From: a virus
Reading direction: 5' to 3' (one strand)
IMG/VR virus record: IMGVR_UViG_3300020411_003715
Span: 116,107-180,106 of that record
DNA length: 64,000 nt
Both the position numbers and the translations under genes were made by a program. How positions within the stretch are numbered: the first letter of the stretch is position 1; each line of letters opens with the position of its first letter. The notes below the pieces were generated by a model, which did not search any database, was not told the DNA's origin, and saw nothing but the letters and a program-made list of their open reading frames with translations. Below are positions 1-64,000 of this stretch, piece after piece.

Positions 1-408
1 ATTCCTGAGAATAGAATTTATAAGATTAAAGCCTACACGACAGCCAAGGACGAACTTTCTGATGATTTAGGCAGGGTTCCTTCAGTCCCTGAAATCGCAG
101 AGAGGCTTGGTTGGTCGTTAGCGGAAGCAAACCGGATGGATGCCGAGCTAAGGAATGATCTTATGACTCAAGGCTTTGAGGATGATCCCTATTCGATCAC
201 ACCCTCAAAGTCTGAAGAGGTTCTCAGACTTTTTAAGTATGAGCTTTCCGGTGATGAGAGAGATGTCTACGAGCACCTTACAGGCTTTGGGAAAAAACAA
301 CTCACGTCGACAAGCGAAATAGCTAAGCAGCTTAAAATGCCTGATTACCGCGTTAGTCGTCTTAAAAACTCAATTCAGAAGAAATTGAAGAGGTACTTAC
401 ATGACTAG
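1..408 (+). CDS. Phage RNA polymerase sigma factor-like protein (3' part)
   Basis: The frame is open from the first base of the window, so only the C-terminal 135 residues are seen. They begin with IPENRIYKIKAY, followed by GRVPSVPEIAERLGWS, which has the typical pattern of sigma-70 region 3 (helices around an LGR-P-EIAE-LG motif). The last 45 residues contain a helix-turn-helix (EIAKQLKMPDYRVSRLK) where region 4 would lie, the part that binds the -35 element. A phage sigma factor normally redirects host RNA polymerase to middle or late promoters, and its place just upstream of the tail genes fits a late regulator. It overlaps the next gene by 8 bp. The domain assignment is fairly firm. The promoter class it serves is not visible, and regions 1-2 lie outside the window. 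Confidence 0.75.
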   Translation: MPENRIYKIKAYTTAKDELSDDLGRVPSVPEIAERLGWSLAEANRMDAELRNDLMTQGFEDDPYSITPSKSEEVLRLFKYELSGDERDVYEHLTGFGKKQLTSTSEIAKQLKMPDYRVSRLKNSIQKKLKRYLHD

Positions 409-2059
409 CATGGGAAAAGAGGCGAATATCGCCAAGGTCCACTTTCTTATGAAAGAAAAGGGCATGAGCGCTAAAGAAGCTATTAAAGCGGCATACCCAG
501 AGTGGTCCGATGAAAAGGTTGCAGCTTTAGCCGCCAAACTCAGCGGCATGAAAGATGCTGGCATGGGCAAGGCTAAAAAAGAGGCCCCTGCGGAAGAAAA
601 GAAAGCGTCGGTCGAGAAGATGGAACGACTAGGCTTTAAGGACTCTCAGCGTGCTTTGATGCGCGGACTGTCTTCGGGAAAGCCCTCTGACCAGTCACTG
701 ATTGCCTCCAAGGACACAATTAAGCGACGACTTAAAGCCCATGGAAAAGGGGCACTTGTGGGTGCGCCCATTGGGGCTCTTGCTGGCCTTGCCCTTGCCC
801 CCAAGGGTGGACGTGCTCTCGGTGCGGCCCTCCTAGGCGCGGTCAGCGCGGGGGTTGGGGGGATTGTTGGGCAGACACGGTCTGATCAGAAGTTTTTGAA
901 GTCGAAAGGTATCGACATGAAGTGGCACGGACTTTCTGTAAAGATTACGCCCAAGGCTCGCGCCAAGTACTTCCCTGAGCACAAGTCACTTACTGACAAA
1001 ACTGCTGGGGTCAAGCTTGCCAAGCTGCGAGTGCATGACATCGAAGATGAGATTGGTGATTACCTAAGCGATGCGGATGAGACCAAAGTACGCCGCATGA
1101 TCACCAAGGCGAAGAAGAAAAGCTTCGCCATGCGCCATCCGATCTTAACGGGAATCCCCACGCTAGGGATCGCCCCAGCGATGGCAAACAATAAAGCTAA
1201 GATGAAGATCATTCGCCAGCTTGCGAAGTCTGACCCAAAGATGCGTAAGCAACTAAGGAAGATGCGTGAAACTAAGAGGCGAGAAGATCATGAGATGGCC
1301 GTCGCAAGAGCAGGCAGAACCAATGTCACGGTCAACGAGAAAAGCAAAGAGTCTTCCGTAAAGCTGGCTCAAAATGCGTTTACCGCACCGAAAAAAACAC
1401 ACACACCAATTAAACCAGCACCAACTAGAAAGACGCCTTCATATCCCAACATTGGGTCTGCAATCCGGTCTGCAGCCAAGCTCAATCGCCCACCAAGTAT
1501 TTCAGCAAGCCTTTTACCGAGGCCGTTCAAGCCGGTCGATCCCAATCGTCGTAGCCTCGGAGAGGCTATACAGGGGTCTGGGTGGGGAGCGAGAAACGAC
1601 ACACTCCTTAAACGGGAACAGGAGGGTAGACGCTGGCAGCTCCAGCAGCGCATCGACCGGGAGCGGAAGATGTTAGAACAGCAGCAGCAGCAGCAGCAGG
1701 GATTCAAAACAGCATCCGTTCAGCTAGTCGCCCTACAACGCGGCTCTGAGGCTCTTTATGAGGGCTACATACAAAAGCATGCTGTTTTGAATCCGGTAAC
1801 CACCGCTAAAGTCTCAAAGTTTTTTAAGGGCCTAATGACGAAAGCGAAGCCCGCAGCGAAAGCCGCAGGCGAAACGGTCAAGGGCTGGGGCTCTGCACTG
1901 GCAACCAAGTTCCCAGGAGCAACTAAGAAGGCAAAAGATGCTATTGCAGAATTTGTGAAGAACAACCCTAAAGCAGCAAAGGCGATCAAGGAAAACTGGA
2001 AGCCTGCCGCAGGCGGAGCCGCAGCGGGTGCTATTATTAGCAAGGCCATGAGTGATTAG
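401..2059 (+). CDS. Virion-region protein with glycine-zipper segment and polyglutamine tract
   Basis: Not recognised. The 552-aa product is strongly basic and Lys/Ala-rich. Residues about 115-152 form a hydrophobic, glycine-rich stretch (GALVGAPIGALAGLALAPKG and following) resembling a glycine zipper or membrane-inserting helix pair. A run of seven Gln (CAG repeats at about 1680-1699) precedes a FKTASVQ motif. The C-terminal about 110 residues are again Lys/Ala-rich and end in AAGGAAAGAIISKAMSD. Start at 401 is supported by GAAGAGG 7 nt upstream; ATG at 410 is an in-frame alternative. It sits between the sigma-like gene and the tail module. A glycine zipper plus basic repeats could fit an internal or ejected virion protein that contacts DNA or membrane, but that is inference only. 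Confidence 0.8.
   Translation: MTSMGKEANIAKVHFLMKEKGMSAKEAIKAAYPEWSDEKVAALAAKLSGMKDAGMGKAKKEAPAEEKKASVEKMERLGFKDSQRALMRGLSSGKPSDQSLIASKDTIKRRLKAHGKGALVGAPIGALAGLALAPKGGRALGAALLGAVSAGVGGIVGQTRSDQKFLKSKGIDMKWHGLSVKITPKARAKYFPEHKSLTDKTAGVKLAKLRVHDIEDEIGDYLSDADETKVRRMITKAKKKSFAMRHPILTGIPTLGIAPAMANNKAKMKIIRQLAKSDPKMRKQLRKMRETKRREDHEMAVARAGRTNVTVNEKSKESSVKLAQNAFTAPKKTHTPIKPAPTRKTPSYPNIGSAIRSAAKLNRPPSISASLLPRPFKPVDPNRRSLGEAIQGSGWGARNDTLLKREQEGRRWQLQQRIDRERKMLEQQQQQQQGFKTASVQLVALQRGSEALYEGYIQKHAVLNPVTTAKVSKFFKGLMTKAKPAAKAAGETVKGWGSALATKFPGATKKAKDAIAEFVKNNPKAAKAIKENWKPAAGGAAAGAIISKAMSD
1679..1699 (+). repeat. CAG trinucleotide run (polyGln)
   Basis: Seven consecutive CAG codons encode Gln-7 inside the 552-aa protein. 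The tract is in frame and flanked by charged helical sequence, so it probably acts as a linker. Such runs vary in length by slippage. Confidence 0.85.
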
Positions 2060-2332
2060 GTGGCGGAAGAAAAGGAAACCACGGAGGTCCCCGGACTTCT
2101 ATTACGGACGGCCGACAAGGATAAGTTCCTTGAGGACCTGAGAACGCAGACTTTGAGATTTCTCAAAGCGGAGAAGTACAGGCTTCAGGTAGAAAGAGAG
2201 TTTTTACTTAAATCCAAGGAAGGACTTAAGGACGCAGACAGCAAGAATAAAAGGCTTTCCGAGGTGCAGGTATACGCAGATGTAGCAAAGCTCCTAGGAA
2301 TAAAGATGCCAAAACAGGTTGAGGAAAAGTAG
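2060..2332 (+). CDS. Small charged helical protein, unknown function
   Basis: Not recognised. The 90-aa product starts at GTG directly after the stop of the upstream gene (TAG then GTG), so translation is probably coupled. It is predicted to be almost wholly helical, with heptad-like spacing of hydrophobic residues (FLEDLRTQTLRFLKAEKYRLQ) and dense Lys/Glu, which suggests a coiled coil. No catalytic motif or membrane segment is visible. Its place among virion-associated genes hints at a structural or chaperone role, without direct evidence. Confidence 0.7.
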   Translation: MAEEKETTEVPGLLLRTADKDKFLEDLRTQTLRFLKAEKYRLQVEREFLLKSKEGLKDADSKNKRLSEVQVYADVAKLLGIKMPKQVEEK

Positions 2333-2353
2333 GAAGAGCTTTTTTGGTGGGCA

Positions 2354-3628
2354 ATGAAGGTTAAACTTGGAAAACGAGCGGTTCTCCCGTTCTTCGATAC
2401 GCAGAACGTAATGCCTGGAGGCGGCGGCCTAGAGGCATTTACTGTTACAGTTACTGACCCCGATGGAACAGACATCGCCACGGAGGACATGACTGCTGCG
2501 GTCGACGTACCAAACCTGTACACCAGCGCACCCATTCTTTTCTCCAAAGTTGGTAAATACACGAGGACGTACAAATATGGTGACGACCCCTCTGTAATCT
2601 TGCAGGACTACGTAGACGTTGGCCCGGACCCGGTGAGCGACCTCAAAAGAGGTGTCCCACAAACACTTATACTTGACCAGCGGGATGCTGGGGGGATAGG
2701 CGAGACCGTAACGGTAAAGATTGTAGACCAGAACCGCGCCTTGGTGTTGGACGAGACGGCTGCTGCATATTCCGCTGACGCGTCTGGGTACACGGCATCA
2801 ACAACCCTGTCCAAAGAGGGCCAGTACTTTATAGTCTGGTTTAAGCAGAACAACCTTAATCAGCAACAGCCGTTTATGTACGAGCACGCTCTTGTGCTTA
2901 CCCCATCGGGCGCTGAGCTTTGTAGTTTTGTTGTTGCAACATTAGAGGGTAATAACGGGAACCCGCACATTAATACTACTGTGGTTGCGAGCCTTTCAGA
3001 TGGAACAAAGGTCGCACAGGGCCTTACGGATAATGAGGGGAACCTATCGTTCAACCTAAACCCCGGAGCCCACGTGATAAGCCTGAATAAAGCAGGCACT
3101 GTTTTTTCAACCAACAACTTTGAGATCTCAGTAATAAACACTCGTGAGGCAGCAAAAGACCCGTCCCTTTATGCCGCCAGCGGAACCGAGATCCAAGCCT
3201 TCCAGCTAGTAACCAAGACGTTCTCACCTACGTTTACAGCCCCCGTATCTCCCGCCCCTATGTGCAAGCTCTACGCAGATGTGTTTAGGATGAACGGGAA
3301 GCCATTGGCTCACGCCACGGTGCAAGTAGGGCTTTTGCACAAAGCCCAGCTTTTTAGCGGAACTGCGGTGTTCGACACGCAGACCCAGTTTAAGATGGAC
3401 GCGAATGGGCACGTAGAGTTCGAGCTTGTCCAGGGAATACAGGTAGAGATTATTATCGCGCCTCTATCTATTAGGCGTGTTATAACTGTGCCGTCTGGTG
3501 CTGATGCTATGGACCTTGTTTCCGGCGAACTTATCCCGATCAACCTTTTGGACCTCATGGCGGGCGCTGATGATGTCTTTGACATAATTAAAGCGAAAGC
3601 GCCGTCGGCACCGAGGAGAACCCTATGA
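2354..3628 (+). CDS. Beta-sandwich virion protein with carboxypeptidase-regulatory-like repeat
   Basis: The 424-aa product is almost entirely beta-strand. Residues about 20-85 and 105-175 look like two immunoglobulin-like modules (VTVTDPDGTDIATEDM; YTRTYKYGDD). Residues about 205-245 have the GTKVAQGLTDNEGNLSFNLN pattern typical of CarboxypepD_reg-like domains, in which a Thr/Asp-x-x-G turn is followed by two strands. A related unit recurs at about 320-360 (HATVQVGL, DANGHVEFEL). Such domains are common in phage tail and head-decoration proteins as spacers or adhesins. The start has only a weak SD (GGTGGG). The end overlaps the next gene by 4 bp (ATGA). The virion role is likely; the exact location is unknown. 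Confidence 0.7.
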   Translation: MKVKLGKRAVLPFFDTQNVMPGGGGLEAFTVTVTDPDGTDIATEDMTAAVDVPNLYTSAPILFSKVGKYTRTYKYGDDPSVILQDYVDVGPDPVSDLKRGVPQTLILDQRDAGGIGETVTVKIVDQNRALVLDETAAAYSADASGYTASTTLSKEGQYFIVWFKQNNLNQQQPFMYEHALVLTPSGAELCSFVVATLEGNNGNPHINTTVVASLSDGTKVAQGLTDNEGNLSFNLNPGAHVISLNKAGTVFSTNNFEISVINTREAAKDPSLYAASGTEIQAFQLVTKTFSPTFTAPVSPAPMCKLYADVFRMNGKPLAHATVQVGLLHKAQLFSGTAVFDTQTQFKMDANGHVEFELVQGIQVEIIIAPLSIRRVITVPSGADAMDLVSGELIPINLLDLMAGADDVFDIIKAKAPSAPRRTL

Positions 3629-4971
3629 GTTTTGACAGGGAACAAGCCTTGCTTCTCATGAGGGAGCTAACGAAGGAAGCCATGTATGGGGGGAAAGGTG
3701 CGCCAGGGGCGCAGCTACCGCCTGTTGCTGAGGGACAAAACACTCCCCCTAACTGGGCGATGAGCATGGACCAGAAGGCCCAAGGCACATCCCAGAGTAA
3801 TATGGGCGTGAGGTTAAACTTTAACCGGGCAAGCAAAAGCACTGCGGCGATGCACCGAAACCAGGGCTCTGTTATCCGATCTGCGGAAAGACAGAAGCCG
3901 AAGAAGAACACCGGTGGACTAGTGGGGCGCGCTGATAACATCGTGGCCCAGGAAAAGATATCGGTAGCCTCCGTTTTAAGTAAGCGGGAGGCGAAGGCTA
4001 GACTTGTTGAGCTTCTTCGCTCATCGGATAGCACCAAAGAGGCCTGGATCAGGAAAGAGGCCGCAGGCGGCCTTATTCTTCGAGGCCTCCAAGCAGCGAA
4101 AAACTTCGGCTCTAGGCTTTTTAGCGGGGCCGCTCGGACAGCCACTAAGCCTAAGCCTAAGCAGCTATCGTTTGACTTCGGTGGGGCCGCGTCAAGAACC
4201 AGACCCAGTGGGCCATACGCAAACCTGCCGTCCGCATCCCATGTCACATCCACAGGCCGGGGAACATCTCAGGCGGCAGGAATGGGGTCCCGACTCAGAG
4301 AAGGGGCCTCTAAGACAAAGCATTACCTGTCGCACAAGGGCTCAGGGTTTAAGAACGTCTACAAGCGAAAAGGCAGTGATGAGTTATTCACCTCCTATAG
4401 ACCCACAATGCTTCGACCGAAGAACTGGGAAGTGGTCCGAAAAGCACACCAGACCGGTGGCGCTGTACAGAGGGCGGTTAAGGGTATTGCTGGTGGCGCG
4501 GTTAAGGGCGGTCTCGGGGCATACGGCCTCTCATGGGCGCTAAACCGGGACGCTGCCTGGGATGATCCTAAACGACTCAATATGGCCCTTGGCGGGGCCG
4601 TGCTTTGGCCATCAATGTTTAGTGGCGGGCCAGCAGCCCTTGCCATGATGGGCGGCATGGCAGGGTCCGAAAAACTGAGGGGTGCCGCCGGAGGCTTTAC
4701 GCCTGCTGTCGGAGCCTTGTGGAACTCCAGGAACTGGAAAGATGGGGCCCCGTCAAAAACGCAGTCAACAATGGCAAATCTTACGGAAGCAACCACAAGG
4801 TATGATCCTAAAGAAACCAAGAAAGAGATTGACATGCTGAACCGAAGAGCTGCCGAAGCTGAGAAAAAATGGCTGGCCGAACAGGGCAGAAAAAAACGCG
4901 GGGAGACCAGCGGGGACCGAGCGGCAGCACAGACTCAAGCGAAGCAGGATAAACTCCTGCAGAAGAACTAG
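3625..4971 (+). CDS. Basic Gly/Ala-rich virion-region protein
   Basis: Not recognised. The 448-aa product is coupled to the upstream gene by an ATGA overlap. It is rich in Arg, Lys, Gly and Ala. Residues about 290-345 hold a long glycine-rich hydrophobic stretch (KGIAGGAVKGGLGAYGLSWA and, further on, SGGPAALAMMGGMAGSEKL), similar in type to the glycine zipper of the 552-aa protein upstream. The last about 60 residues form a charged helix. Short motifs of the K-E-A type (LTKEAMYGG, STKEAWIRKEAAGG) recur, as in neighbouring proteins. These features fit a protein packaged in the head or tail and interacting with membrane or DNA; this is inference. Confidence 0.75.
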   Translation: MSFDREQALLLMRELTKEAMYGGKGAPGAQLPPVAEGQNTPPNWAMSMDQKAQGTSQSNMGVRLNFNRASKSTAAMHRNQGSVIRSAERQKPKKNTGGLVGRADNIVAQEKISVASVLSKREAKARLVELLRSSDSTKEAWIRKEAAGGLILRGLQAAKNFGSRLFSGAARTATKPKPKQLSFDFGGAASRTRPSGPYANLPSASHVTSTGRGTSQAAGMGSRLREGASKTKHYLSHKGSGFKNVYKRKGSDELFTSYRPTMLRPKNWEVVRKAHQTGGAVQRAVKGIAGGAVKGGLGAYGLSWALNRDAAWDDPKRLNMALGGAVLWPSMFSGGPAALAMMGGMAGSEKLRGAAGGFTPAVGALWNSRNWKDGAPSKTQSTMANLTEATTRYDPKETKKEIDMLNRRAAEAEKKWLAEQGRKKRGETSGDRAAAQTQAKQDKLLQKN

Positions 4972-4983
4972 AGGGTGTCTATT

Positions 4984-5808
4984 ATGATTTATAACAACGA
5001 CGAACAAATAAGCAGGCTTCACAGAGCGCTTCACAAGGTCGCCGCCAGGAAGCATGGAGAAACACAAGGCGTTGCTCTTGAGAAAGTTGCTCAGGCTGCC
5101 TTTTGTGATGAGCTATCGAACATAGACCCCGATTTTGAAAAAGTAGCGTTTGGTTGGTTAGACGTCGCCCTAACTGCTGCAATGTTTGTACCCGGGCTCA
5201 ACGTAGTTGCAGGTCTGGCCAGAGGCGCAGCCGTAGCCTATCGCGGGATCCAAGCTGCAAGAGCGGTTAATACGGCAGTCAAGGGCTTGAGCGCTGCGAG
5301 TAAGGTGAGAAACTACGCCCGAGGCTTGCGCGGAGTAACTCACGTAGGGAAGGGCCTCAAAGGAACTAGCCAGACCGCCCAGAAGTTCCGAGCGATGGCA
5401 AACCCAGCAAAACCACGACAGATGAATCTGTTCGGTCAGCAAGGGACGCAGGCGGCAACAAGGGGAACTGCCTCTAACGCACAAAGAGAGCTTGGTAAGC
5501 AACTTGGCACTCTCCAAAGGAAAACCCAGCGAGGGAATAGGTTCACGAGAATGCTTGGTCAGAACCAATCCAATATTCGCGCAAGCCAAGCACAGCAAGG
5601 GTTTAAGCACAGCATTAAGAGATCGCTCAAGGGACAGGCAAGCGTGCCCGGTTCGGCAGCGGCTTTTGGTGCGAATGCTTATTTTGGTGGCTGGGATGCA
5701 ACTAAGCGCCTGATGGACGGAACGAGCGGCAAGACCATGGGTCAGGGCGGCCCCGGGTACGGTGCGAAAGGGCTTTCCACCATGAAAAACCTCAACCGGG
5801 CGGGGTAA
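4984..5808 (+). CDS. Virion-region protein with hydrophobic Gly/Ala segment
   Basis: Not recognised. ATG 4984 (274 aa) is preferred because AGAGGG lies 8 nt upstream; the in-frame GTG at 4975 has poorer spacing. The N-terminal 60 residues carry three spaced motifs of similar form (LHKVAARK, LEKVAQAAF, FEKVAFGWL). Residues about 55-85 (LDVALTAAMFVPGLNVVAGLA) are hydrophobic enough for a membrane-interacting helix. The rest is basic and Gln/Ser-rich. With the two similar basic glycine-rich genes upstream it forms a small family-like group of probable internal virion proteins, though the three show no obvious end-to-end homology by eye. Confidence 0.75.
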   Translation: MIYNNDEQISRLHRALHKVAARKHGETQGVALEKVAQAAFCDELSNIDPDFEKVAFGWLDVALTAAMFVPGLNVVAGLARGAAVAYRGIQAARAVNTAVKGLSAASKVRNYARGLRGVTHVGKGLKGTSQTAQKFRAMANPAKPRQMNLFGQQGTQAATRGTASNAQRELGKQLGTLQRKTQRGNRFTRMLGQNQSNIRASQAQQGFKHSIKRSLKGQASVPGSAAAFGANAYFGGWDATKRLMDGTSGKTMGQGGPGYGAKGLSTMKNLNRAG

Positions 5809-5812
5809 AGAA

Positions 5813-6778
5813 ATGGCAGAGGTATACGTGAAATGCAGGACAGCACTTCTTCCGGCTGGGGATCCGGTTGGGGACGTATACGTATCTCTTCACCATCTGA
5901 ATGACTATGCCCCCTTAGCAAGCGGCACTACGGACGCAGAAGGGTCTGTGTTTCTTGGGGACCGAGCGCCGGGACCATATGAAATACATATAACCACTAA
6001 TTTGCGAACCAGGATTGTCGATGGCGGATTACAAAAGATCACAGTCGTCAATGAAGACCTGAACGCAGATGGCAACAATGACCCTAATATATTCGACGTA
6101 CTAATAGACACTACGGAACTACCCCAGGCAACAGATGCCGCGTTCTGTCGGTGTTCGGGAAACTTCCTAGATGCATATGGAAAAGCTGTTGACGAGCTAA
6201 CCATCAGGTTTTCAGAGGGTCCCGAAGAGTTACCAAACCTAGTTTACTACCAGAACCAAAACACGGCACATGCAGTCATTCCCAGCCAAAGGGTTATCCG
6301 GACGGATGAGAATGGGTTTGCGTCAATAGATCTAATGCGGGGAGAGCAGTACACTGTGTACATGGAGGGGTATGAGAATATATCCAGAACAATAATTGTC
6401 CCTGATGCGGCCTCAGCACCGCTACCGGACGTTATTTTTCAGTACCCAGAATCAATTGAGTACAAACGCGATGGCGTTTTATTAAATCTTAATACCCCAA
6501 CAATCACACTTAATATCGGCCAAGAAGCCACCCTTGAGCTTGCAACAATCTTTAGAAGCGGGCTTCGGTTGGACGGTATTGTAGACATAAAGTTGTCTAT
6601 TCCAGAACAAGACATTATTAGTGGTAGCCAAGCAGATAACTCTTTAGTTATAACTGCTTTGTCCCAAGGAAGTGTAACGTTAGAGGTCACCCGTGTTAAA
6701 CCCGAGTCAGGAAGTGGAATCAAAGCACTACCAGACCCGGAGATGCGGGGTGCCCTCAGTGTCACTGTTAATCCCTGA
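5813..6778 (+). CDS. Virion adhesin-like protein with CarboxypepD_reg-like and BIG2-like domains
   Basis: The 321-aa product opens with a module containing LASGTTDAEGSVFLGDRAPG (about residues 38-57), the pattern of carboxypeptidase-regulatory-like domains. A second such unit follows (IRTDENGFASIDLMRGEQY, about 163-181). Residues about 220-320 resemble a bacterial Ig-like group 2 domain: NLNTPTITLNIGQEATLEL leads into strands and ends VITALSQGSVTLEVTR. GGGG lies 7 nt before the start. It is probably an accessory structural or surface-binding protein of the tail or head. Domain types are read from sequence patterns only. Confidence 0.7.
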   Translation: MAEVYVKCRTALLPAGDPVGDVYVSLHHLNDYAPLASGTTDAEGSVFLGDRAPGPYEIHITTNLRTRIVDGGLQKITVVNEDLNADGNNDPNIFDVLIDTTELPQATDAAFCRCSGNFLDAYGKAVDELTIRFSEGPEELPNLVYYQNQNTAHAVIPSQRVIRTDENGFASIDLMRGEQYTVYMEGYENISRTIIVPDAASAPLPDVIFQYPESIEYKRDGVLLNLNTPTITLNIGQEATLELATIFRSGLRLDGIVDIKLSIPEQDIISGSQADNSLVITALSQGSVTLEVTRVKPESGSGIKALPDPEMRGALSVTVNP

Positions 6779-7091
6779 TATTGAGGAGGCTGTTGGAAGA
6801 GGCAGCGGACGCCCGGTCCCTTGGTTTGTCAGGATGTGGGCTGCGGTTGTGCGTCGCGCAGCGGTAGACTGGGTTCTTTACCGAGAGCATAAAACAACTA
6901 AGCTCCGTAAAATAGGCGGCGACGCGGATCTCTGGATCTTTAGGGATGATGACCAAAAAAGGCTAAGCTCATTCTCCTCAGTATGCGATATTCTTGGTCT
7001 AGAGGCTGATCTTGTGAGGCAGAAGATCTCAGAGCTAAGCGAAGAGGACGCAAGACGACTACGAGGGATGGAGTTTGGCGATGACTGGTAA
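6750..7091 (+). CDS. Small basic protein, possibly nucleic-acid binding
   Basis: The open frame extends upstream inside the previous gene. GTG 6750 (113 aa) is chosen because GGAG lies 7 nt before it; GTG 6759 is an alternative. The core (WVLYREHKTTKLRKIGGDA, WIFRDDDQKRLSSFSSVCDI, LGLEADLVRQKI) resembles a small domain I associate with deltaproteobacterial and phage regulators, where a WIF-DD segment is followed by a short helix-turn-helix. That recollection is not checked. It overlaps both neighbours and is clearly part of the rightward operon. A role in DNA binding or assembly is possible but unproven. Confidence 0.6.
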   Translation: MPSVSLLIPDIEEAVGRGSGRPVPWFVRMWAAVVRRAAVDWVLYREHKTTKLRKIGGDADLWIFRDDDQKRLSSFSSVCDILGLEADLVRQKISELSEEDARRLRGMEFGDDW

Positions 7092-10023
7092 GATACCCGC
7101 GAGCGAAGTAGATGACAGCATTAACGTTCTCGGCCCAACGTCCCCCGCCATAAACAGGGGGGTCGTTCAGTCCGCAGACAGGATCGTCGACAACATAAAA
7201 GACTTTGTCTACAGGGCGCTAAACTCTGATGTAGACTCTGTATATGCGCTTATGTTCTTCCTTCGAAATAAGGAGATCCTAGCCTGTACGGAGGCACTGG
7301 GCGCAATTGTAGATGCGCTTGAGTATGCGCCTTTTTCTCAAGGCCAAGAGACCGAGCTTTCTACAGAAAGCATAGAAGAGATAGAGGACATCCTGCTAGA
7401 TATGGCCTCTGCAGGTGACACCGGGCTTAAGCACCTCACTGAAAGACTTGAGGGGGCGGTAGCTAACCTGTCTAGGAGTGCCAGAACCTCTACGGGGGCT
7501 AGACTCTCTGGGGTTAGCCGGGACACCGCAAAAGCAACAACACAATCGCTGTGCAGGGAGCTTTCCTTCTTCCTGAAAGACATCCTGAGAAACGCAGAGT
7601 ATTTCAGGGATACTATCGAATCCTATATGGGTGCAGACCTTGAGGCTGCGGGGAAGTACAGCCAAGCAGCCACGGCGGCGACTGTTATGGGAGCGCACGC
7701 CGAAGATGCGTTCAGGGACCCAAACAAAGCCGTCATCGATGCCGTCGTTGCACTATCTCTAGTGAAACAAGCTCTTGAGCCTAAGCGAGACATTCGCCTC
7801 CCAAAATTTGACGGGGACGTGTTAAACCTTCCCGGGGAGCGGGGGGAGCTTCTTAGTGGAACACTTCCGTTTATCGTTCAGCCCGAGTCTGAGTCAGTAA
7901 CGTTCGATCTGGACGGGTCCACCGAAAAGAGCGCCTCCCTGACAGCTCCACAATCCCTCAGCCCTGTAGATACGGTCACCATAAGCGATTTTGACATCGT
8001 AAGGACTTCGTCTGGATTAATGTGCACCATGAGCGCTGAGGGCTTTGAGTCATATGTGGTTGACCAAGGTAACCCATACTCACACCCAGATAACGATACG
8101 TCGCCAGCATTTAAGGACGTTGTAGTCCCTTACTCTGTAAAAATACAAGGAACATGGCTCACAGACCCAAACGACCCAAGCACGCAGGCCGCATATACGA
8201 TAGTCGATGTCCCCAATGACCCAGATGATTTATCCCAAGGAGGGCTACTAAAAACTATCTCTTTCGACCAGTTAAATCTCACAACTGTCGGCCAGATAGA
8301 TTACCTGAACGGTTATTACGCAGTCAGGATAGAGAACCACACGGGCTTCTACCTATTTGGCGGCGCATACGTTACTTATGACTATTACGTTCTTGGCGAC
8401 CTGATGTACAGGCACACTTCGGATAGTAAGTTCTGGGGCGTCAACAATGAGGTCGTACCCATGGATGGGCTATCCCTGGTGGCGCACAACAGTATTATTT
8501 CTTGGAACCCGAGCCTTGAGAACTCTGGCAAGGTTATCACCTGCGCTGGAGGCAAGAACGTTTCGGCAGGGAGCGCGTGGAAGACCTCCTTGGCGTCAGT
8601 ATTGGCAGGCTCTAGTTTGACCTCTGAGGGGACCGGGGTGGTAATCGAGGAGGGTGACTCGGAGACGAATAGTTTCTCTGTATCACTTTCTCACCGAGGC
8701 TCCGCCGTGCGACTACATTATCCACACATGAGCACCTCCCCTAGTGATCTGTTTCATCCAGGAGCTATGGCTCCCAAGTTCAAAACCAAGCCCAGCATAA
8801 ACATTCTTCTTGGGCTCGTCAGGGATCTTCGGATGGAGAGGTTTGGGGATGATACCCCCTACGAAGATATCTCTAGAGACGGCATGGCCGAAGGCGAGTA
8901 CGCCGAGGACACAGCCATTAACGGAGAAACAGTTAACATTGGGCAGGTCGACACACTGTCTGAAACGGTTGTTACCGGAGGGGTAGATGCGGTGACAACA
9001 GCCATGTTGATCGCCATACCATCAGAAGATGCTGTATCACCGGGAGATAACCTCTACGACAAAAAGACGGGAAGCAACAGTAAGGTCGTTGGTAGGTTAG
9101 AGCATGGCGGGGTTGTCTACACCAAGGCTGAACCGTCATTTGCAAGACCTGTCACTGAAGACGGGGTGGCAATACAAGCTCCAGCAGACATCGTGATGAC
9201 GAGACGGAGAGTGCGTGTTGAGTCTAGGTCTAACGCTGCATCTAGCAGCGTGGCTGTCTCGGGAGGATCAGGGGACAGGCTCGGATTTAGCGGAGAAGGG
9301 AAGGGAATCAGCACAACTGTAGCACTTGGCGCTACGCTGGACCTTGTTAATCCGAGCACCGATCCCGGGTACAACGTCAAGCCTAACGATCCTGTTCTAG
9401 AGGTCTTTGATAACGGGGTAACCAGAACAATCGGGAGAGTTGAAGGGGTCACGGGAAACCGTATTACTATAGTAATAACGCCAGGGGTGACATTTGAATA
9501 CCCACTCAGGCATCTTCAGATAGTTCCGCTTGGATGGCTCTCAAGGAAAGATATTGGCGGGGATTTATCTTCAGCAATAACCCTTCTTGAAAACATTGAT
9601 ACAGAAAAGCTTGTTGAGCTTTCAGTGGTCTACACCGAGTCTGGTGCTGCCCAGGGACAGTTTTTCGGGGAGCTTTCTTCTTCTATTGATGCATTGAGCC
9701 TTCTAAGAAATACCTATCTTAAATATGAAGCCCACGTAGTTAACACTGTTAATAAGCTGGTAGATTATCTGAAGCAGGAAAAACTTACGTATGTCCAAGA
9801 GTTGGTGATGACCGGTAGATTTAATGAAATCTCGCAACTTACCCCAGATAAACTATCCTCTAAGGGGGATGTTGAGAGTATGCTTGACGCCGCATACTCT
9901 CTTCTTGGGGGTGGTGCCGAAGAGACGGTCATAACTCGTGGGTTTGACCCGCTGTCTGATTTTGCGAGCAGGGGTGAAAATGAAAACTCTTTCATAGAAG
10001 AGTTGGCCACTATAGAGGAGTAG
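7081..10023 (+). CDS. Large structural protein, probably baseplate or tail
   Basis: The product has 980 aa from ATG 7081 (GGAG 8 nt upstream; an in-frame TTG at 7075 is less likely). It overlaps the previous gene by 11 bp. Residues 1-240 are helical with low-complexity Ala/Ser/Thr segments. About 250-560 is beta-rich, with a repeated two-strand style around EGFESYVVDQGNPYSHPDND. About 640-820 is again beta-rich, and the last 170 residues return to helices (LSLLRNTYLKYEAHVVNTVN). The helix-beta-helix plan and its position directly before the gp25/J/I baseplate genes suggest a tail-tip or baseplate component. No named family was recognised. Confidence 0.75.
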   Translation: MTGKIPASEVDDSINVLGPTSPAINRGVVQSADRIVDNIKDFVYRALNSDVDSVYALMFFLRNKEILACTEALGAIVDALEYAPFSQGQETELSTESIEEIEDILLDMASAGDTGLKHLTERLEGAVANLSRSARTSTGARLSGVSRDTAKATTQSLCRELSFFLKDILRNAEYFRDTIESYMGADLEAAGKYSQAATAATVMGAHAEDAFRDPNKAVIDAVVALSLVKQALEPKRDIRLPKFDGDVLNLPGERGELLSGTLPFIVQPESESVTFDLDGSTEKSASLTAPQSLSPVDTVTISDFDIVRTSSGLMCTMSAEGFESYVVDQGNPYSHPDNDTSPAFKDVVVPYSVKIQGTWLTDPNDPSTQAAYTIVDVPNDPDDLSQGGLLKTISFDQLNLTTVGQIDYLNGYYAVRIENHTGFYLFGGAYVTYDYYVLGDLMYRHTSDSKFWGVNNEVVPMDGLSLVAHNSIISWNPSLENSGKVITCAGGKNVSAGSAWKTSLASVLAGSSLTSEGTGVVIEEGDSETNSFSVSLSHRGSAVRLHYPHMSTSPSDLFHPGAMAPKFKTKPSINILLGLVRDLRMERFGDDTPYEDISRDGMAEGEYAEDTAINGETVNIGQVDTLSETVVTGGVDAVTTAMLIAIPSEDAVSPGDNLYDKKTGSNSKVVGRLEHGGVVYTKAEPSFARPVTEDGVAIQAPADIVMTRRRVRVESRSNAASSSVAVSGGSGDRLGFSGEGKGISTTVALGATLDLVNPSTDPGYNVKPNDPVLEVFDNGVTRTIGRVEGVTGNRITIVITPGVTFEYPLRHLQIVPLGWLSRKDIGGDLSSAITLLENIDTEKLVELSVVYTESGAAQGQFFGELSSSIDALSLLRNTYLKYEAHVVNTVNKLVDYLKQEKLTYVQELVMTGRFNEISQLTPDKLSSKGDVESMLDAAYSLLGGGAEETVITRGFDPLSDFASRGENENSFIEELATIEE

Positions 10024-10033
10024 GGGACCACGT

Positions 10034-10519
10034 ATGTCATTGACGGATGAAAATAAGCCTGGGGAGGTTGAAGAGGCAGACAGCAAGGGGTATTCCAACG
10101 AAACCAAAGATGTAACCCTGGCCGGAAACGTCAAGGACTACAAGGCGCAGATGAAAACCGCCGCCATTCTTGAGGAAGCCCTTGTCATGCTCCGATCTTC
10201 CGCTAGAACCAACGATTACTTCGTTGGTTACTCTTTGACAGAGGTAATGGAGGAGCGTATCCGCGTGATAGGCGGTAAAACTGGCTTAAACGGGTCGGCT
10301 GACGACGACAAAGTCGTAGATCAATTTATACCCGGAAGTACCCAAAACCCTAAAGCTAGGACTAAAATAGCTAGAGTAAACTACCTTTGGCACCTACTCC
10401 TTGGTGAGGACGAGGGAAAGACAAAAGAAAAGGGCGGGGCTATCGGCATGGCGATAAACATGAAAGAGGTGAAAGACCTCACTTGGCCAGATGGTGAGGA
10501 CGAGGGCACAGGGATATAA
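10034..10519 (+). CDS. Small virion-region protein of unknown function
   Basis: Not recognised. The 161-aa acidic product starts 12 nt downstream of GGGGA. It has a helical core (VKDYKAQMKTAAILEEALVM, VNYLWHLLLGEDEG) and no membrane segment. It ends by sharing one base with the next start (TAATG), so it is translationally coupled to the gp25-like gene. It may be an assembly factor or minor baseplate subunit. Confidence 0.7.
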   Translation: MSLTDENKPGEVEEADSKGYSNETKDVTLAGNVKDYKAQMKTAAILEEALVMLRSSARTNDYFVGYSLTEVMEERIRVIGGKTGLNGSADDDKVVDQFIPGSTQNPKARTKIARVNYLWHLLLGEDEGKTKEKGGAIGMAINMKEVKDLTWPDGEDEGTGI

Positions 10520-11538
10520 TGATCGATCTTCAAACCATATACATCCGAAATGTCGCGGAGCTTGATGACATTAACATCGCTTCGATGATTAGGATTGAGA
10601 ATATTGACGTTAGTGCGGTGACCGATGTTTTGATTAACGGCGCAAGCGCCAAGTTCTTTCCGTTTGGTTTAGATGTGCTGATGGTCGCTCTGCCCGCTTC
10701 TTTTGCGCATTACCAACAGCTCGTAGCGAACGAGGCCCTGGGCACTTCGGTCTCTGAATCCGTAAACGACATTAAGGTTGTGCGGAGATACGAAGGGGTG
10801 GATGGGGCTGAGTACACAAACACAGAAATAGTTTCCTGGGAAGACAACGCACTAGACATTCACGCACCCTATGGGTCTAAGCGCGTAACCCTGGACAGCG
10901 GGGTCCTGAGACTATCCGGCAGAAACTTTGATAAGGTTGTCCGTGTAATTGTGAACGGGAAGGACCAGCAGTTCCTGATTGAGTCTGGTAGTTCGGTTTT
11001 AACCTCGATCCCCCCAAACGATTTACAGATAGAGTCTGTAGAGGTTATTACTACATCCGAAAAGGTTGGTCGCGAAACGTTCTTCGACTACTTGCTGGGC
11101 GGTGATGTAAACGTGGTTTCTGGGTTGTTTAAGATGGTGCAGCAGTTCGTCAAAGTTCTAATGACAACGCCGGGGACAGACTCCTTCAACAAGTCATTAG
11201 GCGGTAATATGCAGAACTGGGTTGGTCAGACGATTAACCTGGACAACCCGCAGGCCCTTGTGGCCAAAACTATAATTAATGTCGTACAAGTTGCGACACA
11301 GATCCAGATCCAGCAGATTGAAGCGAACGTTCCGGTTGATGAGAGATTAAGCGATGTTCAGGTTCTGGATGCAAGATTAGACCCGATGGACCCCTCGATT
11401 ATGCAGATGTCTCTAAAACTAAATACGTTCGCGGGAAAACAGGCGTTTTTTCAGATGCTTGTGGGTCAGGCGAAAGATCAGATTGATGCGGCTGCTGCTT
11501 CGGTAAATCCAAACAGCGCAACCCCTTCGACGAGTTAG
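10519..11538 (+). CDS. Baseplate wedge protein with C-terminal gp25/GPW-like domain
   Basis: The C-terminal half (about 195-325 of 339 aa) shows the gp25/GPW signature. FVKVLMTTPGTDSFNKSLGG corresponds to the conserved L-TTPGE-PFNP-FG turn, and later ERLSDVQVLDARLDPMDPSI matches the ER---V/D--LDP- strand pair typical of T4 gp25-like proteins. Residues 1-190 form a separate beta-rich region with an IPT-like unit (DSGVLRLSGRNFDKVVRVIV), not present in the usual about 120-aa gp25. In T4 and P2 this subunit joins the wedge to the sheath and sits beside the J-type protein, exactly as here. The gp25 call is based on motif reading and gene order. Confidence 0.65.
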   Translation: MIDLQTIYIRNVAELDDINIASMIRIENIDVSAVTDVLINGASAKFFPFGLDVLMVALPASFAHYQQLVANEALGTSVSESVNDIKVVRRYEGVDGAEYTNTEIVSWEDNALDIHAPYGSKRVTLDSGVLRLSGRNFDKVVRVIVNGKDQQFLIESGSSVLTSIPPNDLQIESVEVITTSEKVGRETFFDYLLGGDVNVVSGLFKMVQQFVKVLMTTPGTDSFNKSLGGNMQNWVGQTINLDNPQALVAKTIINVVQVATQIQIQQIEANVPVDERLSDVQVLDARLDPMDPSIMQMSLKLNTFAGKQAFFQMLVGQAKDQIDAAAASVNPNSATPSTS

Positions 11539-11550
11539 GTGTAGGTTATT

Positions 11551-14500
11551 ATGGCAGATTCATCTCTTAAAAGGTTTATGATAGAGCGGATGCTCGACCT
11601 TGACCCCACGCTGAGTGAGGACGAGGGGTCTATTATGTACACGAAGGTCATCGACCCGCTTATAGCTAGGCTGGGTGTTGATCCTGTATCTGTAGACGTA
11701 GAGACCTTCATAATGACGAGGCTCGCCAATGACTTTCCTGAGCTTGATGTAAACTCTCCCGGGTCTGTACTACGCGATGTCTTGGTATCCCCCCTCGTGC
11801 TTCTCCTTGAGCCTCTGCGAAGGGAGATCTTTTTCCTAAAGACACAGAACTCCTTAGCAGCAGGGTCGTCTCTAACCGAAGACGAGATGGACGCGCTCTT
11901 ATCTAACGTTCTCTCCGAGAGAAAATACGGTGCACACGCAAGGGGAACGGTGAGGGTTTTTTTCAACTCTGCCAAGACGATCTCTGTCGATTCGTCGATC
12001 GTATTCTCTACGGCTGACGGTATAAACTTCCACCCCGAGCAACCAGAGGTTTTTTACCCCGAAAACTTTACTCGGTCGGGTAACCTATGGTTTGTCGACA
12101 TAGGTATCAGGTCGTCCGAGGCCGACATCTCGGCGAACATTGGAAGGAACCAAATAAAGTTTGTTAGCGGATTAGCTGACGTAACGCGAGTAACCAATCA
12201 GTCTGCCATGTCAGGGGGCATCACCCTTGAGACAAACGAGGCATTTTTAGAGAGGGCTGAGAGGAGCCTTTCAGAAAGGTCACTCAACACCGATAGGGGC
12301 ATTGAGACCGAGCTATACAACAACTTCACTGATCTGGTATCGGTGACGGTAGTTGGTTTTGGCGACGAGGAGATGCAGCGCGACATACTTAAGGGGACCC
12401 TAGATACAAGCTCTTCGGAAAAGGTGGGCCCCCTAGCGTTTATGACTGCCGATTGGGCGACCATTGAGGTTATTAGTGGCAATCTGAGCGGGGGCTTCGA
12501 GAACGGCTTCCCATTTACGAACACGATTGTTCTCAAAGGCCCCTTCACCGGGGATGAGAAGGCCAAAATTCTGTCCGCTAAGTACCTCACTATTTCCGAG
12601 GGAACTCAGTATTACAACAATACACTTCTTGGGCGCGTCCGGGTAATAAGCGAGGTTTCGGAGCACCCGAACACCCAAGACATCTATATAAAAACTTCGG
12701 ACTTTGAGGTCTACCCGCAGCCCGCAAACCTTTATTCGTCCGGAACCTCCGTTCCCGTCTTGGGGCGAACTGACGCAGCGCACCACGGTCTTAATAAACA
12801 CTCCTGGCAGGGGTCCGAATTTAAACTCATTGGCGGCTCTGAGGACATAGATTACGTGACGGGGGCGCACCTCCCCTTTACAGATCATATCGACACCGAC
12901 TTTGATTTTATAGACATTCCCCCCTCTGTTATCCCAGGACGAGACTTCCTCGTTATTTCCAGCGAGGAAGAGTTTCTTGGGTCCGGCGACACGTCTGAAT
13001 GGTCTTCCAAGATCCGAACATTCCCTCTTCTCAAATATTACGGGAATGATGATCTGGGTATTGGGAGGTCGGACAGCTTCATGGTCAGCAAAAAGCGGAT
13101 ACTCTATAAGGGGCAGGCAGAGTATGACTTCGACCCCAATATTGAGTATTCAGCAAGCAGGGAACACATCCACGTCTTGGACTTTGGTGGGCCTAAGCTT
13201 TCTGCGCTAGGTGACGCCCAATATGGCGACGACGTGTACAGCCAAGAGGTCTACGGAGGGTCCGAAAAGGAAGACTACGGGAGACGACCGGGTGTCGCTC
13301 TTGAGGGCAAAAAAGTTAATGCTGTAAGTAAGTACTCTGCACCGTTAGATGGAGAGATAACGACACAAAACCACGATGCACTTCCCCAGGAGTGCGACAT
13401 CATCCTTCACCAGTCACAGAGCCCGTGGTCTACACGAGGCATCGTTGAAGGAGACTATATTGCGTGCACCGCGTACCGGACCAATTTTGCGGGCACCCCT
13501 TACAGGGGAGAGCTTTCGAACGCAGGTGGCGCAATGGCATGGCAGGCATGGGGTAAGGTTAAAAAGGTCGGGATGGGTTCCCCTTGGAGATTGCGTGCGG
13601 AAGGATTGGACTGGAGACCTCTGCACAAAGAGGGGGTTCTAGACTTTTCTCCTGTGAATATGTGCACCGTCACCATAGACAAACCGTTTGAACACTTTTC
13701 GCACAGATGTCAGAGCACCAGGGGTTTTGCTGAGAACATAGGCTCAGGCACACAGGCCAATCCAACCAACACCATTTTGGGTGTCTTGGGCTGGAACGCA
13801 GACCCGGGCAACGGGGGCCACGTTGAGACCCGGAGCATGGCGGCTTTTTGGGTTGCAGAGAGACACTCTGACAACACGCTTATATCCGGGTATATCTCAC
13901 CGGTAGACGGCAACCCTTTTTACTCTTTTGCTAACTACAATAACGCCCTTATGGACGGGGCCCAGCCCTTCTGGGAGGCCCTTGGCAATACGCATGACAT
14001 CATACCGTATTCAAACGGATGCACGCGGGAAGACTGGGTAGATGAGAATGGCAACTGGTCGGGACAGTACGGAAGGTACACGGTTTCGATTAACGAGAAT
14101 GACTTCAGAGCGCAGTGGAACGCCCTTCCCTGGTTTGACAATAACAATGTGCAGGTGAAGTGGTTCAGAATTACTACCTCCATCACAACCCACGCGAACG
14201 AGACGTTTGAAATACACACAGTGCTATCCAACACAGGACCGGCGAATAATGTTTGGTCCGCAAACCCACTACAAAAATTCTTGTATGCCCTCGCCACTAA
14301 CGCGAGATATGGAAGGCGGTTCAAATACTTTCCCGCGAACACGTGGCCCGCACAGGTCGGTGACTGGGACCCTGCGCTAGAGGTACCCCTCGGCCCAGCC
14401 AACGACAAGTGGTTTACAGACGATACCGTTGGGGATACGGGGGACCCCCAAACAGCCTTTACTGGTAGCGGTGGGTTTTCCATGCGTTCCATGATGTACC

Positions 14501-17500
14501 ACGCACTTGTCAATGACTGGACATGGTCAATGACTCTTGAGGAGACCGATGACTTCGACAACGGTCCCTGGGTGGTAGCAAATGGACAGGACCTATCAAG
14601 TTTCGGCTTCTCAGCGACCTCTGGAAACTTCGAGGGGGCAACGTCGCCCAGCACGTACGCGCACGCGAACGCCCTCGTAAACAGTATAAACATGTGCCCG
14701 TGGAACCTAGATGCGGTCCACGGAGGCCTTAGCACCGACAGAACCCTTCGGGCTAGCATTGCCCCCGGATATGAGCCCGATGGGCCAATAAATATTATCC
14801 TAAAATCAGGGAAGGGGTCCGACGGACTCATAACCAAGGAGATATGGTCTTTCGACCTTAGATCGAACGACACAGGGTATCCACCCATGGCCGATGGCCG
14901 TCCAGACCTGTGGAACTTTTTTAACCGATCGGGTGCAGGCAACCCAAGCTTGGACATCCCTGTGGCTGCTCAGGCTGATTATATTCACGTGGGTCTTTGG
15001 AATGGGCCGATGGTCTTTACGGGGCAGCCGGCACTTGCGGGAGAGGTCAATATTGGCCACCCCTACAGAAATGTAAACGGTGGGTTCTCTGGCGGCTTCG
15101 GACCCAGAAAACAGGTTTTTGGTATTGAGAGGGTTTCCCCAACAAACCCTCCGGCCGCTAGTATGCTACCAGCATTCAGCTATATAGCGCCGGGGGACAC
15201 GGAACATGATCCAACAAAAATTGGCTATGAGTTTCTTGGCAGCATGGTCGCTGAGGGAGGGAACGCTGTTGGGGCCCCGCCCACGTTCAACTTAGATACT
15301 AACGAATTTATATTTTCGCTTAATAATTTCCCCATAGCTGAGCCAACAAACGAGGATGATGACGGGGTCTCCCCGGAGTACACTTCGAGAGCGGGCGTAC
15401 GGGTGGTGATGAAAATATCACTCCCGGGACCTGTGGAGGCTGTAGCGCCCAACGCGGGCAAGCCTGCAACTGTCGACATGCTTCTAGCGTTCAGAGACGA
15501 CGGAAATGGAAAGATGATCCTGGATCCCGAATGGGATACCACTGACCAGACAGGCTTCTATTTTGACGCTAATGCCGCCAGTGGGTACGCGTGGCAGGAC
15601 TGGTTAGACGAAGAAAAATCAGAGGTTAACTACGTATCTGGGCAAGTAAAACTCGTTTTCAAAAAGGATCATCAGTTCTCGTTCCCATCTTGGAGCGGCT
15701 TTAATCACGACCCCATAAACCTATCTGGGGTTAGGTCTTACTCGGTAGACAATGTAGATGTGTCAGCAAAGCAGCCAGCGTTCTATGCAGGCTATGTTTA
15801 CATCGATAAGCCTTACAGGCTTTTTTGGACGGCCTATAGGGGGATGCGGGAGCTTCTAACCCCACAAGGCTACACAGTGCCATCTTATGACGACTTCGCA
15901 TTCCTGCCCGCGCACAGGCGTCCAAGCCAGGAGAACCCTATACATACGACTATGCCCAGCGGTTACGTTGGTGATGGCTGGGACAGCGGTAGCGAGAACG
16001 TGTTTACCAATTACCATCTGAACGACACCAGCAACAGGTGTAAGATGGTTTGGTTGCGGTTAGGGAAACCTTTTGACGCTAACCACCCAAGCATCGGAGG
16101 CACGCCTTACGAGAAATGCTTCTCGTCTGAGTTCGTAAGTCTTTCTGGGGAAACCATACCCTTTACCGACTTAGGCTGGGTCCCTAATGAGGAGATCGGC
16201 TATACGAAGCTCAGGTATAAAGAGGGGGTGCTAGACATCGATATCGGGTCAGGAGCATTGGACACAAAGGTGATTCTTACACCCATGAGCCTGCCCTTAG
16301 TCGGTGGGAGTACAAAGATTTCCGACATCGAGAAGGGCCTATCAGACTCAAATCTTCTCAACGTATCTACTTCGGATGCCCCTGAACCCAACGAGAAGGG
16401 GATGTCAGGATTTCTTATCCCGCACCCAATGGGAAGTGCTTATGATATGCACACAGACCATTTCGGTGCAGGAAAGCCGATGACGACTGGGGACAAGCTT
16501 GAGCATCAAGTCGTCAACCTGTACTCGGCAGTGCCCGCTGATGCTGGGGGCCAAACCCTAACCATCTCTGACATGCCCGGTGGCGTGCCTTTCCCGGACA
16601 TCTTTACCTTTAATCCGGTTAAGATACCTAACGACACTGTTCACATTGGAGGCATGACAGATGTTTACGTTAAGTCTGGATCAATCACTGAGAGAAGTAG
16701 CGCCGAGATAAAAATCCAACCGGAAGCGCCCATACAGTCTTTTGAGGAGGGCGGGCAAATTGTTTTCGAGGGCTCCGACGGGATCATAAACTGCTCCATA
16801 AACCAGTCGCATTTCGACAGCCCCACGCTTATCGCCGAGCTTTCGTCCCTGTACGGCTCCGCCCCAAGACCCTTGGATAATCTAGTGGTGGAGATCTTAG
16901 ACCCCCCAACGACAGAGATCCAACCGGTGTTCTTTAGGGCGGTTCACACTACAGACACCGGTGTGAAAATTGACGGAGAGTTCCCAGCATCCCTCGGGCT
17001 CGGGTTTGAGCAACTAAGGTTTAGGGTCCTGAAGGAGTGCGCAACAAATCTCGTTGAGCCGCTTATAATCTTGAAGCAGGGCACAGACCTTGTGGTGAAG
17101 AAGAACGAGATGACTGCCTGGAGCCCGTCTGGATATAATTTCGCAGACAATCCCGAGAACATCACCATATATCTGCACATTGACTCTGATATCGCCTACG
17201 GGGAGTACGAGGTCACAGGGATAAACCTCAACAACCTTGTTTTGGATAAAGCCTTCTCGGAGAGCGGATCAGGTCTTTCATACAGGATATACAAGAAGCA
17301 GGGCGCAGGACTGGCCATGCCGATTGTTCGCGTAAAGGAGGTCTCCCTCTCCGGCGACAGTGAGGGCGTCAACGTCCCGTACAGACATCCTGTGGATGTG
17401 CAATCAAGTGACTTTGCAGGACTTAACGACGACCCCATCAATGAGGACACGCTCGGCATCTCAGGCGGATATCTCACACTGGAGGAGGTGGACCTAGACT

Positions 17501-19623
17501 CAGACGGGGCAATGGATACAGAGCCGGAGTTAGAGGTGACGACCCTCAAGCGGATGTGCTTCACGGTCGACGCCAGTATCAACCTGTCTGACTACGGGAC
17601 CGCTATCTACGACGTGCTAAAGCTTGAAGATATGGATGCCCCAAACAAGTACTGGTACGTTGAGGGGCTCACCAATGAGCATTGGCCCGTAGACAGGTGG
17701 TTAGACTTCGCAGAGGAAGCTGTACCAAACGTTCCGGCTGGCGGCTTAAAGGTTACTGTGAACCCGAACGGCTATTTGCGTACCGTCGATGGCGCGGTAC
17801 CCACGCCTATTGACTTAAGGGCCCACCTAAAAAATGGAGATAAGATTTTCGAGGACACTCATGGAGGCTTGGGCACTGTTAAGGAATTGGTGTACGACCC
17901 CAATACGGGCAACTCGGACATCTACTTCTCTGGAGACTTCCAGCCCAATATTGAGCTAACCCTACTGTTCAAGAGAAAGGGCACAAACAATAAGCTCATC
18001 TTGGACAGAGAGCAGGCGCTACCAGCTTCGGTGGGAGGGCTCAGATTTACGCTTGGGCATCCGTCGATTGGTACGGGGCGGGTATTTTTCAAAGAGCCTA
18101 CTTTCTTTGAGGCCGGACCGGACACGGTGTTTACGTACAAAGACCAGGAGACGAACAAGGAGTGGTACCTCAGACCCTCTCCGGCAGAAAGTGCGACTAT
18201 CTACAAGAGCCCCCAGACCCAGACAGACGTTAAGTTAAACAAAGCAGACCCGGAAAACGGAACAAGGAAGCTCACGTCTAGAGAGGTCGACTTCTTCAAG
18301 CACAACATTAAGCCAGGAGACAAACTTAGGATTTCATCCGATGTATTGTGGTCCAGGGCGTTTATGTCCGGGCTTGAGGAGGATAAAAACCTGATGGTGG
18401 CGGGCAAGACATTGGCCATGTCCATCGATGGTTCCGTGAGAACGTGCACTTTTTCCGGTCCGAACCCAATGACTCTTGATGATGTCGTTGCAGACATAAA
18501 TCGACAGCTTGGGGACGCGGTCCTTGCGGACGTGTTCCAGTACAACGCTTCAGACAAGGTCGGGCCGGGGGTTGCAGAAGAAGAGGTCAACGGTCCCGGG
18601 TACCGAATAAGACTGTTCTCCGCTAAGGATATAAACCTTCTAACTCAGGGTACAATAGGGATATTGTCGAGTCTTGGGTTTGACGACCCATCCGAGCGGG
18701 ATAACACGCCTGATCCGCAACTCATTCGGGAGTATACAGTCTCCAGGCTTCTTTACTCTCCGGCTGTGGCGGACGTCCCTGCAGAGTACAGTATCCTTCT
18801 CACCCAAGACTCAACACAAGATAGTCTTCAAAACTACGCCTTGGGCAGTTTGGCAAGCAACAAAGACCTTCTTGATGACGGGATCTGGGATAGGTACTAC
18901 GATCTTCTTTTTATCGAGGTCTACAGAGAGAAGTACCAAAGAGTATACCCAGCAGATCTAACTCTTGGTGATGACGGGCTATATTATACAGACATAAGGC
19001 TGACGTCTTATGATGCCAACACGTCGACAGGAATTGTCCCAGACGAGTCTGCACTAACCCCAACCAACTACGATTCGCTTGGTTACGAGATTGTAGTGAG
19101 CAACACTAACTACTCTTACAGCGTTGGTGAGGACTCAAGCATACGAGTAACCAGCGTTGCGCTAAGCAAGACGGCCACCAGCTTTGAAACTGTTTATGAG
19201 GTTGCGGCGGCAAACGTGACACTGTCTTACGAGCAGTCTGACCTCGTACAGTCTGCACAGACGTTTATGCTGCAACCGTTTACTAGGGTGGTGTGCAACA
19301 ACCCGTTGGTGAGACATTACTTGCCGGCTTACCCAATAGCCTCCATCTCACACACAGGCCCACGGTCCAACGCCCTGGTTAAGGATGACCTCGCGACATT
19401 CTTCTCTTCGCTTTACCCGAATAAGCCCTTGGAGGTCTCAGATCTGCTAGGCGTTCTTCAGTCCGGGGGCTCCACGTATATCAAGCTGCCGCAGGAAGCT
19501 GCGTTCCTTGTGCATGACGAGAGCAGAAGGCTTAAGGTGGTCAGAGGTAAGGATGTAATTGTATTAGGAACGCAGTACCACATCATGGAGGACATCTCTA
19601 TGGTTAAGGTAAACGGGGAGTAG
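11551..19623 (+). CDS. Giant baseplate J-like wedge protein
   Basis: The N-terminal about 280 of 2690 residues match the Baseplate_J family: a helical start with SVLRDVLVSPLVLLLEPLR, then ARGTVRVFFNSAKTISVDSS, STADGINFHPEQ and GGITLETNEAFLERAERSL. The last about 150 residues carry the family's C-terminal arm (NNPLVRHYLPAYPIASISHT, LEVSDLLGVLQSGGSTYIKL). Usual J proteins have 300-500 residues in all. Here about 2,250 beta-, Trp- and Asn-rich residues of no recognised family lie between the two ends. J proteins form the wedge ring around the hub. Gene order (gp25, J, I, fibres) supports the call. The insertion probably projects outward as a decoration or receptor-binding arm, which is inference. 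Confidence 0.75.
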   Translation: MADSSLKRFMIERMLDLDPTLSEDEGSIMYTKVIDPLIARLGVDPVSVDVETFIMTRLANDFPELDVNSPGSVLRDVLVSPLVLLLEPLRREIFFLKTQNSLAAGSSLTEDEMDALLSNVLSERKYGAHARGTVRVFFNSAKTISVDSSIVFSTADGINFHPEQPEVFYPENFTRSGNLWFVDIGIRSSEADISANIGRNQIKFVSGLADVTRVTNQSAMSGGITLETNEAFLERAERSLSERSLNTDRGIETELYNNFTDLVSVTVVGFGDEEMQRDILKGTLDTSSSEKVGPLAFMTADWATIEVISGNLSGGFENGFPFTNTIVLKGPFTGDEKAKILSAKYLTISEGTQYYNNTLLGRVRVISEVSEHPNTQDIYIKTSDFEVYPQPANLYSSGTSVPVLGRTDAAHHGLNKHSWQGSEFKLIGGSEDIDYVTGAHLPFTDHIDTDFDFIDIPPSVIPGRDFLVISSEEEFLGSGDTSEWSSKIRTFPLLKYYGNDDLGIGRSDSFMVSKKRILYKGQAEYDFDPNIEYSASREHIHVLDFGGPKLSALGDAQYGDDVYSQEVYGGSEKEDYGRRPGVALEGKKVNAVSKYSAPLDGEITTQNHDALPQECDIILHQSQSPWSTRGIVEGDYIACTAYRTNFAGTPYRGELSNAGGAMAWQAWGKVKKVGMGSPWRLRAEGLDWRPLHKEGVLDFSPVNMCTVTIDKPFEHFSHRCQSTRGFAENIGSGTQANPTNTILGVLGWNADPGNGGHVETRSMAAFWVAERHSDNTLISGYISPVDGNPFYSFANYNNALMDGAQPFWEALGNTHDIIPYSNGCTREDWVDENGNWSGQYGRYTVSINENDFRAQWNALPWFDNNNVQVKWFRITTSITTHANETFEIHTVLSNTGPANNVWSANPLQKFLYALATNARYGRRFKYFPANTWPAQVGDWDPALEVPLGPANDKWFTDDTVGDTGDPQTAFTGSGGFSMRSMMYHALVNDWTWSMTLEETDDFDNGPWVVANGQDLSSFGFSATSGNFEGATSPSTYAHANALVNSINMCPWNLDAVHGGLSTDRTLRASIAPGYEPDGPINIILKSGKGSDGLITKEIWSFDLRSNDTGYPPMADGRPDLWNFFNRSGAGNPSLDIPVAAQADYIHVGLWNGPMVFTGQPALAGEVNIGHPYRNVNGGFSGGFGPRKQVFGIERVSPTNPPAASMLPAFSYIAPGDTEHDPTKIGYEFLGSMVAEGGNAVGAPPTFNLDTNEFIFSLNNFPIAEPTNEDDDGVSPEYTSRAGVRVVMKISLPGPVEAVAPNAGKPATVDMLLAFRDDGNGKMILDPEWDTTDQTGFYFDANAASGYAWQDWLDEEKSEVNYVSGQVKLVFKKDHQFSFPSWSGFNHDPINLSGVRSYSVDNVDVSAKQPAFYAGYVYIDKPYRLFWTAYRGMRELLTPQGYTVPSYDDFAFLPAHRRPSQENPIHTTMPSGYVGDGWDSGSENVFTNYHLNDTSNRCKMVWLRLGKPFDANHPSIGGTPYEKCFSSEFVSLSGETIPFTDLGWVPNEEIGYTKLRYKEGVLDIDIGSGALDTKVILTPMSLPLVGGSTKISDIEKGLSDSNLLNVSTSDAPEPNEKGMSGFLIPHPMGSAYDMHTDHFGAGKPMTTGDKLEHQVVNLYSAVPADAGGQTLTISDMPGGVPFPDIFTFNPVKIPNDTVHIGGMTDVYVKSGSITERSSAEIKIQPEAPIQSFEEGGQIVFEGSDGIINCSINQSHFDSPTLIAELSSLYGSAPRPLDNLVVEILDPPTTEIQPVFFRAVHTTDTGVKIDGEFPASLGLGFEQLRFRVLKECATNLVEPLIILKQGTDLVVKKNEMTAWSPSGYNFADNPENITIYLHIDSDIAYGEYEVTGINLNNLVLDKAFSESGSGLSYRIYKKQGAGLAMPIVRVKEVSLSGDSEGVNVPYRHPVDVQSSDFAGLNDDPINEDTLGISGGYLTLEEVDLDSDGAMDTEPELEVTTLKRMCFTVDASINLSDYGTAIYDVLKLEDMDAPNKYWYVEGLTNEHWPVDRWLDFAEEAVPNVPAGGLKVTVNPNGYLRTVDGAVPTPIDLRAHLKNGDKIFEDTHGGLGTVKELVYDPNTGNSDIYFSGDFQPNIELTLLFKRKGTNNKLILDREQALPASVGGLRFTLGHPSIGTGRVFFKEPTFFEAGPDTVFTYKDQETNKEWYLRPSPAESATIYKSPQTQTDVKLNKADPENGTRKLTSREVDFFKHNIKPGDKLRISSDVLWSRAFMSGLEEDKNLMVAGKTLAMSIDGSVRTCTFSGPNPMTLDDVVADINRQLGDAVLADVFQYNASDKVGPGVAEEEVNGPGYRIRLFSAKDINLLTQGTIGILSSLGFDDPSERDNTPDPQLIREYTVSRLLYSPAVADVPAEYSILLTQDSTQDSLQNYALGSLASNKDLLDDGIWDRYYDLLFIEVYREKYQRVYPADLTLGDDGLYYTDIRLTSYDANTSTGIVPDESALTPTNYDSLGYEIVVSNTNYSYSVGEDSSIRVTSVALSKTATSFETVYEVAAANVTLSYEQSDLVQSAQTFMLQPFTRVVCNNPLVRHYLPAYPIASISHTGPRSNALVKDDLATFFSSLYPNKPLEVSDLLGVLQSGGSTYIKLPQEAAFLVHDESRRLKVVRGKDVIVLGTQYHIMEDISMVKVNGE

Positions 19624-19625
19624 TT

Positions 19626-22600
19626 ATGCCGTTACCTACGTCAGAAAAGTGGGGGCTCCTAGACTACACGTTTAGAGCGTCGGACGCAGAGGTCAGCGCC
19701 ACTGGTGCACGCCTCTTGTCGGACTCGGAGTTCAATGTAGACCCCATGTCCTTCATACAGTTTCCAAACGTCGTTATCGAGGATGGTTATGCCACTTTCG
19801 TTGCTAGCGGCAATGCGGAAGCGTCCATTAAGGATGTAAGCTCTTTGATCCTCTCAGAAGAAATTTCTGGCGGGATACCGGAGAACTTCACACTAGAGTT
19901 CGAGATATTTCTGACGGAAAATCTACCCCTTCAGGCGTCAAATGTTAACAACCGCATCTTTGTTGGTGCCACCAATGCGCAGGGGTATTCGGCGGGGTTT
20001 ATCTTTTCTAGGGAGGGGATCCACCTAGCCTCCAGACCAGAGGACCCGGTCCCTATGGTTCTGGCAGGAACAAAAGATCTTTTATTTAATAGCGATGGTT
20101 CGCTGGTGGACGGGGTCTGCATCCGGGCAGTGATAAGCCAAGACGACGGTCGCCTGTTCATGTACGCGTCGTCTTCGTCCGGAGCATACGTGTCGGACAA
20201 GAATATTACTGACGCAGAACTGTACGCATCGGTAGCTGCGCGAGAGGCATCCCCCCTGCATACCGACTCGGTGATTGTATATGGGTCTGCGTGTTCGGTG
20301 GCTAAGCAGGTAGAGCTTAACTTAGACCTGAACCCGGAAGACTTGGTTCACCAAGAGTCAATCTTCTCAATAGGGTCATTGAGACTATCAGGCCAGAAAA
20401 CATACCCGATAGACAGGCCTACGGCCTCAGCGTTCGGGGAAACCCAAGTTGTTATTGGAACGGCCACGGTTTTATCCGGGATAAACAGTTCGGACAAGAT
20501 GCACCGACCTCTCACGTATAAGTGGGAGCTAGACGTGGTCCCTGAGGGGAGCAAGGCGAAACTCCAAGGGTCAAGCAACTCTAGGTGCTTAATCCCTGTC
20601 CAGGTTGAAAACCCGGGCCCAGGTGATCCGGCAACCGCTAATGCATTGGCGTTAGTGTTCCAGGACCCCAAGTCCGAGCACAACAGCTACAAGACAGTGC
20701 TATCGGTTGGGCCCGTGGGCTCCTCACTGTCGATGGAATTAGACACTAATAAAAAGACCTTAAACATTTACTTGGAGTCTACAGCAGATGGCGACTCGGC
20801 AACCACGGTCACAGAGCTTGCCTCCGCCTTCTCCGACCCTCTCAGTGCCGGCTACAGCCTGCAAATCTCCGGGGGCGAAGACTTGTCTACGGGGATCATA
20901 TACCCACGGGTCTTGTCTGCGTTTGTTTCTCCTAGCGGGGTCACGAATGGTCACGAGATAGTTCATCCTGGGGAGCACAGCTTTACTCGCGGCGTAGGGT
21001 CTTCTGTGGCGAAGCCTGTTTTCATACCGGATGTTCCTGGGACATACATGATCAGCCTTGTGGTCAATAATGGCCTCAGAGACAGCGCGAAGTCCATGGT
21101 AGTGCTAACAGCTACAGTGACAGAGCAGCTTTTAGGCCATAGGCCCCAGTCAAACTATATTTTTAAGTATCTTCCGGATTTCTGGAAAATGGTACAGGAC
21201 AAGGAGATGCTCCCTTCGGTATGGTCCGCTATCACGCAGGTAATCTCTTCTGAGCTAGTATCAGCTTGGCAAAATGACTACGCAAAAGCACTGAAGGATA
21301 TCTCTAGAAGGTACCAGCGACGGTGGCTAAGCTACCAGTGTCGAGTTGATGTGCCCGAGGACGTTACGACCAACTTGGTGTATCACGATGCCAGCGAGGC
21401 TGGTGTAGCACCGGACCCGCTTAGTGTATACCCAGTCCTAGATGGGACACACACGAAAACTTGTTATGTTGAGGGCTCCGAGAGCCTTCATCCCTTCACT
21501 GAGGGTTTTTCTGTTGTGTACAGCGCGATCGGCAAGCCCGAGGTGGCCGAGATCGTAAGCGTTGCCTATGAGGAGGCACACGGACGGTGGAAGGTCGATA
21601 CTAGGCTTCAGTCATTCGCAGAGTACCAGATTCTCGGTGACCGGGCCGGGGGGTACTTCGTAAAAGACCCGGACATCATCTCACAGACAACCCCAGTCAC
21701 GAGTAAAGTCTTCTACGATCCTACGTACACATTATCTAAAGTGGACGGGGTTACGGACAGGGTTCGGCTCAAGCTCCAAAATGGCGATGTTATCGTCACC
21801 AAGGTTGTTGAGCATAACCCGGGAGGGCTTAAGAATACGGTCCGCCTAGACCTGCCCAGCAGCCAAGACGTTAACGGCATCCCTAGAGAATGGGAGCACT
21901 TGCGGAAATCTGCGTACACGGCTCTGCGGCAAAGCGCCTACTTGGAGATTGGGTCCTCTTTCATGGTGTCCGCCTCCTTCGGAACGGGAGACTATGCGGG
22001 CATATCTGTTATTGATCCATACACGTCCCTTCCCGTAACAATTACGCTCCCGATAATTGCTTTCGAAAGCAACAGGGTGTTCCTGCAGTGGGGGGACTTG
22101 ATAGACGCCCTGAACGTTTCGGCAGACTACAATGGCGTGACTGACAAGAACTGGTCAGAGCAAAACCTCCCAGAGTTGTCTATTAAGCTTAAATACTTGG
22201 CTAGGCACAATAGAACCTTCCCTAAGGATGACCTCGTATCTGTCCCCACCATGGGGGCCAGCATCTCGAACCCGCTCTCGAAGAGGGAGAATTTTGACTA
22301 CGTGGTCTCCGACAACGCGGTATCGCTAAAGAGCATGATCTCGGGGGTTCTTAATATCGAAGACGGGTCGGTGGTAACCATCCACCAGGACTCAATATAT
22401 CACCCAGGGCTAAACGATATTAAAGACGATCTTGCGGGTATGGAGATTTCAGACCTGCACGATGCTGGTATACGGAACATTGTTATAGAGGAAGGCCCTG
22501 CAGGCACGTACCCAATTATTGGTGCGGCCAAAGACATTGCTACGGGGAACCTGATGCTAGCCCTCAGCGTTCAGCCCAATGGTCACGGAAAGGTTACGCT

Positions 22601-25600
22601 GGACAAGGTTAAGTTCCACATCCCTATCCACTCTGCACAGGACCCGGGGCCGGAGCAGTATTGGGCGGAGATCTCGTATTTTGATAACTCTAGTACGGTA
22701 GAGGGCAATTTCGGCCTTTTTGTCGGGTTCCCAGAGGAACTTGTTAAATCTTATGATGAAGACCTAGATTACCTCAGTGTCATTAAATCGCTCTGGTTCG
22801 CTTTTTTGAGCGGACCTCATTTTGAGAACATGAAACTGGGCGTGCAGGCGCTGTTCAACCTGCCGTACGCTGAGGTTGCCGGACAGGTCACCTACATAAA
22901 CCCGCCTACGAGCACGGAGGACGGGAAAATCGTCATGGTAGACGACCGTGGTCGGTCCTACACGTACACATACCCAGCAAATGCAAGCATCGCTATCAAT
23001 CCGAGTACGGGAAGAACGATAAGGCCCTTCGACATAGTAAGCGTGAAGGAGGAGGCCGCGCTCGATGATGAAAAGCGAGAGCAGCTAGAAGACTCTAAGG
23101 TTAAGGCTTTCACAAAACTAGTGGACGTGGTCCGAATCGATGACTACGTCTCAGACCCGGACCTTGTTAGCAGACAGCTTGGAGGAAACACAAGCTGGTA
23201 CGTCGACGACGAGGGTGTAACCCAGTACATTGACGAGCCCCCTACCGTCGTCGAAAAGTATCACAAGTTTATTGTTGATGTGCCACTGGATGTAACAAAG
23301 GGAACGCAAGTCTTCCCGCTTGTTAAGACCTTCCTGTCTGAGGCGAAGCCTGCCTACACAGATTTCATTCTATTAGGCTCTATAAGGCTGTCTGACCAGA
23401 TAAGCCTAGTAGAGGATCTGATCCTAAAGCCAACAGTCATCCTTAAAGATACACCACACACCTCCCCCTTCTGGGGCCTGTACGATGGGATGGGGAAGTC
23501 GTATCCAAAAATGCTCCCCGTGAGAGATGAGAACGGTGACCAACTACTGAGCCCCAACACGGGAGAACCCCTTTGGGTACAGGATTCCGTACAGCAGGCG
23601 GTTGTTCCCGAGACCCGGGAAAAACTGATATGGCCACACAACAAGACGACCCAGAAAGTGGCAATTGTTGATAATTTTGCCGTGGAAGAGCTTGCCTACT
23701 TGAAGCACTCGTTCCTTGATCTTGTGTTTCATGCAGCCGTAGACCCAGTAAAAGACGCGGACGACAACATCATAGTTAACCCGGACGGGGCGTTCCCAGA
23801 CACTGACTTAACGGCCGCCGACCCGATGGGCGGAGGGCTCCTCTACACTAATAAAAGCCATATTTACGGAAGCTATACCGAGGTGTGGGACGGGGTTTCT
23901 GATTGGAAGGAACTCTATTTAACAGACCTCGGAAAGCAGATAGTAGAGGCCGGTGATATAGGGTTTTATATCAAGGGCTCCCCGTGGCTGTATTTTGCCA
24001 AAGTTGTCGGGGTGAGCTTTACCCAAGACGGTTTCGTTGGAGGGCCTATCGGCCTAAGGTTTACTCTCGGAGCTTTTTCCGGACACGGTTACCCTTTCAA
24101 CACCAAAGAGATGGTTAGCACAGAGGCTATTTATTTCTTTGGGGACGGGGTCATAGGCGGGGACATCAAAGATCATCTGTGGGGGCAGGAGGTAACGTAC
24201 TGGGATTTTGGTGACGTAAAGGAGAAGTACGAGTCTGGATACTGCGAAGGGGTTCTCGACGACTACTCTGGAGACGCGTCATGGAACTCGAAACGCAGAA
24301 GCCTTGATATGGTTAACTCGCTCAACTCAGATATAGATGTTTTGAGCAGTAAGATATGGGTGCCCGTTACAAAAGATGTCACAGTGCCAGACGCACTAGA
24401 AACCGAGTTTATCACCGGGGAAGAGATAGACATTATGTGCGAAGGGGTGTTGGTGTCCGAACATGCCGAGTTCCAGGATAGCCACGTGGAATTCGAAGGC
24501 TGGGAATACACCATATGGGGAGACTCCCCTCCCGTGCTCATCCATTACGGAGCGGGCAGCCACCCTAAAATACCTTTTTCCGTAGATTCGCCACAAAACG
24601 AGCACCCGAACTCATATATGGTTCTCGGCTTCGAGGCCGAATACATCAATCGCCCCACAGCTTTGAGCGGGGAGATTCATAACAACGGGACAAAGAGCTT
24701 GATGAACTATGGCCACGAGTCCCGCCTAGACGTCATCTCTAGGGTAGCCGGCGAGCTACAACATAAACCGGGCTTAGACCTTTCAGACATCACCCTCGTA
24801 GGCAGGCGAAGCGGGGCGGTGGCCAATCTTGCGCCAACGATGGACGGAGCACTCTGGCCAGATAGATCTAACCCAGAGCACGCGCCATACTTCATGCTAG
24901 AGACCATATGGCAGACGGACAAGCTCATAGAGAATGGGCCGAAGGACACTACCGATATAATCGTCACCAAATACATCCCACTGGGCGGGATGGCGGTAGA
25001 TGAGTTTCAGGCGAGCAGCTTTAATTTCTCCTCGATGGAAACGTCTTACTTGGAGAAGTGTTTTTTCCACGAGAAATTTATAGGGCTCGTATTAGACAGT
25101 GATAAATGGGAGGTTAACCCAAATGCGCCCGGGGATTGCGGAACAAAGCAGTCGCACCCTAATTTTAATGCCTACGTTTTCGACGGAGGCGCTGCGAACG
25201 AGCCCAGACGGCTTCAGCTAAAGAACCCGGTGAAGGGCCCTGTGGTCGTCCAGTACGTTTACGAGGCTATTAGTCTAGGGGTGCTGTATCTAACGTACAG
25301 CACAGACAACGGGAACACCTGGGTCGCCCCCATAAACGTACACCAGCATCCAGATGTGTTTGGTGAGGCTTCGGCAACGATAAATGTTGAGGGAGATATT
25401 CTTCTGAGGTGGGGGTCCGATGTTCATAATGGGGCAGGCTCTAACAACTGGATGATTACTGACATAAAGATTTCTAAGGTAACCCAGCCGACTAATCCAG
25501 ACCCCACAAATTACCCCGATCCGCCAGCGCTAGCGGGGTTTGTGGCCGGAGAGCATCCCGGATGGGGGTGGGGAGGGAATCCGTTACTCCACACCAAGTC

Positions 25601-26582
25601 TGTTTTTGATAGCGCTAACCTCAGAAAGGTGGCGCTAGAGGTGCAGCAGCACCCATGGGACCCAAACATCCCTATGGGCAAACAGCTAGTACCTAGCTTT
25701 AGCCCGGGCTTCTACTCTTGGCAGCAACCAACAAACCACTGGGCCGGAATCGCGCATGTGCAGCTGGATCCAAACGGTGTAATCACCCCTAACGTTTCTC
25801 ACCCAAGTAGCGCCTTGATCTCTTGGGGATATAAGGAAGTTGGAAAGCTAACTGACGTTGAGACCGATTTTTGGGAGTTTGAAGCTGGGGCTGGGAATAG
25901 GGCCCTCCAGAACCTCCACATCGGTTTTAAGACTCGATGCGCGAAGGAACACCATTTTACACATGGCTTTACGGAGTTCTTCATTCCGCCTCCTAAGATT
26001 AAACTAATAGAGCCTTCTTCTTCTGCGTATGATATCAGGGTGGGGGGTTTTTATTTCTGCAATGATGATCCAACCCGAACCGAGGTGCCAACAAGTGACC
26101 CACTATCTTTTGATGGACAGATTGGCGGCTCGTACATCTTCTTCAGGAAGAGTGACTCCCAGGAAGAGTACCCTGTTACGGACTGGGTTTTTGAAACGGG
26201 AACTTGGGCTGGCAGGAACATTGTTCCTAAAGGCCGTCTTAACGATGGGACAACGACTTTCGTCGTCGGCAGAGATCCTGACCCGAATCAGCCCAACGAC
26301 AATGGGCAGCGGAGCGACGGACATATTTACGAAATCAACATCCCCGCACTACAACAGGGTGGCGAGGGATATTACGATATCATAATTAGGAACTATAGAC
26401 CTTGGAAGATGCACGCAGCAGATCAGACAAAACGCATTAAGATGGATGAGGTAATTGTGGAAAAAGCGTATTACTATACTCCAGGCGGCTGGGGCGGAAT
26501 TTCCTGGGGAACCGACTCCTGGGGAGGCGGAGAATCATTTCCGGGCATGCAGCAACCAAATGTCCAGGTAAACAACCCATGA
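19626..26582 (+). CDS. Giant tail protein in the gpI position with lectin-like and PKD-like domains
   Basis: The 2318-aa product starts 2 nt after the J gene with GGGGAG 5 nt upstream. Residues about 70-190 look like a concanavalin/laminin-G sandwich (FTLEFEIFLTENLPLQ, YSAGFIFSREGIHLASRP, GVCIRAVISQDDGRLFMYAS). About 285-495 has PKD/Ig features (RPLTYKWELDVVPEGSKA, FIPDVPGTYMISLVVNNG). About 503-575 is a helical segment (YIFKYLPDFWKMVQDKEM, WQNDYAKALKDISRRYQRR) that resembles the core of phage tail protein I. The remaining about 1,700 residues are beta-rich and end in a Trp/Gly tail (GGWGGISWGTDSWGGG). Protein I normally links the J ring to the tail fibres, so order and helical core agree. 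The individual domain calls are by eye. Confidence 0.6.
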   Translation: MPLPTSEKWGLLDYTFRASDAEVSATGARLLSDSEFNVDPMSFIQFPNVVIEDGYATFVASGNAEASIKDVSSLILSEEISGGIPENFTLEFEIFLTENLPLQASNVNNRIFVGATNAQGYSAGFIFSREGIHLASRPEDPVPMVLAGTKDLLFNSDGSLVDGVCIRAVISQDDGRLFMYASSSSGAYVSDKNITDAELYASVAAREASPLHTDSVIVYGSACSVAKQVELNLDLNPEDLVHQESIFSIGSLRLSGQKTYPIDRPTASAFGETQVVIGTATVLSGINSSDKMHRPLTYKWELDVVPEGSKAKLQGSSNSRCLIPVQVENPGPGDPATANALALVFQDPKSEHNSYKTVLSVGPVGSSLSMELDTNKKTLNIYLESTADGDSATTVTELASAFSDPLSAGYSLQISGGEDLSTGIIYPRVLSAFVSPSGVTNGHEIVHPGEHSFTRGVGSSVAKPVFIPDVPGTYMISLVVNNGLRDSAKSMVVLTATVTEQLLGHRPQSNYIFKYLPDFWKMVQDKEMLPSVWSAITQVISSELVSAWQNDYAKALKDISRRYQRRWLSYQCRVDVPEDVTTNLVYHDASEAGVAPDPLSVYPVLDGTHTKTCYVEGSESLHPFTEGFSVVYSAIGKPEVAEIVSVAYEEAHGRWKVDTRLQSFAEYQILGDRAGGYFVKDPDIISQTTPVTSKVFYDPTYTLSKVDGVTDRVRLKLQNGDVIVTKVVEHNPGGLKNTVRLDLPSSQDVNGIPREWEHLRKSAYTALRQSAYLEIGSSFMVSASFGTGDYAGISVIDPYTSLPVTITLPIIAFESNRVFLQWGDLIDALNVSADYNGVTDKNWSEQNLPELSIKLKYLARHNRTFPKDDLVSVPTMGASISNPLSKRENFDYVVSDNAVSLKSMISGVLNIEDGSVVTIHQDSIYHPGLNDIKDDLAGMEISDLHDAGIRNIVIEEGPAGTYPIIGAAKDIATGNLMLALSVQPNGHGKVTLDKVKFHIPIHSAQDPGPEQYWAEISYFDNSSTVEGNFGLFVGFPEELVKSYDEDLDYLSVIKSLWFAFLSGPHFENMKLGVQALFNLPYAEVAGQVTYINPPTSTEDGKIVMVDDRGRSYTYTYPANASIAINPSTGRTIRPFDIVSVKEEAALDDEKREQLEDSKVKAFTKLVDVVRIDDYVSDPDLVSRQLGGNTSWYVDDEGVTQYIDEPPTVVEKYHKFIVDVPLDVTKGTQVFPLVKTFLSEAKPAYTDFILLGSIRLSDQISLVEDLILKPTVILKDTPHTSPFWGLYDGMGKSYPKMLPVRDENGDQLLSPNTGEPLWVQDSVQQAVVPETREKLIWPHNKTTQKVAIVDNFAVEELAYLKHSFLDLVFHAAVDPVKDADDNIIVNPDGAFPDTDLTAADPMGGGLLYTNKSHIYGSYTEVWDGVSDWKELYLTDLGKQIVEAGDIGFYIKGSPWLYFAKVVGVSFTQDGFVGGPIGLRFTLGAFSGHGYPFNTKEMVSTEAIYFFGDGVIGGDIKDHLWGQEVTYWDFGDVKEKYESGYCEGVLDDYSGDASWNSKRRSLDMVNSLNSDIDVLSSKIWVPVTKDVTVPDALETEFITGEEIDIMCEGVLVSEHAEFQDSHVEFEGWEYTIWGDSPPVLIHYGAGSHPKIPFSVDSPQNEHPNSYMVLGFEAEYINRPTALSGEIHNNGTKSLMNYGHESRLDVISRVAGELQHKPGLDLSDITLVGRRSGAVANLAPTMDGALWPDRSNPEHAPYFMLETIWQTDKLIENGPKDTTDIIVTKYIPLGGMAVDEFQASSFNFSSMETSYLEKCFFHEKFIGLVLDSDKWEVNPNAPGDCGTKQSHPNFNAYVFDGGAANEPRRLQLKNPVKGPVVVQYVYEAISLGVLYLTYSTDNGNTWVAPINVHQHPDVFGEASATINVEGDILLRWGSDVHNGAGSNNWMITDIKISKVTQPTNPDPTNYPDPPALAGFVAGEHPGWGWGGNPLLHTKSVFDSANLRKVALEVQQHPWDPNIPMGKQLVPSFSPGFYSWQQPTNHWAGIAHVQLDPNGVITPNVSHPSSALISWGYKEVGKLTDVETDFWEFEAGAGNRALQNLHIGFKTRCAKEHHFTHGFTEFFIPPPKIKLIEPSSSAYDIRVGGFYFCNDDPTRTEVPTSDPLSFDGQIGGSYIFFRKSDSQEEYPVTDWVFETGTWAGRNIVPKGRLNDGTTTFVVGRDPDPNQPNDNGQRSDGHIYEINIPALQQGGEGYYDIIIRNYRPWKMHAADQTKRIKMDEVIVEKAYYYTPGGWGGISWGTDSWGGGESFPGMQQPNVQVNNP

Positions 26583-26622
26583 GTTTTTCGCTGATCGGGC
26601 TGGGTCGTAGGAGAGAGTTATA

Positions 26623-29600
26623 ATGGCGCATCTTAAATTAACACATGCTCCGGGAGGACAAACCGGGGACAAGATCTATAACGCTGAGGCCATCCAGCCG
26701 GGGGACCCTACTGAGAAGGTCTCCGTTGTATTCTCACAGGTTGATGACGTCACCAGCGCGCTCTGGACAGGCGGAGACTATTCTAACGATATCGCGGCTG
26801 TAGGGTTTTACATTAACCCATCGTGGAAGCTGTTTGGCCCCGATGGTCCCCCAAGGACACTCTCCGGAGGCACCGGCGAGGTCAACGACCCCAAAGAGTT
26901 CCATCCCCTCACTCCGGGACGATGGCTCGTTCGCGTGGATGCTACTGAGCTTATCCATGGCGGGAATGGGCAGGATGCGGTGGTCGCCGCAGCCAGCGCG
27001 ACTTCTTTCTCGGCTTTTATTGAAATTGAAGACCCAAACGTACTCGGTAATATTGATGGCGGCCACCAGGAGTATTCTCCAGGATCCATAGGTACGTCAT
27101 ACATGGCCCCTACGGAGCGGAACGAGTTCGACCCCGACGAGGGCTGGTCTCGAAGTGCTGAGCGCTACTTCTCAACCATCACTAAGCAGCTTGGTAACCG
27201 TAGGATACTGTCCGGTAAGGCAACAACTTCGGTCGAGCATGGGGACCTTGTAACGTTTGAGAATTATCGTCGGTGGAAGAACTCCATCGTCGGCGAAGAC
27301 CCAGGCGCGCAGCTAAACGAAAATTACTATTACAACTACGCAGTCGAGTTTAGGAAAGTAACGCTTTCAGACCTGGACGGTGGTGACATCCTAGAGCTGC
27401 CACTCTTCATAGCGCTTCAGCCCGCAGGTGTTGGGGAGAGAACGTATGCCCTTGTAGAGGGGACGCTCCCATTTGACACGATAGACATCCTTGGCGGAGC
27501 ATCCCCCGGGGACAGGATTTACGCCTCCATCGGGGGCGGGATAACCGCAACAAAGCCAAGCTCGATACAGGGAACTTACCTTGATAGGGTTATTGGTGAA
27601 GTCACGAACTCAGGACACGAGGACGCGCCGGGAATCCCAGGCACCATATTCTTCCACGGTACCACTCCGTGGCTCCCAGGGCTTGTTAGCGGCCCCCTTG
27701 AGAGCACGGACGACGCGCTTGTTCGCTGGGACGGGGTAACTGGCCAAAAAATAAAGAACAGCAAGGTCCTTTTAGAGGATTCAGAGAATCCGGAACCTGC
27801 TGCCCGGATACTCACAGCAGATTCCCCGAGGGCGCTAACAATCACAACTATGGCCAATCCAGCAGGGCCATCAAGCTCCACTACCGTTAGTGCGGGAGAC
27901 TCGTCCGGGGTCCATAACGCTGGGACTGTCTTTGTTTCGGGTGGTGCTGCTGATCAAGGCGACGGTGGTGACATCCAGATTGACGGTGGCGCTTCTGCGT
28001 CAGGAACCGCTGGCCAAGTAAACATCCAGTCTTCGACAGACGCTCCAACCATTGTTGGGTTCTCGGGGATGACGGTATCGTCCCCGTTCACTGTATGGGA
28101 GTCGGCTCAGGTGCGGTCCTCCGCTTCGGGTGCTGACTTTAGCGTTAATTCCTCTGCCGCAGCAGCAGAGGTACGCGTGGCGGGGACCACGGTGTCTCGG
28201 CTCACGCTTATATCCCCCGAAGACGTCTTGGTTGGGCTCATCTCAGCCAACGACAAGAACCCGGCCATAAAGTTTTACGACTATGATGCACCCGCAACCG
28301 AGCTGGGCAGCATTATTTATAATAAGGCGGTAAATCACACTGGTGACTACTTGTCTTTCGGGGTGGCCGCTCCAGGTCCCCCGCTAACCGTTGAAGAGAT
28401 ACTCAAGCTGTACGCGGCGTACGCAGTGGTGGAGGGTAATCTTGAAGTAAACGGTGAGCTTGCCGCAGACTCAGCGGCCATCGGCGGAGCAGGCGAGGCT
28501 GGAAAAACGCTCGTGGTTCATGGTGATGTGAAGATCACAGGACTCATTGACCCAACAGGAATGGTCTTTGACGAGCAGGACCCCGCAAACCCTCCTCACG
28601 ACCCAACCATAGCTGGCACAGAGGGCTTAATTTATGTGGCCCAGAGCGGGAACGCTGCTGTCCCCAACACGCTTAGGTGGATAAATAACCTTGGCACCGA
28701 AGTAGACATCAGCAAAGACGCTGTTAAGACTACGGCCACGTCTACAGACATGGCGATTGCTAGCTGGAGCGGTACCGGCGGAGACCAGCTTCAGAACACA
28801 CGCATTCTCATTGATCATGTTAACAGCACGTACCCTTCCATAAGCACAGACCCCAACGAGGCTTTGGTTGATGCGGACAATAACGGGGTGTGGGATGGAA
28901 CACCTTCACTCCTGATCCAAAGCGCTGACGCGGTCGACCTTGATGGCACACCGATAAAAACGGGTGACCTCCACCTCAAAACGGGTCAGCCGTGGATAAA
29001 TGCTGCGAACCAAGTGGTTTCGTCTGCTGGCGACGTGCTTATCAACCCAGGCCCCGGAGTCGGGGAGGATTGGAACTCTGCCTCTGCCGATGAAAGAGCG
29101 GGTGGCGGTAGCGCAAAAGTCGAAGCGGGCGGCTCCGTGCACATGCACGCCAAGGGCGGCGAGGTGTCCCTGAAGGGTGGTCTCCACAGAGGTGGGTTGA
29201 TCCGGGATCAAGTGGGGAACGTAGATCCTTCAAACCCCAATCACGGAATAGGTGAGGGCGGCAAGGTATCGGTTGCGGGAGGCATCGGCAACACAGGCGG
29301 TCCCGTCCTCATCAAGGGTGGAGACTCTGTAGTAGATGAATCAAATGACCAGCCCGGAATCGGTCCCGGTGGTGATGTTGAAATATCCGCTGGTAAGGGC
29401 GGTATCTGGGAAAACCACAATCAGAGCACAACAACCATACACGGGGAGACCCTAAGTGGCGGGTCGGTAACGATATCTGCTGGAGATTCTACGGCCTCCG
29501 TTGATGACGGTAACGGGGGAGGTAACCCAGGAGATCCGCTAAACAGATACGGCGGCGTAGGTGGTGGCGTCATCATAACCGGTGGTGATGCTGGGTACGG

Positions 29601-32364
29601 CACCGGTGGTCTGGGCGCAGAAACAAATGCTGGCGGAGTGATAGCAAAGCACGGACATGGTGGTGACATCACGATTAGGTCCGGAAAGGGCGACCATTTC
29701 GGTCCTGGCGGTAGTATCCACATCCGGACGCAGCACACGCACGTGCATGACCCTAATGATATACAGGGAGTGCCTCAAGGCCAGGGCGCTGTTGGGGACA
29801 TCAACGTTGTTGCGGGCGACAGTGTTGCGGGCTCTCTGCACCGCGTCATGGGCGGCGATGTGAATATTGCTGCTGGTAAGGCAGGCTTAAACAGTAAGGC
29901 GGTAAATAAATATAATGATGGTAATAACAATCTAGCCGGGACGGCTGGCGGTAACGTTATCATCAGACCCGGTGAGCCTGATTGGGATGGCGCGGGTCCC
30001 GACTTCAATTGGCCCAAGATAGTAAACCCCGGACAACCAAACAATGGCGAACTTCAGGGCCCTTGGCCTTCAGTTATAGCTCTCGACCCCGATAAACGCG
30101 GTATGGTTTCTATCGGCGCTGACCACTTCAACGGCCTAACAGATCAGGGAGCGAACGGAGGGTTCTTTCAGAACGGGTCTATGCTTTGCTTTGGGCGGGT
30201 TCCAAGTCTATTTGTAGACGGCTTAGTTAAGTTTACAGACCTTATTGATCCGACAGGACTCACCCTGACCCCGCAGACCGAAAACCCTGCGCTGGTGCAC
30301 TTAAGCTCTTCGGAGCGAACAGAGTTTGCGGACGAGGCAGCCGCAACGCTATGGATGCACTCTGACTACAATGGGCAGGGCCAAACGCTGATGATCGGCG
30401 ACGCCCCTGTGGGCACCGGCGGGGGCGGAGGCGGCGGAGGCGGAACAACAAACGTTGTGGCTCCCTTTGCCTACGCAGCGATGGAGCCCGGATCTCCTAA
30501 CAGCAACGACTCCGGAACAGGGACAGGGGTGTCTTGGACGTGGAATGCCACCACTGACACCTTCAGTGTGACCTTTGACACGGCGCGAGCGGACACTTCC
30601 TACGTAGTTGTTACGGACGAAGAGTTCGCTGATGGTACTGGTTCTCGATACATGATGGTGCAGAACAAGGCCACCACTGGTTTTGAAGTCAAGATGTATG
30701 GCGGCACAGGTCCTATGGGCGCGGGTGACGCTAAGGTCGTGATGGTTTACGGGGCGACCCCCACGATTGCCGTAGGCGGTGGCGGAAGTGGCGGAAGCGG
30801 AACCGACACAAACGGCTCCATATTCATACACTCGCTCACCCCGGACACCGGTAATATTGGCGTTACAACTGCTGAGAACAACACGCGTCTGTCCGGAGCG
30901 GTCGCGGATGCGAGCGTTAGTCAAATAACCGTTGGGGTGTTTGCTTATCCTGGCGGCCAAAACGTTAGACCCAACGCTACGGTTAACGGGCAGGCGGTAA
31001 CTTGGAGCACAAATCCTAGCCAGAACCTGACTACATATTTTGGTACTGCGGTTGTTACGATGAACTCGGGGGACATTGTCGCTACACACGAGGACGGAGC
31101 GACCCACACGATTACCGTGACGTCTGACCCTGCACCAGTTATATCGGCCACCCGCTTTCAGGGGTCGTACCCAGGCTCTCAGACAGAGCTTAAGGCGGGC
31201 GATACGTTTGATCTCTCTGTATCAGCGGATATTGCTTTCGACCGAATAGAGGTTGAGAACAGTGGGGCGGCTACAGGGTACACATGGACAGGCCTGAACA
31301 CTTCGAGCCATACCGTATCAATCACAGTTGCCGATCGAGGCAACACCACCCAGGCCCTACCGGTTCGGGTAAGGGTAAGAAAGAGCACGGGTACCTGGAG
31401 TTCATGGGTATACACAAACCAGGGCGGAAGCGTTGATGCAGTCAATGTTGTTAACTTAAATAACACGTACCCATCCGTAGAGTCTTTGTCGCAGGCGGAC
31501 ATTACATACCCGTCTGGACAGGAGGCGATTAAGGATTCTGAATCTGTCGATATCGACGCACTGTGTACGGATTTCGACACAATTTCTTACACAAGCCCGA
31601 ATGGACAAATCAGCATCCCAAGCCCAAGCTCGTATGCCCGTGTTAAGACGGTCAGTAGAGCTTCTGGTGGGTACAACCTAAGCTCTACCAATTACAGGGT
31701 CACGGCCACACGCACAGCCAACAATGCTACTACAACCAGGAATCTTGTTGTATACATAGCTCATGACGACCCGACGATAACAATGTCGTCTGCACAGTAT
31801 CTCAGAAGCGGTGGTGCGGACGGAACATCGGAACAGAGCCATACAATAACGATGACAAGTAACCAGCAACTATTAGGGTCCGCAGCACCGAGCATAACTG
31901 ATCCGCCGGCTGGTGGCGGAACTTGGTCCGGGACTTTTGGAACAGGAGCGGGCCCAACATACACAAGAACCCTTTTGGTAAATGACTCAGACCTGAAGGG
32001 TAATTATTCGTACGGAACGCTTAGCGGGGTTGTGAATAAGGCCGGGAGGGTTGTTACCGCCTACACCGGAAGCAACACGTTTTATACATTACGAGGCTTT
32101 GTGAGCAGAACAATCACCTTGGCAGCATTTGCAAATGAGGCCACTATGAACGTTCGAGCCATAAACTACTCAAATGTTGTGCTGTCTTGGAGCGCAAAGT
32201 CGCTCCCCAACAAGGAGGCCGTGGGTACAACCACGACACCAATGGCTGATAGCTGGTGTCTGGATGCGTTGGACTCAAATCCCACCACGATCCGAATATT
32301 GGATACCGGAGCTACAGGCTCCAGTTCTGCGCCGACGCAGATTACAATTGAGGAGACTGTCTAA
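26623..32364 (+). CDS. Tail fibre with glycine-rich beta-solenoid and Ig-like C-terminal domains
   Basis: The product has 1913 aa, with AGGAGAG 7 nt before ATG. Residues 1-400 are beta-rich, probably the attachment part. About 430-470 and 820-1130 hold repeated turns of the form GG-V-I-AG (GGDVEISAGKGG, GGSVTISAGDS, GGDITIRSGKG, GGDVNIAAGKAG, GGNVIIRPGEP), as expected for a solenoid fibre shaft. A nine-glycine linker near residue 1265 and a GGGGSGGSG linker near 1390 flank a compact beta domain. The last 520 residues are Ig-like units with repeated Y-P-(S/G)-G/S-Q motifs (GSYPGSQTELKAGD, ITYPSGQEAIKDSE). The long shaft, flexible linkers and distal Ig domains fit a receptor-binding fibre. No chaperone or enzyme domain was seen. 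Confidence 0.75.
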   Translation: MAHLKLTHAPGGQTGDKIYNAEAIQPGDPTEKVSVVFSQVDDVTSALWTGGDYSNDIAAVGFYINPSWKLFGPDGPPRTLSGGTGEVNDPKEFHPLTPGRWLVRVDATELIHGGNGQDAVVAAASATSFSAFIEIEDPNVLGNIDGGHQEYSPGSIGTSYMAPTERNEFDPDEGWSRSAERYFSTITKQLGNRRILSGKATTSVEHGDLVTFENYRRWKNSIVGEDPGAQLNENYYYNYAVEFRKVTLSDLDGGDILELPLFIALQPAGVGERTYALVEGTLPFDTIDILGGASPGDRIYASIGGGITATKPSSIQGTYLDRVIGEVTNSGHEDAPGIPGTIFFHGTTPWLPGLVSGPLESTDDALVRWDGVTGQKIKNSKVLLEDSENPEPAARILTADSPRALTITTMANPAGPSSSTTVSAGDSSGVHNAGTVFVSGGAADQGDGGDIQIDGGASASGTAGQVNIQSSTDAPTIVGFSGMTVSSPFTVWESAQVRSSASGADFSVNSSAAAAEVRVAGTTVSRLTLISPEDVLVGLISANDKNPAIKFYDYDAPATELGSIIYNKAVNHTGDYLSFGVAAPGPPLTVEEILKLYAAYAVVEGNLEVNGELAADSAAIGGAGEAGKTLVVHGDVKITGLIDPTGMVFDEQDPANPPHDPTIAGTEGLIYVAQSGNAAVPNTLRWINNLGTEVDISKDAVKTTATSTDMAIASWSGTGGDQLQNTRILIDHVNSTYPSISTDPNEALVDADNNGVWDGTPSLLIQSADAVDLDGTPIKTGDLHLKTGQPWINAANQVVSSAGDVLINPGPGVGEDWNSASADERAGGGSAKVEAGGSVHMHAKGGEVSLKGGLHRGGLIRDQVGNVDPSNPNHGIGEGGKVSVAGGIGNTGGPVLIKGGDSVVDESNDQPGIGPGGDVEISAGKGGIWENHNQSTTTIHGETLSGGSVTISAGDSTASVDDGNGGGNPGDPLNRYGGVGGGVIITGGDAGYGTGGLGAETNAGGVIAKHGHGGDITIRSGKGDHFGPGGSIHIRTQHTHVHDPNDIQGVPQGQGAVGDINVVAGDSVAGSLHRVMGGDVNIAAGKAGLNSKAVNKYNDGNNNLAGTAGGNVIIRPGEPDWDGAGPDFNWPKIVNPGQPNNGELQGPWPSVIALDPDKRGMVSIGADHFNGLTDQGANGGFFQNGSMLCFGRVPSLFVDGLVKFTDLIDPTGLTLTPQTENPALVHLSSSERTEFADEAAATLWMHSDYNGQGQTLMIGDAPVGTGGGGGGGGGTTNVVAPFAYAAMEPGSPNSNDSGTGTGVSWTWNATTDTFSVTFDTARADTSYVVVTDEEFADGTGSRYMMVQNKATTGFEVKMYGGTGPMGAGDAKVVMVYGATPTIAVGGGGSGGSGTDTNGSIFIHSLTPDTGNIGVTTAENNTRLSGAVADASVSQITVGVFAYPGGQNVRPNATVNGQAVTWSTNPSQNLTTYFGTAVVTMNSGDIVATHEDGATHTITVTSDPAPVISATRFQGSYPGSQTELKAGDTFDLSVSADIAFDRIEVENSGAATGYTWTGLNTSSHTVSITVADRGNTTQALPVRVRVRKSTGTWSSWVYTNQGGSVDAVNVVNLNNTYPSVESLSQADITYPSGQEAIKDSESVDIDALCTDFDTISYTSPNGQISIPSPSSYARVKTVSRASGGYNLSSTNYRVTATRTANNATTTRNLVVYIAHDDPTITMSSAQYLRSGGADGTSEQSHTITMTSNQQLLGSAAPSITDPPAGGGTWSGTFGTGAGPTYTRTLLVNDSDLKGNYSYGTLSGVVNKAGRVVTAYTGSNTFYTLRGFVSRTITLAAFANEATMNVRAINYSNVVLSWSAKSLPNKEAVGTTTTPMADSWCLDALDSNPTTIRILDTGATGSSSAPTQITIEETV
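29100..29990 (+). repeat. Degenerate coding repeats of a Gly-rich solenoid
   Basis: About a dozen imperfect copies of GG-(D/S/N)-V-x-I-x-(A/S)-G, 20-40 residues apart, are encoded with frequent GGTGGTGAC-type DNA words. Spacers differ in length and sequence, so this is protein-level repetition and not a tandem DNA repeat or CRISPR. Confidence 0.75.
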
Positions 32365-32984
32365 TGGGAGTGTCAGAGAACGCTTTTGAGATCGAGCGCC
32401 GACAAATAGCATGGTCTCCACTAACGACCCTTAACGATACCGTTACGTCGCTTCTGTACGATGGGGACCCGAACCAAGTAAGTTCGTCGGGGACCGACGG
32501 CGAGCAGTGGTTATACACTCTTCCTATTGGGCAGTTTTACAAGCAATCAGACGCAACCCTTTGGTGGAAGTCCGCTTCGCCCAACACGTGGGTTAAGGTT
32601 ATACAGAACACGACTGGATCTGGCGGGGCCGTCTACCACTCTGTAACGTCGCTTACGTCCTCGAACGTTACCACCGGGGACACTATCGGAAGCGCAGACT
32701 ACACGTATTCTGTCACAAGCTCTGATTACTATATAGGTGTAGATAGCGGGTCAATTCTGTCAACGAGCCAAACATTAGCCATAGACCTGCCCCAGCCTAC
32801 CGCCCAAGAGGCGGGCAGGACCATAGTGATAAAGGACGCAATACCAAACGTGGTGAACGGTATCGTCAACATAAGGGCTTATTCAGGAACGTTTGTCGAC
32901 GGGGTAAGCACGTACCAGCTTAATTCGGTTCCGAGAGCTTCGGTAACCCTGTATACTGATGGGTCCAACTACTATGTTGTGTGA
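32364..32984 (+). CDS. Fibre-associated beta protein
   Basis: The 206-aa product is coupled to the fibre gene through TAATG. It begins with a short helix, then a Trp-rich strand region (WLYTLPIGQFYKQSDATLWW). From about 95 a beta domain follows (YTVSSSD-type pattern; SSDYYIGVDSGSILSTSQTL, IDLPQPTAQEAGRTIVIKDA) that resembles the repeated end domain of many phage fibre and spike proteins. It is probably a short fibre or a tip protein for the 1913-aa fibre. No catalytic residues recognised. Confidence 0.65.
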   Translation: MGVSENAFEIERRQIAWSPLTTLNDTVTSLLYDGDPNQVSSSGTDGEQWLYTLPIGQFYKQSDATLWWKSASPNTWVKVIQNTTGSGGAVYHSVTSLTSSNVTTGDTIGSADYTYSVTSSDYYIGVDSGSILSTSQTLAIDLPQPTAQEAGRTIVIKDAIPNVVNGIVNIRAYSGTFVDGVSTYQLNSVPRASVTLYTDGSNYYVV

Positions 32985-33145
32985 CAGTCTTAGAGTATTA
33001 ACCTGTAATGAAAACAGGAAAAACTTTTTACTACACAACGTTCTCAATCCATTAAGAGGGCTATATGATGATTGTGGCGGAACTAATGGCTCGACTAAAT
33101 ACGCAGCCCTAGGTAGTTTAGGGCCAAGCCGAGGGGTTTAGAGAA
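32985..33145 (+). other. Only sizeable gap in the tail operon; two small hairpins and a 14-codon frame
   Basis: These 161 bp hold no convincing gene. CCTGT/ACAGG (33002-33018) forms a 5-bp hairpin and GCCCTA/TAGGGC (from about 33102) a 6-bp hairpin with a 7-nt loop; neither is followed by a T-run. A 14-codon frame (33065-33109, MMIVAELMARLNTQP) has AAGAGGG 5 nt upstream but nothing else to support it. The stretch could be a remnant of a lost gene, or a leader for the next gene. Confidence 0.4.
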
Positions 33146-33805
33146 ATGATTTTATCCGAAAAACTAGAGCCGACAATTAATGTGGCGGTCGCAGTCTTCT
33201 CTAAAGATGGGGAGCTGCTTGATCAAAGGCTCGGCCATAACGTATTCACGAACACGGGAAGGAATTGGCTTGCACGGTTGGTCGGTTCAGACGGGTATTC
33301 TTTCGACCCCCCAAGCCCCCACAGAACCGACAAAATAATGTATATAGGTTTCGGCTGTGGCGGTGCTCTGCAGTCAGATAGCAACTTCGCCACGGGGCAG
33401 ACCGAGCTTGTCACAGTCACCGCTCTGCAGGACCCCGTTCCAGTAAGTATCGATGTGAACCAACGACTTTATCTAAAGCGCGTAGATGACCAAAAGAATA
33501 ACTCAGTTTACTTCCCTGGTGATTTTAGAACGCGGTTCATTGTTGACATTGCTGAGGACGAGCTTTCGTTTGCAGGAAATGTCACGAGAGTGTCTAATGT
33601 TGAAGTGGGCACAAGCGTACCAATTTCTGAAGCAGGTCTTTATTTAAGCTCCGCAGATCCCAGGTTTACTCACGACGCAAACCCTCCGCTCCCGAACGAG
33701 GCGGACCCGGCAGCGCCCAATTATTTGGTTGCGTATAATATTTTTGACCCTATCCACATTACGCCCAATGTTATTTTGCGGATAGAGTGGGAACTGCGCT
33801 TCTAA
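33146..33805 (+). CDS. Tail-associated structural protein
   Basis: The 219-aa product starts NVAVAVFSKDGELLDQRLGH, then MYIGFGCGGALQSDSN, PISEAGLYLSSADP and ends with strands (NVILRIEWELRF). The layout (N-terminal strand pair, a GFG-G segment, a PI-E-GLY motif near the end) is one I associate with small conserved tail proteins between fibre genes in large phages, but I cannot name the family. It lies between two fibre genes and is probably a fibre connector or a small tip protein. Confidence 0.65.
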   Translation: MILSEKLEPTINVAVAVFSKDGELLDQRLGHNVFTNTGRNWLARLVGSDGYSFDPPSPHRTDKIMYIGFGCGGALQSDSNFATGQTELVTVTALQDPVPVSIDVNQRLYLKRVDDQKNNSVYFPGDFRTRFIVDIAEDELSFAGNVTRVSNVEVGTSVPISEAGLYLSSADPRFTHDANPPLPNEADPAAPNYLVAYNIFDPIHITPNVILRIEWELRF

Positions 33806-33817
33806 GGAGTCTAAGGT

Positions 33818-36800
33818 ATGTCATACAAATATTTTGGTAGATTAGCGGGCGGGATCCCAACGGCGAAGCAGGCCCTTAAAGAGACAGCGCCCCCGAATAC
33901 AAAGACGCCATTCAACGCACAAGCGCCCGCAACAAAATTTCTTGCGTACGGTGAGGATGCTACAAGTTTAGCCTTCAACAGGGCATTTGCGGCCCTTTCC
34001 GCAAACGCTGATTATTTAGCGCACGTCTTAGACTCTCCGACAGTAAAGGACGTCACCCTTTCACCCACAAGGCAAACTGCTGTCTCGGCGGGCAACGATA
34101 CACCTGACGATATAGCGCTAGGGCCCGAGGGCTATTACGAGAGCGGGTTATCAACGTTATCTGGCGGGACGTCTAGCGCTTCTTCCCTGGTCCACCTTCT
34201 GGACACATCAAACGGCGCTGGGGGAGAGTCAAAAACGCCGATCACGTGGGTTTACCTCGGACTTCACAAATCCAAAATTGGTAGCAACGTACAGTTCTAC
34301 CAGACCTCCCCAAACACCCTTCACCATAGCTACTCTAGTTCCTACACGGGCACCGCCCACGTTGGTCCACAAGTGGGGGGTGTCGGTGGGCTTAGTGATC
34401 CATACGCGACACATACAACTACTCCGATTGACGCATACAGAAACTCTGCGGATGCCAACGCGGGAGTTTCCTATTGGTCGATGGATTACAAGCTCGGCGG
34501 CGACCAGAAGTATCTCGCTAATGTCTCTGAGGGCATGCCCATCCACGTGCCACCCATTCAGAGAATCAAGGCCCAGGTCACCCCGTACGCTGGTGACTGG
34601 AAGGCTGTAAACATTTATAAGTTTGATTCTGACGGGGTGTACCTACAGGACCATACATTTTCTGAGCTTTTTCTCCGCCCCGGTTGCTTTGTTGAGATTT
34701 CGGGGGATGGGGACGAGCATGTAAACCATGGGAACAATGGTCTCTTCCAGATAGCTTCTGTGATCGGGAGCGACCATAAGCCTGCAGACGGAGGACAGGG
34801 AGACAAGGCGATCCTTACCCGTGGTGGCTTATGTCGAGTCACGGTTCGCGATTGGCGCGTTTTCGGTCGCGGGGAGATGGTCTCTTGGGCCAGCGCACCG
34901 AATCATAACGTAGACGTGAACAAACCGGGCGAGCGAGATAACTACGCCTATGTGGCCTACATTGTCCCCCGACCAGATATCGAGGTGGCTCCAGCATCGG
35001 GAGATTATCCTGGCGACCTATATTTATCGGCGCACAGCGCGCTAGACGACTTTAAGCATGGGGACTCCGGCCGTAGAATCGGAAGCCCGTCCAATGCAGG
35101 GTCCGCTAGGTACGAAGGTATTGGGAACGCCGGATTCGGGACGCTGGACCCAGAAGATCCAGTGAAAGACCATCTCGGAAATGAGATAAATAACGCGCTA
35201 CAAAACCACGGAATTCTTCCTGGCACTCGGCTTTATCACGGCCACGCACACTTCTACCCAGACCAGTCCCCATGGAACCTTCCCGCAGAGTACGCTAGTG
35301 CATACTCTGACGTTCTCTCAAAAGCTGAGGGAGGGGCAATCGTAGGTCCGGGAGAGCCTGTTGTCTTTGATACAACTACTGCGGCAGGCCGCGTGTGGCC
35401 ATGCTCCCCTGCTGGATTTTCGCTCAACCCGTCTTTCCATATGCCGGACGATAATCAGCTAAGAAATGCTGACTACATGGTAGCGGCAAAGACTCTTACA
35501 ACGGTAAGAGAATCACTTATCGAGTCTTCTGTTTCCGCCGGAGGCGTTAACACTTTTGGGATAAATAGCCCTAAAGAAGCACTGCTGGATAAGTGGTTAA
35601 AATACGTTAAGTACGGCTCAGTCACTGTCGCTAACGCAAACGCTGACGACCTCATGCATGGGTCGGATAAGCTCATCGGTTCCCAAGCTCTTGGCAAAGT
35701 GGTCGCCCCCAGGCACGATAACTTGAACGACGCATGGGCTCCAACTGCAACGCTTTTGGGTGCGGACCTTTGGGAGGTGACGGTCGTACTCGATTCGACG
35801 GCTGGTCCCGCCGTTGGTGATCAAACTACGTTTGAGTCTCACTACGCGAGCTGGAAGGCTCTCGGCAACAATAACATATGGCCCACTATCGGAAATTCTC
35901 ATGAACTGGCCTTTTGGGATGTATCCCAGCCCTACATGGACGGTTTCCTGGGGGTAGACGCTGGTAGCGAGAGGACACACACCAAGGCGCGAATCGTAGC
36001 CGTAGACGGGAACAAGGTCACCTTTGCCAACGTCTTCAGGGCCCCAACATCTTTTAATTCTAACAATACCTTCTCTCACTATCACCTCCATGACGGGTGG
36101 ACGGAGAATAAAAAGCTCTGGCCGATAACAGACCAGGGCGACAAATCAAAAATCAAATTTAACATAGCTGGCTCGTACGCTATTTATAAGGTCGAGCAGA
36201 TACACAAGGCCCCCGTTACGGACAATCTTGTTGGCAACCTCTCTATTCCGAGAACAGGTCTCGATGGGATATACAACAATAGCCTTTCTGCCAACCCAGC
36301 TCTCCGCGGAGACTTGGGTACCGCCGGTGCCGATAACATACATGTAGCGTCCGGAACAGGTAATGAGGTTTGGGTAAATCCGGCAAGGCCCATTACGTTA
36401 ATACTTCCTGGCGGGGACGAGCTTGACGGCCTAACAAAGCACCCGCATGAGTGGGCTAGCGGTAAGGGGGAGGTCGGCCTACTCACCAAGAACAACAATA
36501 AATATTATGCCGTAATGGCAAGAATGACCCGGCGGTATGCGTCGGGGGACGTTCAGAACTTACTCCATTCGAACGACCAGACTACTTCGTGGAATGACGG
36601 CGAATTCTCTCTCGGTGAGCCGAGGCTTGAGATCTCTTGGCGTTACGGAAGCTCACATGCCCACAGGCTTACGCACGGATGGTTTAACGCTAACTCTGAC
36701 GGAAATGAGTACGCACCATCCTCCTGGAAGGGTCTCGCTGGGACGCACCTGTTCACATATTCCGAGTCCATGGTCGGTGGGTATGACAAGTCTAAGCGTA

Positions 36801-39800
36801 TGCTTCTTGTTGACGAGACGACGAGTGAATTCGGTGTATCCCCAGAGATTGGGGAGTGGTTGCCACTAGAGACTCGCTCAGGCGACCAGTACCTCACGGT
36901 TAATCCGGACTCTGAGCTTACACACGCTACGGCGGATAAAGAGGTTTCAAACCTTGGTGTGGCCAACAGCATCGGACCCAAGCAGGGGGTCCGTCCAGGG
37001 GTATTTCTTTCTAATAACCTCTCCAAGGTAAGGCAGCGGGAGACGGACGGCGCGTACTACCCTGCGCCGGATTTCGACTCCAGATCTACCCCAGAGGAGA
37101 TGCAGGACCGGAGTATTTTAGGGTCCATAGAGGGAACTCTTTTAGGTAACTACGTTCACTGGAACAGCAGGGCACAAAGTGTAGGAGACGCTGGCTTGGG
37201 GCTGAAAGATGTCTCCAGCTTTGGTGTGTTCTCTAACGGGGTAATAAAGGGCGGTAAGGCTTGGTCACACAGGCAGCAGAATGATTCCGGGTTCCCAGAG
37301 CACAGGTTAACATTGAACCCCTCAGTGTCTACGCTCTACATAGCTGAGACGTATCTTCTAGTCGGCGGCGCAAAGTGGTATCAGCCGGAGTTCGTTTTCG
37401 ATGTTTCGGATGTAAACGCCCCATATAATTTCCAACAAAATGGTGACGCGCTTGTTGTTTGGAACGCTAACGACCGAGAATATAAAGTTAGTGCGCTAGA
37501 TTCGGACGGGAATTACCTATTCCACCATAGTTCCCCAGCGCTCAATGGTACTGCTCCGGTGTGGTGGTCTGCGGAAGATATCCCTATCTGCATCGTTACC
37601 TCTGTTAACAACGGGGTCGAGGTCGTTACGGACGTCCGTATGCGTGTTCACAGGCAGGAGCGGAAAACAAGCCTATACGTCGGCTCTGTGGTTCCTTCTC
37701 ATGAGACGGTTGACGCTAATGGTGGGTATGTTTCTGACGAGATGAACTTTAGCACCATAGGCGAAGCTCTTAAGGCTATTGAGTGGTGGGATAAGGGTCA
37801 GGTCGACAGGAACTGGACTATCGAAGTTGTTGGGCCAACTACCGAAAAGGGCGACCAGTACCGAGGAATTACCATTCCGTACAAGCTTCCGTGCAACGGA
37901 ATAACCGTGCGGGGTCTTCGGGGAAGGGGCACAAAGAGCGCCACTGATGCACAGGGGCACGGGCCTGGGTGGTCAGGACTCACTAAGGGGCTCGACACAG
38001 TGAAGGCCAATTATAGTGGGGACAGCGGACCGGTTATCACCTGGGGAGATCGGGGCGGTATTCCAAAGTTTGGCCTGTTTGACATGGACTGTCGGTATGG
38101 GATCACCTTTGAGGACCTTTCCTTTGTTTTCGATGGGGACCTAAACAAGTCTTTGCCTGGGCCGAGCATGGTTCAGCAGGGGGACCTTTACCAGCCGGGT
38201 GGCATTGCAGCCACTTATCACCCGTATGGGGCTTGGCCGATGGACTGCTTATTTGTCACTGGGAACGACGCGTACACCAGTGACAACTCGGTCGACATGC
38301 TCAATGATCGCGAATCCAGGTTTAACACTGCGGGGTACGCGCACCCACTTAACAACCAATCATCTGCATTTGCTGGCGGCTGGACGTTTAGAAATATTGA
38401 TCTGCAAAATGCTGGAGGGCTTTTATGCACGTTGAACTCTTTTTATGAGATTGACGGCATTACTATCGAGAATTGCTCCGCTAGGTCGTGCTTGAGCTTT
38501 GCTACCTTGGGAATCAACACCGGAGACTTAACAGATTCTGGTATAGGATTTCCTAACCAAGATTCTAAGTACATAGCGAACGTATCCATTCGCAACAACT
38601 ACGCTTGTTTCCCGACAGTGAAGCACTATGCGGGAGGGAACCCGGAGGCGAATTCCAGCTACTATCTTGTCCAAGGCTTAGACTGCTTAACCCACTGGGT
38701 TCCTGTGCAAGGTGGGCAGGTAAACGAGTACAAAAACATCGACGGCCAAGCGGGCGAGGTTACTGGGCTGCACGCTCGATACAGGTCTGGTGTTTACGCC
38801 ATGAACTGCAAGCACATAAACGTAGAGAGCAACAGGTTTGAGCGTTTCTACTACGGCATTGCGTTCGCCCCAAACAGCCTCAGGTGGAACAACAATTACA
38901 TGCAGTACTGCGAAGGTGTGATTGATGGTAACACGATCACCTACACGCAGAGCACGGGAATCTACGCAACGGCGGCCCACCCGAAAGCAAACATCACGAT
39001 CACCAACAACACGGTCACAGACCCGGGGATGCCTTTGGGGGCGACTACGTATGATCCAGCAGAGCCGGGGTCAACAAAGTGGGGGCCGAACATTTTTGAC
39101 CTAGAGGCTTGGTGCATTAAGGCTATGGGTAAGGGATATACAATTTCCGGAAACCGGCTCCAGAACACTTGGCGACAGTCTTCCAAGCTCAATCTAGGGT
39201 GGCACTCTCACGTCCTGCACACCGACAAGTATCAGGCGGTATTTGATCGGTGTGATAAGACGGGGACGGAGAAGCCAGGGGGCCACAAGACGGCATACCA
39301 AGCGGGAGCGATTCAGCTATTTTCACACAACTCCATAATGGAGAATGACTCTGGAATAGACACGATTGTCTCTGGGAACAGCATTACTGTCGCTGGGCGC
39401 GCAATTATCGGGGTATGTCTCACGAACAGGGTTCCAAACGCCATCTTCACCGACAACTCTATTAACTTTGAGCCCCAGTTCAGGCATGAGTACAACAATA
39501 ACGATGTTGTTCATAACCGCATCACCGGCTCAACGAACTCACGGATAAATGACGCCGCACACAAGCTTCCTTGGGGTTTTTGGGTGGGGGATAACTGTCA
39601 CGAACTTAAGATCACGAATAGCCGAATTGGGGGGTCGATTCGTATCGGCGCGAACTCCCCTCGGTGTGAAATCTCAGGAAACACGATAAGCGCCGACTCG
39701 TTTAGGTATAAAAGCACTAACCTTAACAATGATGCCACACGGTCTAACACGGTTATCAGCGTTGCCGGGAACTGTCCGGAGACTACTATACATAACAATA

Positions 39801-42025
39801 GGGTCAGCCTCGGGTTCATTAACATCGGCACCCCAGTCAGCTCGATGTACAACTGCTCAATAACCAACAATGACCTAACATTTCAAAACCAAAATCTGAT
39901 GGAGTACTCAACAAACGAGCTGAGGGACATGCTAACCGCCCCTCCTACCGGGTGGCCTGACCCCTACCCAAACGAGCCTGATGAGAATTGGGATTGCCCA
40001 ACTGGAATCTGGGTTGATGGCTTCGCTGCAAATCTAAGCATTAACCATAACAGGACATACGGCGGGCAGATCCGTATCGCGGGGGCCTCGGCCTCACCTT
40101 CATTGAAAGTCATAGGCAACAGCACGGGCAGCCTAAATAGCACGAGACGTGTTACCTATGACCATTCTGGCCAGCCGAATAATGACCATGCATTCTACAC
40201 GCCCATAGCCCCTTATCGGGACGTATTAGGCGCGGATATTATAGTTGGAATGGCAGACGACGTAGTTGTTTCAGACAACGATACTGCTGGCGGGAGCATC
40301 CGGTTGGGCGCGCACGGCAACGGGCCTCTGAACAACCCAAGCTTTTATGTAGGGGCTGTCAACAACCTCACTGCTTCCGGGAATATACTCAACGGTGGAT
40401 CGATCCTGTTTTCTGGTTGCAATGCGTCTATAGCGAACAACATCCTTTGGACCGGGCGCGCTAATCAGACAGGCACTGCTGCTGGAACAAACCCCTACTG
40501 GGACAGTGGTAGAATCCACGCTTATGATAGTTGGGCGGTCACGATTTCTGGTAACGCTGTTTGTGGACCTATTTTCGCGGAACTTTGTCATGGTGTGAAG
40601 ATAGACGGCAATCGTGGCCGATATGGGTTTGAGCTTAAGGAATGTCACAACGCTGTCGTCTCCAGGAATAGCTTTATAGGCATGAACTGGCGGGACTACA
40701 GCGGCAACGGTCTCGTAAATGACTCAGTTAACGTATCTATCGACAACAACAAGATGTCGACAGCCGAAGGACAGCAAGTTGAGTTTGGTAAGCATGATTA
40801 CAGAAATACACTAGATCTTCTTCCTGTGATTTTCCCTGCGGACAGTCTGGCGGAAGCGGTACAGCCTTCGTGGGTAGATATTTGGGGAGCGGAGGGATGG
40901 AAGTGGGGCCACTCAGGCACTACGGACATGAGCGATGGCCCACCCGTGCCCGGGAGTATATCCGTAGTTATTGGGGGCGCGACGCAGTACCACCAGAACA
41001 GCGCCCACCCAACTATCGAAACGTGCGGAGGTAAGTTAACTATCCGGAACAGCCCAGGTGTTGTGCTGGACTCCAACCAAGCTAATCAAGCTCACCTCTT
41101 GAACTGCCCAAAGGCTGTTATTAAGAAAAATAAGTTTAACTTTGGTGGGGCTATGCCGGCCGGAAATAACAACTTCGGGGTAAAGGTTGAATGGGACACG
41201 CAGGGAGCGTCCAGGAATACGACTGTCTTAGAAAATGAGGTTGCTGGAAATATCCAGGTCGGAGTTAGCTTCCCAATTGCGCGGTCGATTTATAACAATT
41301 TTTATATCGTCGAGAGGAACATAGTGGGCACCATCATGTCCGGCGGACATTATCTCAGGACGAATACTGACAGTGAGAGCTACCCCGACGGCGTAGGCTG
41401 GCCCGATTTTTACAACTCGATTGGCCTGGGTACTGATTATAAACGCGCCTGGAAGGGTGGCGGAGGTTATATCGTAGTCGATGAGAAGGGTGGCGCTGTC
41501 ATTAAAGGCAATGACACCGTGTCCAAGGATTATTTCGGTTCCAGCACACTCCTTTTAAGCACTGTTTTTGAGGATGATTATGCGACCGAACACACACCCA
41601 TGTATCTGGGAATGAACTTTGGGGCCATTCTAGTTAACAGGTATAGGCACTATCAGGCATCAAAAGAAACTTTTGCTGACGGTACCGTTGGCACGTTTAA
41701 CTTTTTTGTTAGTAATGGAACAGCGATGCTCCTCGGAAACCGTACTGGTTGGACAATGCTGGGGCAGGGGATGTGCGTGAGGAATGTCGAGTACGACAAC
41801 CCGACAGACAGGAACATCGTCAGTATCGAGGAAGCGGAAGATGAGCAGACAAGTAACAAAGGTTTCGGTATCTTGGCGAACAAGAAAAACGTTTTTGTCG
41901 GCGTCGGGAACCCTATCTCCAACGGCTTTAAGCACAAGTTTTACGATGGATTGAATAGGAGTTCGCCCGTAGGAGGGATTCACAAGGGTGATATGCAGGA
42001 TGAGTGGGATCCTGGCGACGAATAA
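33818..42025 (+). CDS. Giant tail fibre or tailspike with right-handed beta-helix
   Basis: The 2735-aa product starts with AAGGAG 8 nt upstream. Residues 1-100 are helical (SLAFNRAFAALSANADYLAH), likely the attachment end. From about 1300 a pectate-lyase-like fold begins: FSTIGEALKAIEWWDKGQV, WTIEVVGP, ITIPYKLPCNGITVRGLRG. It continues to about 2450 as many short coils with Asn ladders (NNTVTDPG, SNRFERFYYGIAF, ITNNDLTFQNQNL, VSDNDTAGGSIRLG). This is the classic signature of right-handed parallel beta-helix spikes, which bind and often cut surface polysaccharide. A GG-GSIRIG coil motif recurs. The final 150 residues form a separate beta domain. Enzyme activity cannot be judged because catalytic Asp/Glu pairs vary. 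It is the last gene of the rightward tail operon. Confidence 0.75.
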   Translation: MSYKYFGRLAGGIPTAKQALKETAPPNTKTPFNAQAPATKFLAYGEDATSLAFNRAFAALSANADYLAHVLDSPTVKDVTLSPTRQTAVSAGNDTPDDIALGPEGYYESGLSTLSGGTSSASSLVHLLDTSNGAGGESKTPITWVYLGLHKSKIGSNVQFYQTSPNTLHHSYSSSYTGTAHVGPQVGGVGGLSDPYATHTTTPIDAYRNSADANAGVSYWSMDYKLGGDQKYLANVSEGMPIHVPPIQRIKAQVTPYAGDWKAVNIYKFDSDGVYLQDHTFSELFLRPGCFVEISGDGDEHVNHGNNGLFQIASVIGSDHKPADGGQGDKAILTRGGLCRVTVRDWRVFGRGEMVSWASAPNHNVDVNKPGERDNYAYVAYIVPRPDIEVAPASGDYPGDLYLSAHSALDDFKHGDSGRRIGSPSNAGSARYEGIGNAGFGTLDPEDPVKDHLGNEINNALQNHGILPGTRLYHGHAHFYPDQSPWNLPAEYASAYSDVLSKAEGGAIVGPGEPVVFDTTTAAGRVWPCSPAGFSLNPSFHMPDDNQLRNADYMVAAKTLTTVRESLIESSVSAGGVNTFGINSPKEALLDKWLKYVKYGSVTVANANADDLMHGSDKLIGSQALGKVVAPRHDNLNDAWAPTATLLGADLWEVTVVLDSTAGPAVGDQTTFESHYASWKALGNNNIWPTIGNSHELAFWDVSQPYMDGFLGVDAGSERTHTKARIVAVDGNKVTFANVFRAPTSFNSNNTFSHYHLHDGWTENKKLWPITDQGDKSKIKFNIAGSYAIYKVEQIHKAPVTDNLVGNLSIPRTGLDGIYNNSLSANPALRGDLGTAGADNIHVASGTGNEVWVNPARPITLILPGGDELDGLTKHPHEWASGKGEVGLLTKNNNKYYAVMARMTRRYASGDVQNLLHSNDQTTSWNDGEFSLGEPRLEISWRYGSSHAHRLTHGWFNANSDGNEYAPSSWKGLAGTHLFTYSESMVGGYDKSKRMLLVDETTSEFGVSPEIGEWLPLETRSGDQYLTVNPDSELTHATADKEVSNLGVANSIGPKQGVRPGVFLSNNLSKVRQRETDGAYYPAPDFDSRSTPEEMQDRSILGSIEGTLLGNYVHWNSRAQSVGDAGLGLKDVSSFGVFSNGVIKGGKAWSHRQQNDSGFPEHRLTLNPSVSTLYIAETYLLVGGAKWYQPEFVFDVSDVNAPYNFQQNGDALVVWNANDREYKVSALDSDGNYLFHHSSPALNGTAPVWWSAEDIPICIVTSVNNGVEVVTDVRMRVHRQERKTSLYVGSVVPSHETVDANGGYVSDEMNFSTIGEALKAIEWWDKGQVDRNWTIEVVGPTTEKGDQYRGITIPYKLPCNGITVRGLRGRGTKSATDAQGHGPGWSGLTKGLDTVKANYSGDSGPVITWGDRGGIPKFGLFDMDCRYGITFEDLSFVFDGDLNKSLPGPSMVQQGDLYQPGGIAATYHPYGAWPMDCLFVTGNDAYTSDNSVDMLNDRESRFNTAGYAHPLNNQSSAFAGGWTFRNIDLQNAGGLLCTLNSFYEIDGITIENCSARSCLSFATLGINTGDLTDSGIGFPNQDSKYIANVSIRNNYACFPTVKHYAGGNPEANSSYYLVQGLDCLTHWVPVQGGQVNEYKNIDGQAGEVTGLHARYRSGVYAMNCKHINVESNRFERFYYGIAFAPNSLRWNNNYMQYCEGVIDGNTITYTQSTGIYATAAHPKANITITNNTVTDPGMPLGATTYDPAEPGSTKWGPNIFDLEAWCIKAMGKGYTISGNRLQNTWRQSSKLNLGWHSHVLHTDKYQAVFDRCDKTGTEKPGGHKTAYQAGAIQLFSHNSIMENDSGIDTIVSGNSITVAGRAIIGVCLTNRVPNAIFTDNSINFEPQFRHEYNNNDVVHNRITGSTNSRINDAAHKLPWGFWVGDNCHELKITNSRIGGSIRIGANSPRCEISGNTISADSFRYKSTNLNNDATRSNTVISVAGNCPETTIHNNRVSLGFINIGTPVSSMYNCSITNNDLTFQNQNLMEYSTNELRDMLTAPPTGWPDPYPNEPDENWDCPTGIWVDGFAANLSINHNRTYGGQIRIAGASASPSLKVIGNSTGSLNSTRRVTYDHSGQPNNDHAFYTPIAPYRDVLGADIIVGMADDVVVSDNDTAGGSIRLGAHGNGPLNNPSFYVGAVNNLTASGNILNGGSILFSGCNASIANNILWTGRANQTGTAAGTNPYWDSGRIHAYDSWAVTISGNAVCGPIFAELCHGVKIDGNRGRYGFELKECHNAVVSRNSFIGMNWRDYSGNGLVNDSVNVSIDNNKMSTAEGQQVEFGKHDYRNTLDLLPVIFPADSLAEAVQPSWVDIWGAEGWKWGHSGTTDMSDGPPVPGSISVVIGGATQYHQNSAHPTIETCGGKLTIRNSPGVVLDSNQANQAHLLNCPKAVIKKNKFNFGGAMPAGNNNFGVKVEWDTQGASRNTTVLENEVAGNIQVGVSFPIARSIYNNFYIVERNIVGTIMSGGHYLRTNTDSESYPDGVGWPDFYNSIGLGTDYKRAWKGGGGYIVVDEKGGAVIKGNDTVSKDYFGSSTLLLSTVFEDDYATEHTPMYLGMNFGAILVNRYRHYQASKETFADGTVGTFNFFVSNGTAMLLGNRTGWTMLGQGMCVRNVEYDNPTDRNIVSIEEAEDEQTSNKGFGILANKKNVFVGVGNPISNGFKHKFYDGLNRSSPVGGIHKGDMQDEWDPGDE

Positions 42026-42036
42026 CAGTATTAGGT

Positions 42037-42068
42037 AAAAAAAGAGGAGGGGGATAGCCCCCCTCCTC
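42037..42068 (-). terminator. Intrinsic terminator of the leftward SAP-protein transcript
   Basis: Read leftward, a 10-bp perfect GC-rich stem (arms 42044-42053 and 42059-42068) with a 5-nt loop is followed by seven T (A-run 42037-42043). There is no T-run on the other side, so it acts mainly on leftward transcripts. It lies in the 57-bp gap between the convergent gene ends. Confidence 0.85.
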
Positions 42069-42082
42069 CCCCTTCGGCTCTC

Positions 42083-42550
42083 TTAGCCTTGATTACGCAT
42101 CTGGCCCTCTACGGACAGCGAGCGTACAATCAAGTCTGCCAGTTCAGCCTTGGCCTTCCCGGCAGTATTGATACCGAGCGATGCGGCCTTCTTCCGAAGG
42201 TCGTTAATGGAAGCAGCGTTCATCAGATCGAGCGCTTGCTCATTCAGGCCTACGGTAAAGAGCGGCTCCTGAAAATTCTCCTTCATCTCGTTCGCCTGTG
42301 CGTACACAGCCGCCGACTCCTCTGCCTCCGCAGCTTCAGCCTTAGCCTTAGCCTTAGCTTCAGCCTTGGCGGCCTTGGCCTCAGCCTTAGCGGCCTTTTT
42401 GGCCTTACGCCAGTCCGAAATTTTTTCGCCCGTCTTGTCCATAGCACGAATGACGTGGACAGCTACGACGGTTGAGAGAACAGCCTTTCCAAGCTGTTTT
42501 GCGGTTGGGCCTGTGATGGCCTGGATAGCAGGTTGCATTAGTCCGTTCAT
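42083..42550 (-). CDS. Histone H1-like protein with SAP/Rho-N-type domain
   Basis: The product has 155 aa, with AAGGAGG 5 nt before ATG. Residues 1-45 form a mildly hydrophobic helix (AKQLGKAVLSTVVAVHVIRA). About 48-75 is a Lys/Ala/Glu repeat (KAKKAAKAEAKAAKAEAKAK), like the tails of bacterial histone H1 homologues. About 107-145 fits a SAP or Rho N-terminal motif: a helix, LRKKAASLGI, then a Gly/Lys turn and KAELADLIVRSL. SAP and Rho-N domains bind DNA or RNA. The gene is monocistronic, with terminators on both sides and a near-perfect SD, which suggests strong separate expression. A nucleoid-binding or genome-packing role is inferred. A membrane-anchored version is possible because of the N-terminal helix. 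Confidence 0.7.
   Translation of the reverse strand: MNGLMQPAIQAITGPTAKQLGKAVLSTVVAVHVIRAMDKTGEKISDWRKAKKAAKAEAKAAKAEAKAKAKAEAAEAEESAAVYAQANEMKENFQEPLFTVGLNEQALDLMNAASINDLRKKAASLGINTAGKAKAELADLIVRSLSVEGQMRNQG
42331..42408 (-). repeat. Short tandem GCCTTA/GCCTTG repeats coding Lys/Ala
   Basis: The hexamer AGCCTT and close variants repeat about ten times within the SAP-protein gene, giving the K-A/E-A protein repeat. Copy number is likely to vary among relatives. Confidence 0.7.
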
Positions 42551-42650
42551 GGTTTCCTCCTTAAGGATGTTGTGGGACTTTGAAAGAACCTAATTGATCC
42601 CTTCAATATTCTTATCCCTAAAAAGGGTCTTACTTTTGCACCCCTAGGTT
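42551..42650 (-). promoter_or_regulatory. Leader and probable promoter region of the SAP-protein gene
   Basis: This 100-bp stretch lies between a terminator and the SAP-protein start, so the gene must have its own promoter here. GGATAAGAA (minus strand, 42609-42617) is a possible -10 element and is shared in part with two other leftward intergenic regions. An 4-bp hairpin CCCT/AGGG precedes it. A convincing -35 was not found; a phage-specific sigma factor may be used. Confidence 0.35.
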
Positions 42651-42675
42651 AAAAAAAGGGGCCGAAGCCCCCTTT
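42651..42675 (-). terminator. UUCG-loop intrinsic terminator after the phosphatase gene
   Basis: Leftward RNA forms GGGGC-UUCG-GCCCC (42658-42671), extended by an A/U stem with one bulged G, and then seven U (42651-42657). It begins within 10 nt of the phosphatase stop codon. Confidence 0.85.
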
Positions 42676-42679
42676 AGTT

Positions 42680-43444
42680 CTAGTTCAGCTCTAGAGGATC
42701 ACAGTAAACCGTCTCCGCCTTAATGGTTACGTATCCGTTGACGCCTGCGTAGAAGTCACGAATAATTACCGCGCAGAGATGCCCACCGTGGACACATCCG
42801 AGGTCGAGACCAGTGGCGTGCTTAAAGGAAACAGGCATGCTCTTGTACAAGAAGGGCTGGTGCCCGAAGAACACATGCCCAAACCTGCCATCATAGATGT
42901 CTGCCCAGTAGTCGTCTTGGCCGGTTTCTTCGCCAAATACGACCATTGAGCCCGCATCGTTCACGTAGCGAGTGTACATCACTCGATCCACACGCTTCTT
43001 CTCTTTGCCCGACAGCGTGGAGGGGTCATCTGGGAGACTCTCAAGCTTGGGGGTTATTCCTCCATGCACGACCGTGTAGAAGTCCTTTCTGAAGTACGGC
43101 ACAACCTTGTGCCGCAACCAGTCCCTAAGGTCTTGGTCTGTGGACTCCATAACGGCGGACAGTTCCTCCGCGCCCTTCATCTCCATGGCCTTGTCCCGAT
43201 TGTCCGCCTCCACCTTCTTCCAGAACCGGAAGTTTTTGTTCTCGTGGTTACCTTGAACAATGACCGTATTCTCGTCTCCGAGACTACGAACAAAGCGAAG
43301 AACTCCCGCGCTATCAGGCCCCTTGTCGACAAGATCCCCGACGAAAATAAACTCGTCGACTCCTTTCTCCTTCAGGCTCCCCACAAGCCTCTGTAGCTCC
43401 ACGAGACACCCGTGAACGTCGCCGATAATTGCTGTCCCCGGCAT
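42680..43444 (-). CDS. PPP-family metallophosphoesterase (Ser/Thr phosphatase or ApaH-like)
   Basis: The product has 254 aa, with AAGGAGGT 5 nt before ATG. All PPP motifs are present: GDVHG (8-12), GDLVDKGP (36-43), GNHE (65-68), a metal-binding VVHGG near 127 and GHQ near 200, with LDLGCVHGG towards the end. They bind two metal ions and act on phosphoesters. Closest types are lambda-phosphatase-like proteins, PrpE and ApaH; which substrate applies (phosphoprotein, Ap4A or a nucleic-acid end) cannot be told from motifs. It has its own terminator and probable promoter, so it is expressed separately from the replication operon. A role in switching host signalling or clearing nucleotide alarmones is possible. 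Confidence 0.85.
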   Translation of the reverse strand: MPGTAIIGDVHGCLVELQRLVGSLKEKGVDEFIFVGDLVDKGPDSAGVLRFVRSLGDENTVIVQGNHENKNFRFWKKVEADNRDKAMEMKGAEELSAVMESTDQDLRDWLRHKVVPYFRKDFYTVVHGGITPKLESLPDDPSTLSGKEKKRVDRVMYTRYVNDAGSMVVFGEETGQDDYWADIYDGRFGHVFFGHQPFLYKSMPVSFKHATGLDLGCVHGGHLCAVIIRDFYAGVNGYVTIKAETVYCDPLELN

Positions 43445-43526
43445 CGCAACCTCCTTTTGGTTATGTAGCCTGTAAGTAGGTCTACATAAATCTTATGCCA
43501 ATATTAGGTTGTAATATTGCATAGAT
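43445..43526 (-). promoter_or_regulatory. Phosphatase promoter region with a 19-bp dyad
   Basis: Between a terminator and the phosphatase start lies the perfect inverted repeat AATATTA-GGTTG-TAATATT (43500-43518). It is extended by TGC/GCA on the flanks with one extra C. GCATAAGAT (minus strand, 43490-43498) just downstream could be a -10 element, which would place the dyad over the -35 region, as expected for an operator. The regulator is unknown. Confidence 0.45.
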
Positions 43527-43565
43527 AAAAAAAGAGGGAGAGGCTGCCGAAGCAACCTCCCCCTC
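43527..43565 (-). terminator. UUCG-loop intrinsic terminator after the AT-hook gene
   Basis: In leftward RNA, 14 consecutive pairs (two G-U) close a UUCG loop (hairpin 43534-43565), followed by seven U (43527-43533). On the opposite strand the two wobbles become A-C mismatches, which confirms the direction. Confidence 0.9.
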
Positions 43566-43600
43566 TCACCACAACCCTGAAGGAGGTCCAGGGATTCTAT

Positions 43601-44383
43601 CTATCCGTCGTCGTTCACAACGTACTTGTCCGGCGTTGGGATCTTTGAGAGATCGGCAACCATCTGCTCGTCCTCATCAATTGCGAGAGTGTTTACCAGG
43701 AACGCTAGCGTGTTGGAGACCATGTTCATTGATTCGGTCTGTTCAATCCGAATTGTGTTTAGGTCTGACTGAAGGGCGCTAACCATCTCTTGTAGCATCT
43801 TGATATTATTACCTTGCTCAGCAATCTTATCAAGGAAGGCAGCGGAGGCGAAGTCTACCCCCCGGTCAAAGTCCTCAATGCTGCTCGCAACCACCGCGGT
43901 TGCCTTCTTTACCTCTGCGGCCCCTTTGCTGGTAGCAGGCTCAATCTTTTTACGGGGACGACCGCGCTTTCGCTTCGGAGCGGCCTCCGCCTCAGGTTGA
44001 GCAGCCTCAACCTTTCGAGGCCTGCCACGCTTTCGCTTTGGAGGATCTGGAACGACATCAACTGTCTCATTCGCAGACTCCGCCACATCGGCATCACCCC
44101 CCTCGGGAGGAAACTTTGGGGCCGGACGATTGCCGGTAACAAACTCTTGCAGTTGGGAGATGTACGATGACACTCCGGGCCTGAATGTATCCTCACCTAC
44201 GGAGGCGAGACTGATTTTAGAGAATTCTTCGGCGCGCTCGTGAATCCACGAGACAACCTCCGTCTCTTTCATCGTATACGCGTCGAGGGGCTCAAGCCCC
44301 ATTCCTACGATAGCGATTTTCCGAAGCTCCGCCCTGTCGAGCGGGTCCAGCATCTTCTTAGTAAATCTTTGCTTACTAGCCAT
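43601..44383 (-). CDS. AT-hook DNA-binding protein
   Basis: The start is set at ATG 44383 (260 aa), since GGAGG lies 6 nt upstream and this gives the usual 8-bp overlap with the preceding gene; the frame runs open further upstream. Two near-identical AT-hooks, KRKRGRPRK, occupy about 116-124 and 137-145; the RGRP core inserts into the minor groove of A/T-rich DNA. They are separated by an Ala/Glu linker. The N-terminal 80 residues are helical, and 170-240 has a likely coiled coil (KMLQEMVSALQSDLNTIRIE), which would allow oligomers. Paired AT-hooks plus a coiled coil suggest a nucleoid-organising or silencing role, similar in plan (not in homology) to H-NS or Lsr2. It ends the long leftward operon. 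Confidence 0.75.
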   Translation of the reverse strand: MASKQRFTKKMLDPLDRAELRKIAIVGMGLEPLDAYTMKETEVVSWIHERAEEFSKISLASVGEDTFRPGVSSYISQLQEFVTGNRPAPKFPPEGGDADVAESANETVDVVPDPPKRKRGRPRKVEAAQPEAEAAPKRKRGRPRKKIEPATSKGAAEVKKATAVVASSIEDFDRGVDFASAAFLDKIAEQGNNIKMLQEMVSALQSDLNTIRIEQTESMNMVSNTLAFLVNTLAIDEDEQMVADLSKIPTPDKYVVNDDG

Positions 44384-44660
44384 TTGGTTCCTCCATGAGT
44401 TGGTTGTGACAAAACACAACTTGCCCATCGTGATGTTTGTAACAGTCCCCATCGCATGGAAGGGAGAGCTTGTTACGGTTGTTCTCGATAAATTCAATAA
44501 GGTTATCCCGCATAACATTTATAGGGCTTTGGGGGACAACATTAGTCTTATACTGAAGAAAGTCGTGTAATTGCTCTGGGCTTGCTGAGGGGCTTACACG
44601 AACGCCCATCTGCTCCCACACGATGTGTCGGAGTTCTTCGAACCCGACGTCAGGATTCAT
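44376..44660 (-). CDS. Small protein of unknown function
   Basis: Not recognised. ATG 44660 (94 aa) is favoured by GGAGG 6 nt upstream; a GTG directly before it is in frame. Helical N-terminal half (GFEELRHIVWEQMGVRV). The C-terminal end holds C-D-G-D-C and two His (CDGDCYKHHDGQVVFCHN), which could bind a metal ion. It overlaps RusA upstream by 11 bp and the AT-hook gene downstream by 8 bp. Confidence 0.65.
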   Translation of the reverse strand: MNPDVGFEELRHIVWEQMGVRVSPSASPEQLHDFLQYKTNVVPQSPINVMRDNLIEFIENNRNKLSLPCDGDCYKHHDGQVVFCHNQLMEEPNG

Positions 44661-45075
44661 CACGCACCTCCGCTATAGTTAACCTGATGCCGACAAAATC
44701 AGAATCAGGGCCATGATGTTTTTTAACGAATTCTTCTATGAAGCAGGAGTCATCTATGCCGAGGCATTCTGAAACAACGTCTTCAAGAACCTTCACCAAA
44801 TTTGAAACATCTCTTCTTTTATACCGCGTTTTCGCCTTTTTCGGCCACCCCTTATTAAACATTGATGGTAGGTAGTAGTGGACGTTCAGTCGGTACGGCT
44901 TATTTGGATCTAGCGGCTCCCCGCTAAAGTTCACCTGCTTAGCTATCTCTACCCCGGCCTGCGCCTTAAACTTCTTCATTTTTGAGGAAGGTCTGGGCCC
45001 CCGGGTCGTGTAGACATACATCTCATTTACCGATGGCGGCAAGATGGAGATGGTTGCTGAGAATACTTCTTTCAA
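44650..45075 (-). CDS. rusA: RusA-family Holliday-junction resolvase
   Basis: The product has 141 aa, close to the family's 120. The N-terminal ILPPSVNEMY matches the P-S-N-Y start of RusA. KRRDVSNLVKVLEDVV (86-101) followed by LGIDDSCF matches the catalytic region. Asp89 and the Asp108/109 pair correspond to RusA Asp70 and Asp91, while the middle acidic residue (Asp72 in E. coli) is Ser91 here. As far as I recall, D-x-S-N variants occur in phage relatives. RusA cuts four-way junctions, so it would resolve recombination or replication branches before packaging. It overlaps the next upstream gene by 4 bp. Confidence 0.8.
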   Translation of the reverse strand: MKEVFSATISILPPSVNEMYVYTTRGPRPSSKMKKFKAQAGVEIAKQVNFSGEPLDPNKPYRLNVHYYLPSMFNKGWPKKAKTRYKRRDVSNLVKVLEDVVSECLGIDDSCFIEEFVKKHHGPDSDFVGIRLTIAEVRDES

Positions 45076-45623
45076 GAACCCCTCCTCTTAAACCCACCGG
45101 GGCGAATAGACCTCTCGGCCCCCTTGTGTCGGAAAAACTCACCATCCGGTTCGGAATCATTCTGGGTTCTGAACCAGAGTTCCCGCCCGATCCTATCCAT
45201 ACACTTGCTTATCTTTTTTTTGCGGTCCTCCTGCACGGAGAGCCTTCCTTTGAAATAAATATAGTCCCGTTTAGCTCCAATCACGCCGGGATCTGTATCA
45301 ACGGACGCCTTTCGCATATCCGCGTTTGTTAACCTTTGGTCCGACGCTGCTCTCTGAGAAGCCTCCGCGGTCTTAAGGTCCAACCGTGCCTTGCTGATAG
45401 TAGCGTCGCACGAGTCCTGGGCCACTTGGTCGGTCAGGTACGCGTAGTAAGACAAAAACTCGTCGTAGAGGGTTTTCAAGAAGTCGCTCGATTTTGAGCT
45501 TAGGTCTTTTGGGATCTTTGGCTCTTCGCCCGGTCCACCATCAGCGTCCGGCGAGAACCCGGTCCTCTTTAGATCTTTTTGTAAAGTTTCACGTAGCTCT
45601 AGGAAGATATCCTTCTTTTCCAT
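45072..45623 (-). CDS. Helical protein, UvsY-like candidate
   Basis: The 183-aa product starts 4 nt after GGGGGAGG. It is all-helical from about 45 (FLKTLYDEFLSYYAYLTDQV). A later segment has alternating charged heptads (VIGAKRDYIYFKGRLSVQED, KKKISKCMDRIGREL). The length, helix plan and Asp/Lys pattern recall T4 UvsY, the mediator that loads the phage recombinase onto ssDNA, and the neighbours are RusA, Cas4-like and RecA-like genes. Sequence identity to UvsY is not evident by eye, so this is only a hypothesis from context. Confidence 0.65.
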   Translation of the reverse strand: MEKKDIFLELRETLQKDLKRTGFSPDADGGPGEEPKIPKDLSSKSSDFLKTLYDEFLSYYAYLTDQVAQDSCDATISKARLDLKTAEASQRAASDQRLTNADMRKASVDTDPGVIGAKRDYIYFKGRLSVQEDRKKKISKCMDRIGRELWFRTQNDSEPDGEFFRHKGAERSIRPGGFKRRGS

Positions 45624-45634
45624 ACGTCCTCCCC

Positions 45635-46357
45635 CTACGCCTCATCAAAATTTGGTTCACACGCGTGGAGGAACTTACAGCTTCGACAAACCCACTTGCT
45701 GATCTGTCGTGGCGGCTCCGACCCTTCTTTTACGTGGTCTTCAACAAATTTCATTATCTCGCAAACCTTCTCCCAGACACTCGTCTGAAAGTGGACCTTC
45801 ATGTTTCGCATTGCACCGGTTGCCCTGTTCACATACAGAAGCTGACACCTGGGGATGTCTAACGCGTACATGTAGCAGTGGACTTGGTACACGTGCTCTA
45901 TCTTGGGCTTGGTCAGGTTCCTGTAGACGCTTTCGCCCACGGTCTTGATCTCAAGAACCCACTCTTCATCTCTGAATACGCCGTCGCAGTGTCCAAACAT
46001 GTTAAGCTCTTCGCTGGCTACAGGTACCTCTGCCTTAAAGCTGTCAAACTCTTTTTCCAGCTTTGTCTGCAACATGTCATGGAGCGCGTGTCCCATGTCA
46101 AAGAGCATCCTAAGGTCTGGAGGTATTCTGCTTTCCGGATCTTCCCCTATGCGGTCGTACCATATTGCGCGCTTGCAGGCGTTTGGGTGCAGGGAAGAGG
46201 GGTGATAGACCCCTGTCTTTCTCGACCAAGACTCCTTGTTGGACTCTTCGTCGATACGCTCCAGTTCGTTTTTAACATCAAAGTTTATATCTGGCTCGGG
46301 GTTGTCCTCCCGGAGGCAGCGTTCTGGGATCTTAAACCCCTTCTTCTTGTTCGTCAT
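45635..46357 (-). CDS. Cas4-like PD-(D/E)XK exonuclease with Fe-S cysteines
   Basis: The 240-aa product shows the RecB/Cas4 nuclease layout: HPSSLHPNACKR with Cys61, GHALHD (89-94), FGHCDG with Asp125, LEIKT with Glu136 and Lys138, and Q158 in the QVHCYMYAL helix. Three more cysteines end the protein (WVCRSCKFLHAC: 224, 227, 233). One N-terminal and three C-terminal Cys form the 4Fe-4S site of Cas4 and AddB-type enzymes. It would trim DNA ends to give ssDNA for recombination. There is no Cas1 or CRISPR nearby, so a role in phage recombination or replication is more likely than spacer capture. Confidence 0.8.
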   Translation of the reverse strand: MTNKKKGFKIPERCLREDNPEPDINFDVKNELERIDEESNKESWSRKTGVYHPSSLHPNACKRAIWYDRIGEDPESRIPPDLRMLFDMGHALHDMLQTKLEKEFDSFKAEVPVASEELNMFGHCDGVFRDEEWVLEIKTVGESVYRNLTKPKIEHVYQVHCYMYALDIPRCQLLYVNRATGAMRNMKVHFQTSVWEKVCEIMKFVEDHVKEGSEPPRQISKWVCRSCKFLHACEPNFDEA

Positions 46358-46359
46358 AA

Positions 46360-47127
46360 TTAGAGATCTCTCTTCGCGAACCAGAGGAACTTTTCGTAGT
46401 CCATTATCAGATACTCAGTTCCTCCCACATCGAGTCGGAGGCAGTTCCCTGATAGTACGTAGCTCGCGTGGTTGCTGGTTAGGGTGAATGATTTTTTAGG
46501 CTTTCTTCCGGCAGGGCTTTTTATTTCCCCGAAGTGCTCTAGCTCTTCGTCGCCTAGCTCTTGTGAGGGCAGGATGACTATCTCACCATGCTTCCCAAGC
46601 TCTACAATATATGCGGGGACTTTGCCCTGGCTATACGCCTGCACCCGAAGATGCTCAAGGTCCTGAACGGAGAGAGCGTACTTTCCCCCAGAGGTAGTTT
46701 TCGCCTCCACCAGAATCGAGGGAGTTTTAACGTCCCGACGGTAGCCCCAGACGGCCCCGGAGGCCGGCTGACGCTTGCCCCCGAGATCTTTAGCTATACG
46801 CTTCTCTTGTTTATCGCTCATAGCTTTTTTGTCTGTAAGCACGGCTAGCGCCTCCTTTATTACAATGTCATATGTGTTATCGTAGTATATTTCCTCGGCA
46901 GCCTTTTCCCAGTCCACCCGACCAAGAATCATTCTAGCTAATTCGAGCCTTTTCTCGCTTACATACGTGAGGACCGAAAGACCACTACCTACGTGAGTAA
47001 CGTTGTATAGAGGCTCGTTCTTTGCTGTGTCCGGAGGCTTATGGAAGTAAAGTCCCGGAAGGAAAGGGAGAGCATCTATAAATAAGGTAGAGGGCTTAGG
47101 CCCCACTTGTATGCAAACTCGTGCCAT
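46360..47127 (-). CDS. Predicted PD-(D/E)XK endonuclease, Hjr-like
   Basis: The product has 255 aa. Residues 112-176 contain the archaeal-resolvase type core: GGKRQPASGA, then Asp132 (GYRRDV), Glu141 and Lys143 (ILVEAKTT), then a helix (VQDLEHLRVQAYSQGK) and PAYIVEL. The D-x8-E-x-K triad is the nuclease signature. Flanking regions (1-110 and 180-255) are extra. Hjr-like phage proteins cut branched DNA, so this is a second resolvase candidate beside RusA. It starts 2 nt after the stop of the RecA-like gene, with AAGGA 8 nt upstream of ATG. Confidence 0.7.
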   Translation of the reverse strand: MARVCIQVGPKPSTLFIDALPFLPGLYFHKPPDTAKNEPLYNVTHVGSGLSVLTYVSEKRLELARMILGRVDWEKAAEEIYYDNTYDIVIKEALAVLTDKKAMSDKQEKRIAKDLGGKRQPASGAVWGYRRDVKTPSILVEAKTTSGGKYALSVQDLEHLRVQAYSQGKVPAYIVELGKHGEIVILPSQELGDEELEHFGEIKSPAGRKPKKSFTLTSNHASYVLSGNCLRLDVGGTEYLIMDYEKFLWFAKRDL

Positions 47128-47129
47128 TT

Positions 47130-48173
47130 TTAGATCCTTGCCAGCACCGCTTCTCGAACTTCTTCGAGGAGTTTTGGTGATTTTGTGAGCATGTCGATGA
47201 CCCCGTCCAAACCGCCCTCAATGCGGTCTTCATAGTCAAGAATGTAGTAAAATCTACCCTTGTTGAACACGACCTTCTGCGCTTTTGCCGTGTTAACAAG
47301 ATCCGCGATCATGTCCACGCCCTCATTGAACTTGAAGACGTACTCACCCTCAGCACCCTCGCTGATCCCATGCTTGCCTTTTGACACCTTCCACTTAACC
47401 TCTTTTCCAACCTTGGTCCCGCCTTGTTTCACAAAGGCCCCCGGTCGCAGGTGGATGTCTACGGCTTTAGCATGCTTTAGCGCGTAGCCCCCCGGCTGCG
47501 TGTAGGGAACATACTTAGCGGAGTGCGCGTTCATGTTCGCACGGACGGGGTTAATCATTATAACGCACGTCTTATTCGGGGAGCCATCCTCCCCGGGCGC
47601 TCTCATGGCACTGTAGAACTTTCGACAAAAGTTACTGAGGAGGCTGGCCCACGTGGCTATCTTGGCGTCTTCACCTAGACCCTTTACCACGTTGTCCTTA
47701 GTCTCCCCTGAACCAAGCTCATTTATTATTAGTAGTTGGAACTCCTGCGATTTAACCAAATCGAGCATTACGTCCAGAAGAACCTCTGCTGGGCGCTCGG
47801 ACGCGGCCTCCTTTAGGTCCACAAAGAGAAGGTTACCGGCCCCGTTAAGGTCTACCCCAGCAAGTTCCATAAACTCAGGGTCGGGCTTGTACCCAAAGCT
47901 CATCCAGGCAACGTTCGCCTCTTTTCCGTACTCGCGCTGGACCTCTGCAATCACCCTGTTTGATAGGTAGTCTTTGCCAACACCGTCTGGCCCAAAAAGC
48001 TGGATCATGGACCCTGCGGGAAAGCCCCCTTTGAGGGCGATATCAAGAGATAATATCCCTGTAGGAAGCCGGGTCTCAAACGGAGTTGCAACGTCAGCCA
48101 TTGGCTGGATTGTTGCAGCGTTCCCCAGCCTTTTTTGGACATTCTTAATTAGTTGACTGAGGTCTTTTGCCAT
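47130..48173 (-). CDS. RecA/UvsX-like protein with degenerate ATPase motifs
   Basis: The 347-aa product aligns along its length with RecA: a TG-LSLDIALKGGFPAGS start, a P-loop region, PDPEFMELAGVD (RecA LDP-YA-KLGVD), an L2-like segment PGGYALKHAKAVDIHLR and a C-terminal FNEGVDMIADLV. The key ATPase residues differ. The P-loop reads GPDGVGKD (61-68), with Asp68 in place of Thr. The catalytic Glu96 of RecA maps to Gly94. The Walker-B Asp144 maps to Asn151. The Gln194 switch maps to Pro209. It may bind DNA without hydrolysing ATP, or use ATP differently. The context (RusA, Cas4-like, UvsY-like candidate) fits strand exchange. The reading frame is intact, so it is not a pseudogene. Shares TAATG with the upstream gene. 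Confidence 0.8.
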   Translation of the reverse strand: MAKDLSQLIKNVQKRLGNAATIQPMADVATPFETRLPTGILSLDIALKGGFPAGSMIQLFGPDGVGKDYLSNRVIAEVQREYGKEANVAWMSFGYKPDPEFMELAGVDLNGAGNLLFVDLKEAASERPAEVLLDVMLDLVKSQEFQLLIINELGSGETKDNVVKGLGEDAKIATWASLLSNFCRKFYSAMRAPGEDGSPNKTCVIMINPVRANMNAHSAKYVPYTQPGGYALKHAKAVDIHLRPGAFVKQGGTKVGKEVKWKVSKGKHGISEGAEGEYVFKFNEGVDMIADLVNTAKAQKVVFNKGRFYYILDYEDRIEGGLDGVIDMLTKSPKLLEEVREAVLARI

Positions 48174-48415
48174 TACTCCCCCTCAACTTCTTTCTTAAGC
48201 TGTGCAAACTCGTCAGCAAGCTCATCAGATATCTCCGTGTGCGTTTCGTAGACAGAGATCATGTCTTCGAGGAGCTTGAGTTTGAATTCTCGAATCATAC
48301 CGTTAGCTGTGCCGGAAGCTACCTTCTCAAGGGCCTCTTCTTCTGTCTCACACAGCTTCATTTTCATAAGGGTGGCAACCACACTTGAGGAGTCGCCGTA
48401 TTTCTCCATGGACAT
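48173..48415 (-). CDS. Small helical protein, unknown
   Basis: Not recognised. The 80-aa product has GGAGGG 5 nt before ATG. It is all-helical, mostly acidic (SVVATLMKMKLCETEEEALE, ISDELADEFAQLKKEVEGE). Coupled by TAATG on both sides, directly upstream of the RecA-like gene, so it may assist it; no direct evidence. Confidence 0.7.
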   Translation of the reverse strand: MSMEKYGDSSSVVATLMKMKLCETEEEALEKVASGTANGMIREFKLKLLEDMISVYETHTEISDELADEFAQLKKEVEGE

Positions 48416-48690
48416 TATTGCCCTCCTTTGTTTTCAATTGACATTCGATTGTGGAAATCCTCCCGTTCTTTGACGAGAGCGCTTGCATGGTCCTTACCAA
48501 GGATCCCTAAGTTCAGAAGCAACGCCGCGCCGCAGGAAAGCTCTATCACCGCAGTGTCGTGACCCTCCGTTAGGAACATGCCCTTCATAACGTCCCCCTC
48601 CTCCACCATGGTGTTTACGGCACCAACGATTTCTCTGAGGGCTTCACGCTTTAGGGAAAAAATAGTAACTGTGTCGACTGGTTCATTCAC
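48415..48690 (-). CDS. Small protein of unknown function
   Basis: Not recognised. The 91-aa product uses GTG at 48690, supported by GGGGAGG 7 nt upstream. Helical start (IFSLKREALREIVGAVNTMV), strand pair and a hydrophobic helix (ELSCGAALLLNLGILG). It overlaps the next gene by TAATG. Confidence 0.7.
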   Translation of the reverse strand: MNEPVDTVTIFSLKREALREIVGAVNTMVEEGDVMKGMFLTEGHDTAVIELSCGAALLLNLGILGKDHASALVKEREDFHNRMSIENKGGQ

Positions 48691-48705
48691 GTTGAGTCCT
48701 CCCCG

Positions 48706-48774
48706 CTATCTAAAGTCTCTGAGGTAGACAATAAAACCTGCCCCGACAATAAAACCTAAAGTAAAAGTCATCAT
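48706..48774 (-). CDS. 22-residue single-span membrane microprotein
   Basis: This short frame fills the gap between two genes. It starts ATG-ATG, overlapping the upstream stop (GAATGATG), with GGAGG just before (best spacing for the second ATG). The sequence MMTFTLGFIVGAGFIVYLR plus DFR is one hydrophobic segment with a G-x-x-x-G-like spacing and a basic end, as in small membrane peptides of phages (holin-like, or inhibitors of membrane proteins). The stop TAG lies 15 nt before the next gene's start. It has no homologue I can name. The gene call rests on the SD, coupling and composition. Confidence 0.5.
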   Translation of the reverse strand: MMTFTLGFIVGAGFIVYLRDFR

Positions 48775-49181
48775 TCCTCCAGAACCTCCTGTAGCGTGTG
48801 TTTGTGTAGAAATATTGGTGTAAGCTCCCCAACCCAAGCCCCTATGACGTTGTACTCGAAAAACTCCATAGCCCCTTCTCGGGACATGTTACTTCTCATC
48901 AAAACCTCTATGCACTTGTCATAATCATAGGTCGCCACAGGTCTATCGATCCCGAACCTTCTGGAGAGTCCGATAAAGGCGTCCTCAAACCCGTCTGCAA
49001 ACAAGAGGTCTTCGTCATGCTCGCCCTTTTCGTACGGGGTCGAGTAAAGACTCCCGTCGGTTGACAAAGACTTATCACTTTCTGCAGCCGCCAGCGCCTC
49101 AGCCTCGGAGTCGTAGGGGCCAACCTCTTCCTCGTCTTGGGTGGCAGGCGATGCTTTTGAGTAATACCAGTTTCTCTCCAT
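48771..49181 (-). CDS. Conserved phage protein with FEYNV-GAWVGE motif
   Basis: The product has 136 aa, with AAGGA 8 nt before ATG. Residues about 70-136 hold YDYDKCIEVLMR, then SREGAMEFFEYNVIGAWVGE and LTPIFLHKHT. This C-terminal pattern (C-IE-LM, EA-EFFE-NV-GAWVGE-TP-F) is common in small proteins of many unrelated phages; as far as I know it has no assigned function. The N-terminal part is acidic and low-complexity. It overlaps the membrane microprotein start. Confidence 0.75.
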   Translation of the reverse strand: MERNWYYSKASPATQDEEEVGPYDSEAEALAAAESDKSLSTDGSLYSTPYEKGEHDEDLLFADGFEDAFIGLSRRFGIDRPVATYDYDKCIEVLMRSNMSREGAMEFFEYNVIGAWVGELTPIFLHKHTLQEVLEE

Positions 49182-49217
49182 GAGTAAGTTCCTTATATTA
49201 GAGTTCCCATAAGGGCA

Positions 49218-49508
49218 TTAGTTTTGTGACTCTTTTAGCCAATCAAGGGCAAAATTGCTTCTGAGCTTAGCCTCAGTTGTCACAAGAGACAATGTGTCGT
49301 GATCAAGCTCTATGGCTCGCCCGTCCTCTGGATCATACACGCTGGCGATCTCCAGGCGACCATCACGAGCAAGCATCATCACCCGGACGGGGTGTTCGAT
49401 CCAAAACCCATCCATTGAATAAAAGTTCTTCATGGGAGAAACTTCGAAATCGAACGTCTTCGAAGTAAGACATAATTTACCAAAAGGCGTGTCGAGACCG
49501 TTGTCCAT
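49218..49508 (-). CDS. Small protein of unknown function
   Basis: Not recognised. ATG 49508 (96 aa) has AGGAG 8 nt upstream; GTG 49514, sharing the upstream stop (TAGTG), is the alternative. It is a mixed strand/helix protein (EIASVYDPEDGRAIELDHDT) ending in a helix with Trp (NFALDWLKESQN). No metal or nucleotide motif. Confidence 0.65.
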   Translation of the reverse strand: MDNGLDTPFGKLCLTSKTFDFEVSPMKNFYSMDGFWIEHPVRVMMLARDGRLEIASVYDPEDGRAIELDHDTLSLVTTEAKLRSNFALDWLKESQN

Positions 49509-49513
49509 TATCA

Positions 49514-49753
49514 CTACTCCTCCTGCTGCCGTAGCTGCTCTCTAAGCTCTCGGACGCTCCGCGTTCTTCCCCGTAGCTTTTTATTTAGTTGTCTAATCTC
49601 CTGGATACGCTTGGTACCAAGAAGTCTATAAGCCCTGCGGGTTACCGCAGCGTCAGAGCGCTTCAGCTTTCTGGCTATTCGGGTGACGTGGTGTGTCGGC
49701 CAAAGCCTCCGCACCACTTCATCCTCATGCCTGCTCCAGGCTCTTTTTATCAC
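49514..49753 (-). CDS. Myb/SANT-like DNA-binding protein
   Basis: GTG 49753 (79 aa) overlaps the upstream stop by four bases (GTGA) and places the domain at the N terminus; an upstream GTG at 49795 would overlap by 46 bp. WSRHEDEVVRRLWPTHHVTR, IARKLKRSDAAVTRRAYRLL is a Myb/SANT helix-turn-helix: Trp at the start of helix 1, an acidic ED turn, and recognition helix RSDAAVTRRA. The tail is a basic coiled coil (IRQLNKKLRGRTRSVRELRE). Phage relatives regulate transcription or accompany homing nucleases; no nuclease is seen here. Probably a transcriptional regulator within the leftward operon. Confidence 0.7.
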   Translation of the reverse strand: MIKRAWSRHEDEVVRRLWPTHHVTRIARKLKRSDAAVTRRAYRLLGTKRIQEIRQLNKKLRGRTRSVRELREQLRQQEE

Positions 49754-49944
49754 GGGGTAATACCGTAGGTACTCAGGTCTTCGCCCGTCTGACACTCAAT
49801 GTGAAAGATCTCACCTGTCTCCAATTGAGTAACTACGGCGACGGTCTCTTCAGACCGCAACCGTTCAAGCATATCTCGAAGAGCCTCCTTTGGGCTTTCC
49901 GCTTCTAATTCGTCGGTTATTTCCACTGAGTAAGATTTGCCCAT
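49750..49944 (-). CDS. Small acidic protein, unknown
   Basis: Not recognised. The 64-aa product (ATG 49944; ATG 49947 directly before is possible) starts in the same stop/SD/start junction type as its neighbours: GGAG, then TGTAAATG-ATG. It reads VEITDELEAESPKEALRDML, then a strand region (VAVVTQLETGEIFHIECQTG). The plan helix plus two strands is similar to many short phage early proteins. No function can be given. Confidence 0.65.
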   Translation of the reverse strand: MGKSYSVEITDELEAESPKEALRDMLERLRSEETVAVVTQLETGEIFHIECQTGEDLSTYGITP

Positions 49945-50204
49945 CATTTACACTCCACGGTTCCGTCCTCGTCTATGTCGATACCTTCGACATTGGCTTT
50001 CTGGACAAACCAGCCTTGTAGGTTTTCGTTTATATGCTTCACTAGGTCTTCCGACGAGATCGCGCAGTCTGTGTCGAGGTGCCAAGCCGGGTAGTTATCC
50101 GGCGTGTACGAAACCTCCTTGATGGCCGTATCACCGTCCATCACCCACAGAACCGCAGATGCCCCGTCAGTAAGGGCGACATTGCCCCGCTCGTTATCTG
50201 CCAT
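49944..50204 (-). CDS. Small acidic protein, unknown
   Basis: Not recognised. The product has 86 aa, with GAGGAG 6 nt before ATG 50204. Strand-rich N-terminal half (ASAVLWVMDGDTAIKEVSYT), helix (SSEDLVKHINENLQGWFVQK) and an acidic end (GIDIDEDGTVECK). The C-terminal ECK is encoded by the shared junction sequence seen in several genes of this run. Confidence 0.7.
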   Translation of the reverse strand: MADNERGNVALTDGASAVLWVMDGDTAIKEVSYTPDNYPAWHLDTDCAISSEDLVKHINENLQGWFVQKANVEGIDIDEDGTVECK

Positions 50205-50207
50205 CAG

Positions 50208-50351
50208 TTACTCCTCGGCATACCGACTTAACGCCTCGTGCGCGATCCGCCGCATATTGTCGAAATCCGCCAGGATGTCGGATGTCGGCGTATCGTCGTC
50301 ATAGGCGTGCTGGCATATTAGCTCCAGCGCCAGCAGCAATTCTTTTTCCAT
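50208..50351 (-). CDS. Small helical acidic protein (47 aa)
   Basis: The frame from ATG 50351 (or ATG 50354, directly before) to TAA 50208 fills a gap with no other gene. GGAGG lies 7 nt before ATG 50351, and the start shares a base with the upstream stop (TGATG). The product is helical: MEKELLLALELICQHAYDDD, then TSDILADFDNMRRIAHEALS. Not recognised. The junction type, spacing and codon use match its neighbours, so it is very probably translated. Confidence 0.65.
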   Translation of the reverse strand: MEKELLLALELICQHAYDDDTPTSDILADFDNMRRIAHEALSRYAEE

Positions 50352-50587
50352 CATTTACCCTCCAACCAGCCCTTGAGGCCCTCTCTCACGTCAATTTCTG
50401 AAGGAACTCCCTCACCGTCGTCGTGCCAAGGCTCGCCCTCATTAAGGCAGTTTCCTCTATTGTCGTACAAATCGTAGAAGCGGTCCTTGTCTGCTTCGGG
50501 CTCCTTGCCCTGCCAGCAGAGGACCACATCCACTTGTTTATTGTTTATTACGTAGGACGCTACGGTTTCGCTGTGAAGCTTGCTCAT
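50351..50587 (-). CDS. Conserved-type small phage protein
   Basis: ATG 50587 (78 aa) is 8 nt from GGAG and shares a base with the upstream stop (TGATG). VDVVLCWQGKEPEADKDRFY, DLYDNRGNCLNEGEPWHDDG is a beta pair with a YD--GNCLNEG motif, which I associate with small phage proteins of unknown role. The C-terminal helix is short (EIDVREGLKGWLEGK). Confidence 0.7.
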   Translation of the reverse strand: MSKLHSETVASYVINNKQVDVVLCWQGKEPEADKDRFYDLYDNRGNCLNEGEPWHDDGEGVPSEIDVREGLKGWLEGK

Positions 50588-50937
50588 CACTTACACTCCT
50601 CTAGGCTTTTGAGGAGAGCAAGGTGGTACTGCTCCGCCTGTCCTTTTGAGCCATCCTGAGGAAAGCTTCTTGAGTTACGTGCCTCCTCTAGGAGCCTCTC
50701 GAAAAGGCTAATAGCCTTTCGGCGCATACTTTCTTTTGTCTCGCCCCAATGGGCGAATTCTGATTCATCGTCCACTATTAGCTCTACGGTTAGCGCGGAG
50801 TCATTAACGTATTCCACACCGTCTAAGAAACCGGTGGCCGCTTGTTCTGATGTAGGCCCATAGATAATGGACCCATTATTTTCAGGATTATCTGTGTCGC
50901 TTTTTATGGCGACCTTGTATTTACTATCAGTTTCCAT
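50587..50937 (-). CDS. Small acidic protein, unknown
   Basis: Not recognised. The 116-aa product (ATG 50937; GTG 50940 just upstream in frame) lies directly downstream of the 28-nt direct repeat. The N-terminal part is strand-rich (KYKVAIKSDTDNPENNGSII), followed by helices (SMRRKAISLFERLLEEARNS and LALLKSLEECK). The last three residues, ECK, come from the shared junction sequence. Confidence 0.7.
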   Translation of the reverse strand: METDSKYKVAIKSDTDNPENNGSIIYGPTSEQAATGFLDGVEYVNDSALTVELIVDDESEFAHWGETKESMRRKAISLFERLLEEARNSRSFPQDGSKGQAEQYHLALLKSLEECK

Positions 50938-50959
50938 CACTTACACTCCATCCAGTTGT
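50932..50959 (-). repeat. 28-nt direct repeat, copy 2
   Basis: 27 of 28 bases equal those at 51112-51139, exactly 180 bp away. It contains the stop codon of the 58-aa gene, the SD (GGAG) and the start codons of the next gene. The two copies are read in different frames by the upstream genes. Confidence 0.9.
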
Positions 50960-51117
50960 TCTTCATCTCTGGCCCTCCGCTCCAGGTACTCCTGTAAGTG
51001 GGATTCGTAGCCAGCGCCGGGGACTGGTTGAACGCCCTCTATGTAGTCGCACAGAATGGAAATAATTGATTGGTCATTCCACCCCATTAGTCGCTGATAT
51101 TCTCGTATTAGTTCCAT
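50941..51117 (-). CDS. 58-residue microgene flanked by direct repeats
   Basis: The frame from ATG 51117 (GTG 51120 in frame directly before) to TAA 50941 codes for 58 residues: MELIREYQRLMGWNDQSIIS, then ILCDYIEGVQPVPG and a C-terminal charged helix (LQEYLERRARDEEQLDGV). GGAG lies 8 nt before ATG, and the start shares a base with the polymerase stop (TGATG). Not recognised. N-terminal Tyr/Trp helix and an acidic end. It lies exactly between two 28-nt direct repeats, so recombination between them would remove it without harming either neighbour. Confidence 0.7.
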   Translation of the reverse strand: MELIREYQRLMGWNDQSIISILCDYIEGVQPVPGAGYESHLQEYLERRARDEEQLDGV

Positions 51118-51139
51118 CACTTACACTCCAGCCAGTTGT
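51112..51139 (-). repeat. 28-nt direct repeat, copy 1
   Basis: Copy at the 3' end of the polymerase gene. It codes the final DNWLECK residues, the stop and the SD of the next gene. See copy at 50932-50959 (one mismatch). Confidence 0.9.
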
Positions 51140-53006
51140 CCCCGTACTTGCTTGACGTTTCCAAAGGAACTGCCAAGTCAAAGTCAAAGGGATGCATCAT
51201 TAGGTCTCTGATGCGGTCGTTAAATTCTTTGTCATCTACGTACTCATCAGGAACTTCAAACACGATCTCATCGTGTACCTGAATCACCATTCGCGTGCCT
51301 GATGCCGTGATCAGGGGGTCTTCCCAGATACGAACCATGGCCATCTTTGTAATATCTGCCGCAGAGCCCTGGATTGGAGAGTTTTTTACTTTCCTCTCGG
51401 CCTGGGCTTGGTCTGACCCAACTCGGGAACTCAGCCCCGGCACAAGCCTTCTTCGGCCGAGAATTGTTGAACAGTGTCCCGAGCGCCTTGCGGATGAGAT
51501 TGCTGACTTAAAGTACTTTGTAACTTTAGGGAACGCCGCGAAGTATTGCCGAATCAGCATTCTTGCTTCGTCCGTAGAGCACCCCAATGTTGCGCCGAGA
51601 GCCCCGGCCCCCTGCCCGTACATGAGACCAAAGTTAATAGCCTTCGCGCCTTTTCTGTGGGAGAGTAGCCTGCGGTCGTATTCACTCAGGTCTTCGTCGT
51701 TATCATCACGTTCCCTGGCCAACATAATATGCTCATACGGTACTTTGAACATTTTAGCAGCCGTAGATGAGTGGACGTCCATGCCGCCAATAATAGCCTC
51801 GGACAAGGTTTCATCTTCAGAGAAGTGGGCAAGGATTCTCATCTCAAGCTGCGCGTAATCTGACGCGAGAAGTCGATGGCCCGGACTGGGCAGATAGGCA
51901 GACCGTATGTATGGGGGCTGGTTCTGAAGGTTTGGCGCGGATGAGCTGAGTCGTCCCGTCCGAGCCCCAGTCTGATTGAAAGACGCGTGGATGCGTCCAC
52001 CCCGGTGAATCTTTTCAAGAAGATTAGATATGTAGGTGCCGAGCTTTTTATCCAGGTCCCGGTAGTGCAGTAGCCTCTCGGCGTATTCACAGCCAGCGCT
52101 TTTCCATTTGCCCAGAACTTCTTTGTTAAGCTGAGGTTTCCCTTTTTCCGTGTAGGATATTGGGGACCGGCCCAGATCGTTGAAAAAGAAATTACCCATT
52201 TGATCGTTACTGTTTAGGTTCACATAAAGCTTGCCAGTCGCCCGCCCAAACCACTTCTGTATGTCTAGAAGCTCTTCCTCGATCAGAGGGGCTTGAGAGA
52301 GAAGTGCGTCTTTGTCGATAAGAACGCCTGTGCGCTCCATTTCCCAAAGAACTCTCGTAAAAGGAACCTCAGTTTCTAGGTAATAGTCCCAGAGTGTTGG
52401 GTATGTGTCCGCGTCAATATTAATCCCTAATAACTCCTCCCTAAGCTCAAAGAAAAGCTTGTAGGTAGCGTATGCATCTAGAGAGGCGTAGTTAGTTACT
52501 ATTTGCTCATTTTCGTCATCGAGGAGAACTTCGTGAAGCTTCCTTTTTCGCAACATTTTTCCGAAAACAGCCTTAAACGGGACCATCTCGATGCCCAAGT
52601 ATCTTTCCGATAAATATTTCAAATCGTGCGGAAGGGTGTCATCCGCCAGAGCGTGCATGACCATGGTGTCGAACACGCGGTAATGGTTTCGATTGGCGTG
52701 CCGGTTCACATCTATGCCGGAGTTAAGGAGCATCCAGCAGTCAAAGTTTGCGTTGTGCATTACTAGTTTTATTTCTGGATGCTCAAGCATTTCCTTGAAG
52801 TAGGGGATGACCTCTGGCCATACGGCCCAACGTTCTTCCCCATCACTCAGGGCTAAAATTATTGCGCGATCCTTTTGCCGGGAGAGACCTGTGGTCTCCG
52901 TGTCCACGGCGACTATTTTCTTAGATTGGAGCCGTTCTGCCGCAGCAATAGCCTCTTCCGGCTCTCGGACGCAGATCGGCTCTGGGAGTATTGAGAACAT
53001 CCCCAT
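51117..53006 (-). CDS. polA: Family A DNA polymerase (PolA type) with 3'-5' exonuclease
   Basis: The product has 629 aa. The proofreading domain has VAVDTETTGLS (exo I), HNANFD (exo II) and the YASLDAY region (exo III), with all acidic metal ligands kept. The polymerase domain has motif A DYAQLEMRILAHFS, motif B RKGAKAINFGLMYGQGAG and motif C VHDEIVFEVPD. The residue equal to E. coli Phe762 is Phe, so discrimination against dideoxynucleotides should be normal for this site. There is no 5' nuclease domain, which explains the shorter length than E. coli Pol I (928 aa). It is the phage replicase. GGAGG lies 9 nt before ATG. A structured RNA candidate lies just upstream. Confidence 0.95.
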   Translation of the reverse strand: MGMFSILPEPICVREPEEAIAAAERLQSKKIVAVDTETTGLSRQKDRAIILALSDGEERWAVWPEVIPYFKEMLEHPEIKLVMHNANFDCWMLLNSGIDVNRHANRNHYRVFDTMVMHALADDTLPHDLKYLSERYLGIEMVPFKAVFGKMLRKRKLHEVLLDDENEQIVTNYASLDAYATYKLFFELREELLGINIDADTYPTLWDYYLETEVPFTRVLWEMERTGVLIDKDALLSQAPLIEEELLDIQKWFGRATGKLYVNLNSNDQMGNFFFNDLGRSPISYTEKGKPQLNKEVLGKWKSAGCEYAERLLHYRDLDKKLGTYISNLLEKIHRGGRIHASFNQTGARTGRLSSSAPNLQNQPPYIRSAYLPSPGHRLLASDYAQLEMRILAHFSEDETLSEAIIGGMDVHSSTAAKMFKVPYEHIMLARERDDNDEDLSEYDRRLLSHRKGAKAINFGLMYGQGAGALGATLGCSTDEARMLIRQYFAAFPKVTKYFKSAISSARRSGHCSTILGRRRLVPGLSSRVGSDQAQAERKVKNSPIQGSAADITKMAMVRIWEDPLITASGTRMVIQVHDEIVFEVPDEYVDDKEFNDRIRDLMMHPFDFDLAVPLETSSKYGDNWLECK

Positions 53007-53030
53007 AAGTACTTACCTCCAAAGTAAATG

Positions 53031-53105
53031 TGTTGGGCCCGCGACTGTCCGTCACGAAGACGGAGCAATCTCTCAGAGCCCCGCCATACAGGCGCGAGCC
53101 CAACA
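53031..53105 (-). ncRNA. Candidate structured RNA element between SSB-like and polymerase genes
   Basis: Two 13-nt arms (53093-53105 and 53031-53043 in transcript order) pair with one G-U wobble and enclose 49 nt. Inside, TCCGTC/GACGGA forms a 6-bp hairpin with a UUCGU loop (53048-53064). A 4-bp CGCC/GGCG hairpin (loop UGUAU) and a GGGC/GCUC stem are also possible, giving a cloverleaf-like shape if the outer helix is 11 bp. The element starts 10 nt after the upstream stop and ends 17 nt before the polymerase SD. No T-run follows, so it is not a normal terminator. It is not a tRNA: no T-arm pairing or anticodon arm fits. Function unknown. Confidence 0.5.
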
Positions 53106-53115
53106 GTGTTAGAGA

Positions 53116-54267
53116 TTAGAACGGGACTGAGTCTGAGTCCTCCTCGTCATGTCCCGCCTCATAGTGATTATCTAGAATGCTCTGTGCGGAGCCATCGAAG
53201 GGGTTGTGTCGCCCCATCGCTCTAGCTTGGTCATCAAGGCTTTGCATGCCGAGAAAGTAATTAAAGTCAAAAGGCTCAAGGTCCTCTTGAGGAACATCAG
53301 ACGTGGCAACGGTGTCAGCCGCCTCAAACCCAGCGATTTGGTAGGACACCCGACCGCCAACTTGGTCTGCGCGGAGAACAATGTCGCAATCCTTCCAATC
53401 AAGTTGGATAGGGTTTCCGCATCCCTCTTCGTAGGTCTTCCTGCTTCCGTGACCCTTAGGGTGCACGCATTCGACGACAGGCGTGGCCATACCAATGTAA
53501 CCGCAGGATGAACACTCAACAGGGCTTGTCCTGAGGACCTCTTCGTCGCTGGGATCGATCTCTTCTTCTTGGTGGTTTGCCATCACAAACTCACACTCTG
53601 GGCACGCGTATGCGTAGGTGCTTATCTCGCCCTTTTCGCAATTAGCGCACTTATTTCCGATCTCAGCCAACTTCTCAAGAAGTTGCCTCTTCTGACCGGG
53701 CCAAAGCTCCCACCAAAGCTTTCTTCCGAATACGATTTCGTAACCCTCATGCGCCGAGGATGGATGTGAGATCCTTCCGTTTCGATCTGGCGCGGGCACG
53801 CGCTCGTATGTGAAGTACTCGTAACCCTTCTCAGAGGTGTGGGGAATCTTGTAGAAGTCCTCCATGACAAAGACCGATACGGCGCACTTCTCGTCCGCCC
53901 AGAAATCCTCCTTCTCCTCCTCTGCGCAATAGTAGTAAAGCACGCAAGGTAAGGCGCGCTCTGTATTCCATGCGTTGGAGATGATTTGCCGCTTTTGGCC
54001 CTGAGGCGTGGTTACCCACTTAGCGTAATACTTGTAGAAGGTTTGGTTTTCTTCGGTTGGGATGATTCTTACACGAGTCTCGTTCTCATCAGGACGAAAC
54101 TTGTAGTCGCGCATTCGAAACTTCCATGCTGGTGGCTTTCTGGGCTCGAAGCCACCTCCAGCACCGCCACCGAACTTCTTTCCGCCGCCACTCTTCTTGG
54201 CGAGCATCTTTTGTCGAATCTTCGACTCTTTCTGTTGCTTGTGAAAATCTTCAAAACTAATAGGCAT
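53116..54267 (-). CDS. gp32-like ssDNA-binding protein with zinc ribbons
   Basis: The product has 383 aa. The start is a Lys/Gly-rich basic stretch (KKSGGGKKFGGGAGGG). About 48-190 is a beta-barrel-like region with aromatic residues (RIIPTEENQTFYKYYAKWVT) and YEIVFGRKLWWELWP. C-x2-C pairs follow (KCANC, ACPEC, VECSSC), enough for one or two zinc ribbons. The protein ends in an acidic tail (DEEDSDSVPF) whose final D-S-V-P-F copies the D-D-I-P-F end of bacterial SSB, the docking site for replication partners. T4 gp32 has a similar order: basic N terminus, OB fold with zinc, acidic tail. Role: ssDNA protection at the phage fork. Confidence 0.7.
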   Translation of the reverse strand: MPISFEDFHKQQKESKIRQKMLAKKSGGGKKFGGGAGGGFEPRKPPAWKFRMRDYKFRPDENETRVRIIPTEENQTFYKYYAKWVTTPQGQKRQIISNAWNTERALPCVLYYYCAEEEKEDFWADEKCAVSVFVMEDFYKIPHTSEKGYEYFTYERVPAPDRNGRISHPSSAHEGYEIVFGRKLWWELWPGQKRQLLEKLAEIGNKCANCEKGEISTYAYACPECEFVMANHQEEEIDPSDEEVLRTSPVECSSCGYIGMATPVVECVHPKGHGSRKTYEEGCGNPIQLDWKDCDIVLRADQVGGRVSYQIAGFEAADTVATSDVPQEDLEPFDFNYFLGMQSLDDQARAMGRHNPFDGSAQSILDNHYEAGHDEEDSDSVPF

Positions 54268-54268
54268 C

Positions 54269-55252
54269 TTATCTTCCTCTCGTTGTTGGCCAGGGCTTTA
54301 GCGCCCCCTCTATAGCCAGTTTTACTTGTGTGGACGTTAAGTCGTCCGGTGATATCGGATCGCTGGTCCTATAATCAGCAACCCGAACTGTTATGCCAGA
54401 TAGCTGGCGTGCAATCTTCTTAGTGGCCTCCCTGCCTGCGTCATCATTGTCTAAGAACAGGACGACAGAGTTTGTCACCCGCTGTAGCAGAACAACCTGC
54501 TCGTTACTCATGCTTGCGCCCAATAAAGCGACACTGTCAACGTACCCTGCTTGGATACACCACAGACAAGCCTTGAAACCCTCGCACACGATAACGGGCA
54601 TGTCAATATCTGTATACATCCTTCTGGCGTAGAACTTGTCCAGGCCGTACAGGAGCTTTCTTTTATTGAGCGCATAGCCCGGTAACAATTCGTGAAACTC
54701 AGATCTATAAATTTTATATCTTGGGTGTTCACCGCGAACAGTTCTCCCGGAAACTCCCACAAGGTCGCCGCTGTGACTCCTGAGAGCGAACGTCACCCGC
54801 TTCCTCTTTCTGTCGAACCCGACGTCGTACTTCTTGAGAAGACTCAAGTCGAACCCGGCATCAAGAAGCATCTTCGGTGCGTACTCAAACAGACCGAGAG
54901 CTGCCTCCGGAAGAGTGTCCATCTTGAAATCCATACCAAGAATAGGGTCTTTGCGCTCTTCCCTCTCTGATTTAAGTTCCGCCTTTATGGCGTCGATCAG
55001 AGAGGGGCCAACGTGTAGATCCCTAAGGAGGCCCGTCAGGGTCCACCCCCGGTTGCAAGTATGACAGAATGACATACCTACATGCCTGGACGAGGTCTCC
55101 GGACCGACATAAACGTAGAAAGACGGTTTCTGCTCTTTTCCTTCTTTATGGAAAGGGCAGTGCGCCGCTACGTTGTTTGCCGGAGCCTCCTGCTCCGAGA
55201 AGCGTATATAACCGGATAATATTGAATGAACTTCTTCCTTAGACAGGCCCAT
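54269..55252 (-). CDS. DnaG-type DNA primase
   Basis: The product has 327 aa. CHC2 zinc finger: Cys32 and His35 (HCPFH), Cys63 and Cys66 (FCHTC), the ssDNA template reader. Toprim domain: Glu224 (VIVCEG) and Asp268/Asp270 (LFLDNDDAG), which bind the catalytic metal. The N-terminal zinc and Toprim parts are present, while the C-terminal helicase-binding domain of cellular DnaG is missing, as usual for phages. It lies between the helicase and SSB-like genes, with 1 nt to the latter. It makes primers for the lagging strand. Confidence 0.9.
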   Translation of the reverse strand: MGLSKEEVHSILSGYIRFSEQEAPANNVAAHCPFHKEGKEQKPSFYVYVGPETSSRHVGMSFCHTCNRGWTLTGLLRDLHVGPSLIDAIKAELKSEREERKDPILGMDFKMDTLPEAALGLFEYAPKMLLDAGFDLSLLKKYDVGFDRKRKRVTFALRSHSGDLVGVSGRTVRGEHPRYKIYRSEFHELLPGYALNKRKLLYGLDKFYARRMYTDIDMPVIVCEGFKACLWCIQAGYVDSVALLGASMSNEQVVLLQRVTNSVVLFLDNDDAGREATKKIARQLSGITVRVADYRTSDPISPDDLTSTQVKLAIEGALKPWPTTRGR

Positions 55253-56656
55253 TTAGTCACTCAGGTCTTCGTCGATCTCGTCTGGATCGCGCTCAGCCCT
55301 TGATCTGTCCATAATGGGACTGGTGACTTCAGGCGTCGGTTCAATCTCTGCTTCAGACCCCTCCTCTTCCTCGTGAACATCGTTGATGGCGTACAGTGTG
55401 TCGTGCGCGTAATCAAAATTTTCACAAGCAAGAGCGTGGATCGTAAATCCGTCATCGGTAGTCTCTCTTGCTGCCGCAAGGTGCAGGCTTATTTCCTGCT
55501 TAGCCTTATGGTACACAAGCCTTATTCCGACATCGCAATCCATAACAGCGCCAGTGTTCATTGCTAGTGAAGCTGTGCCTCTGGACTTATTGTATTTATA
55601 CGCAGACCTCTCATTCTCTTGCAGGATTGCCATGATGGGGATGCCGGTTGTTTTGGCGATCTGCTTTATCTGCCTATTAATGGCAGAAAGAACCTTCCAG
55701 TCTAGCGCATTTGAGCCTGAGTTTATGCCCGGAAGTTCAAGCATGTACGAGGAGTCCAGCAAAACAAACTCAGGCCTATAGGTGTCTATCTTTCTTCGTA
55801 TCTCTGCGGGGCCTCCGGGAGACCCGTCTGGCCGGTCGCAATCCGTGAAGATGATCTCCCCACGAAAGTCATCAGCGCAATGCTGAGCTACGGTTTCTAG
55901 ATAGTGGGCCTGCTCAATAGTTGAGAGACTTCCCTTCTTTAGGCGCGTATAGTTAACCTTGGCGTTGATAGCGGTAATCCTTCTGCGCATCTGGTCCCAG
56001 GTCATCTCCTTGCTATAGACAAGAACCCGGTGCCCCGCCCTGAAAAGCTTTGCCGCCACAATTAAACCAAACCAAGTTTTCATTGATTTTGGCAAGGCCC
56101 AACACATGATAAAGTCACCGGGCTGGATGCCCTGCGTGGCTTGGTTCATCCTTGCCCACGGCCAAGGCATCCCCGTCAGGCCCTCGGTATCCCCAGTCCT
56201 TCTAAGCTCTGCGATAGTCTCCTCAAGCGCTACATCGCTAAAGGTTACGTCAGTTGTCGCTGAAGCCTTTTCTTGGAGGCTTCCAAGGGTGTCATGGATA
56301 TCCGAGAGGGCGGAAAACGGGTTTGCGCGTGAGTCCTCCTGCCACTTCATCATGGCCTTGTCCACCTCTCGGTGAACGAAGGCCCCTTTGATCTTCTCGC
56401 AAAGATCCTTAAGGTTTTCTACTGGCGTCGGGAGGTCTAGCCCGGGAAATTGCTCAATAAGAGATTGCTCGCTGGGAACGAAGCCAAAATTGTTCGGCCT
56501 TCGGTAGTGAGCATCTATTGTTGAGTATATTGACTTGGCCTCCATACTCCCAAGGGAGCGAAACTGGATTCCCTGACGAAGGGCCTCCTCCCACGCCTCG
56601 GCCGGCTTTTCGGCGCGAACTATGGATGATATTAGCTGTAGCTCCCAATTTGCCAT
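55253..56656 (-). CDS. DnaB-like replicative helicase with atypical P-loop
   Basis: The product has 467 aa. A helical N-terminal domain (1-140) is followed by a RecA-type core. MPWPWARMNQATQGIQPGDF opens the core; WALPKSMKTWFG (186-197) is the P-loop, with Met192 where Gly is usual (G-K-T to M-K-T). Walker B is FVLLDSSYML, and later motifs include ILQENERSA and the arginine-finger region. The acidic C-terminal tail (about 425-467) is not typical of DnaB. It unwinds DNA ahead of the polymerase with the neighbouring primase. Coupled to the upstream gene by TAATG, with GAGGAG 5 nt upstream. Confidence 0.85.
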   Translation of the reverse strand: MANWELQLISSIVRAEKPAEAWEEALRQGIQFRSLGSMEAKSIYSTIDAHYRRPNNFGFVPSEQSLIEQFPGLDLPTPVENLKDLCEKIKGAFVHREVDKAMMKWQEDSRANPFSALSDIHDTLGSLQEKASATTDVTFSDVALEETIAELRRTGDTEGLTGMPWPWARMNQATQGIQPGDFIMCWALPKSMKTWFGLIVAAKLFRAGHRVLVYSKEMTWDQMRRRITAINAKVNYTRLKKGSLSTIEQAHYLETVAQHCADDFRGEIIFTDCDRPDGSPGGPAEIRRKIDTYRPEFVLLDSSYMLELPGINSGSNALDWKVLSAINRQIKQIAKTTGIPIMAILQENERSAYKYNKSRGTASLAMNTGAVMDCDVGIRLVYHKAKQEISLHLAAARETTDDGFTIHALACENFDYAHDTLYAINDVHEEEEGSEAEIEPTPEVTSPIMDRSRAERDPDEIDEDLSD

Positions 56657-56943
56657 TAGAACTCCTCAATAAGGCTTTTAGGTTTCTCCGGCTTACTGGT
56701 CGCCGCTTCCTCTGAAACGGTACTTACCACAACCTCCTCCACTGCCTTTAGCAAATCCTCTGCTATCTCGGTCAAATCTTCAGGGAGGTCTTCTATTTCC
56801 ATATTACCAACGGGCCGACCGTCAGCCATCAAACCAAGCTTGGCGCTTAGTATGGGTCTGTGGGTTGGCCCATGGAACATCTTCGTTACAACCACTTGGT
56901 AACAGTGGAGGCCATCGACTTTTGACTTTTTGATTTCAATCAT
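56656..56943 (-). CDS. Small acidic protein, unknown
   Basis: Not recognised. The product has 95 aa, with AAGGA 7 nt before ATG; overlaps the upstream gene by 8 bp. Strands first (GLHCYQVVVTKMFHGPTHRP), then an acidic helix (DLTEIAEDLLKAVEEVV) and a charged tail. Position directly before the helicase gene suggests a helper in replication; unproven. Confidence 0.7.
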   Translation of the reverse strand: MIEIKKSKVDGLHCYQVVVTKMFHGPTHRPILSAKLGLMADGRPVGNMEIEDLPEDLTEIAEDLLKAVEEVVVSTVSEEAATSKPEKPKSLIEEF

Positions 56944-57355
56944 CGAATTTTCCTTTATATAGCCTCTCTCGGATGTCGCTAACGTGCCCGAGGACCGCCC
57001 CGCCGATGTGCTCTCTGGACGCTTCCCAGGCTAGGTCATAAGCCATGCTATGCCCCGCAGTAACGCCCTCCTGCGTTTGGTCGCATTTGACTGTCACTGA
57101 CGAGAAAACTTCTACACTGTAAGGGACCTTGTCCCACTGCCCGTCACCATAGCGAACAGAGTCAGAGACTTTTGTGCTTACGCTTGCGGTGACAGAAGCG
57201 ACCTCATGCCCGTCAGTGACTAACGTGCTTATGGGTATCTGCTCCTCAACTCTTTCAGACATATCCTTCTCCTCAAAGTTTGCGTCTTTGTAAGCCTTTC
57301 GGACAGTTACCGTCCTATCGGCGTACCCTTCTGGTTGTTTCGGTTTGTATGGCAT
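56936..57355 (-). CDS. Conserved-type phage protein of the replication module
   Basis: Not firmly recognised. The 139-aa product is strand-rich in the middle (VASVTASVSTKVSDSVRYG, VEVFSSVTVKCDQT), then has a helix (MAYDLAWEASREHIGGAVLG). A beta sheet with a helix at the end is common to a family of phage proteins found beside UDG-like and helicase genes. GGTGGG lies 6 nt before ATG. Likely an accessory protein of DNA metabolism. Confidence 0.65.
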   Translation of the reverse strand: MPYKPKQPEGYADRTVTVRKAYKDANFEEKDMSERVEEQIPISTLVTDGHEVASVTASVSTKVSDSVRYGDGQWDKVPYSVEVFSSVTVKCDQTQEGVTAGHSMAYDLAWEASREHIGGAVLGHVSDIRERLYKGKFDD

Positions 57356-57357
57356 TG

Positions 57358-57789
57358 TTAGCCCACCTTGACAGAAATTTCCTTCGGCGCAAGAACCTTG
57401 GGGGAACCAAACTTCTTGGATCGTGCGGGCTCAACCTGCTCGATCTTGAAGGCACCAGTGATTAGCCCGTTCTCGATCACCTTATTGTCCACGCGACCTA
57501 CGACCCCTGGAGTCTGAAGAACTTCTGCAGGGAGTTTGTGCGCTTCGTATTTCCAAGACTCAGGAGCCTTTGTTCTCCGGAAGCTTTGGTACGAAAACTG
57601 TTCCTGCCCGTCCACCGCTCGAACAGAGTCTTTCGCATCAGCGAGGAGACGATTATACCGCTCACTCAGGTCATAAAAGATATCGAAAACCTGCTGGTTA
57701 TCTTCGATAAACTCTTTGATGGCGTTGCGAGCATCCTCGAACGCGTCTACAGCCTCATCGGCTTTCTTTTTTGTTGTCTTAAAACTCAT
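57358..57789 (-). CDS. Small protein with N-terminal coiled coil
   Basis: Not recognised. The product has 143 aa, with AAGGAG 7 nt before ATG; overlaps the UDG-like gene by 4 bp (ATGA). Residues 1-60 form a coiled coil (KKKADEAVDAFEDARNAIKE). The rest is strand-rich and basic (IEQVEPARSKKFGSPKVLAP). Gene order UDG-like, this, next, helicase looks like a conserved unit. Confidence 0.7.
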   Translation of the reverse strand: MSFKTTKKKADEAVDAFEDARNAIKEFIEDNQQVFDIFYDLSERYNRLLADAKDSVRAVDGQEQFSYQSFRRTKAPESWKYEAHKLPAEVLQTPGVVGRVDNKVIENGLITGAFKIEQVEPARSKKFGSPKVLAPKEISVKVG

Positions 57790-58448
57790 TGTTTTTCTCC
57801 TTGTTCAGAAAGTATTAGTGCGACCTTAAGCCCCTCTCGAAGGCTTTCGAGAGTCTTATTCCACATACCTCCCGAGTTTTGTGATGTGTTTCTGTATAGT
57901 TGGTTTATTGATGGTAGTGGCATGATAGGGACGGCGTACTCAACAAGCTCGCCCTGTATAAACCCCTCCACCACACGACCATTAACAATGGATTGCTTTG
58001 GGTAGAGGGCTTTTACAGCCGAACTCCCGAATGCGAATACAATGTAAGGCTCTATGCGACTAAGCTCCCCATGGAGTCTTTCGCGGCAGGCTTTCGCCTC
58101 CGATAGCTTTGGCGCTGGGAGCATCTCAATTCTCCCACGTGCGCGAGGAATCAGAGATCCTGTTGGGCAAGACACAACTGGTGTTGTCCACACGGCGCTT
58201 GGGGATATCCCGGCCCGCTTAAGGAGCGTCACCAGAACTTTCCCCTCCCCACCGGATAATATATCTCCAGTCGCCGCGCCTGATGGCCCTACCCGGTCTA
58301 TGACGGCGACGATCTTTGTGTCGACCCGACCTTTGCCACGAATCATAACTTTTCTGTTCTCGTGGAGAGGGCACCTTGAGCAATTTCGGTACTCAAAGTT
58401 TAGATCTTCAATTTTCGTCACTACCGATGTTCTTGAATCTGAATCCAT
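57786..58448 (-). CDS. Family-4 uracil-DNA glycosylase-like protein, catalytic motifs altered
   Basis: The product has 220 aa. The four Fe-S cysteines are kept: Cys23 and Cys26 (NCSRCP), Cys94 (VVSCP) and Cys121 (KACRER). Other family marks are EGKVLVTLLKRAGI, VWTTPVVSCP and FAFGSSAVKALYP. The motif GEAPG is IDRVGPSG here (50-57), and the HPS motif is LPS (178-180), so residues used to activate water and contact the base are changed. It may bind uracil or another base or DNA structure without glycosylase activity. ATG 58448 has a weak SD and overlaps the helicase by 41 bp; GTG about 27 nt downstream is an alternative. Confidence 0.75.
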   Translation of the reverse strand: MDSDSRTSVVTKIEDLNFEYRNCSRCPLHENRKVMIRGKGRVDTKIVAVIDRVGPSGAATGDILSGGEGKVLVTLLKRAGISPSAVWTTPVVSCPTGSLIPRARGRIEMLPAPKLSEAKACRERLHGELSRIEPYIVFAFGSSAVKALYPKQSIVNGRVVEGFIQGELVEYAVPIMPLPSINQLYRNTSQNSGGMWNKTLESLREGLKVALILSEQGEKQ

Positions 58449-59838
58449 TGGCTGCCACAGCTTTTCTTAAATGTCGACACATAGCCCCAGCGGGACCGAA
58501 TTTATAGTCATCAATAACCACAACGATAGGGTCCTTCTTGCCAGGACTCTTTCTTTCTATTCGCCCCTTCCCTTGCTGGAAGGACCCCCATGCTTTGAAC
58601 GGGGTGGCGAATATTAGAGTGTCCAGGCGCGCAACATCAAGACCCTCACGGGCCACACCGAAAGTTGCAAAAGTGACGTCACACTCATCAATAATTCGTG
58701 TTCTGTCTGCACCCTTGGTGTCGCCAGTGACAACCCCGGCCGTATACCTTTTCATACGGCTATTGTCTAGAAACTTATTTTTCAAGACGCTGGGATGATC
58801 CTTGCTGTGACACAGTACAAGTATCTTCCTCCCCTTGGTGAGCGCATCTTCAACAACAGACAGAATCTTTTTGTTTCTTGGGATGTTGTCCGCAAAGTAT
58901 TTGTACATCTTCCCTGCGGAGAACTCCCCGGTCGTGTCTGCAATCACCCTTTCGTCCAAAGGTAAGCTTGTGCTTGTTCTTAAGAAGAAGATCTGAGCCT
59001 CAAGGTCGCCAACCAAATCGCTGTAAAAGATTTTTCCGATGTGAGAATAGTATACCTCCTCAAGACCGTCTTCCCGCTTTGGTGTCGCCGTCAACCCATA
59101 CCTATTACCGATAAATAAAGGCGCAGTTTGACTGAACGTTGTCGCGGAAAGATGGTGCACCTCGTCAAAGACGACAGTTCCAAACCTAGCCCTTATTTCT
59201 GGTGGAACTTTGTGCGCCCTCTTGGCGAGCGTATGTATCATCGCAAGCACCAGCGGCTTGTCCCAATCCTCGTTCGGACCTTGAACAACCCCGATGTCGT
59301 CATCTGAAATACTTAAAAATTCAAGCGCTCTTTCCCGCCATTGGTCCATGAGGCCGGAGTTGTTGACTACAACGATGGCCGGATACCCTCTTTGAGCGAT
59401 CTTCTTTAAGCCCATCACCGTTTTGCCCTTCCCGCAAGCAAGGTTTAGGACGCCCCCTTCTTGTGCGGAGAAGGCCTCCCAAGCCCGTTCTTGGTCAGGG
59501 TCTCTTGGGGAGATCCGATCACCAAAATCGAAGGTCTGCATCCCGTCAGTAATTCCTATATTCTCCCAGGGACCTATTTTATTAAGCCACTCTTCGTCAG
59601 TAAAAAAGTGCCTAGCTATTACTACGTAATCTCCTAAATCTCTCGCTAGTGGGAATTTAGAGACTTCGCCGTTTCTGCTGTTTACTGAGGTTATGGTGGC
59701 TGCGCGGATGAAGGCCCGCTTATTGGGTATTAAGTTAGCGGGAACCCACATCCAGGCAGACCTAACCGCACCACCGCTCAAAGACCTCCCGTCGTCCATC
59801 TCTGGAAAATCGGGGTGCCGTGGTTTTCTACTATTCAA
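58408..59838 (-). CDS. SF2 DNA helicase (UvsW/XPB-like)
   Basis: TTG 59838 (476 aa) is the probable start: GGAGG lies 6 nt upstream and only one base separates it from the preceding stop. No ATG lies nearby. Motif I LACGKGKTV, Ia (PAIVVVNNSGLMDQW), II DEVHH, III LTATPKRED, V FATFGVAREGLDVA and VI QGKGRIER are all present. This is the XPB/UvsW-type arrangement. T4 UvsW unwinds D-loops, R-loops and branched DNA and is important for recombination-dependent replication. Its neighbours fit. The 41-bp overlap with the UDG-like gene is unusual in length. Confidence 0.85.
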   Translation of the reverse strand: MNSRKPRHPDFPEMDDGRSLSGGAVRSAWMWVPANLIPNKRAFIRAATITSVNSRNGEVSKFPLARDLGDYVVIARHFFTDEEWLNKIGPWENIGITDGMQTFDFGDRISPRDPDQERAWEAFSAQEGGVLNLACGKGKTVMGLKKIAQRGYPAIVVVNNSGLMDQWRERALEFLSISDDDIGVVQGPNEDWDKPLVLAMIHTLAKRAHKVPPEIRARFGTVVFDEVHHLSATTFSQTAPLFIGNRYGLTATPKREDGLEEVYYSHIGKIFYSDLVGDLEAQIFFLRTSTSLPLDERVIADTTGEFSAGKMYKYFADNIPRNKKILSVVEDALTKGRKILVLCHSKDHPSVLKNKFLDNSRMKRYTAGVVTGDTKGADRTRIIDECDVTFATFGVAREGLDVARLDTLIFATPFKAWGSFQQGKGRIERKSPGKKDPIVVVIDDYKFGPAGAMCRHLRKAVAANGFRFKNIGSDEN

Positions 59839-59839
59839 T

Positions 59840-60280
59840 TTAATCCTCCAGTATCCTGGCCACTTGCCTTGCAAGGTAGTGTTCCAGGCTATCAGTCCGC
59901 TCAACCTTACAGTGCTCGAAGAACAAAGACGTTATTCTCTGAACCTTGTCTTCAGAGGCTTCTTTTTTGTTGCCAATCATGGTCAACAGCTCTGAGTTTG
60001 CGGAAACGCCAAACGCCCTTTTCTTGGAAGGTTCTCTTTTGGCACGCTCTTCGTATAGGGCGGATATTGTTGATTTGGCGAGGTCGCTCCCATTGGGATC
60101 TATCCCTGCGCCATTAAATAATTTCATCAAACTTTGATTTGACGGCAAGGCAGAGCCCGCTTCGTACTGACGAAGCGTCTCTCTGCTTAGGCCGCACCTG
60201 ATCGCGAACTTTCGGGACGATTCCCCGCGCACCGCTCTTAGCGAGCGTATAAGCTCCGACAGTCTGCTCTCATTGCCCAT
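59840..60280 (-). CDS. XRE-family (Cro/CI-type) HTH regulator
   Basis: The product has 146 aa; AGAGGA lies 4 nt before ATG. Residues 9-60 form an XRE helix-turn-helix: LRAVRGESSRKFAIRCGLSR, ETLRQYEAGSALPS, LMKLFNGAG. The rest is helical (KVQRITSLFFEHCKVERTDS) and may serve in dimers. Second gene in the leftward operon, so it may control the divergent region at 60.6 kb. No lysogeny genes are seen, so it is more likely a timing regulator than a repressor of a prophage state. Confidence 0.8.
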   Translation of the reverse strand: MGNESRLSELIRSLRAVRGESSRKFAIRCGLSRETLRQYEAGSALPSNQSLMKLFNGAGIDPNGSDLAKSTISALYEERAKREPSKKRAFGVSANSELLTMIGNKKEASEDKVQRITSLFFEHCKVERTDSLEHYLARQVARILED

Positions 60281-60562
60281 TTATTCCTCTTCATAGATCT
60301 CTTCGCATTCCAACCACTCCTGGTCGTCGAGAGGTCTATCTTTGTATACGACAACTTCTTCATTGTCACAAGAGTTTTCTTGGGGGCTCGGGAGAGACTT
60401 AGTCCCATCCCCTGTATTTCTTCGCAGACGCAGTTGCGAAGATATGTTTTCGAAGATACTAGCAATGGCGTCGATTGCTATTTCTGTGTACCCCCGGTTA
60501 TCATCCTTATCTAAATGTGTTGGTACTTCTACTTTAATGGTATACGGTTTATCATCAGACAT
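60281..60562 (-). CDS. Small acidic first gene of the leftward operon
   Basis: Not recognised. ATG 60562 (93 aa) has GGAGGG 9 nt upstream; GTG 60568 is in frame. YTIKVEVPTHLDKDDNRGYT, IAIDAIASIFENISSQL is a strand-helix plan; the tail is acidic (EEIYEEE). Such early acidic proteins often inhibit host factors. It directly precedes the XRE gene, with the stop and the XRE start joined (TAAATG). Confidence 0.65.
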   Translation of the reverse strand: MSDDKPYTIKVEVPTHLDKDDNRGYTEIAIDAIASIFENISSQLRLRRNTGDGTKSLPSPQENSCDNEEVVVYKDRPLDDQEWLECEEIYEEE

Positions 60563-60568
60563 GCTCAC

Positions 60569-60652
60569 TGGCCCTCCGTGGTTGAGTGTAGGTAAATCTC
60601 GGTTGCATGGTGCTTATACCCAAAAACCAACAACCCTTGTGGAGAAGGTGAA
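60569..60652. promoter_or_regulatory. Divergent promoter region
   Basis: This 84-bp region must drive both the leftward replication operon and the rightward head operon. On the plus strand TGCTTATAC (60611-60619) resembles an extended -10 element; its reverse complement, GTATAAGCA, could be a leftward -10. Both would sit over the same bases, so the two promoters would compete. GGTTG (60601) and CAACC (60630) are possible half-sites for a regulator. Confidence 0.4.
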
Positions 60653-61645
60653 ATGACAAATCTTTCAGGTGTGTATGATCAGTATGATGACGGCGGTCTT
60701 TTTCTTAGAAAGGAGATCGGGTCCCGAGGAATCCCAGCAATCATTAAGACTGCTTCAGACCTGTCTTCTCCGGCTAGAAGGTTTGATGATGACTACGCAC
60801 TTGTGGTCGGAACAGGTCTTGGGAGAGAGTACCGATACCCAGTTTCTGACGCAGGCAATACCCTAGTTTCAGCCATGTACTTTTCTGAGTACGGAGACCA
60901 GCTTCCCGAAGAAATGAGGAAAAGTGCGGCTATCAAGATCAAGGGGGCGCTAGAGTCTTTTGGTTTCGATGTTCCGGAGCAGTTAACGAAGACCGCTGCG
61001 TTCGAGCTTGGGTACAGCGGTGAGGGGGAAAACATGTCCCTCGAAAAGCTATTCGGCGTTGGTGGGGAAGACGATCCTATGGAGATTGTCGAAGATGCGT
61101 TTGACAAGCTGAGCCCCCGAGGCAAACGCCGACTGGCGATGCAGGTTAAAGAGGCAAGCGCCACCACTCCGGACAGGCTTGAAAAGTACTCCGGAACCTC
61201 TGTGGGGTCAGACTTCTCTTTGGCGGTCGACACTAGAAAACTGGTTCTTTCTGGTGAGGATAAGCATGCTGAGCTTGAAGGTTTGCGGAAGAAGGCCTTT
61301 GCTGAAGGCGTTAACCCCGAGGAACTTGCTGAGGAGCTAACTCTTTTTGATACCGTCAACGAGATTACCCATCTTTATGATCGTGTAATACCTGACCCGT
61401 ACGCGGCTGTCTTTGGTAACGAGATTGAAAAGAGCGCCAGTGTGCTGGGGCCGGTCGAAATAGGGGGGCGTGAGTACACTCAGGAAGCCATTAATTCTTG
61501 GTCCTCCTCTGGTGGGATTGATAAAATTAGAGAATCTTTTGGGGACGACTTCGCCTCTCAATTCGGGACCGAGCCTGCGGTTGTTTTGGAAAGCCTTCCT
61601 TCAACCCACAAGCAGGCAATCGCCCGGATGATTGATGAGAACTAA
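60653..61645 (+). CDS. Head-region protein with repeated K-x-A motifs
   Basis: The product has 330 aa, with GGAGAAGG 4 nt before ATG. Residues about 45-115 (DDYALVVGTGLGREYRYPVS, then MRKSAAIKIKGALESFGFDV) resemble a phage module in which Y-P-D is followed by a helix with R-x-A-A-x-I and a G-F/Y turn. Several short motifs recur: IIKTAS, RKSAA, TKTAAF, IEKSAS. The last 60 residues are helical. It lies two genes before the portal, where head-maturation or decoration genes are common. No protease triad was found. Function uncertain. Confidence 0.65.
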   Translation: MTNLSGVYDQYDDGGLFLRKEIGSRGIPAIIKTASDLSSPARRFDDDYALVVGTGLGREYRYPVSDAGNTLVSAMYFSEYGDQLPEEMRKSAAIKIKGALESFGFDVPEQLTKTAAFELGYSGEGENMSLEKLFGVGGEDDPMEIVEDAFDKLSPRGKRRLAMQVKEASATTPDRLEKYSGTSVGSDFSLAVDTRKLVLSGEDKHAELEGLRKKAFAEGVNPEELAEELTLFDTVNEITHLYDRVIPDPYAAVFGNEIEKSASVLGPVEIGGREYTQEAINSWSSSGGIDKIRESFGDDFASQFGTEPAVVLESLPSTHKQAIARMIDEN

Positions 61646-62315
61646 TAAAGAAGAAAGCCCTCTCAAAGGGGGCGGCCCGGGGACTCCGAGACACGCGTTC
61701 ACCAACAAGGATAGCCACCCGCTAGTGCTAAACCTTCTCCTTGTTAAGGAGTTTGGTCCGGACTACCTCGGGTGGGAGCCGGAGACATGTTGGGTTGAGA
61801 TTGCGCGGACGTGGAAAACCACTATCTCCGAAGTTAATCGAAATAAGATCCAAGCAGTCCGAACCTGCCATACAACCGACCAGCCTTATGAGAGATGGGA
61901 GGCTTTTGACTTGGTGGCGTCCGGTCTTTTAGGGCTTCCGCCGAAGTTTGACCTCATACAGAAACCTACCCCGCACCGAGCTGGATTGGCTTTGGATATC
62001 ATGGGTCAAATAAAAGAGGGTGGTAAGATCAGCAGCGATGTGTATAAGTATGTTGCTGCCTGTATGATGGACTACGGCATGGTCTACGGGACAGGCCCCC
62101 TGGAGCCGTGCAATGAGTATCTTCTAGACCTTCTTCCGGAAGGATCTAAGAAGGTTCAGGCCAGGGTAAAGGTGGCACTCGATAAGAACAGGAAACCAAA
62201 GTTCGACGGGAATAATGAGGACGATGTTCACTTAATGAAGAGCATCTCGGTGTCCGATTTCCTGGAGGGCTCCTCAAGAATCTTGCTTATACAGCTTAAA
62301 AGGCTGTTATCGTAA
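61635..62315 (+). CDS. Portal-adjacent conserved phage protein
   Basis: ATG 61635 (226 aa) overlaps the previous gene by 11 bp. W-EPETCWVEI, NRNKIQAVRTCHT, YERWEAFDLV and LGLPPKFDLI are spaced as in proteins that I associate with a place next to the portal gene in several large phages. FSSDVYKYVAAC-type helix (SSDVYKYVAACMMDYGMVYG) follows. No enzymatic motif. It may be a neck or head-tail joining component, which is inferred from position. Confidence 0.65.
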   Translation: MRTNKEESPLKGGGPGTPRHAFTNKDSHPLVLNLLLVKEFGPDYLGWEPETCWVEIARTWKTTISEVNRNKIQAVRTCHTTDQPYERWEAFDLVASGLLGLPPKFDLIQKPTPHRAGLALDIMGQIKEGGKISSDVYKYVAACMMDYGMVYGTGPLEPCNEYLLDLLPEGSKKVQARVKVALDKNRKPKFDGNNEDDVHLMKSISVSDFLEGSSRILLIQLKRLLS

Positions 62316-62326
62316 AGGGTGCTGGC

Positions 62327-64000
62327 ATGTCTGGAATATCTGGAAGATTATCTCGGTACGCCCTCGGGGGCAGATCCAGGGCGAAAACGGTGGGGAAGCC
62401 GGAGAGCTTTTACCCAAGCCCGTTTTTTGACGTAGCGCAGAACTACTTACCGAAAACCATTAAAGAGACGTTTGACTGGTGTCTCTATTACCAGCTTACC
62501 AACCCTCTTATTAACGCGGTCACCAGCAAGCTGGCCACATACCCAATCACCGATTTAATTTACGAGGACGATAACGAGGGAGTTGTCGATCTGTACAAGC
62601 AGATTTTTGAGAGACAATTTCTCCTTAGACAGTTTCTCGTAGAGGTCAATCTCGACAGATACACCTATGGCAATGCGTTTGTTTCTATATCTTTCCCGTT
62701 CAAAAAAGTGCTCTCCTGTAAGGAATGCAAAGCCGAATGGGAAGCAAAAGACGTCAAGTACAAGTGGAAAGACTTCCAGTTCCATATCGACTGTGAGCAC
62801 TGCAGCCACTCAGGGGTGGCCAAAGTAAAAGATGAGCCTATCAAGTCCAGCACGCAGATTCGGCTTATTCGGTGGAACCCAAAGAATATAACGATTCGAC
62901 ATAATGAAATAACCGGCAAGTCAGAGTATTACTACTCGATGCCCAGGCACCTGAAAAACGACATCATGCTTGGTAAGCCATCAATGATCGAATCGGTGCC
63001 GCAGGTTTTTATCAGCGCCATAAAGAAGAAGAAGTCAATACTTCTTGAGGGCTCAAAACTATTCCATTCCAAGCGGGCATCCATCTCAAGAGATCCGTCG
63101 GACAGCGGATGGGGAGCACCCCTTATTCTTCCAGTTTTGAAGGACATCTTTTTTCTTCAGGTGCTAAGGAAGGCGCAAGAGGCGGTGGCGATGGAGCACA
63201 TTGTCCCTATGCGTGTGATGTTTCCACAGGTCACCACTGACGGGAACAACCCGTATGCCCATATTAATCTCCAGGACTGGCAAACAGAGGTGTCCGGGCA
63301 GATCAAGAAGTGGCGGATGGATAACAATCACATCCCAGTCATGCCCGTCCCTGTGGGCTATCAGATGATAGGTGGGCAAGGGAAGTCTCTGCTCCTGCAT
63401 CAAGAGCTTAGGATATATAACGACCAGATTATCGCCGGCATGGGCGTGCCTACGAGCTTTTTCTACGGGGAGGCTCAGTATTCGGGTGCCGCTGTTAACA
63501 TGCGTGCGCTTGAAAATGAGTTCCTGGGTAACCGGCAGGACATGTTGAGGCTTGTTGAGTTCATTCGAGACCGGGTATGCGCGTTCTTGGATGTGCCCAA
63601 GATCGACCTTAAGTTTAAGCCGTTCAAAATGGCAGACGATATCCAGCGGGCGTCATTCGATATGAATCTTGCGAACGCAGGAATGATCAGTAGAAGGTCG
63701 TTCCTAGAGACGCGGGACTTCAGTTTCGACACCGAGCAAGAGTTGCTTCATGCAGAGGGCAAGAAGCTGAACCGGGCGCAGCGAGAGGGCATGATATCTA
63801 ATGCCGAGTCCCAGGGCGAAGCGATGCTCATACAGACAAGGTATCAGATACAGGCCCAATCCCTTCAGCAAGAGGCCCAAGCGCAGATGCAGCAGCAAAT
63901 GCAGCAACAGATGCCCCAGCAACAGATGCCCCAGCAGCAGGGGGCGCAGCAGCAGGGGGCGCAGCAGGGGGCGCAGCAGGCCCCGGGACAAGAGGGCGGG
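62327..64000 (+). CDS. Portal protein with zinc-ribbon insertion (3' part missing)
   Basis: The frame runs from ATG 62327 (AAGGG 8 nt upstream) to the window edge: 558 codons, no stop. Portal marks are YYQLTNPLINAVTSKLATYP, ILLEGSKLFH, RIYNDQIIAGMGVPTSFFYG followed by EAQYSGAAVNMRALENEFLG. The last is the typical clip/wing core. C131-x2-C134 and C156-x2-C159 (CKEC, CEHC) form a probable zinc ribbon inside the N-terminal part. About residue 510 onward is Gln-rich (QQQMPQQQ, GAQQQGAQQG). The portal forms the twelve-fold ring at the head vertex where DNA enters. The gene continues beyond the window. Confidence 0.85.
   Translation, partial: MSGISGRLSRYALGGRSRAKTVGKPESFYPSPFFDVAQNYLPKTIKETFDWCLYYQLTNPLINAVTSKLATYPITDLIYEDDNEGVVDLYKQIFERQFLLRQFLVEVNLDRYTYGNAFVSISFPFKKVLSCKECKAEWEAKDVKYKWKDFQFHIDCEHCSHSGVAKVKDEPIKSSTQIRLIRWNPKNITIRHNEITGKSEYYYSMPRHLKNDIMLGKPSMIESVPQVFISAIKKKKSILLEGSKLFHSKRASISRDPSDSGWGAPLILPVLKDIFFLQVLRKAQEAVAMEHIVPMRVMFPQVTTDGNNPYAHINLQDWQTEVSGQIKKWRMDNNHIPVMPVPVGYQMIGGQGKSLLLHQELRIYNDQIIAGMGVPTSFFYGEAQYSGAAVNMRALENEFLGNRQDMLRLVEFIRDRVCAFLDVPKIDLKFKPFKMADDIQRASFDMNLANAGMISRRSFLETRDFSFDTEQELLHAEGKKLNRAQREGMISNAESQGEAMLIQTRYQIQAQSLQQEAQAQMQQQMQQQMPQQQMPQQQGAQQQGAQQGAQQAPGQEGG
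63877..63990 (+). repeat. CAG-rich repeat coding the Gln-rich portal tail
   Basis: Successive CAG/CAA codons with interspersed ATG-CCC and GGG-GCG give Gln-Met-Pro and Gln-Gly-Ala repeats. This part of the portal is a flexible tail, and the repeat is prone to slippage. Confidence 0.85.

Follow-up and report, generated by a model that had tools for sequence, protein, structure and literature searches.

In T4-type phages, the elements called PeSLs reportedly carry an early promoter together with a stem-loop and lie between shuffled small genes. These mobile regulatory cassettes (Arbiol 2010; Comeau 2014) are cited in PMC4503421. The start-associated sequences (SAS) of Cluster K mycobacteriophages are 13-bp asymmetric repeats at gene starts, which have been tied to translation initiation. 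They occur genome-wide in 11–19 copies per genome, upstream of starts and often in large intergenic gaps, and their possible role as recombination targets was noted by the authors (PMC3203893). Conserved boundary sequences have been proposed as a target of the homologous recombination that joins non-homologous phage modules, most boundaries being without them, and in the mycobacteriophages Island3 and Brujita the presence or absence of a gene was attributed to recombination inferred between repeats of about 50 bp (PMC3029335).

The window analysed here is a 64,000-nt stretch (positions 116,107–180,106) of the virus record IMGVR_UViG_3300020411_003715, which comprises 180,106 bp in total. In the initial annotation, a microgene was described between two direct repeats of this stretch, and the description proved to be accurate. 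The repeats (50932–50959 and 51112–51139) are identical at 27 of 28 positions and lie 180 bp apart from start to start; each copy contains an SD (GGAG), TAA/TGA stops and (A/G)TG-ATG starts, and the ORF between them (50941–51120) has 58 codons counted from ATG, or 59 from GTG. The two copies are also read in different frames, as had been stated, the polymerase ending in ...DNWLECK* and the microgene in ...QLDGV*. An 18-mer taken from the repeat matches the window five times when up to 3 mismatches are allowed, whereas 0.04 matches are expected; therefore, the repeat is not a product of chance. The two repeats are two of the five copies of a 15-nt module, GGAGTGTAARTGATG, and the further three copies were absent from the initial annotation. 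All five lie on one strand, within 1.2 kb, and occupy five of the first six junctions between genes downstream of a family-A DNA polymerase, and the genes of the locus are on the minus strand:

51117..53006, minus strand: family-A DNA polymerase with 3'-5' exonuclease (Pfam DNA_pol_A 4e-100, exonuclease 5e-25)
51115..51129, minus strand: module copy 1 (GGAGTGTAAGTGATG) at the polymerase end, also conserved at the polymerase end of relatives
50941..51120, minus strand: g1, the microgene, 59 aa (GTG) or 58 aa (ATG); homologs in relatives match residues 1–56
50935..50949, minus strand: module copy 2, where the similarity to the polymerase end widens to 28 nt (50932–50959)
50587..50940, minus strand: g2, 117 aa, a chimera ending in ..EECK* inside the module
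50585..50599, minus strand: module copy 3
50351..50590, minus strand: g3, 79 aa, ending in ..WLEGK*; homologs in G002 and G010 match residues 1–75
50349..50363, minus strand: module copy 4, with one mismatch; the least certain copy, as g3 homologs have their own GGAGG here
50208..50354, minus strand: g4, 48 aa, no homolog found
49944..50204, minus strand: g5, 86 aa, ending in ..VECK*, no homolog found
49942..49956, minus strand: module copy 5
49750..49947, minus strand: g6, family F5, which also occurs in the islands of several relatives
49514..49795, minus strand: g7, family F24, 95.3% nucleotide identity to L006 over 169 bp
48771..49181, minus strand: g9, family F16; in L001 a homolog directly follows the polymerase
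47130..48173, minus strand: RecA-family recombinase (Pfam RecA 1e-24), syntenic in relatives

The 3' end of g4 is the only one of the first six junctions without the module, and copy 4 may be the own 3' end of g3, at least in part. Elsewhere in the 180,106-bp record, no copy was found at up to 2 mismatches, and reversed-pattern controls were also zero. In 19 related records (1.52 Mb), matches with at most 1 mismatch were confined to polymerase ends and, in L007 and L026/L029, to a site one gene farther downstream. A scan of viral contigs with TGGAGTGTAARTGATG returned mostly unrelated single matches. The similarity of the five copies in the window does not fall steadily with distance, and there is no clean gradient; copy 2, which matches the polymerase end over the greatest length (28 nt) and is also the closest to the polymerase, would fit the most recent event.

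Module copy 1 is encoded by the polymerase C-terminus (..DNWLECK*), of which N624, W625, E627, C628 and K629 (NW.ECK*) are invariant in 14 relatives. PolA-like genes in bacterial MAG contigs, at about 31–34% identity, likewise end in NWLECK; the genome-contig scan gave such PolA-like genes with the same C-terminus along with chance matches, and no related phages. Because of the protein constraint visible in the invariant NW.ECK and in the distant PolA-like genes, the polymerase copy is likely the source of the module. The non-polymerase copies are read in two different frames. The last polymerase codons, GAG TGT AAR TGA, overlap the SD GGAG, and the module provides stops in two of the three frames (GGA GTG TAA and GAG TGT AAR TGA), together with a restart made of two consecutive start codons, RTG ATG. 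The TAA frame ends g1 (DGV*) and the L029 gene (AGV*), and the TGA frame ends the polymerase, g2, g3, g5 and the L007 gene.

Comparison of 14 related phages reveals near-perfect synteny up to the polymerase stop, and gene order is conserved again from the RecA-like gene onward, the recombinase forming the conserved distal flank of the variable island. Directly after the polymerase, 13 gene families are found in 14 genomes, against 1–2 neighbour families at upstream core junctions. L007 and L008 share 94.4% identity across 7.9 kb, up to a point 2 nt beyond the polymerase stop; there, L008 carries a 70-aa gene that L007 does not have and that bears no module at its 3' end. In both phages F26 comes next, at only 79% identity; the F26 gene of L007 ends in a second module, and the TGGAG at the fusion point is common to L008. 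In L001 the polymerase is followed by F16, and in L002 directly by F23, with one module copy and no microgene, which is the arrangement that the initial annotation had suggested looking for at the polymerase 3' end of relatives. Most relatives have a single module copy, yet the gene after the polymerase is changed. The idea that small genes come and go at a translation signal already in place was thus borne out by the differing gene in nearly every relative, by L002 and by the whole-gene difference between L007 and L008, and such gain and loss at the polymerase-end signal is well supported by these genome comparisons. No comparable support was seen for recombination between the repeats as the device of gain and loss. 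The five copies, their polymerase-coding origin and the lost 3' ends of genes point to fusion of incoming genes to the polymerase end more than to simple cassette exchange. No near-identical genome pair with and without a complete module–gene unit (the 180-bp unit included) was found, and near-identical contigs from different samples showed no variation at this site. A nucleotide search of cultured phages gave no matches, and the best cultured-phage polymerases among the matches listed are about 33% identical; therefore, there is no isolate for comparison.

The locus resembles conserved boundary sequences in having a short shared sequence at boundaries where differing modules join, the same polymerase-end module standing before all of these gene families. 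From the L007/L008 breakpoint we infer that homologous recombination may take place at the module. In contrast to conserved boundary sequences, the module is a single hot spot derived from the C-terminal codons of an essential gene, and it is itself a stop–restart translation signal that is multiplied downstream. With T4 PeSLs it shares the character of a small repeated regulatory element between shuffled small genes, a ready-made expression signal; however, neither promoter nor stem-loop was detected, and the module would act, if at all, in translation. No sigma-70-like site is present in 49700–51400, this being the promoter type covered, the five copies have no common stable hairpin, and no terminator-like site was found on the coding strand. 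The absence of a shared hairpin is also what can be said of a likeness to integron-like cassette arrays, which are marked by an integrase and attC sites. Like SAS, the module is a short repeat at gene starts with a probable link to translation initiation, but it also includes the stop codon of the preceding gene and occurs at a single locus: its sequence is different from the genome-wide 13-bp repeat GGGATAGGAGCCC, and its copies stay within 1.2 kb behind the polymerase. The Island3/Brujita case also involves a gene present or absent between short repeats, but it is a single event, whereas here a recurrent docking site with stacked copies is seen. PeSLs and SAS are the nearest repeated elements, and neither matches the module in sequence, make-up or distribution. 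The unusual aspect is the use of an essential gene's end as an adaptor and its multiplication downstream, of which a limited literature search found no report.

As for the genes themselves, Pfam and PHROGs assigned no function to any of g1–g6. The own-frame codon score of g1 is intermediate, at the 8th percentile of real-gene windows, and 3% of off-frame windows score as high. Judged by its homologs, g1 belongs to a real gene family of unassigned function, because three relatives have a homolog with a conserved GW(N/T)(D/E) stretch followed by a helix-like region. A scan of viral sequences by pattern gave no relatives of the microgene or g5; since the microgene family was found by full-record searches, its earlier negative reflects a limit of that scan. 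In these searches, g1 homologs turned up far away from the polymerase: G005 has one at 17 kb, G010 one at 145 kb and G006 one at 155 kb. The N-terminal part of g2 resembles F23, and its C-terminal part (g2C) a gene at 129.4 kb of G002; the L026/L029 gene also looks chimeric. Remote loci of this type in G002 and G010 hold homologs of g3 and g2C; in G002 those of g2C and g3 are near each other, and the two may have arrived jointly instead of one by one. Moreover, polymerase-island genes of L004, L008, L012, L150 and L151 also have homologs in remote loci. Both loci therefore draw on one gene pool, which suggests that the second locus is the likely source of the polymerase-end genes. In the window's genome (G000, about 67.6–68.6 kb), the 254-aa and 80-aa genes that flank the remote locus adjoin directly, and the block that carries the g1, g2C and g3 homologs in relatives is missing.

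The second hypervariable locus, which harbours these same families of small genes, was located at 128–130 kb in G002 (L226), 143–146 kb in G010 (L227), 16–18 kb in G005 (L228), 154–157 kb in G006 (L229) and 67.6–68.6 kb in G000 (L231). In G000, G002 and G005 it begins at a conserved gene starting MGLDWC.

In all four genes that precede a secondary module and have homologs, the homology stops 2–4 residues before the stop codon, where the module begins (g1, 1–56 of 59; g2, to 115 of 117; g3, 1–75 of 79; F26 of L007, 1–75 of 77), although these homologs are distant (36–69% identity), so that natural variation of gene ends can mimic truncation. Over the 169 bp shared by g7 and L006, 50 codons differ by 4 synonymous and 2 non-synonymous codon changes. 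Because this identity of 95.3% is set against about 68% at the nucleotide level in the polymerases, F24 represents a recent lateral transfer. The matching F24 segments are window 49570–49738 and L006 8042–8210, and their position relative to F5 differs between the genomes.

It is rather probable that small genes from a shared pool dock at the 3' end of the polymerase gene and that the extra module copies mark earlier, stacked insertions. A DNA end inside an incoming small gene would join the polymerase end of another genome copy, often through GGAG microhomology, and the product would have the order polymerase–module–new gene–module–old gene. The incoming gene would lose its own tail on joining, and the module would then supply its stop and the start of the next gene. 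Repeated joining would stack genes with a module copy between each, and these copies might later allow gene deletion by homologous recombination, which is possible and was unobserved. The turnover at an exact point, the tail loss at the module, the shared gene pool and the recent transfer are seen in the sequences; the joining reaction, the order of events and the translational coupling are the parts that we infer.

The model of the initial annotation was an exchange of cassettes, in which homologous recombination between two module copies inserts or deletes the gene bounded by them and one copy stays. It is in keeping with the direct copies of 28 and 15 nt that flank whole genes, with the RecA-family recombinase encoded nearby and with L002, whose arrangement is the one expected after loss of g1. 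However, two copies are not needed, since single-copy relatives also change the gene after the polymerase, and the extra gene of L008 has no module at its 3' end. Moreover, 15 nt is a short repeat length for general recombination, and this model is considered unlikely. A single relocation of the small-gene run from the remote locus, followed by deletions or template switching that copied the module into the junctions, seems highly improbable, even though homologs of g1, g2C and g3 occur in one remote region of relatives and the corresponding block is missing from the locus of the window's genome. The gene order differs, the N-terminal part of g2 derives from F23, a family that already adjoins the polymerase in L002, deletion alone makes no module copy, and the single-gene module pairs of L007 and L026/L029 fit one-by-one joining.

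The core of the module coincides exactly with an SD-to-start signal, its borders being the SD and the second start, so that selection for translation might by itself be enough to preserve it; TGATG-like stop/start overlaps are a well-known device that couples the translation of neighbouring genes (PMC6728339). That the module is only such a coupling signal, kept or independently arisen as an efficient stop–restart site and having no role in gene movement, is nevertheless very unlikely: all other junctions of the 180-kb record are without it, as are essentially all in the 1.52 Mb of relatives. In the window, TGTAA recurs only at module sites and GGAG-to-start spacers are otherwise almost all different, and copy 2 reaches into polymerase codons past any start signal. 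A misjoining of contigs from co-occurring phages at a shared short repeat might be suspected for L007, whose contig stops 57 nt after the second module and which shares its source metagenome with L006. As an explanation of the locus it has a minimal chance of being right, because the two-copy arrangement of L026/L029 was obtained from two separate samples at 99.86% identity and the five copies of the window lie inside a 180-kb record.

The docking of small genes at the polymerase end touches the open question of how phages acquire many small unknown genes and express them at once. Here, the landing point, the translation signal and the traces of former insertions are all readable in the sequence, and the window with its relatives provides concrete, testable junctions. 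The polymerase-end signal looks like a way of plugging in small genes that would be translated at once. A wider proposal, offered tentatively and judged somewhat less than probable, is that the essential polymerase end serves as a universal adaptor for gene capture, the captured genes being translationally coupled to the polymerase and each leaving a fossil adaptor copy. The two-frame stops and the restart codons would make gene fusions at the polymerase end translatable and, if the proposal is true, the fossil copies would allow one capture after another to be read from the sequence.

A GIY-YIG or HNH_3 homing enzyme was rejected as a driver in the window's genome, as neither domain was found in the record. 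Most relatives encode single-domain GIY-YIG proteins in their variable island, in one case immediately behind the polymerase; examples are L011 7892–8158 and L006 9521–9772. The end of the L007 contig, 57 nt past the second module, perhaps reflects assembly branching there. At window positions 48312–48348, in a small gene beside the RecA-like gene, 37 nt are 94.6% identical to the more distant L155. In L010, the first 45 nt after the polymerase stop contain a 21-nt in-frame tandem duplication (ATGGAAGCAGGAGACGAA repeated) at the start of the first gene.
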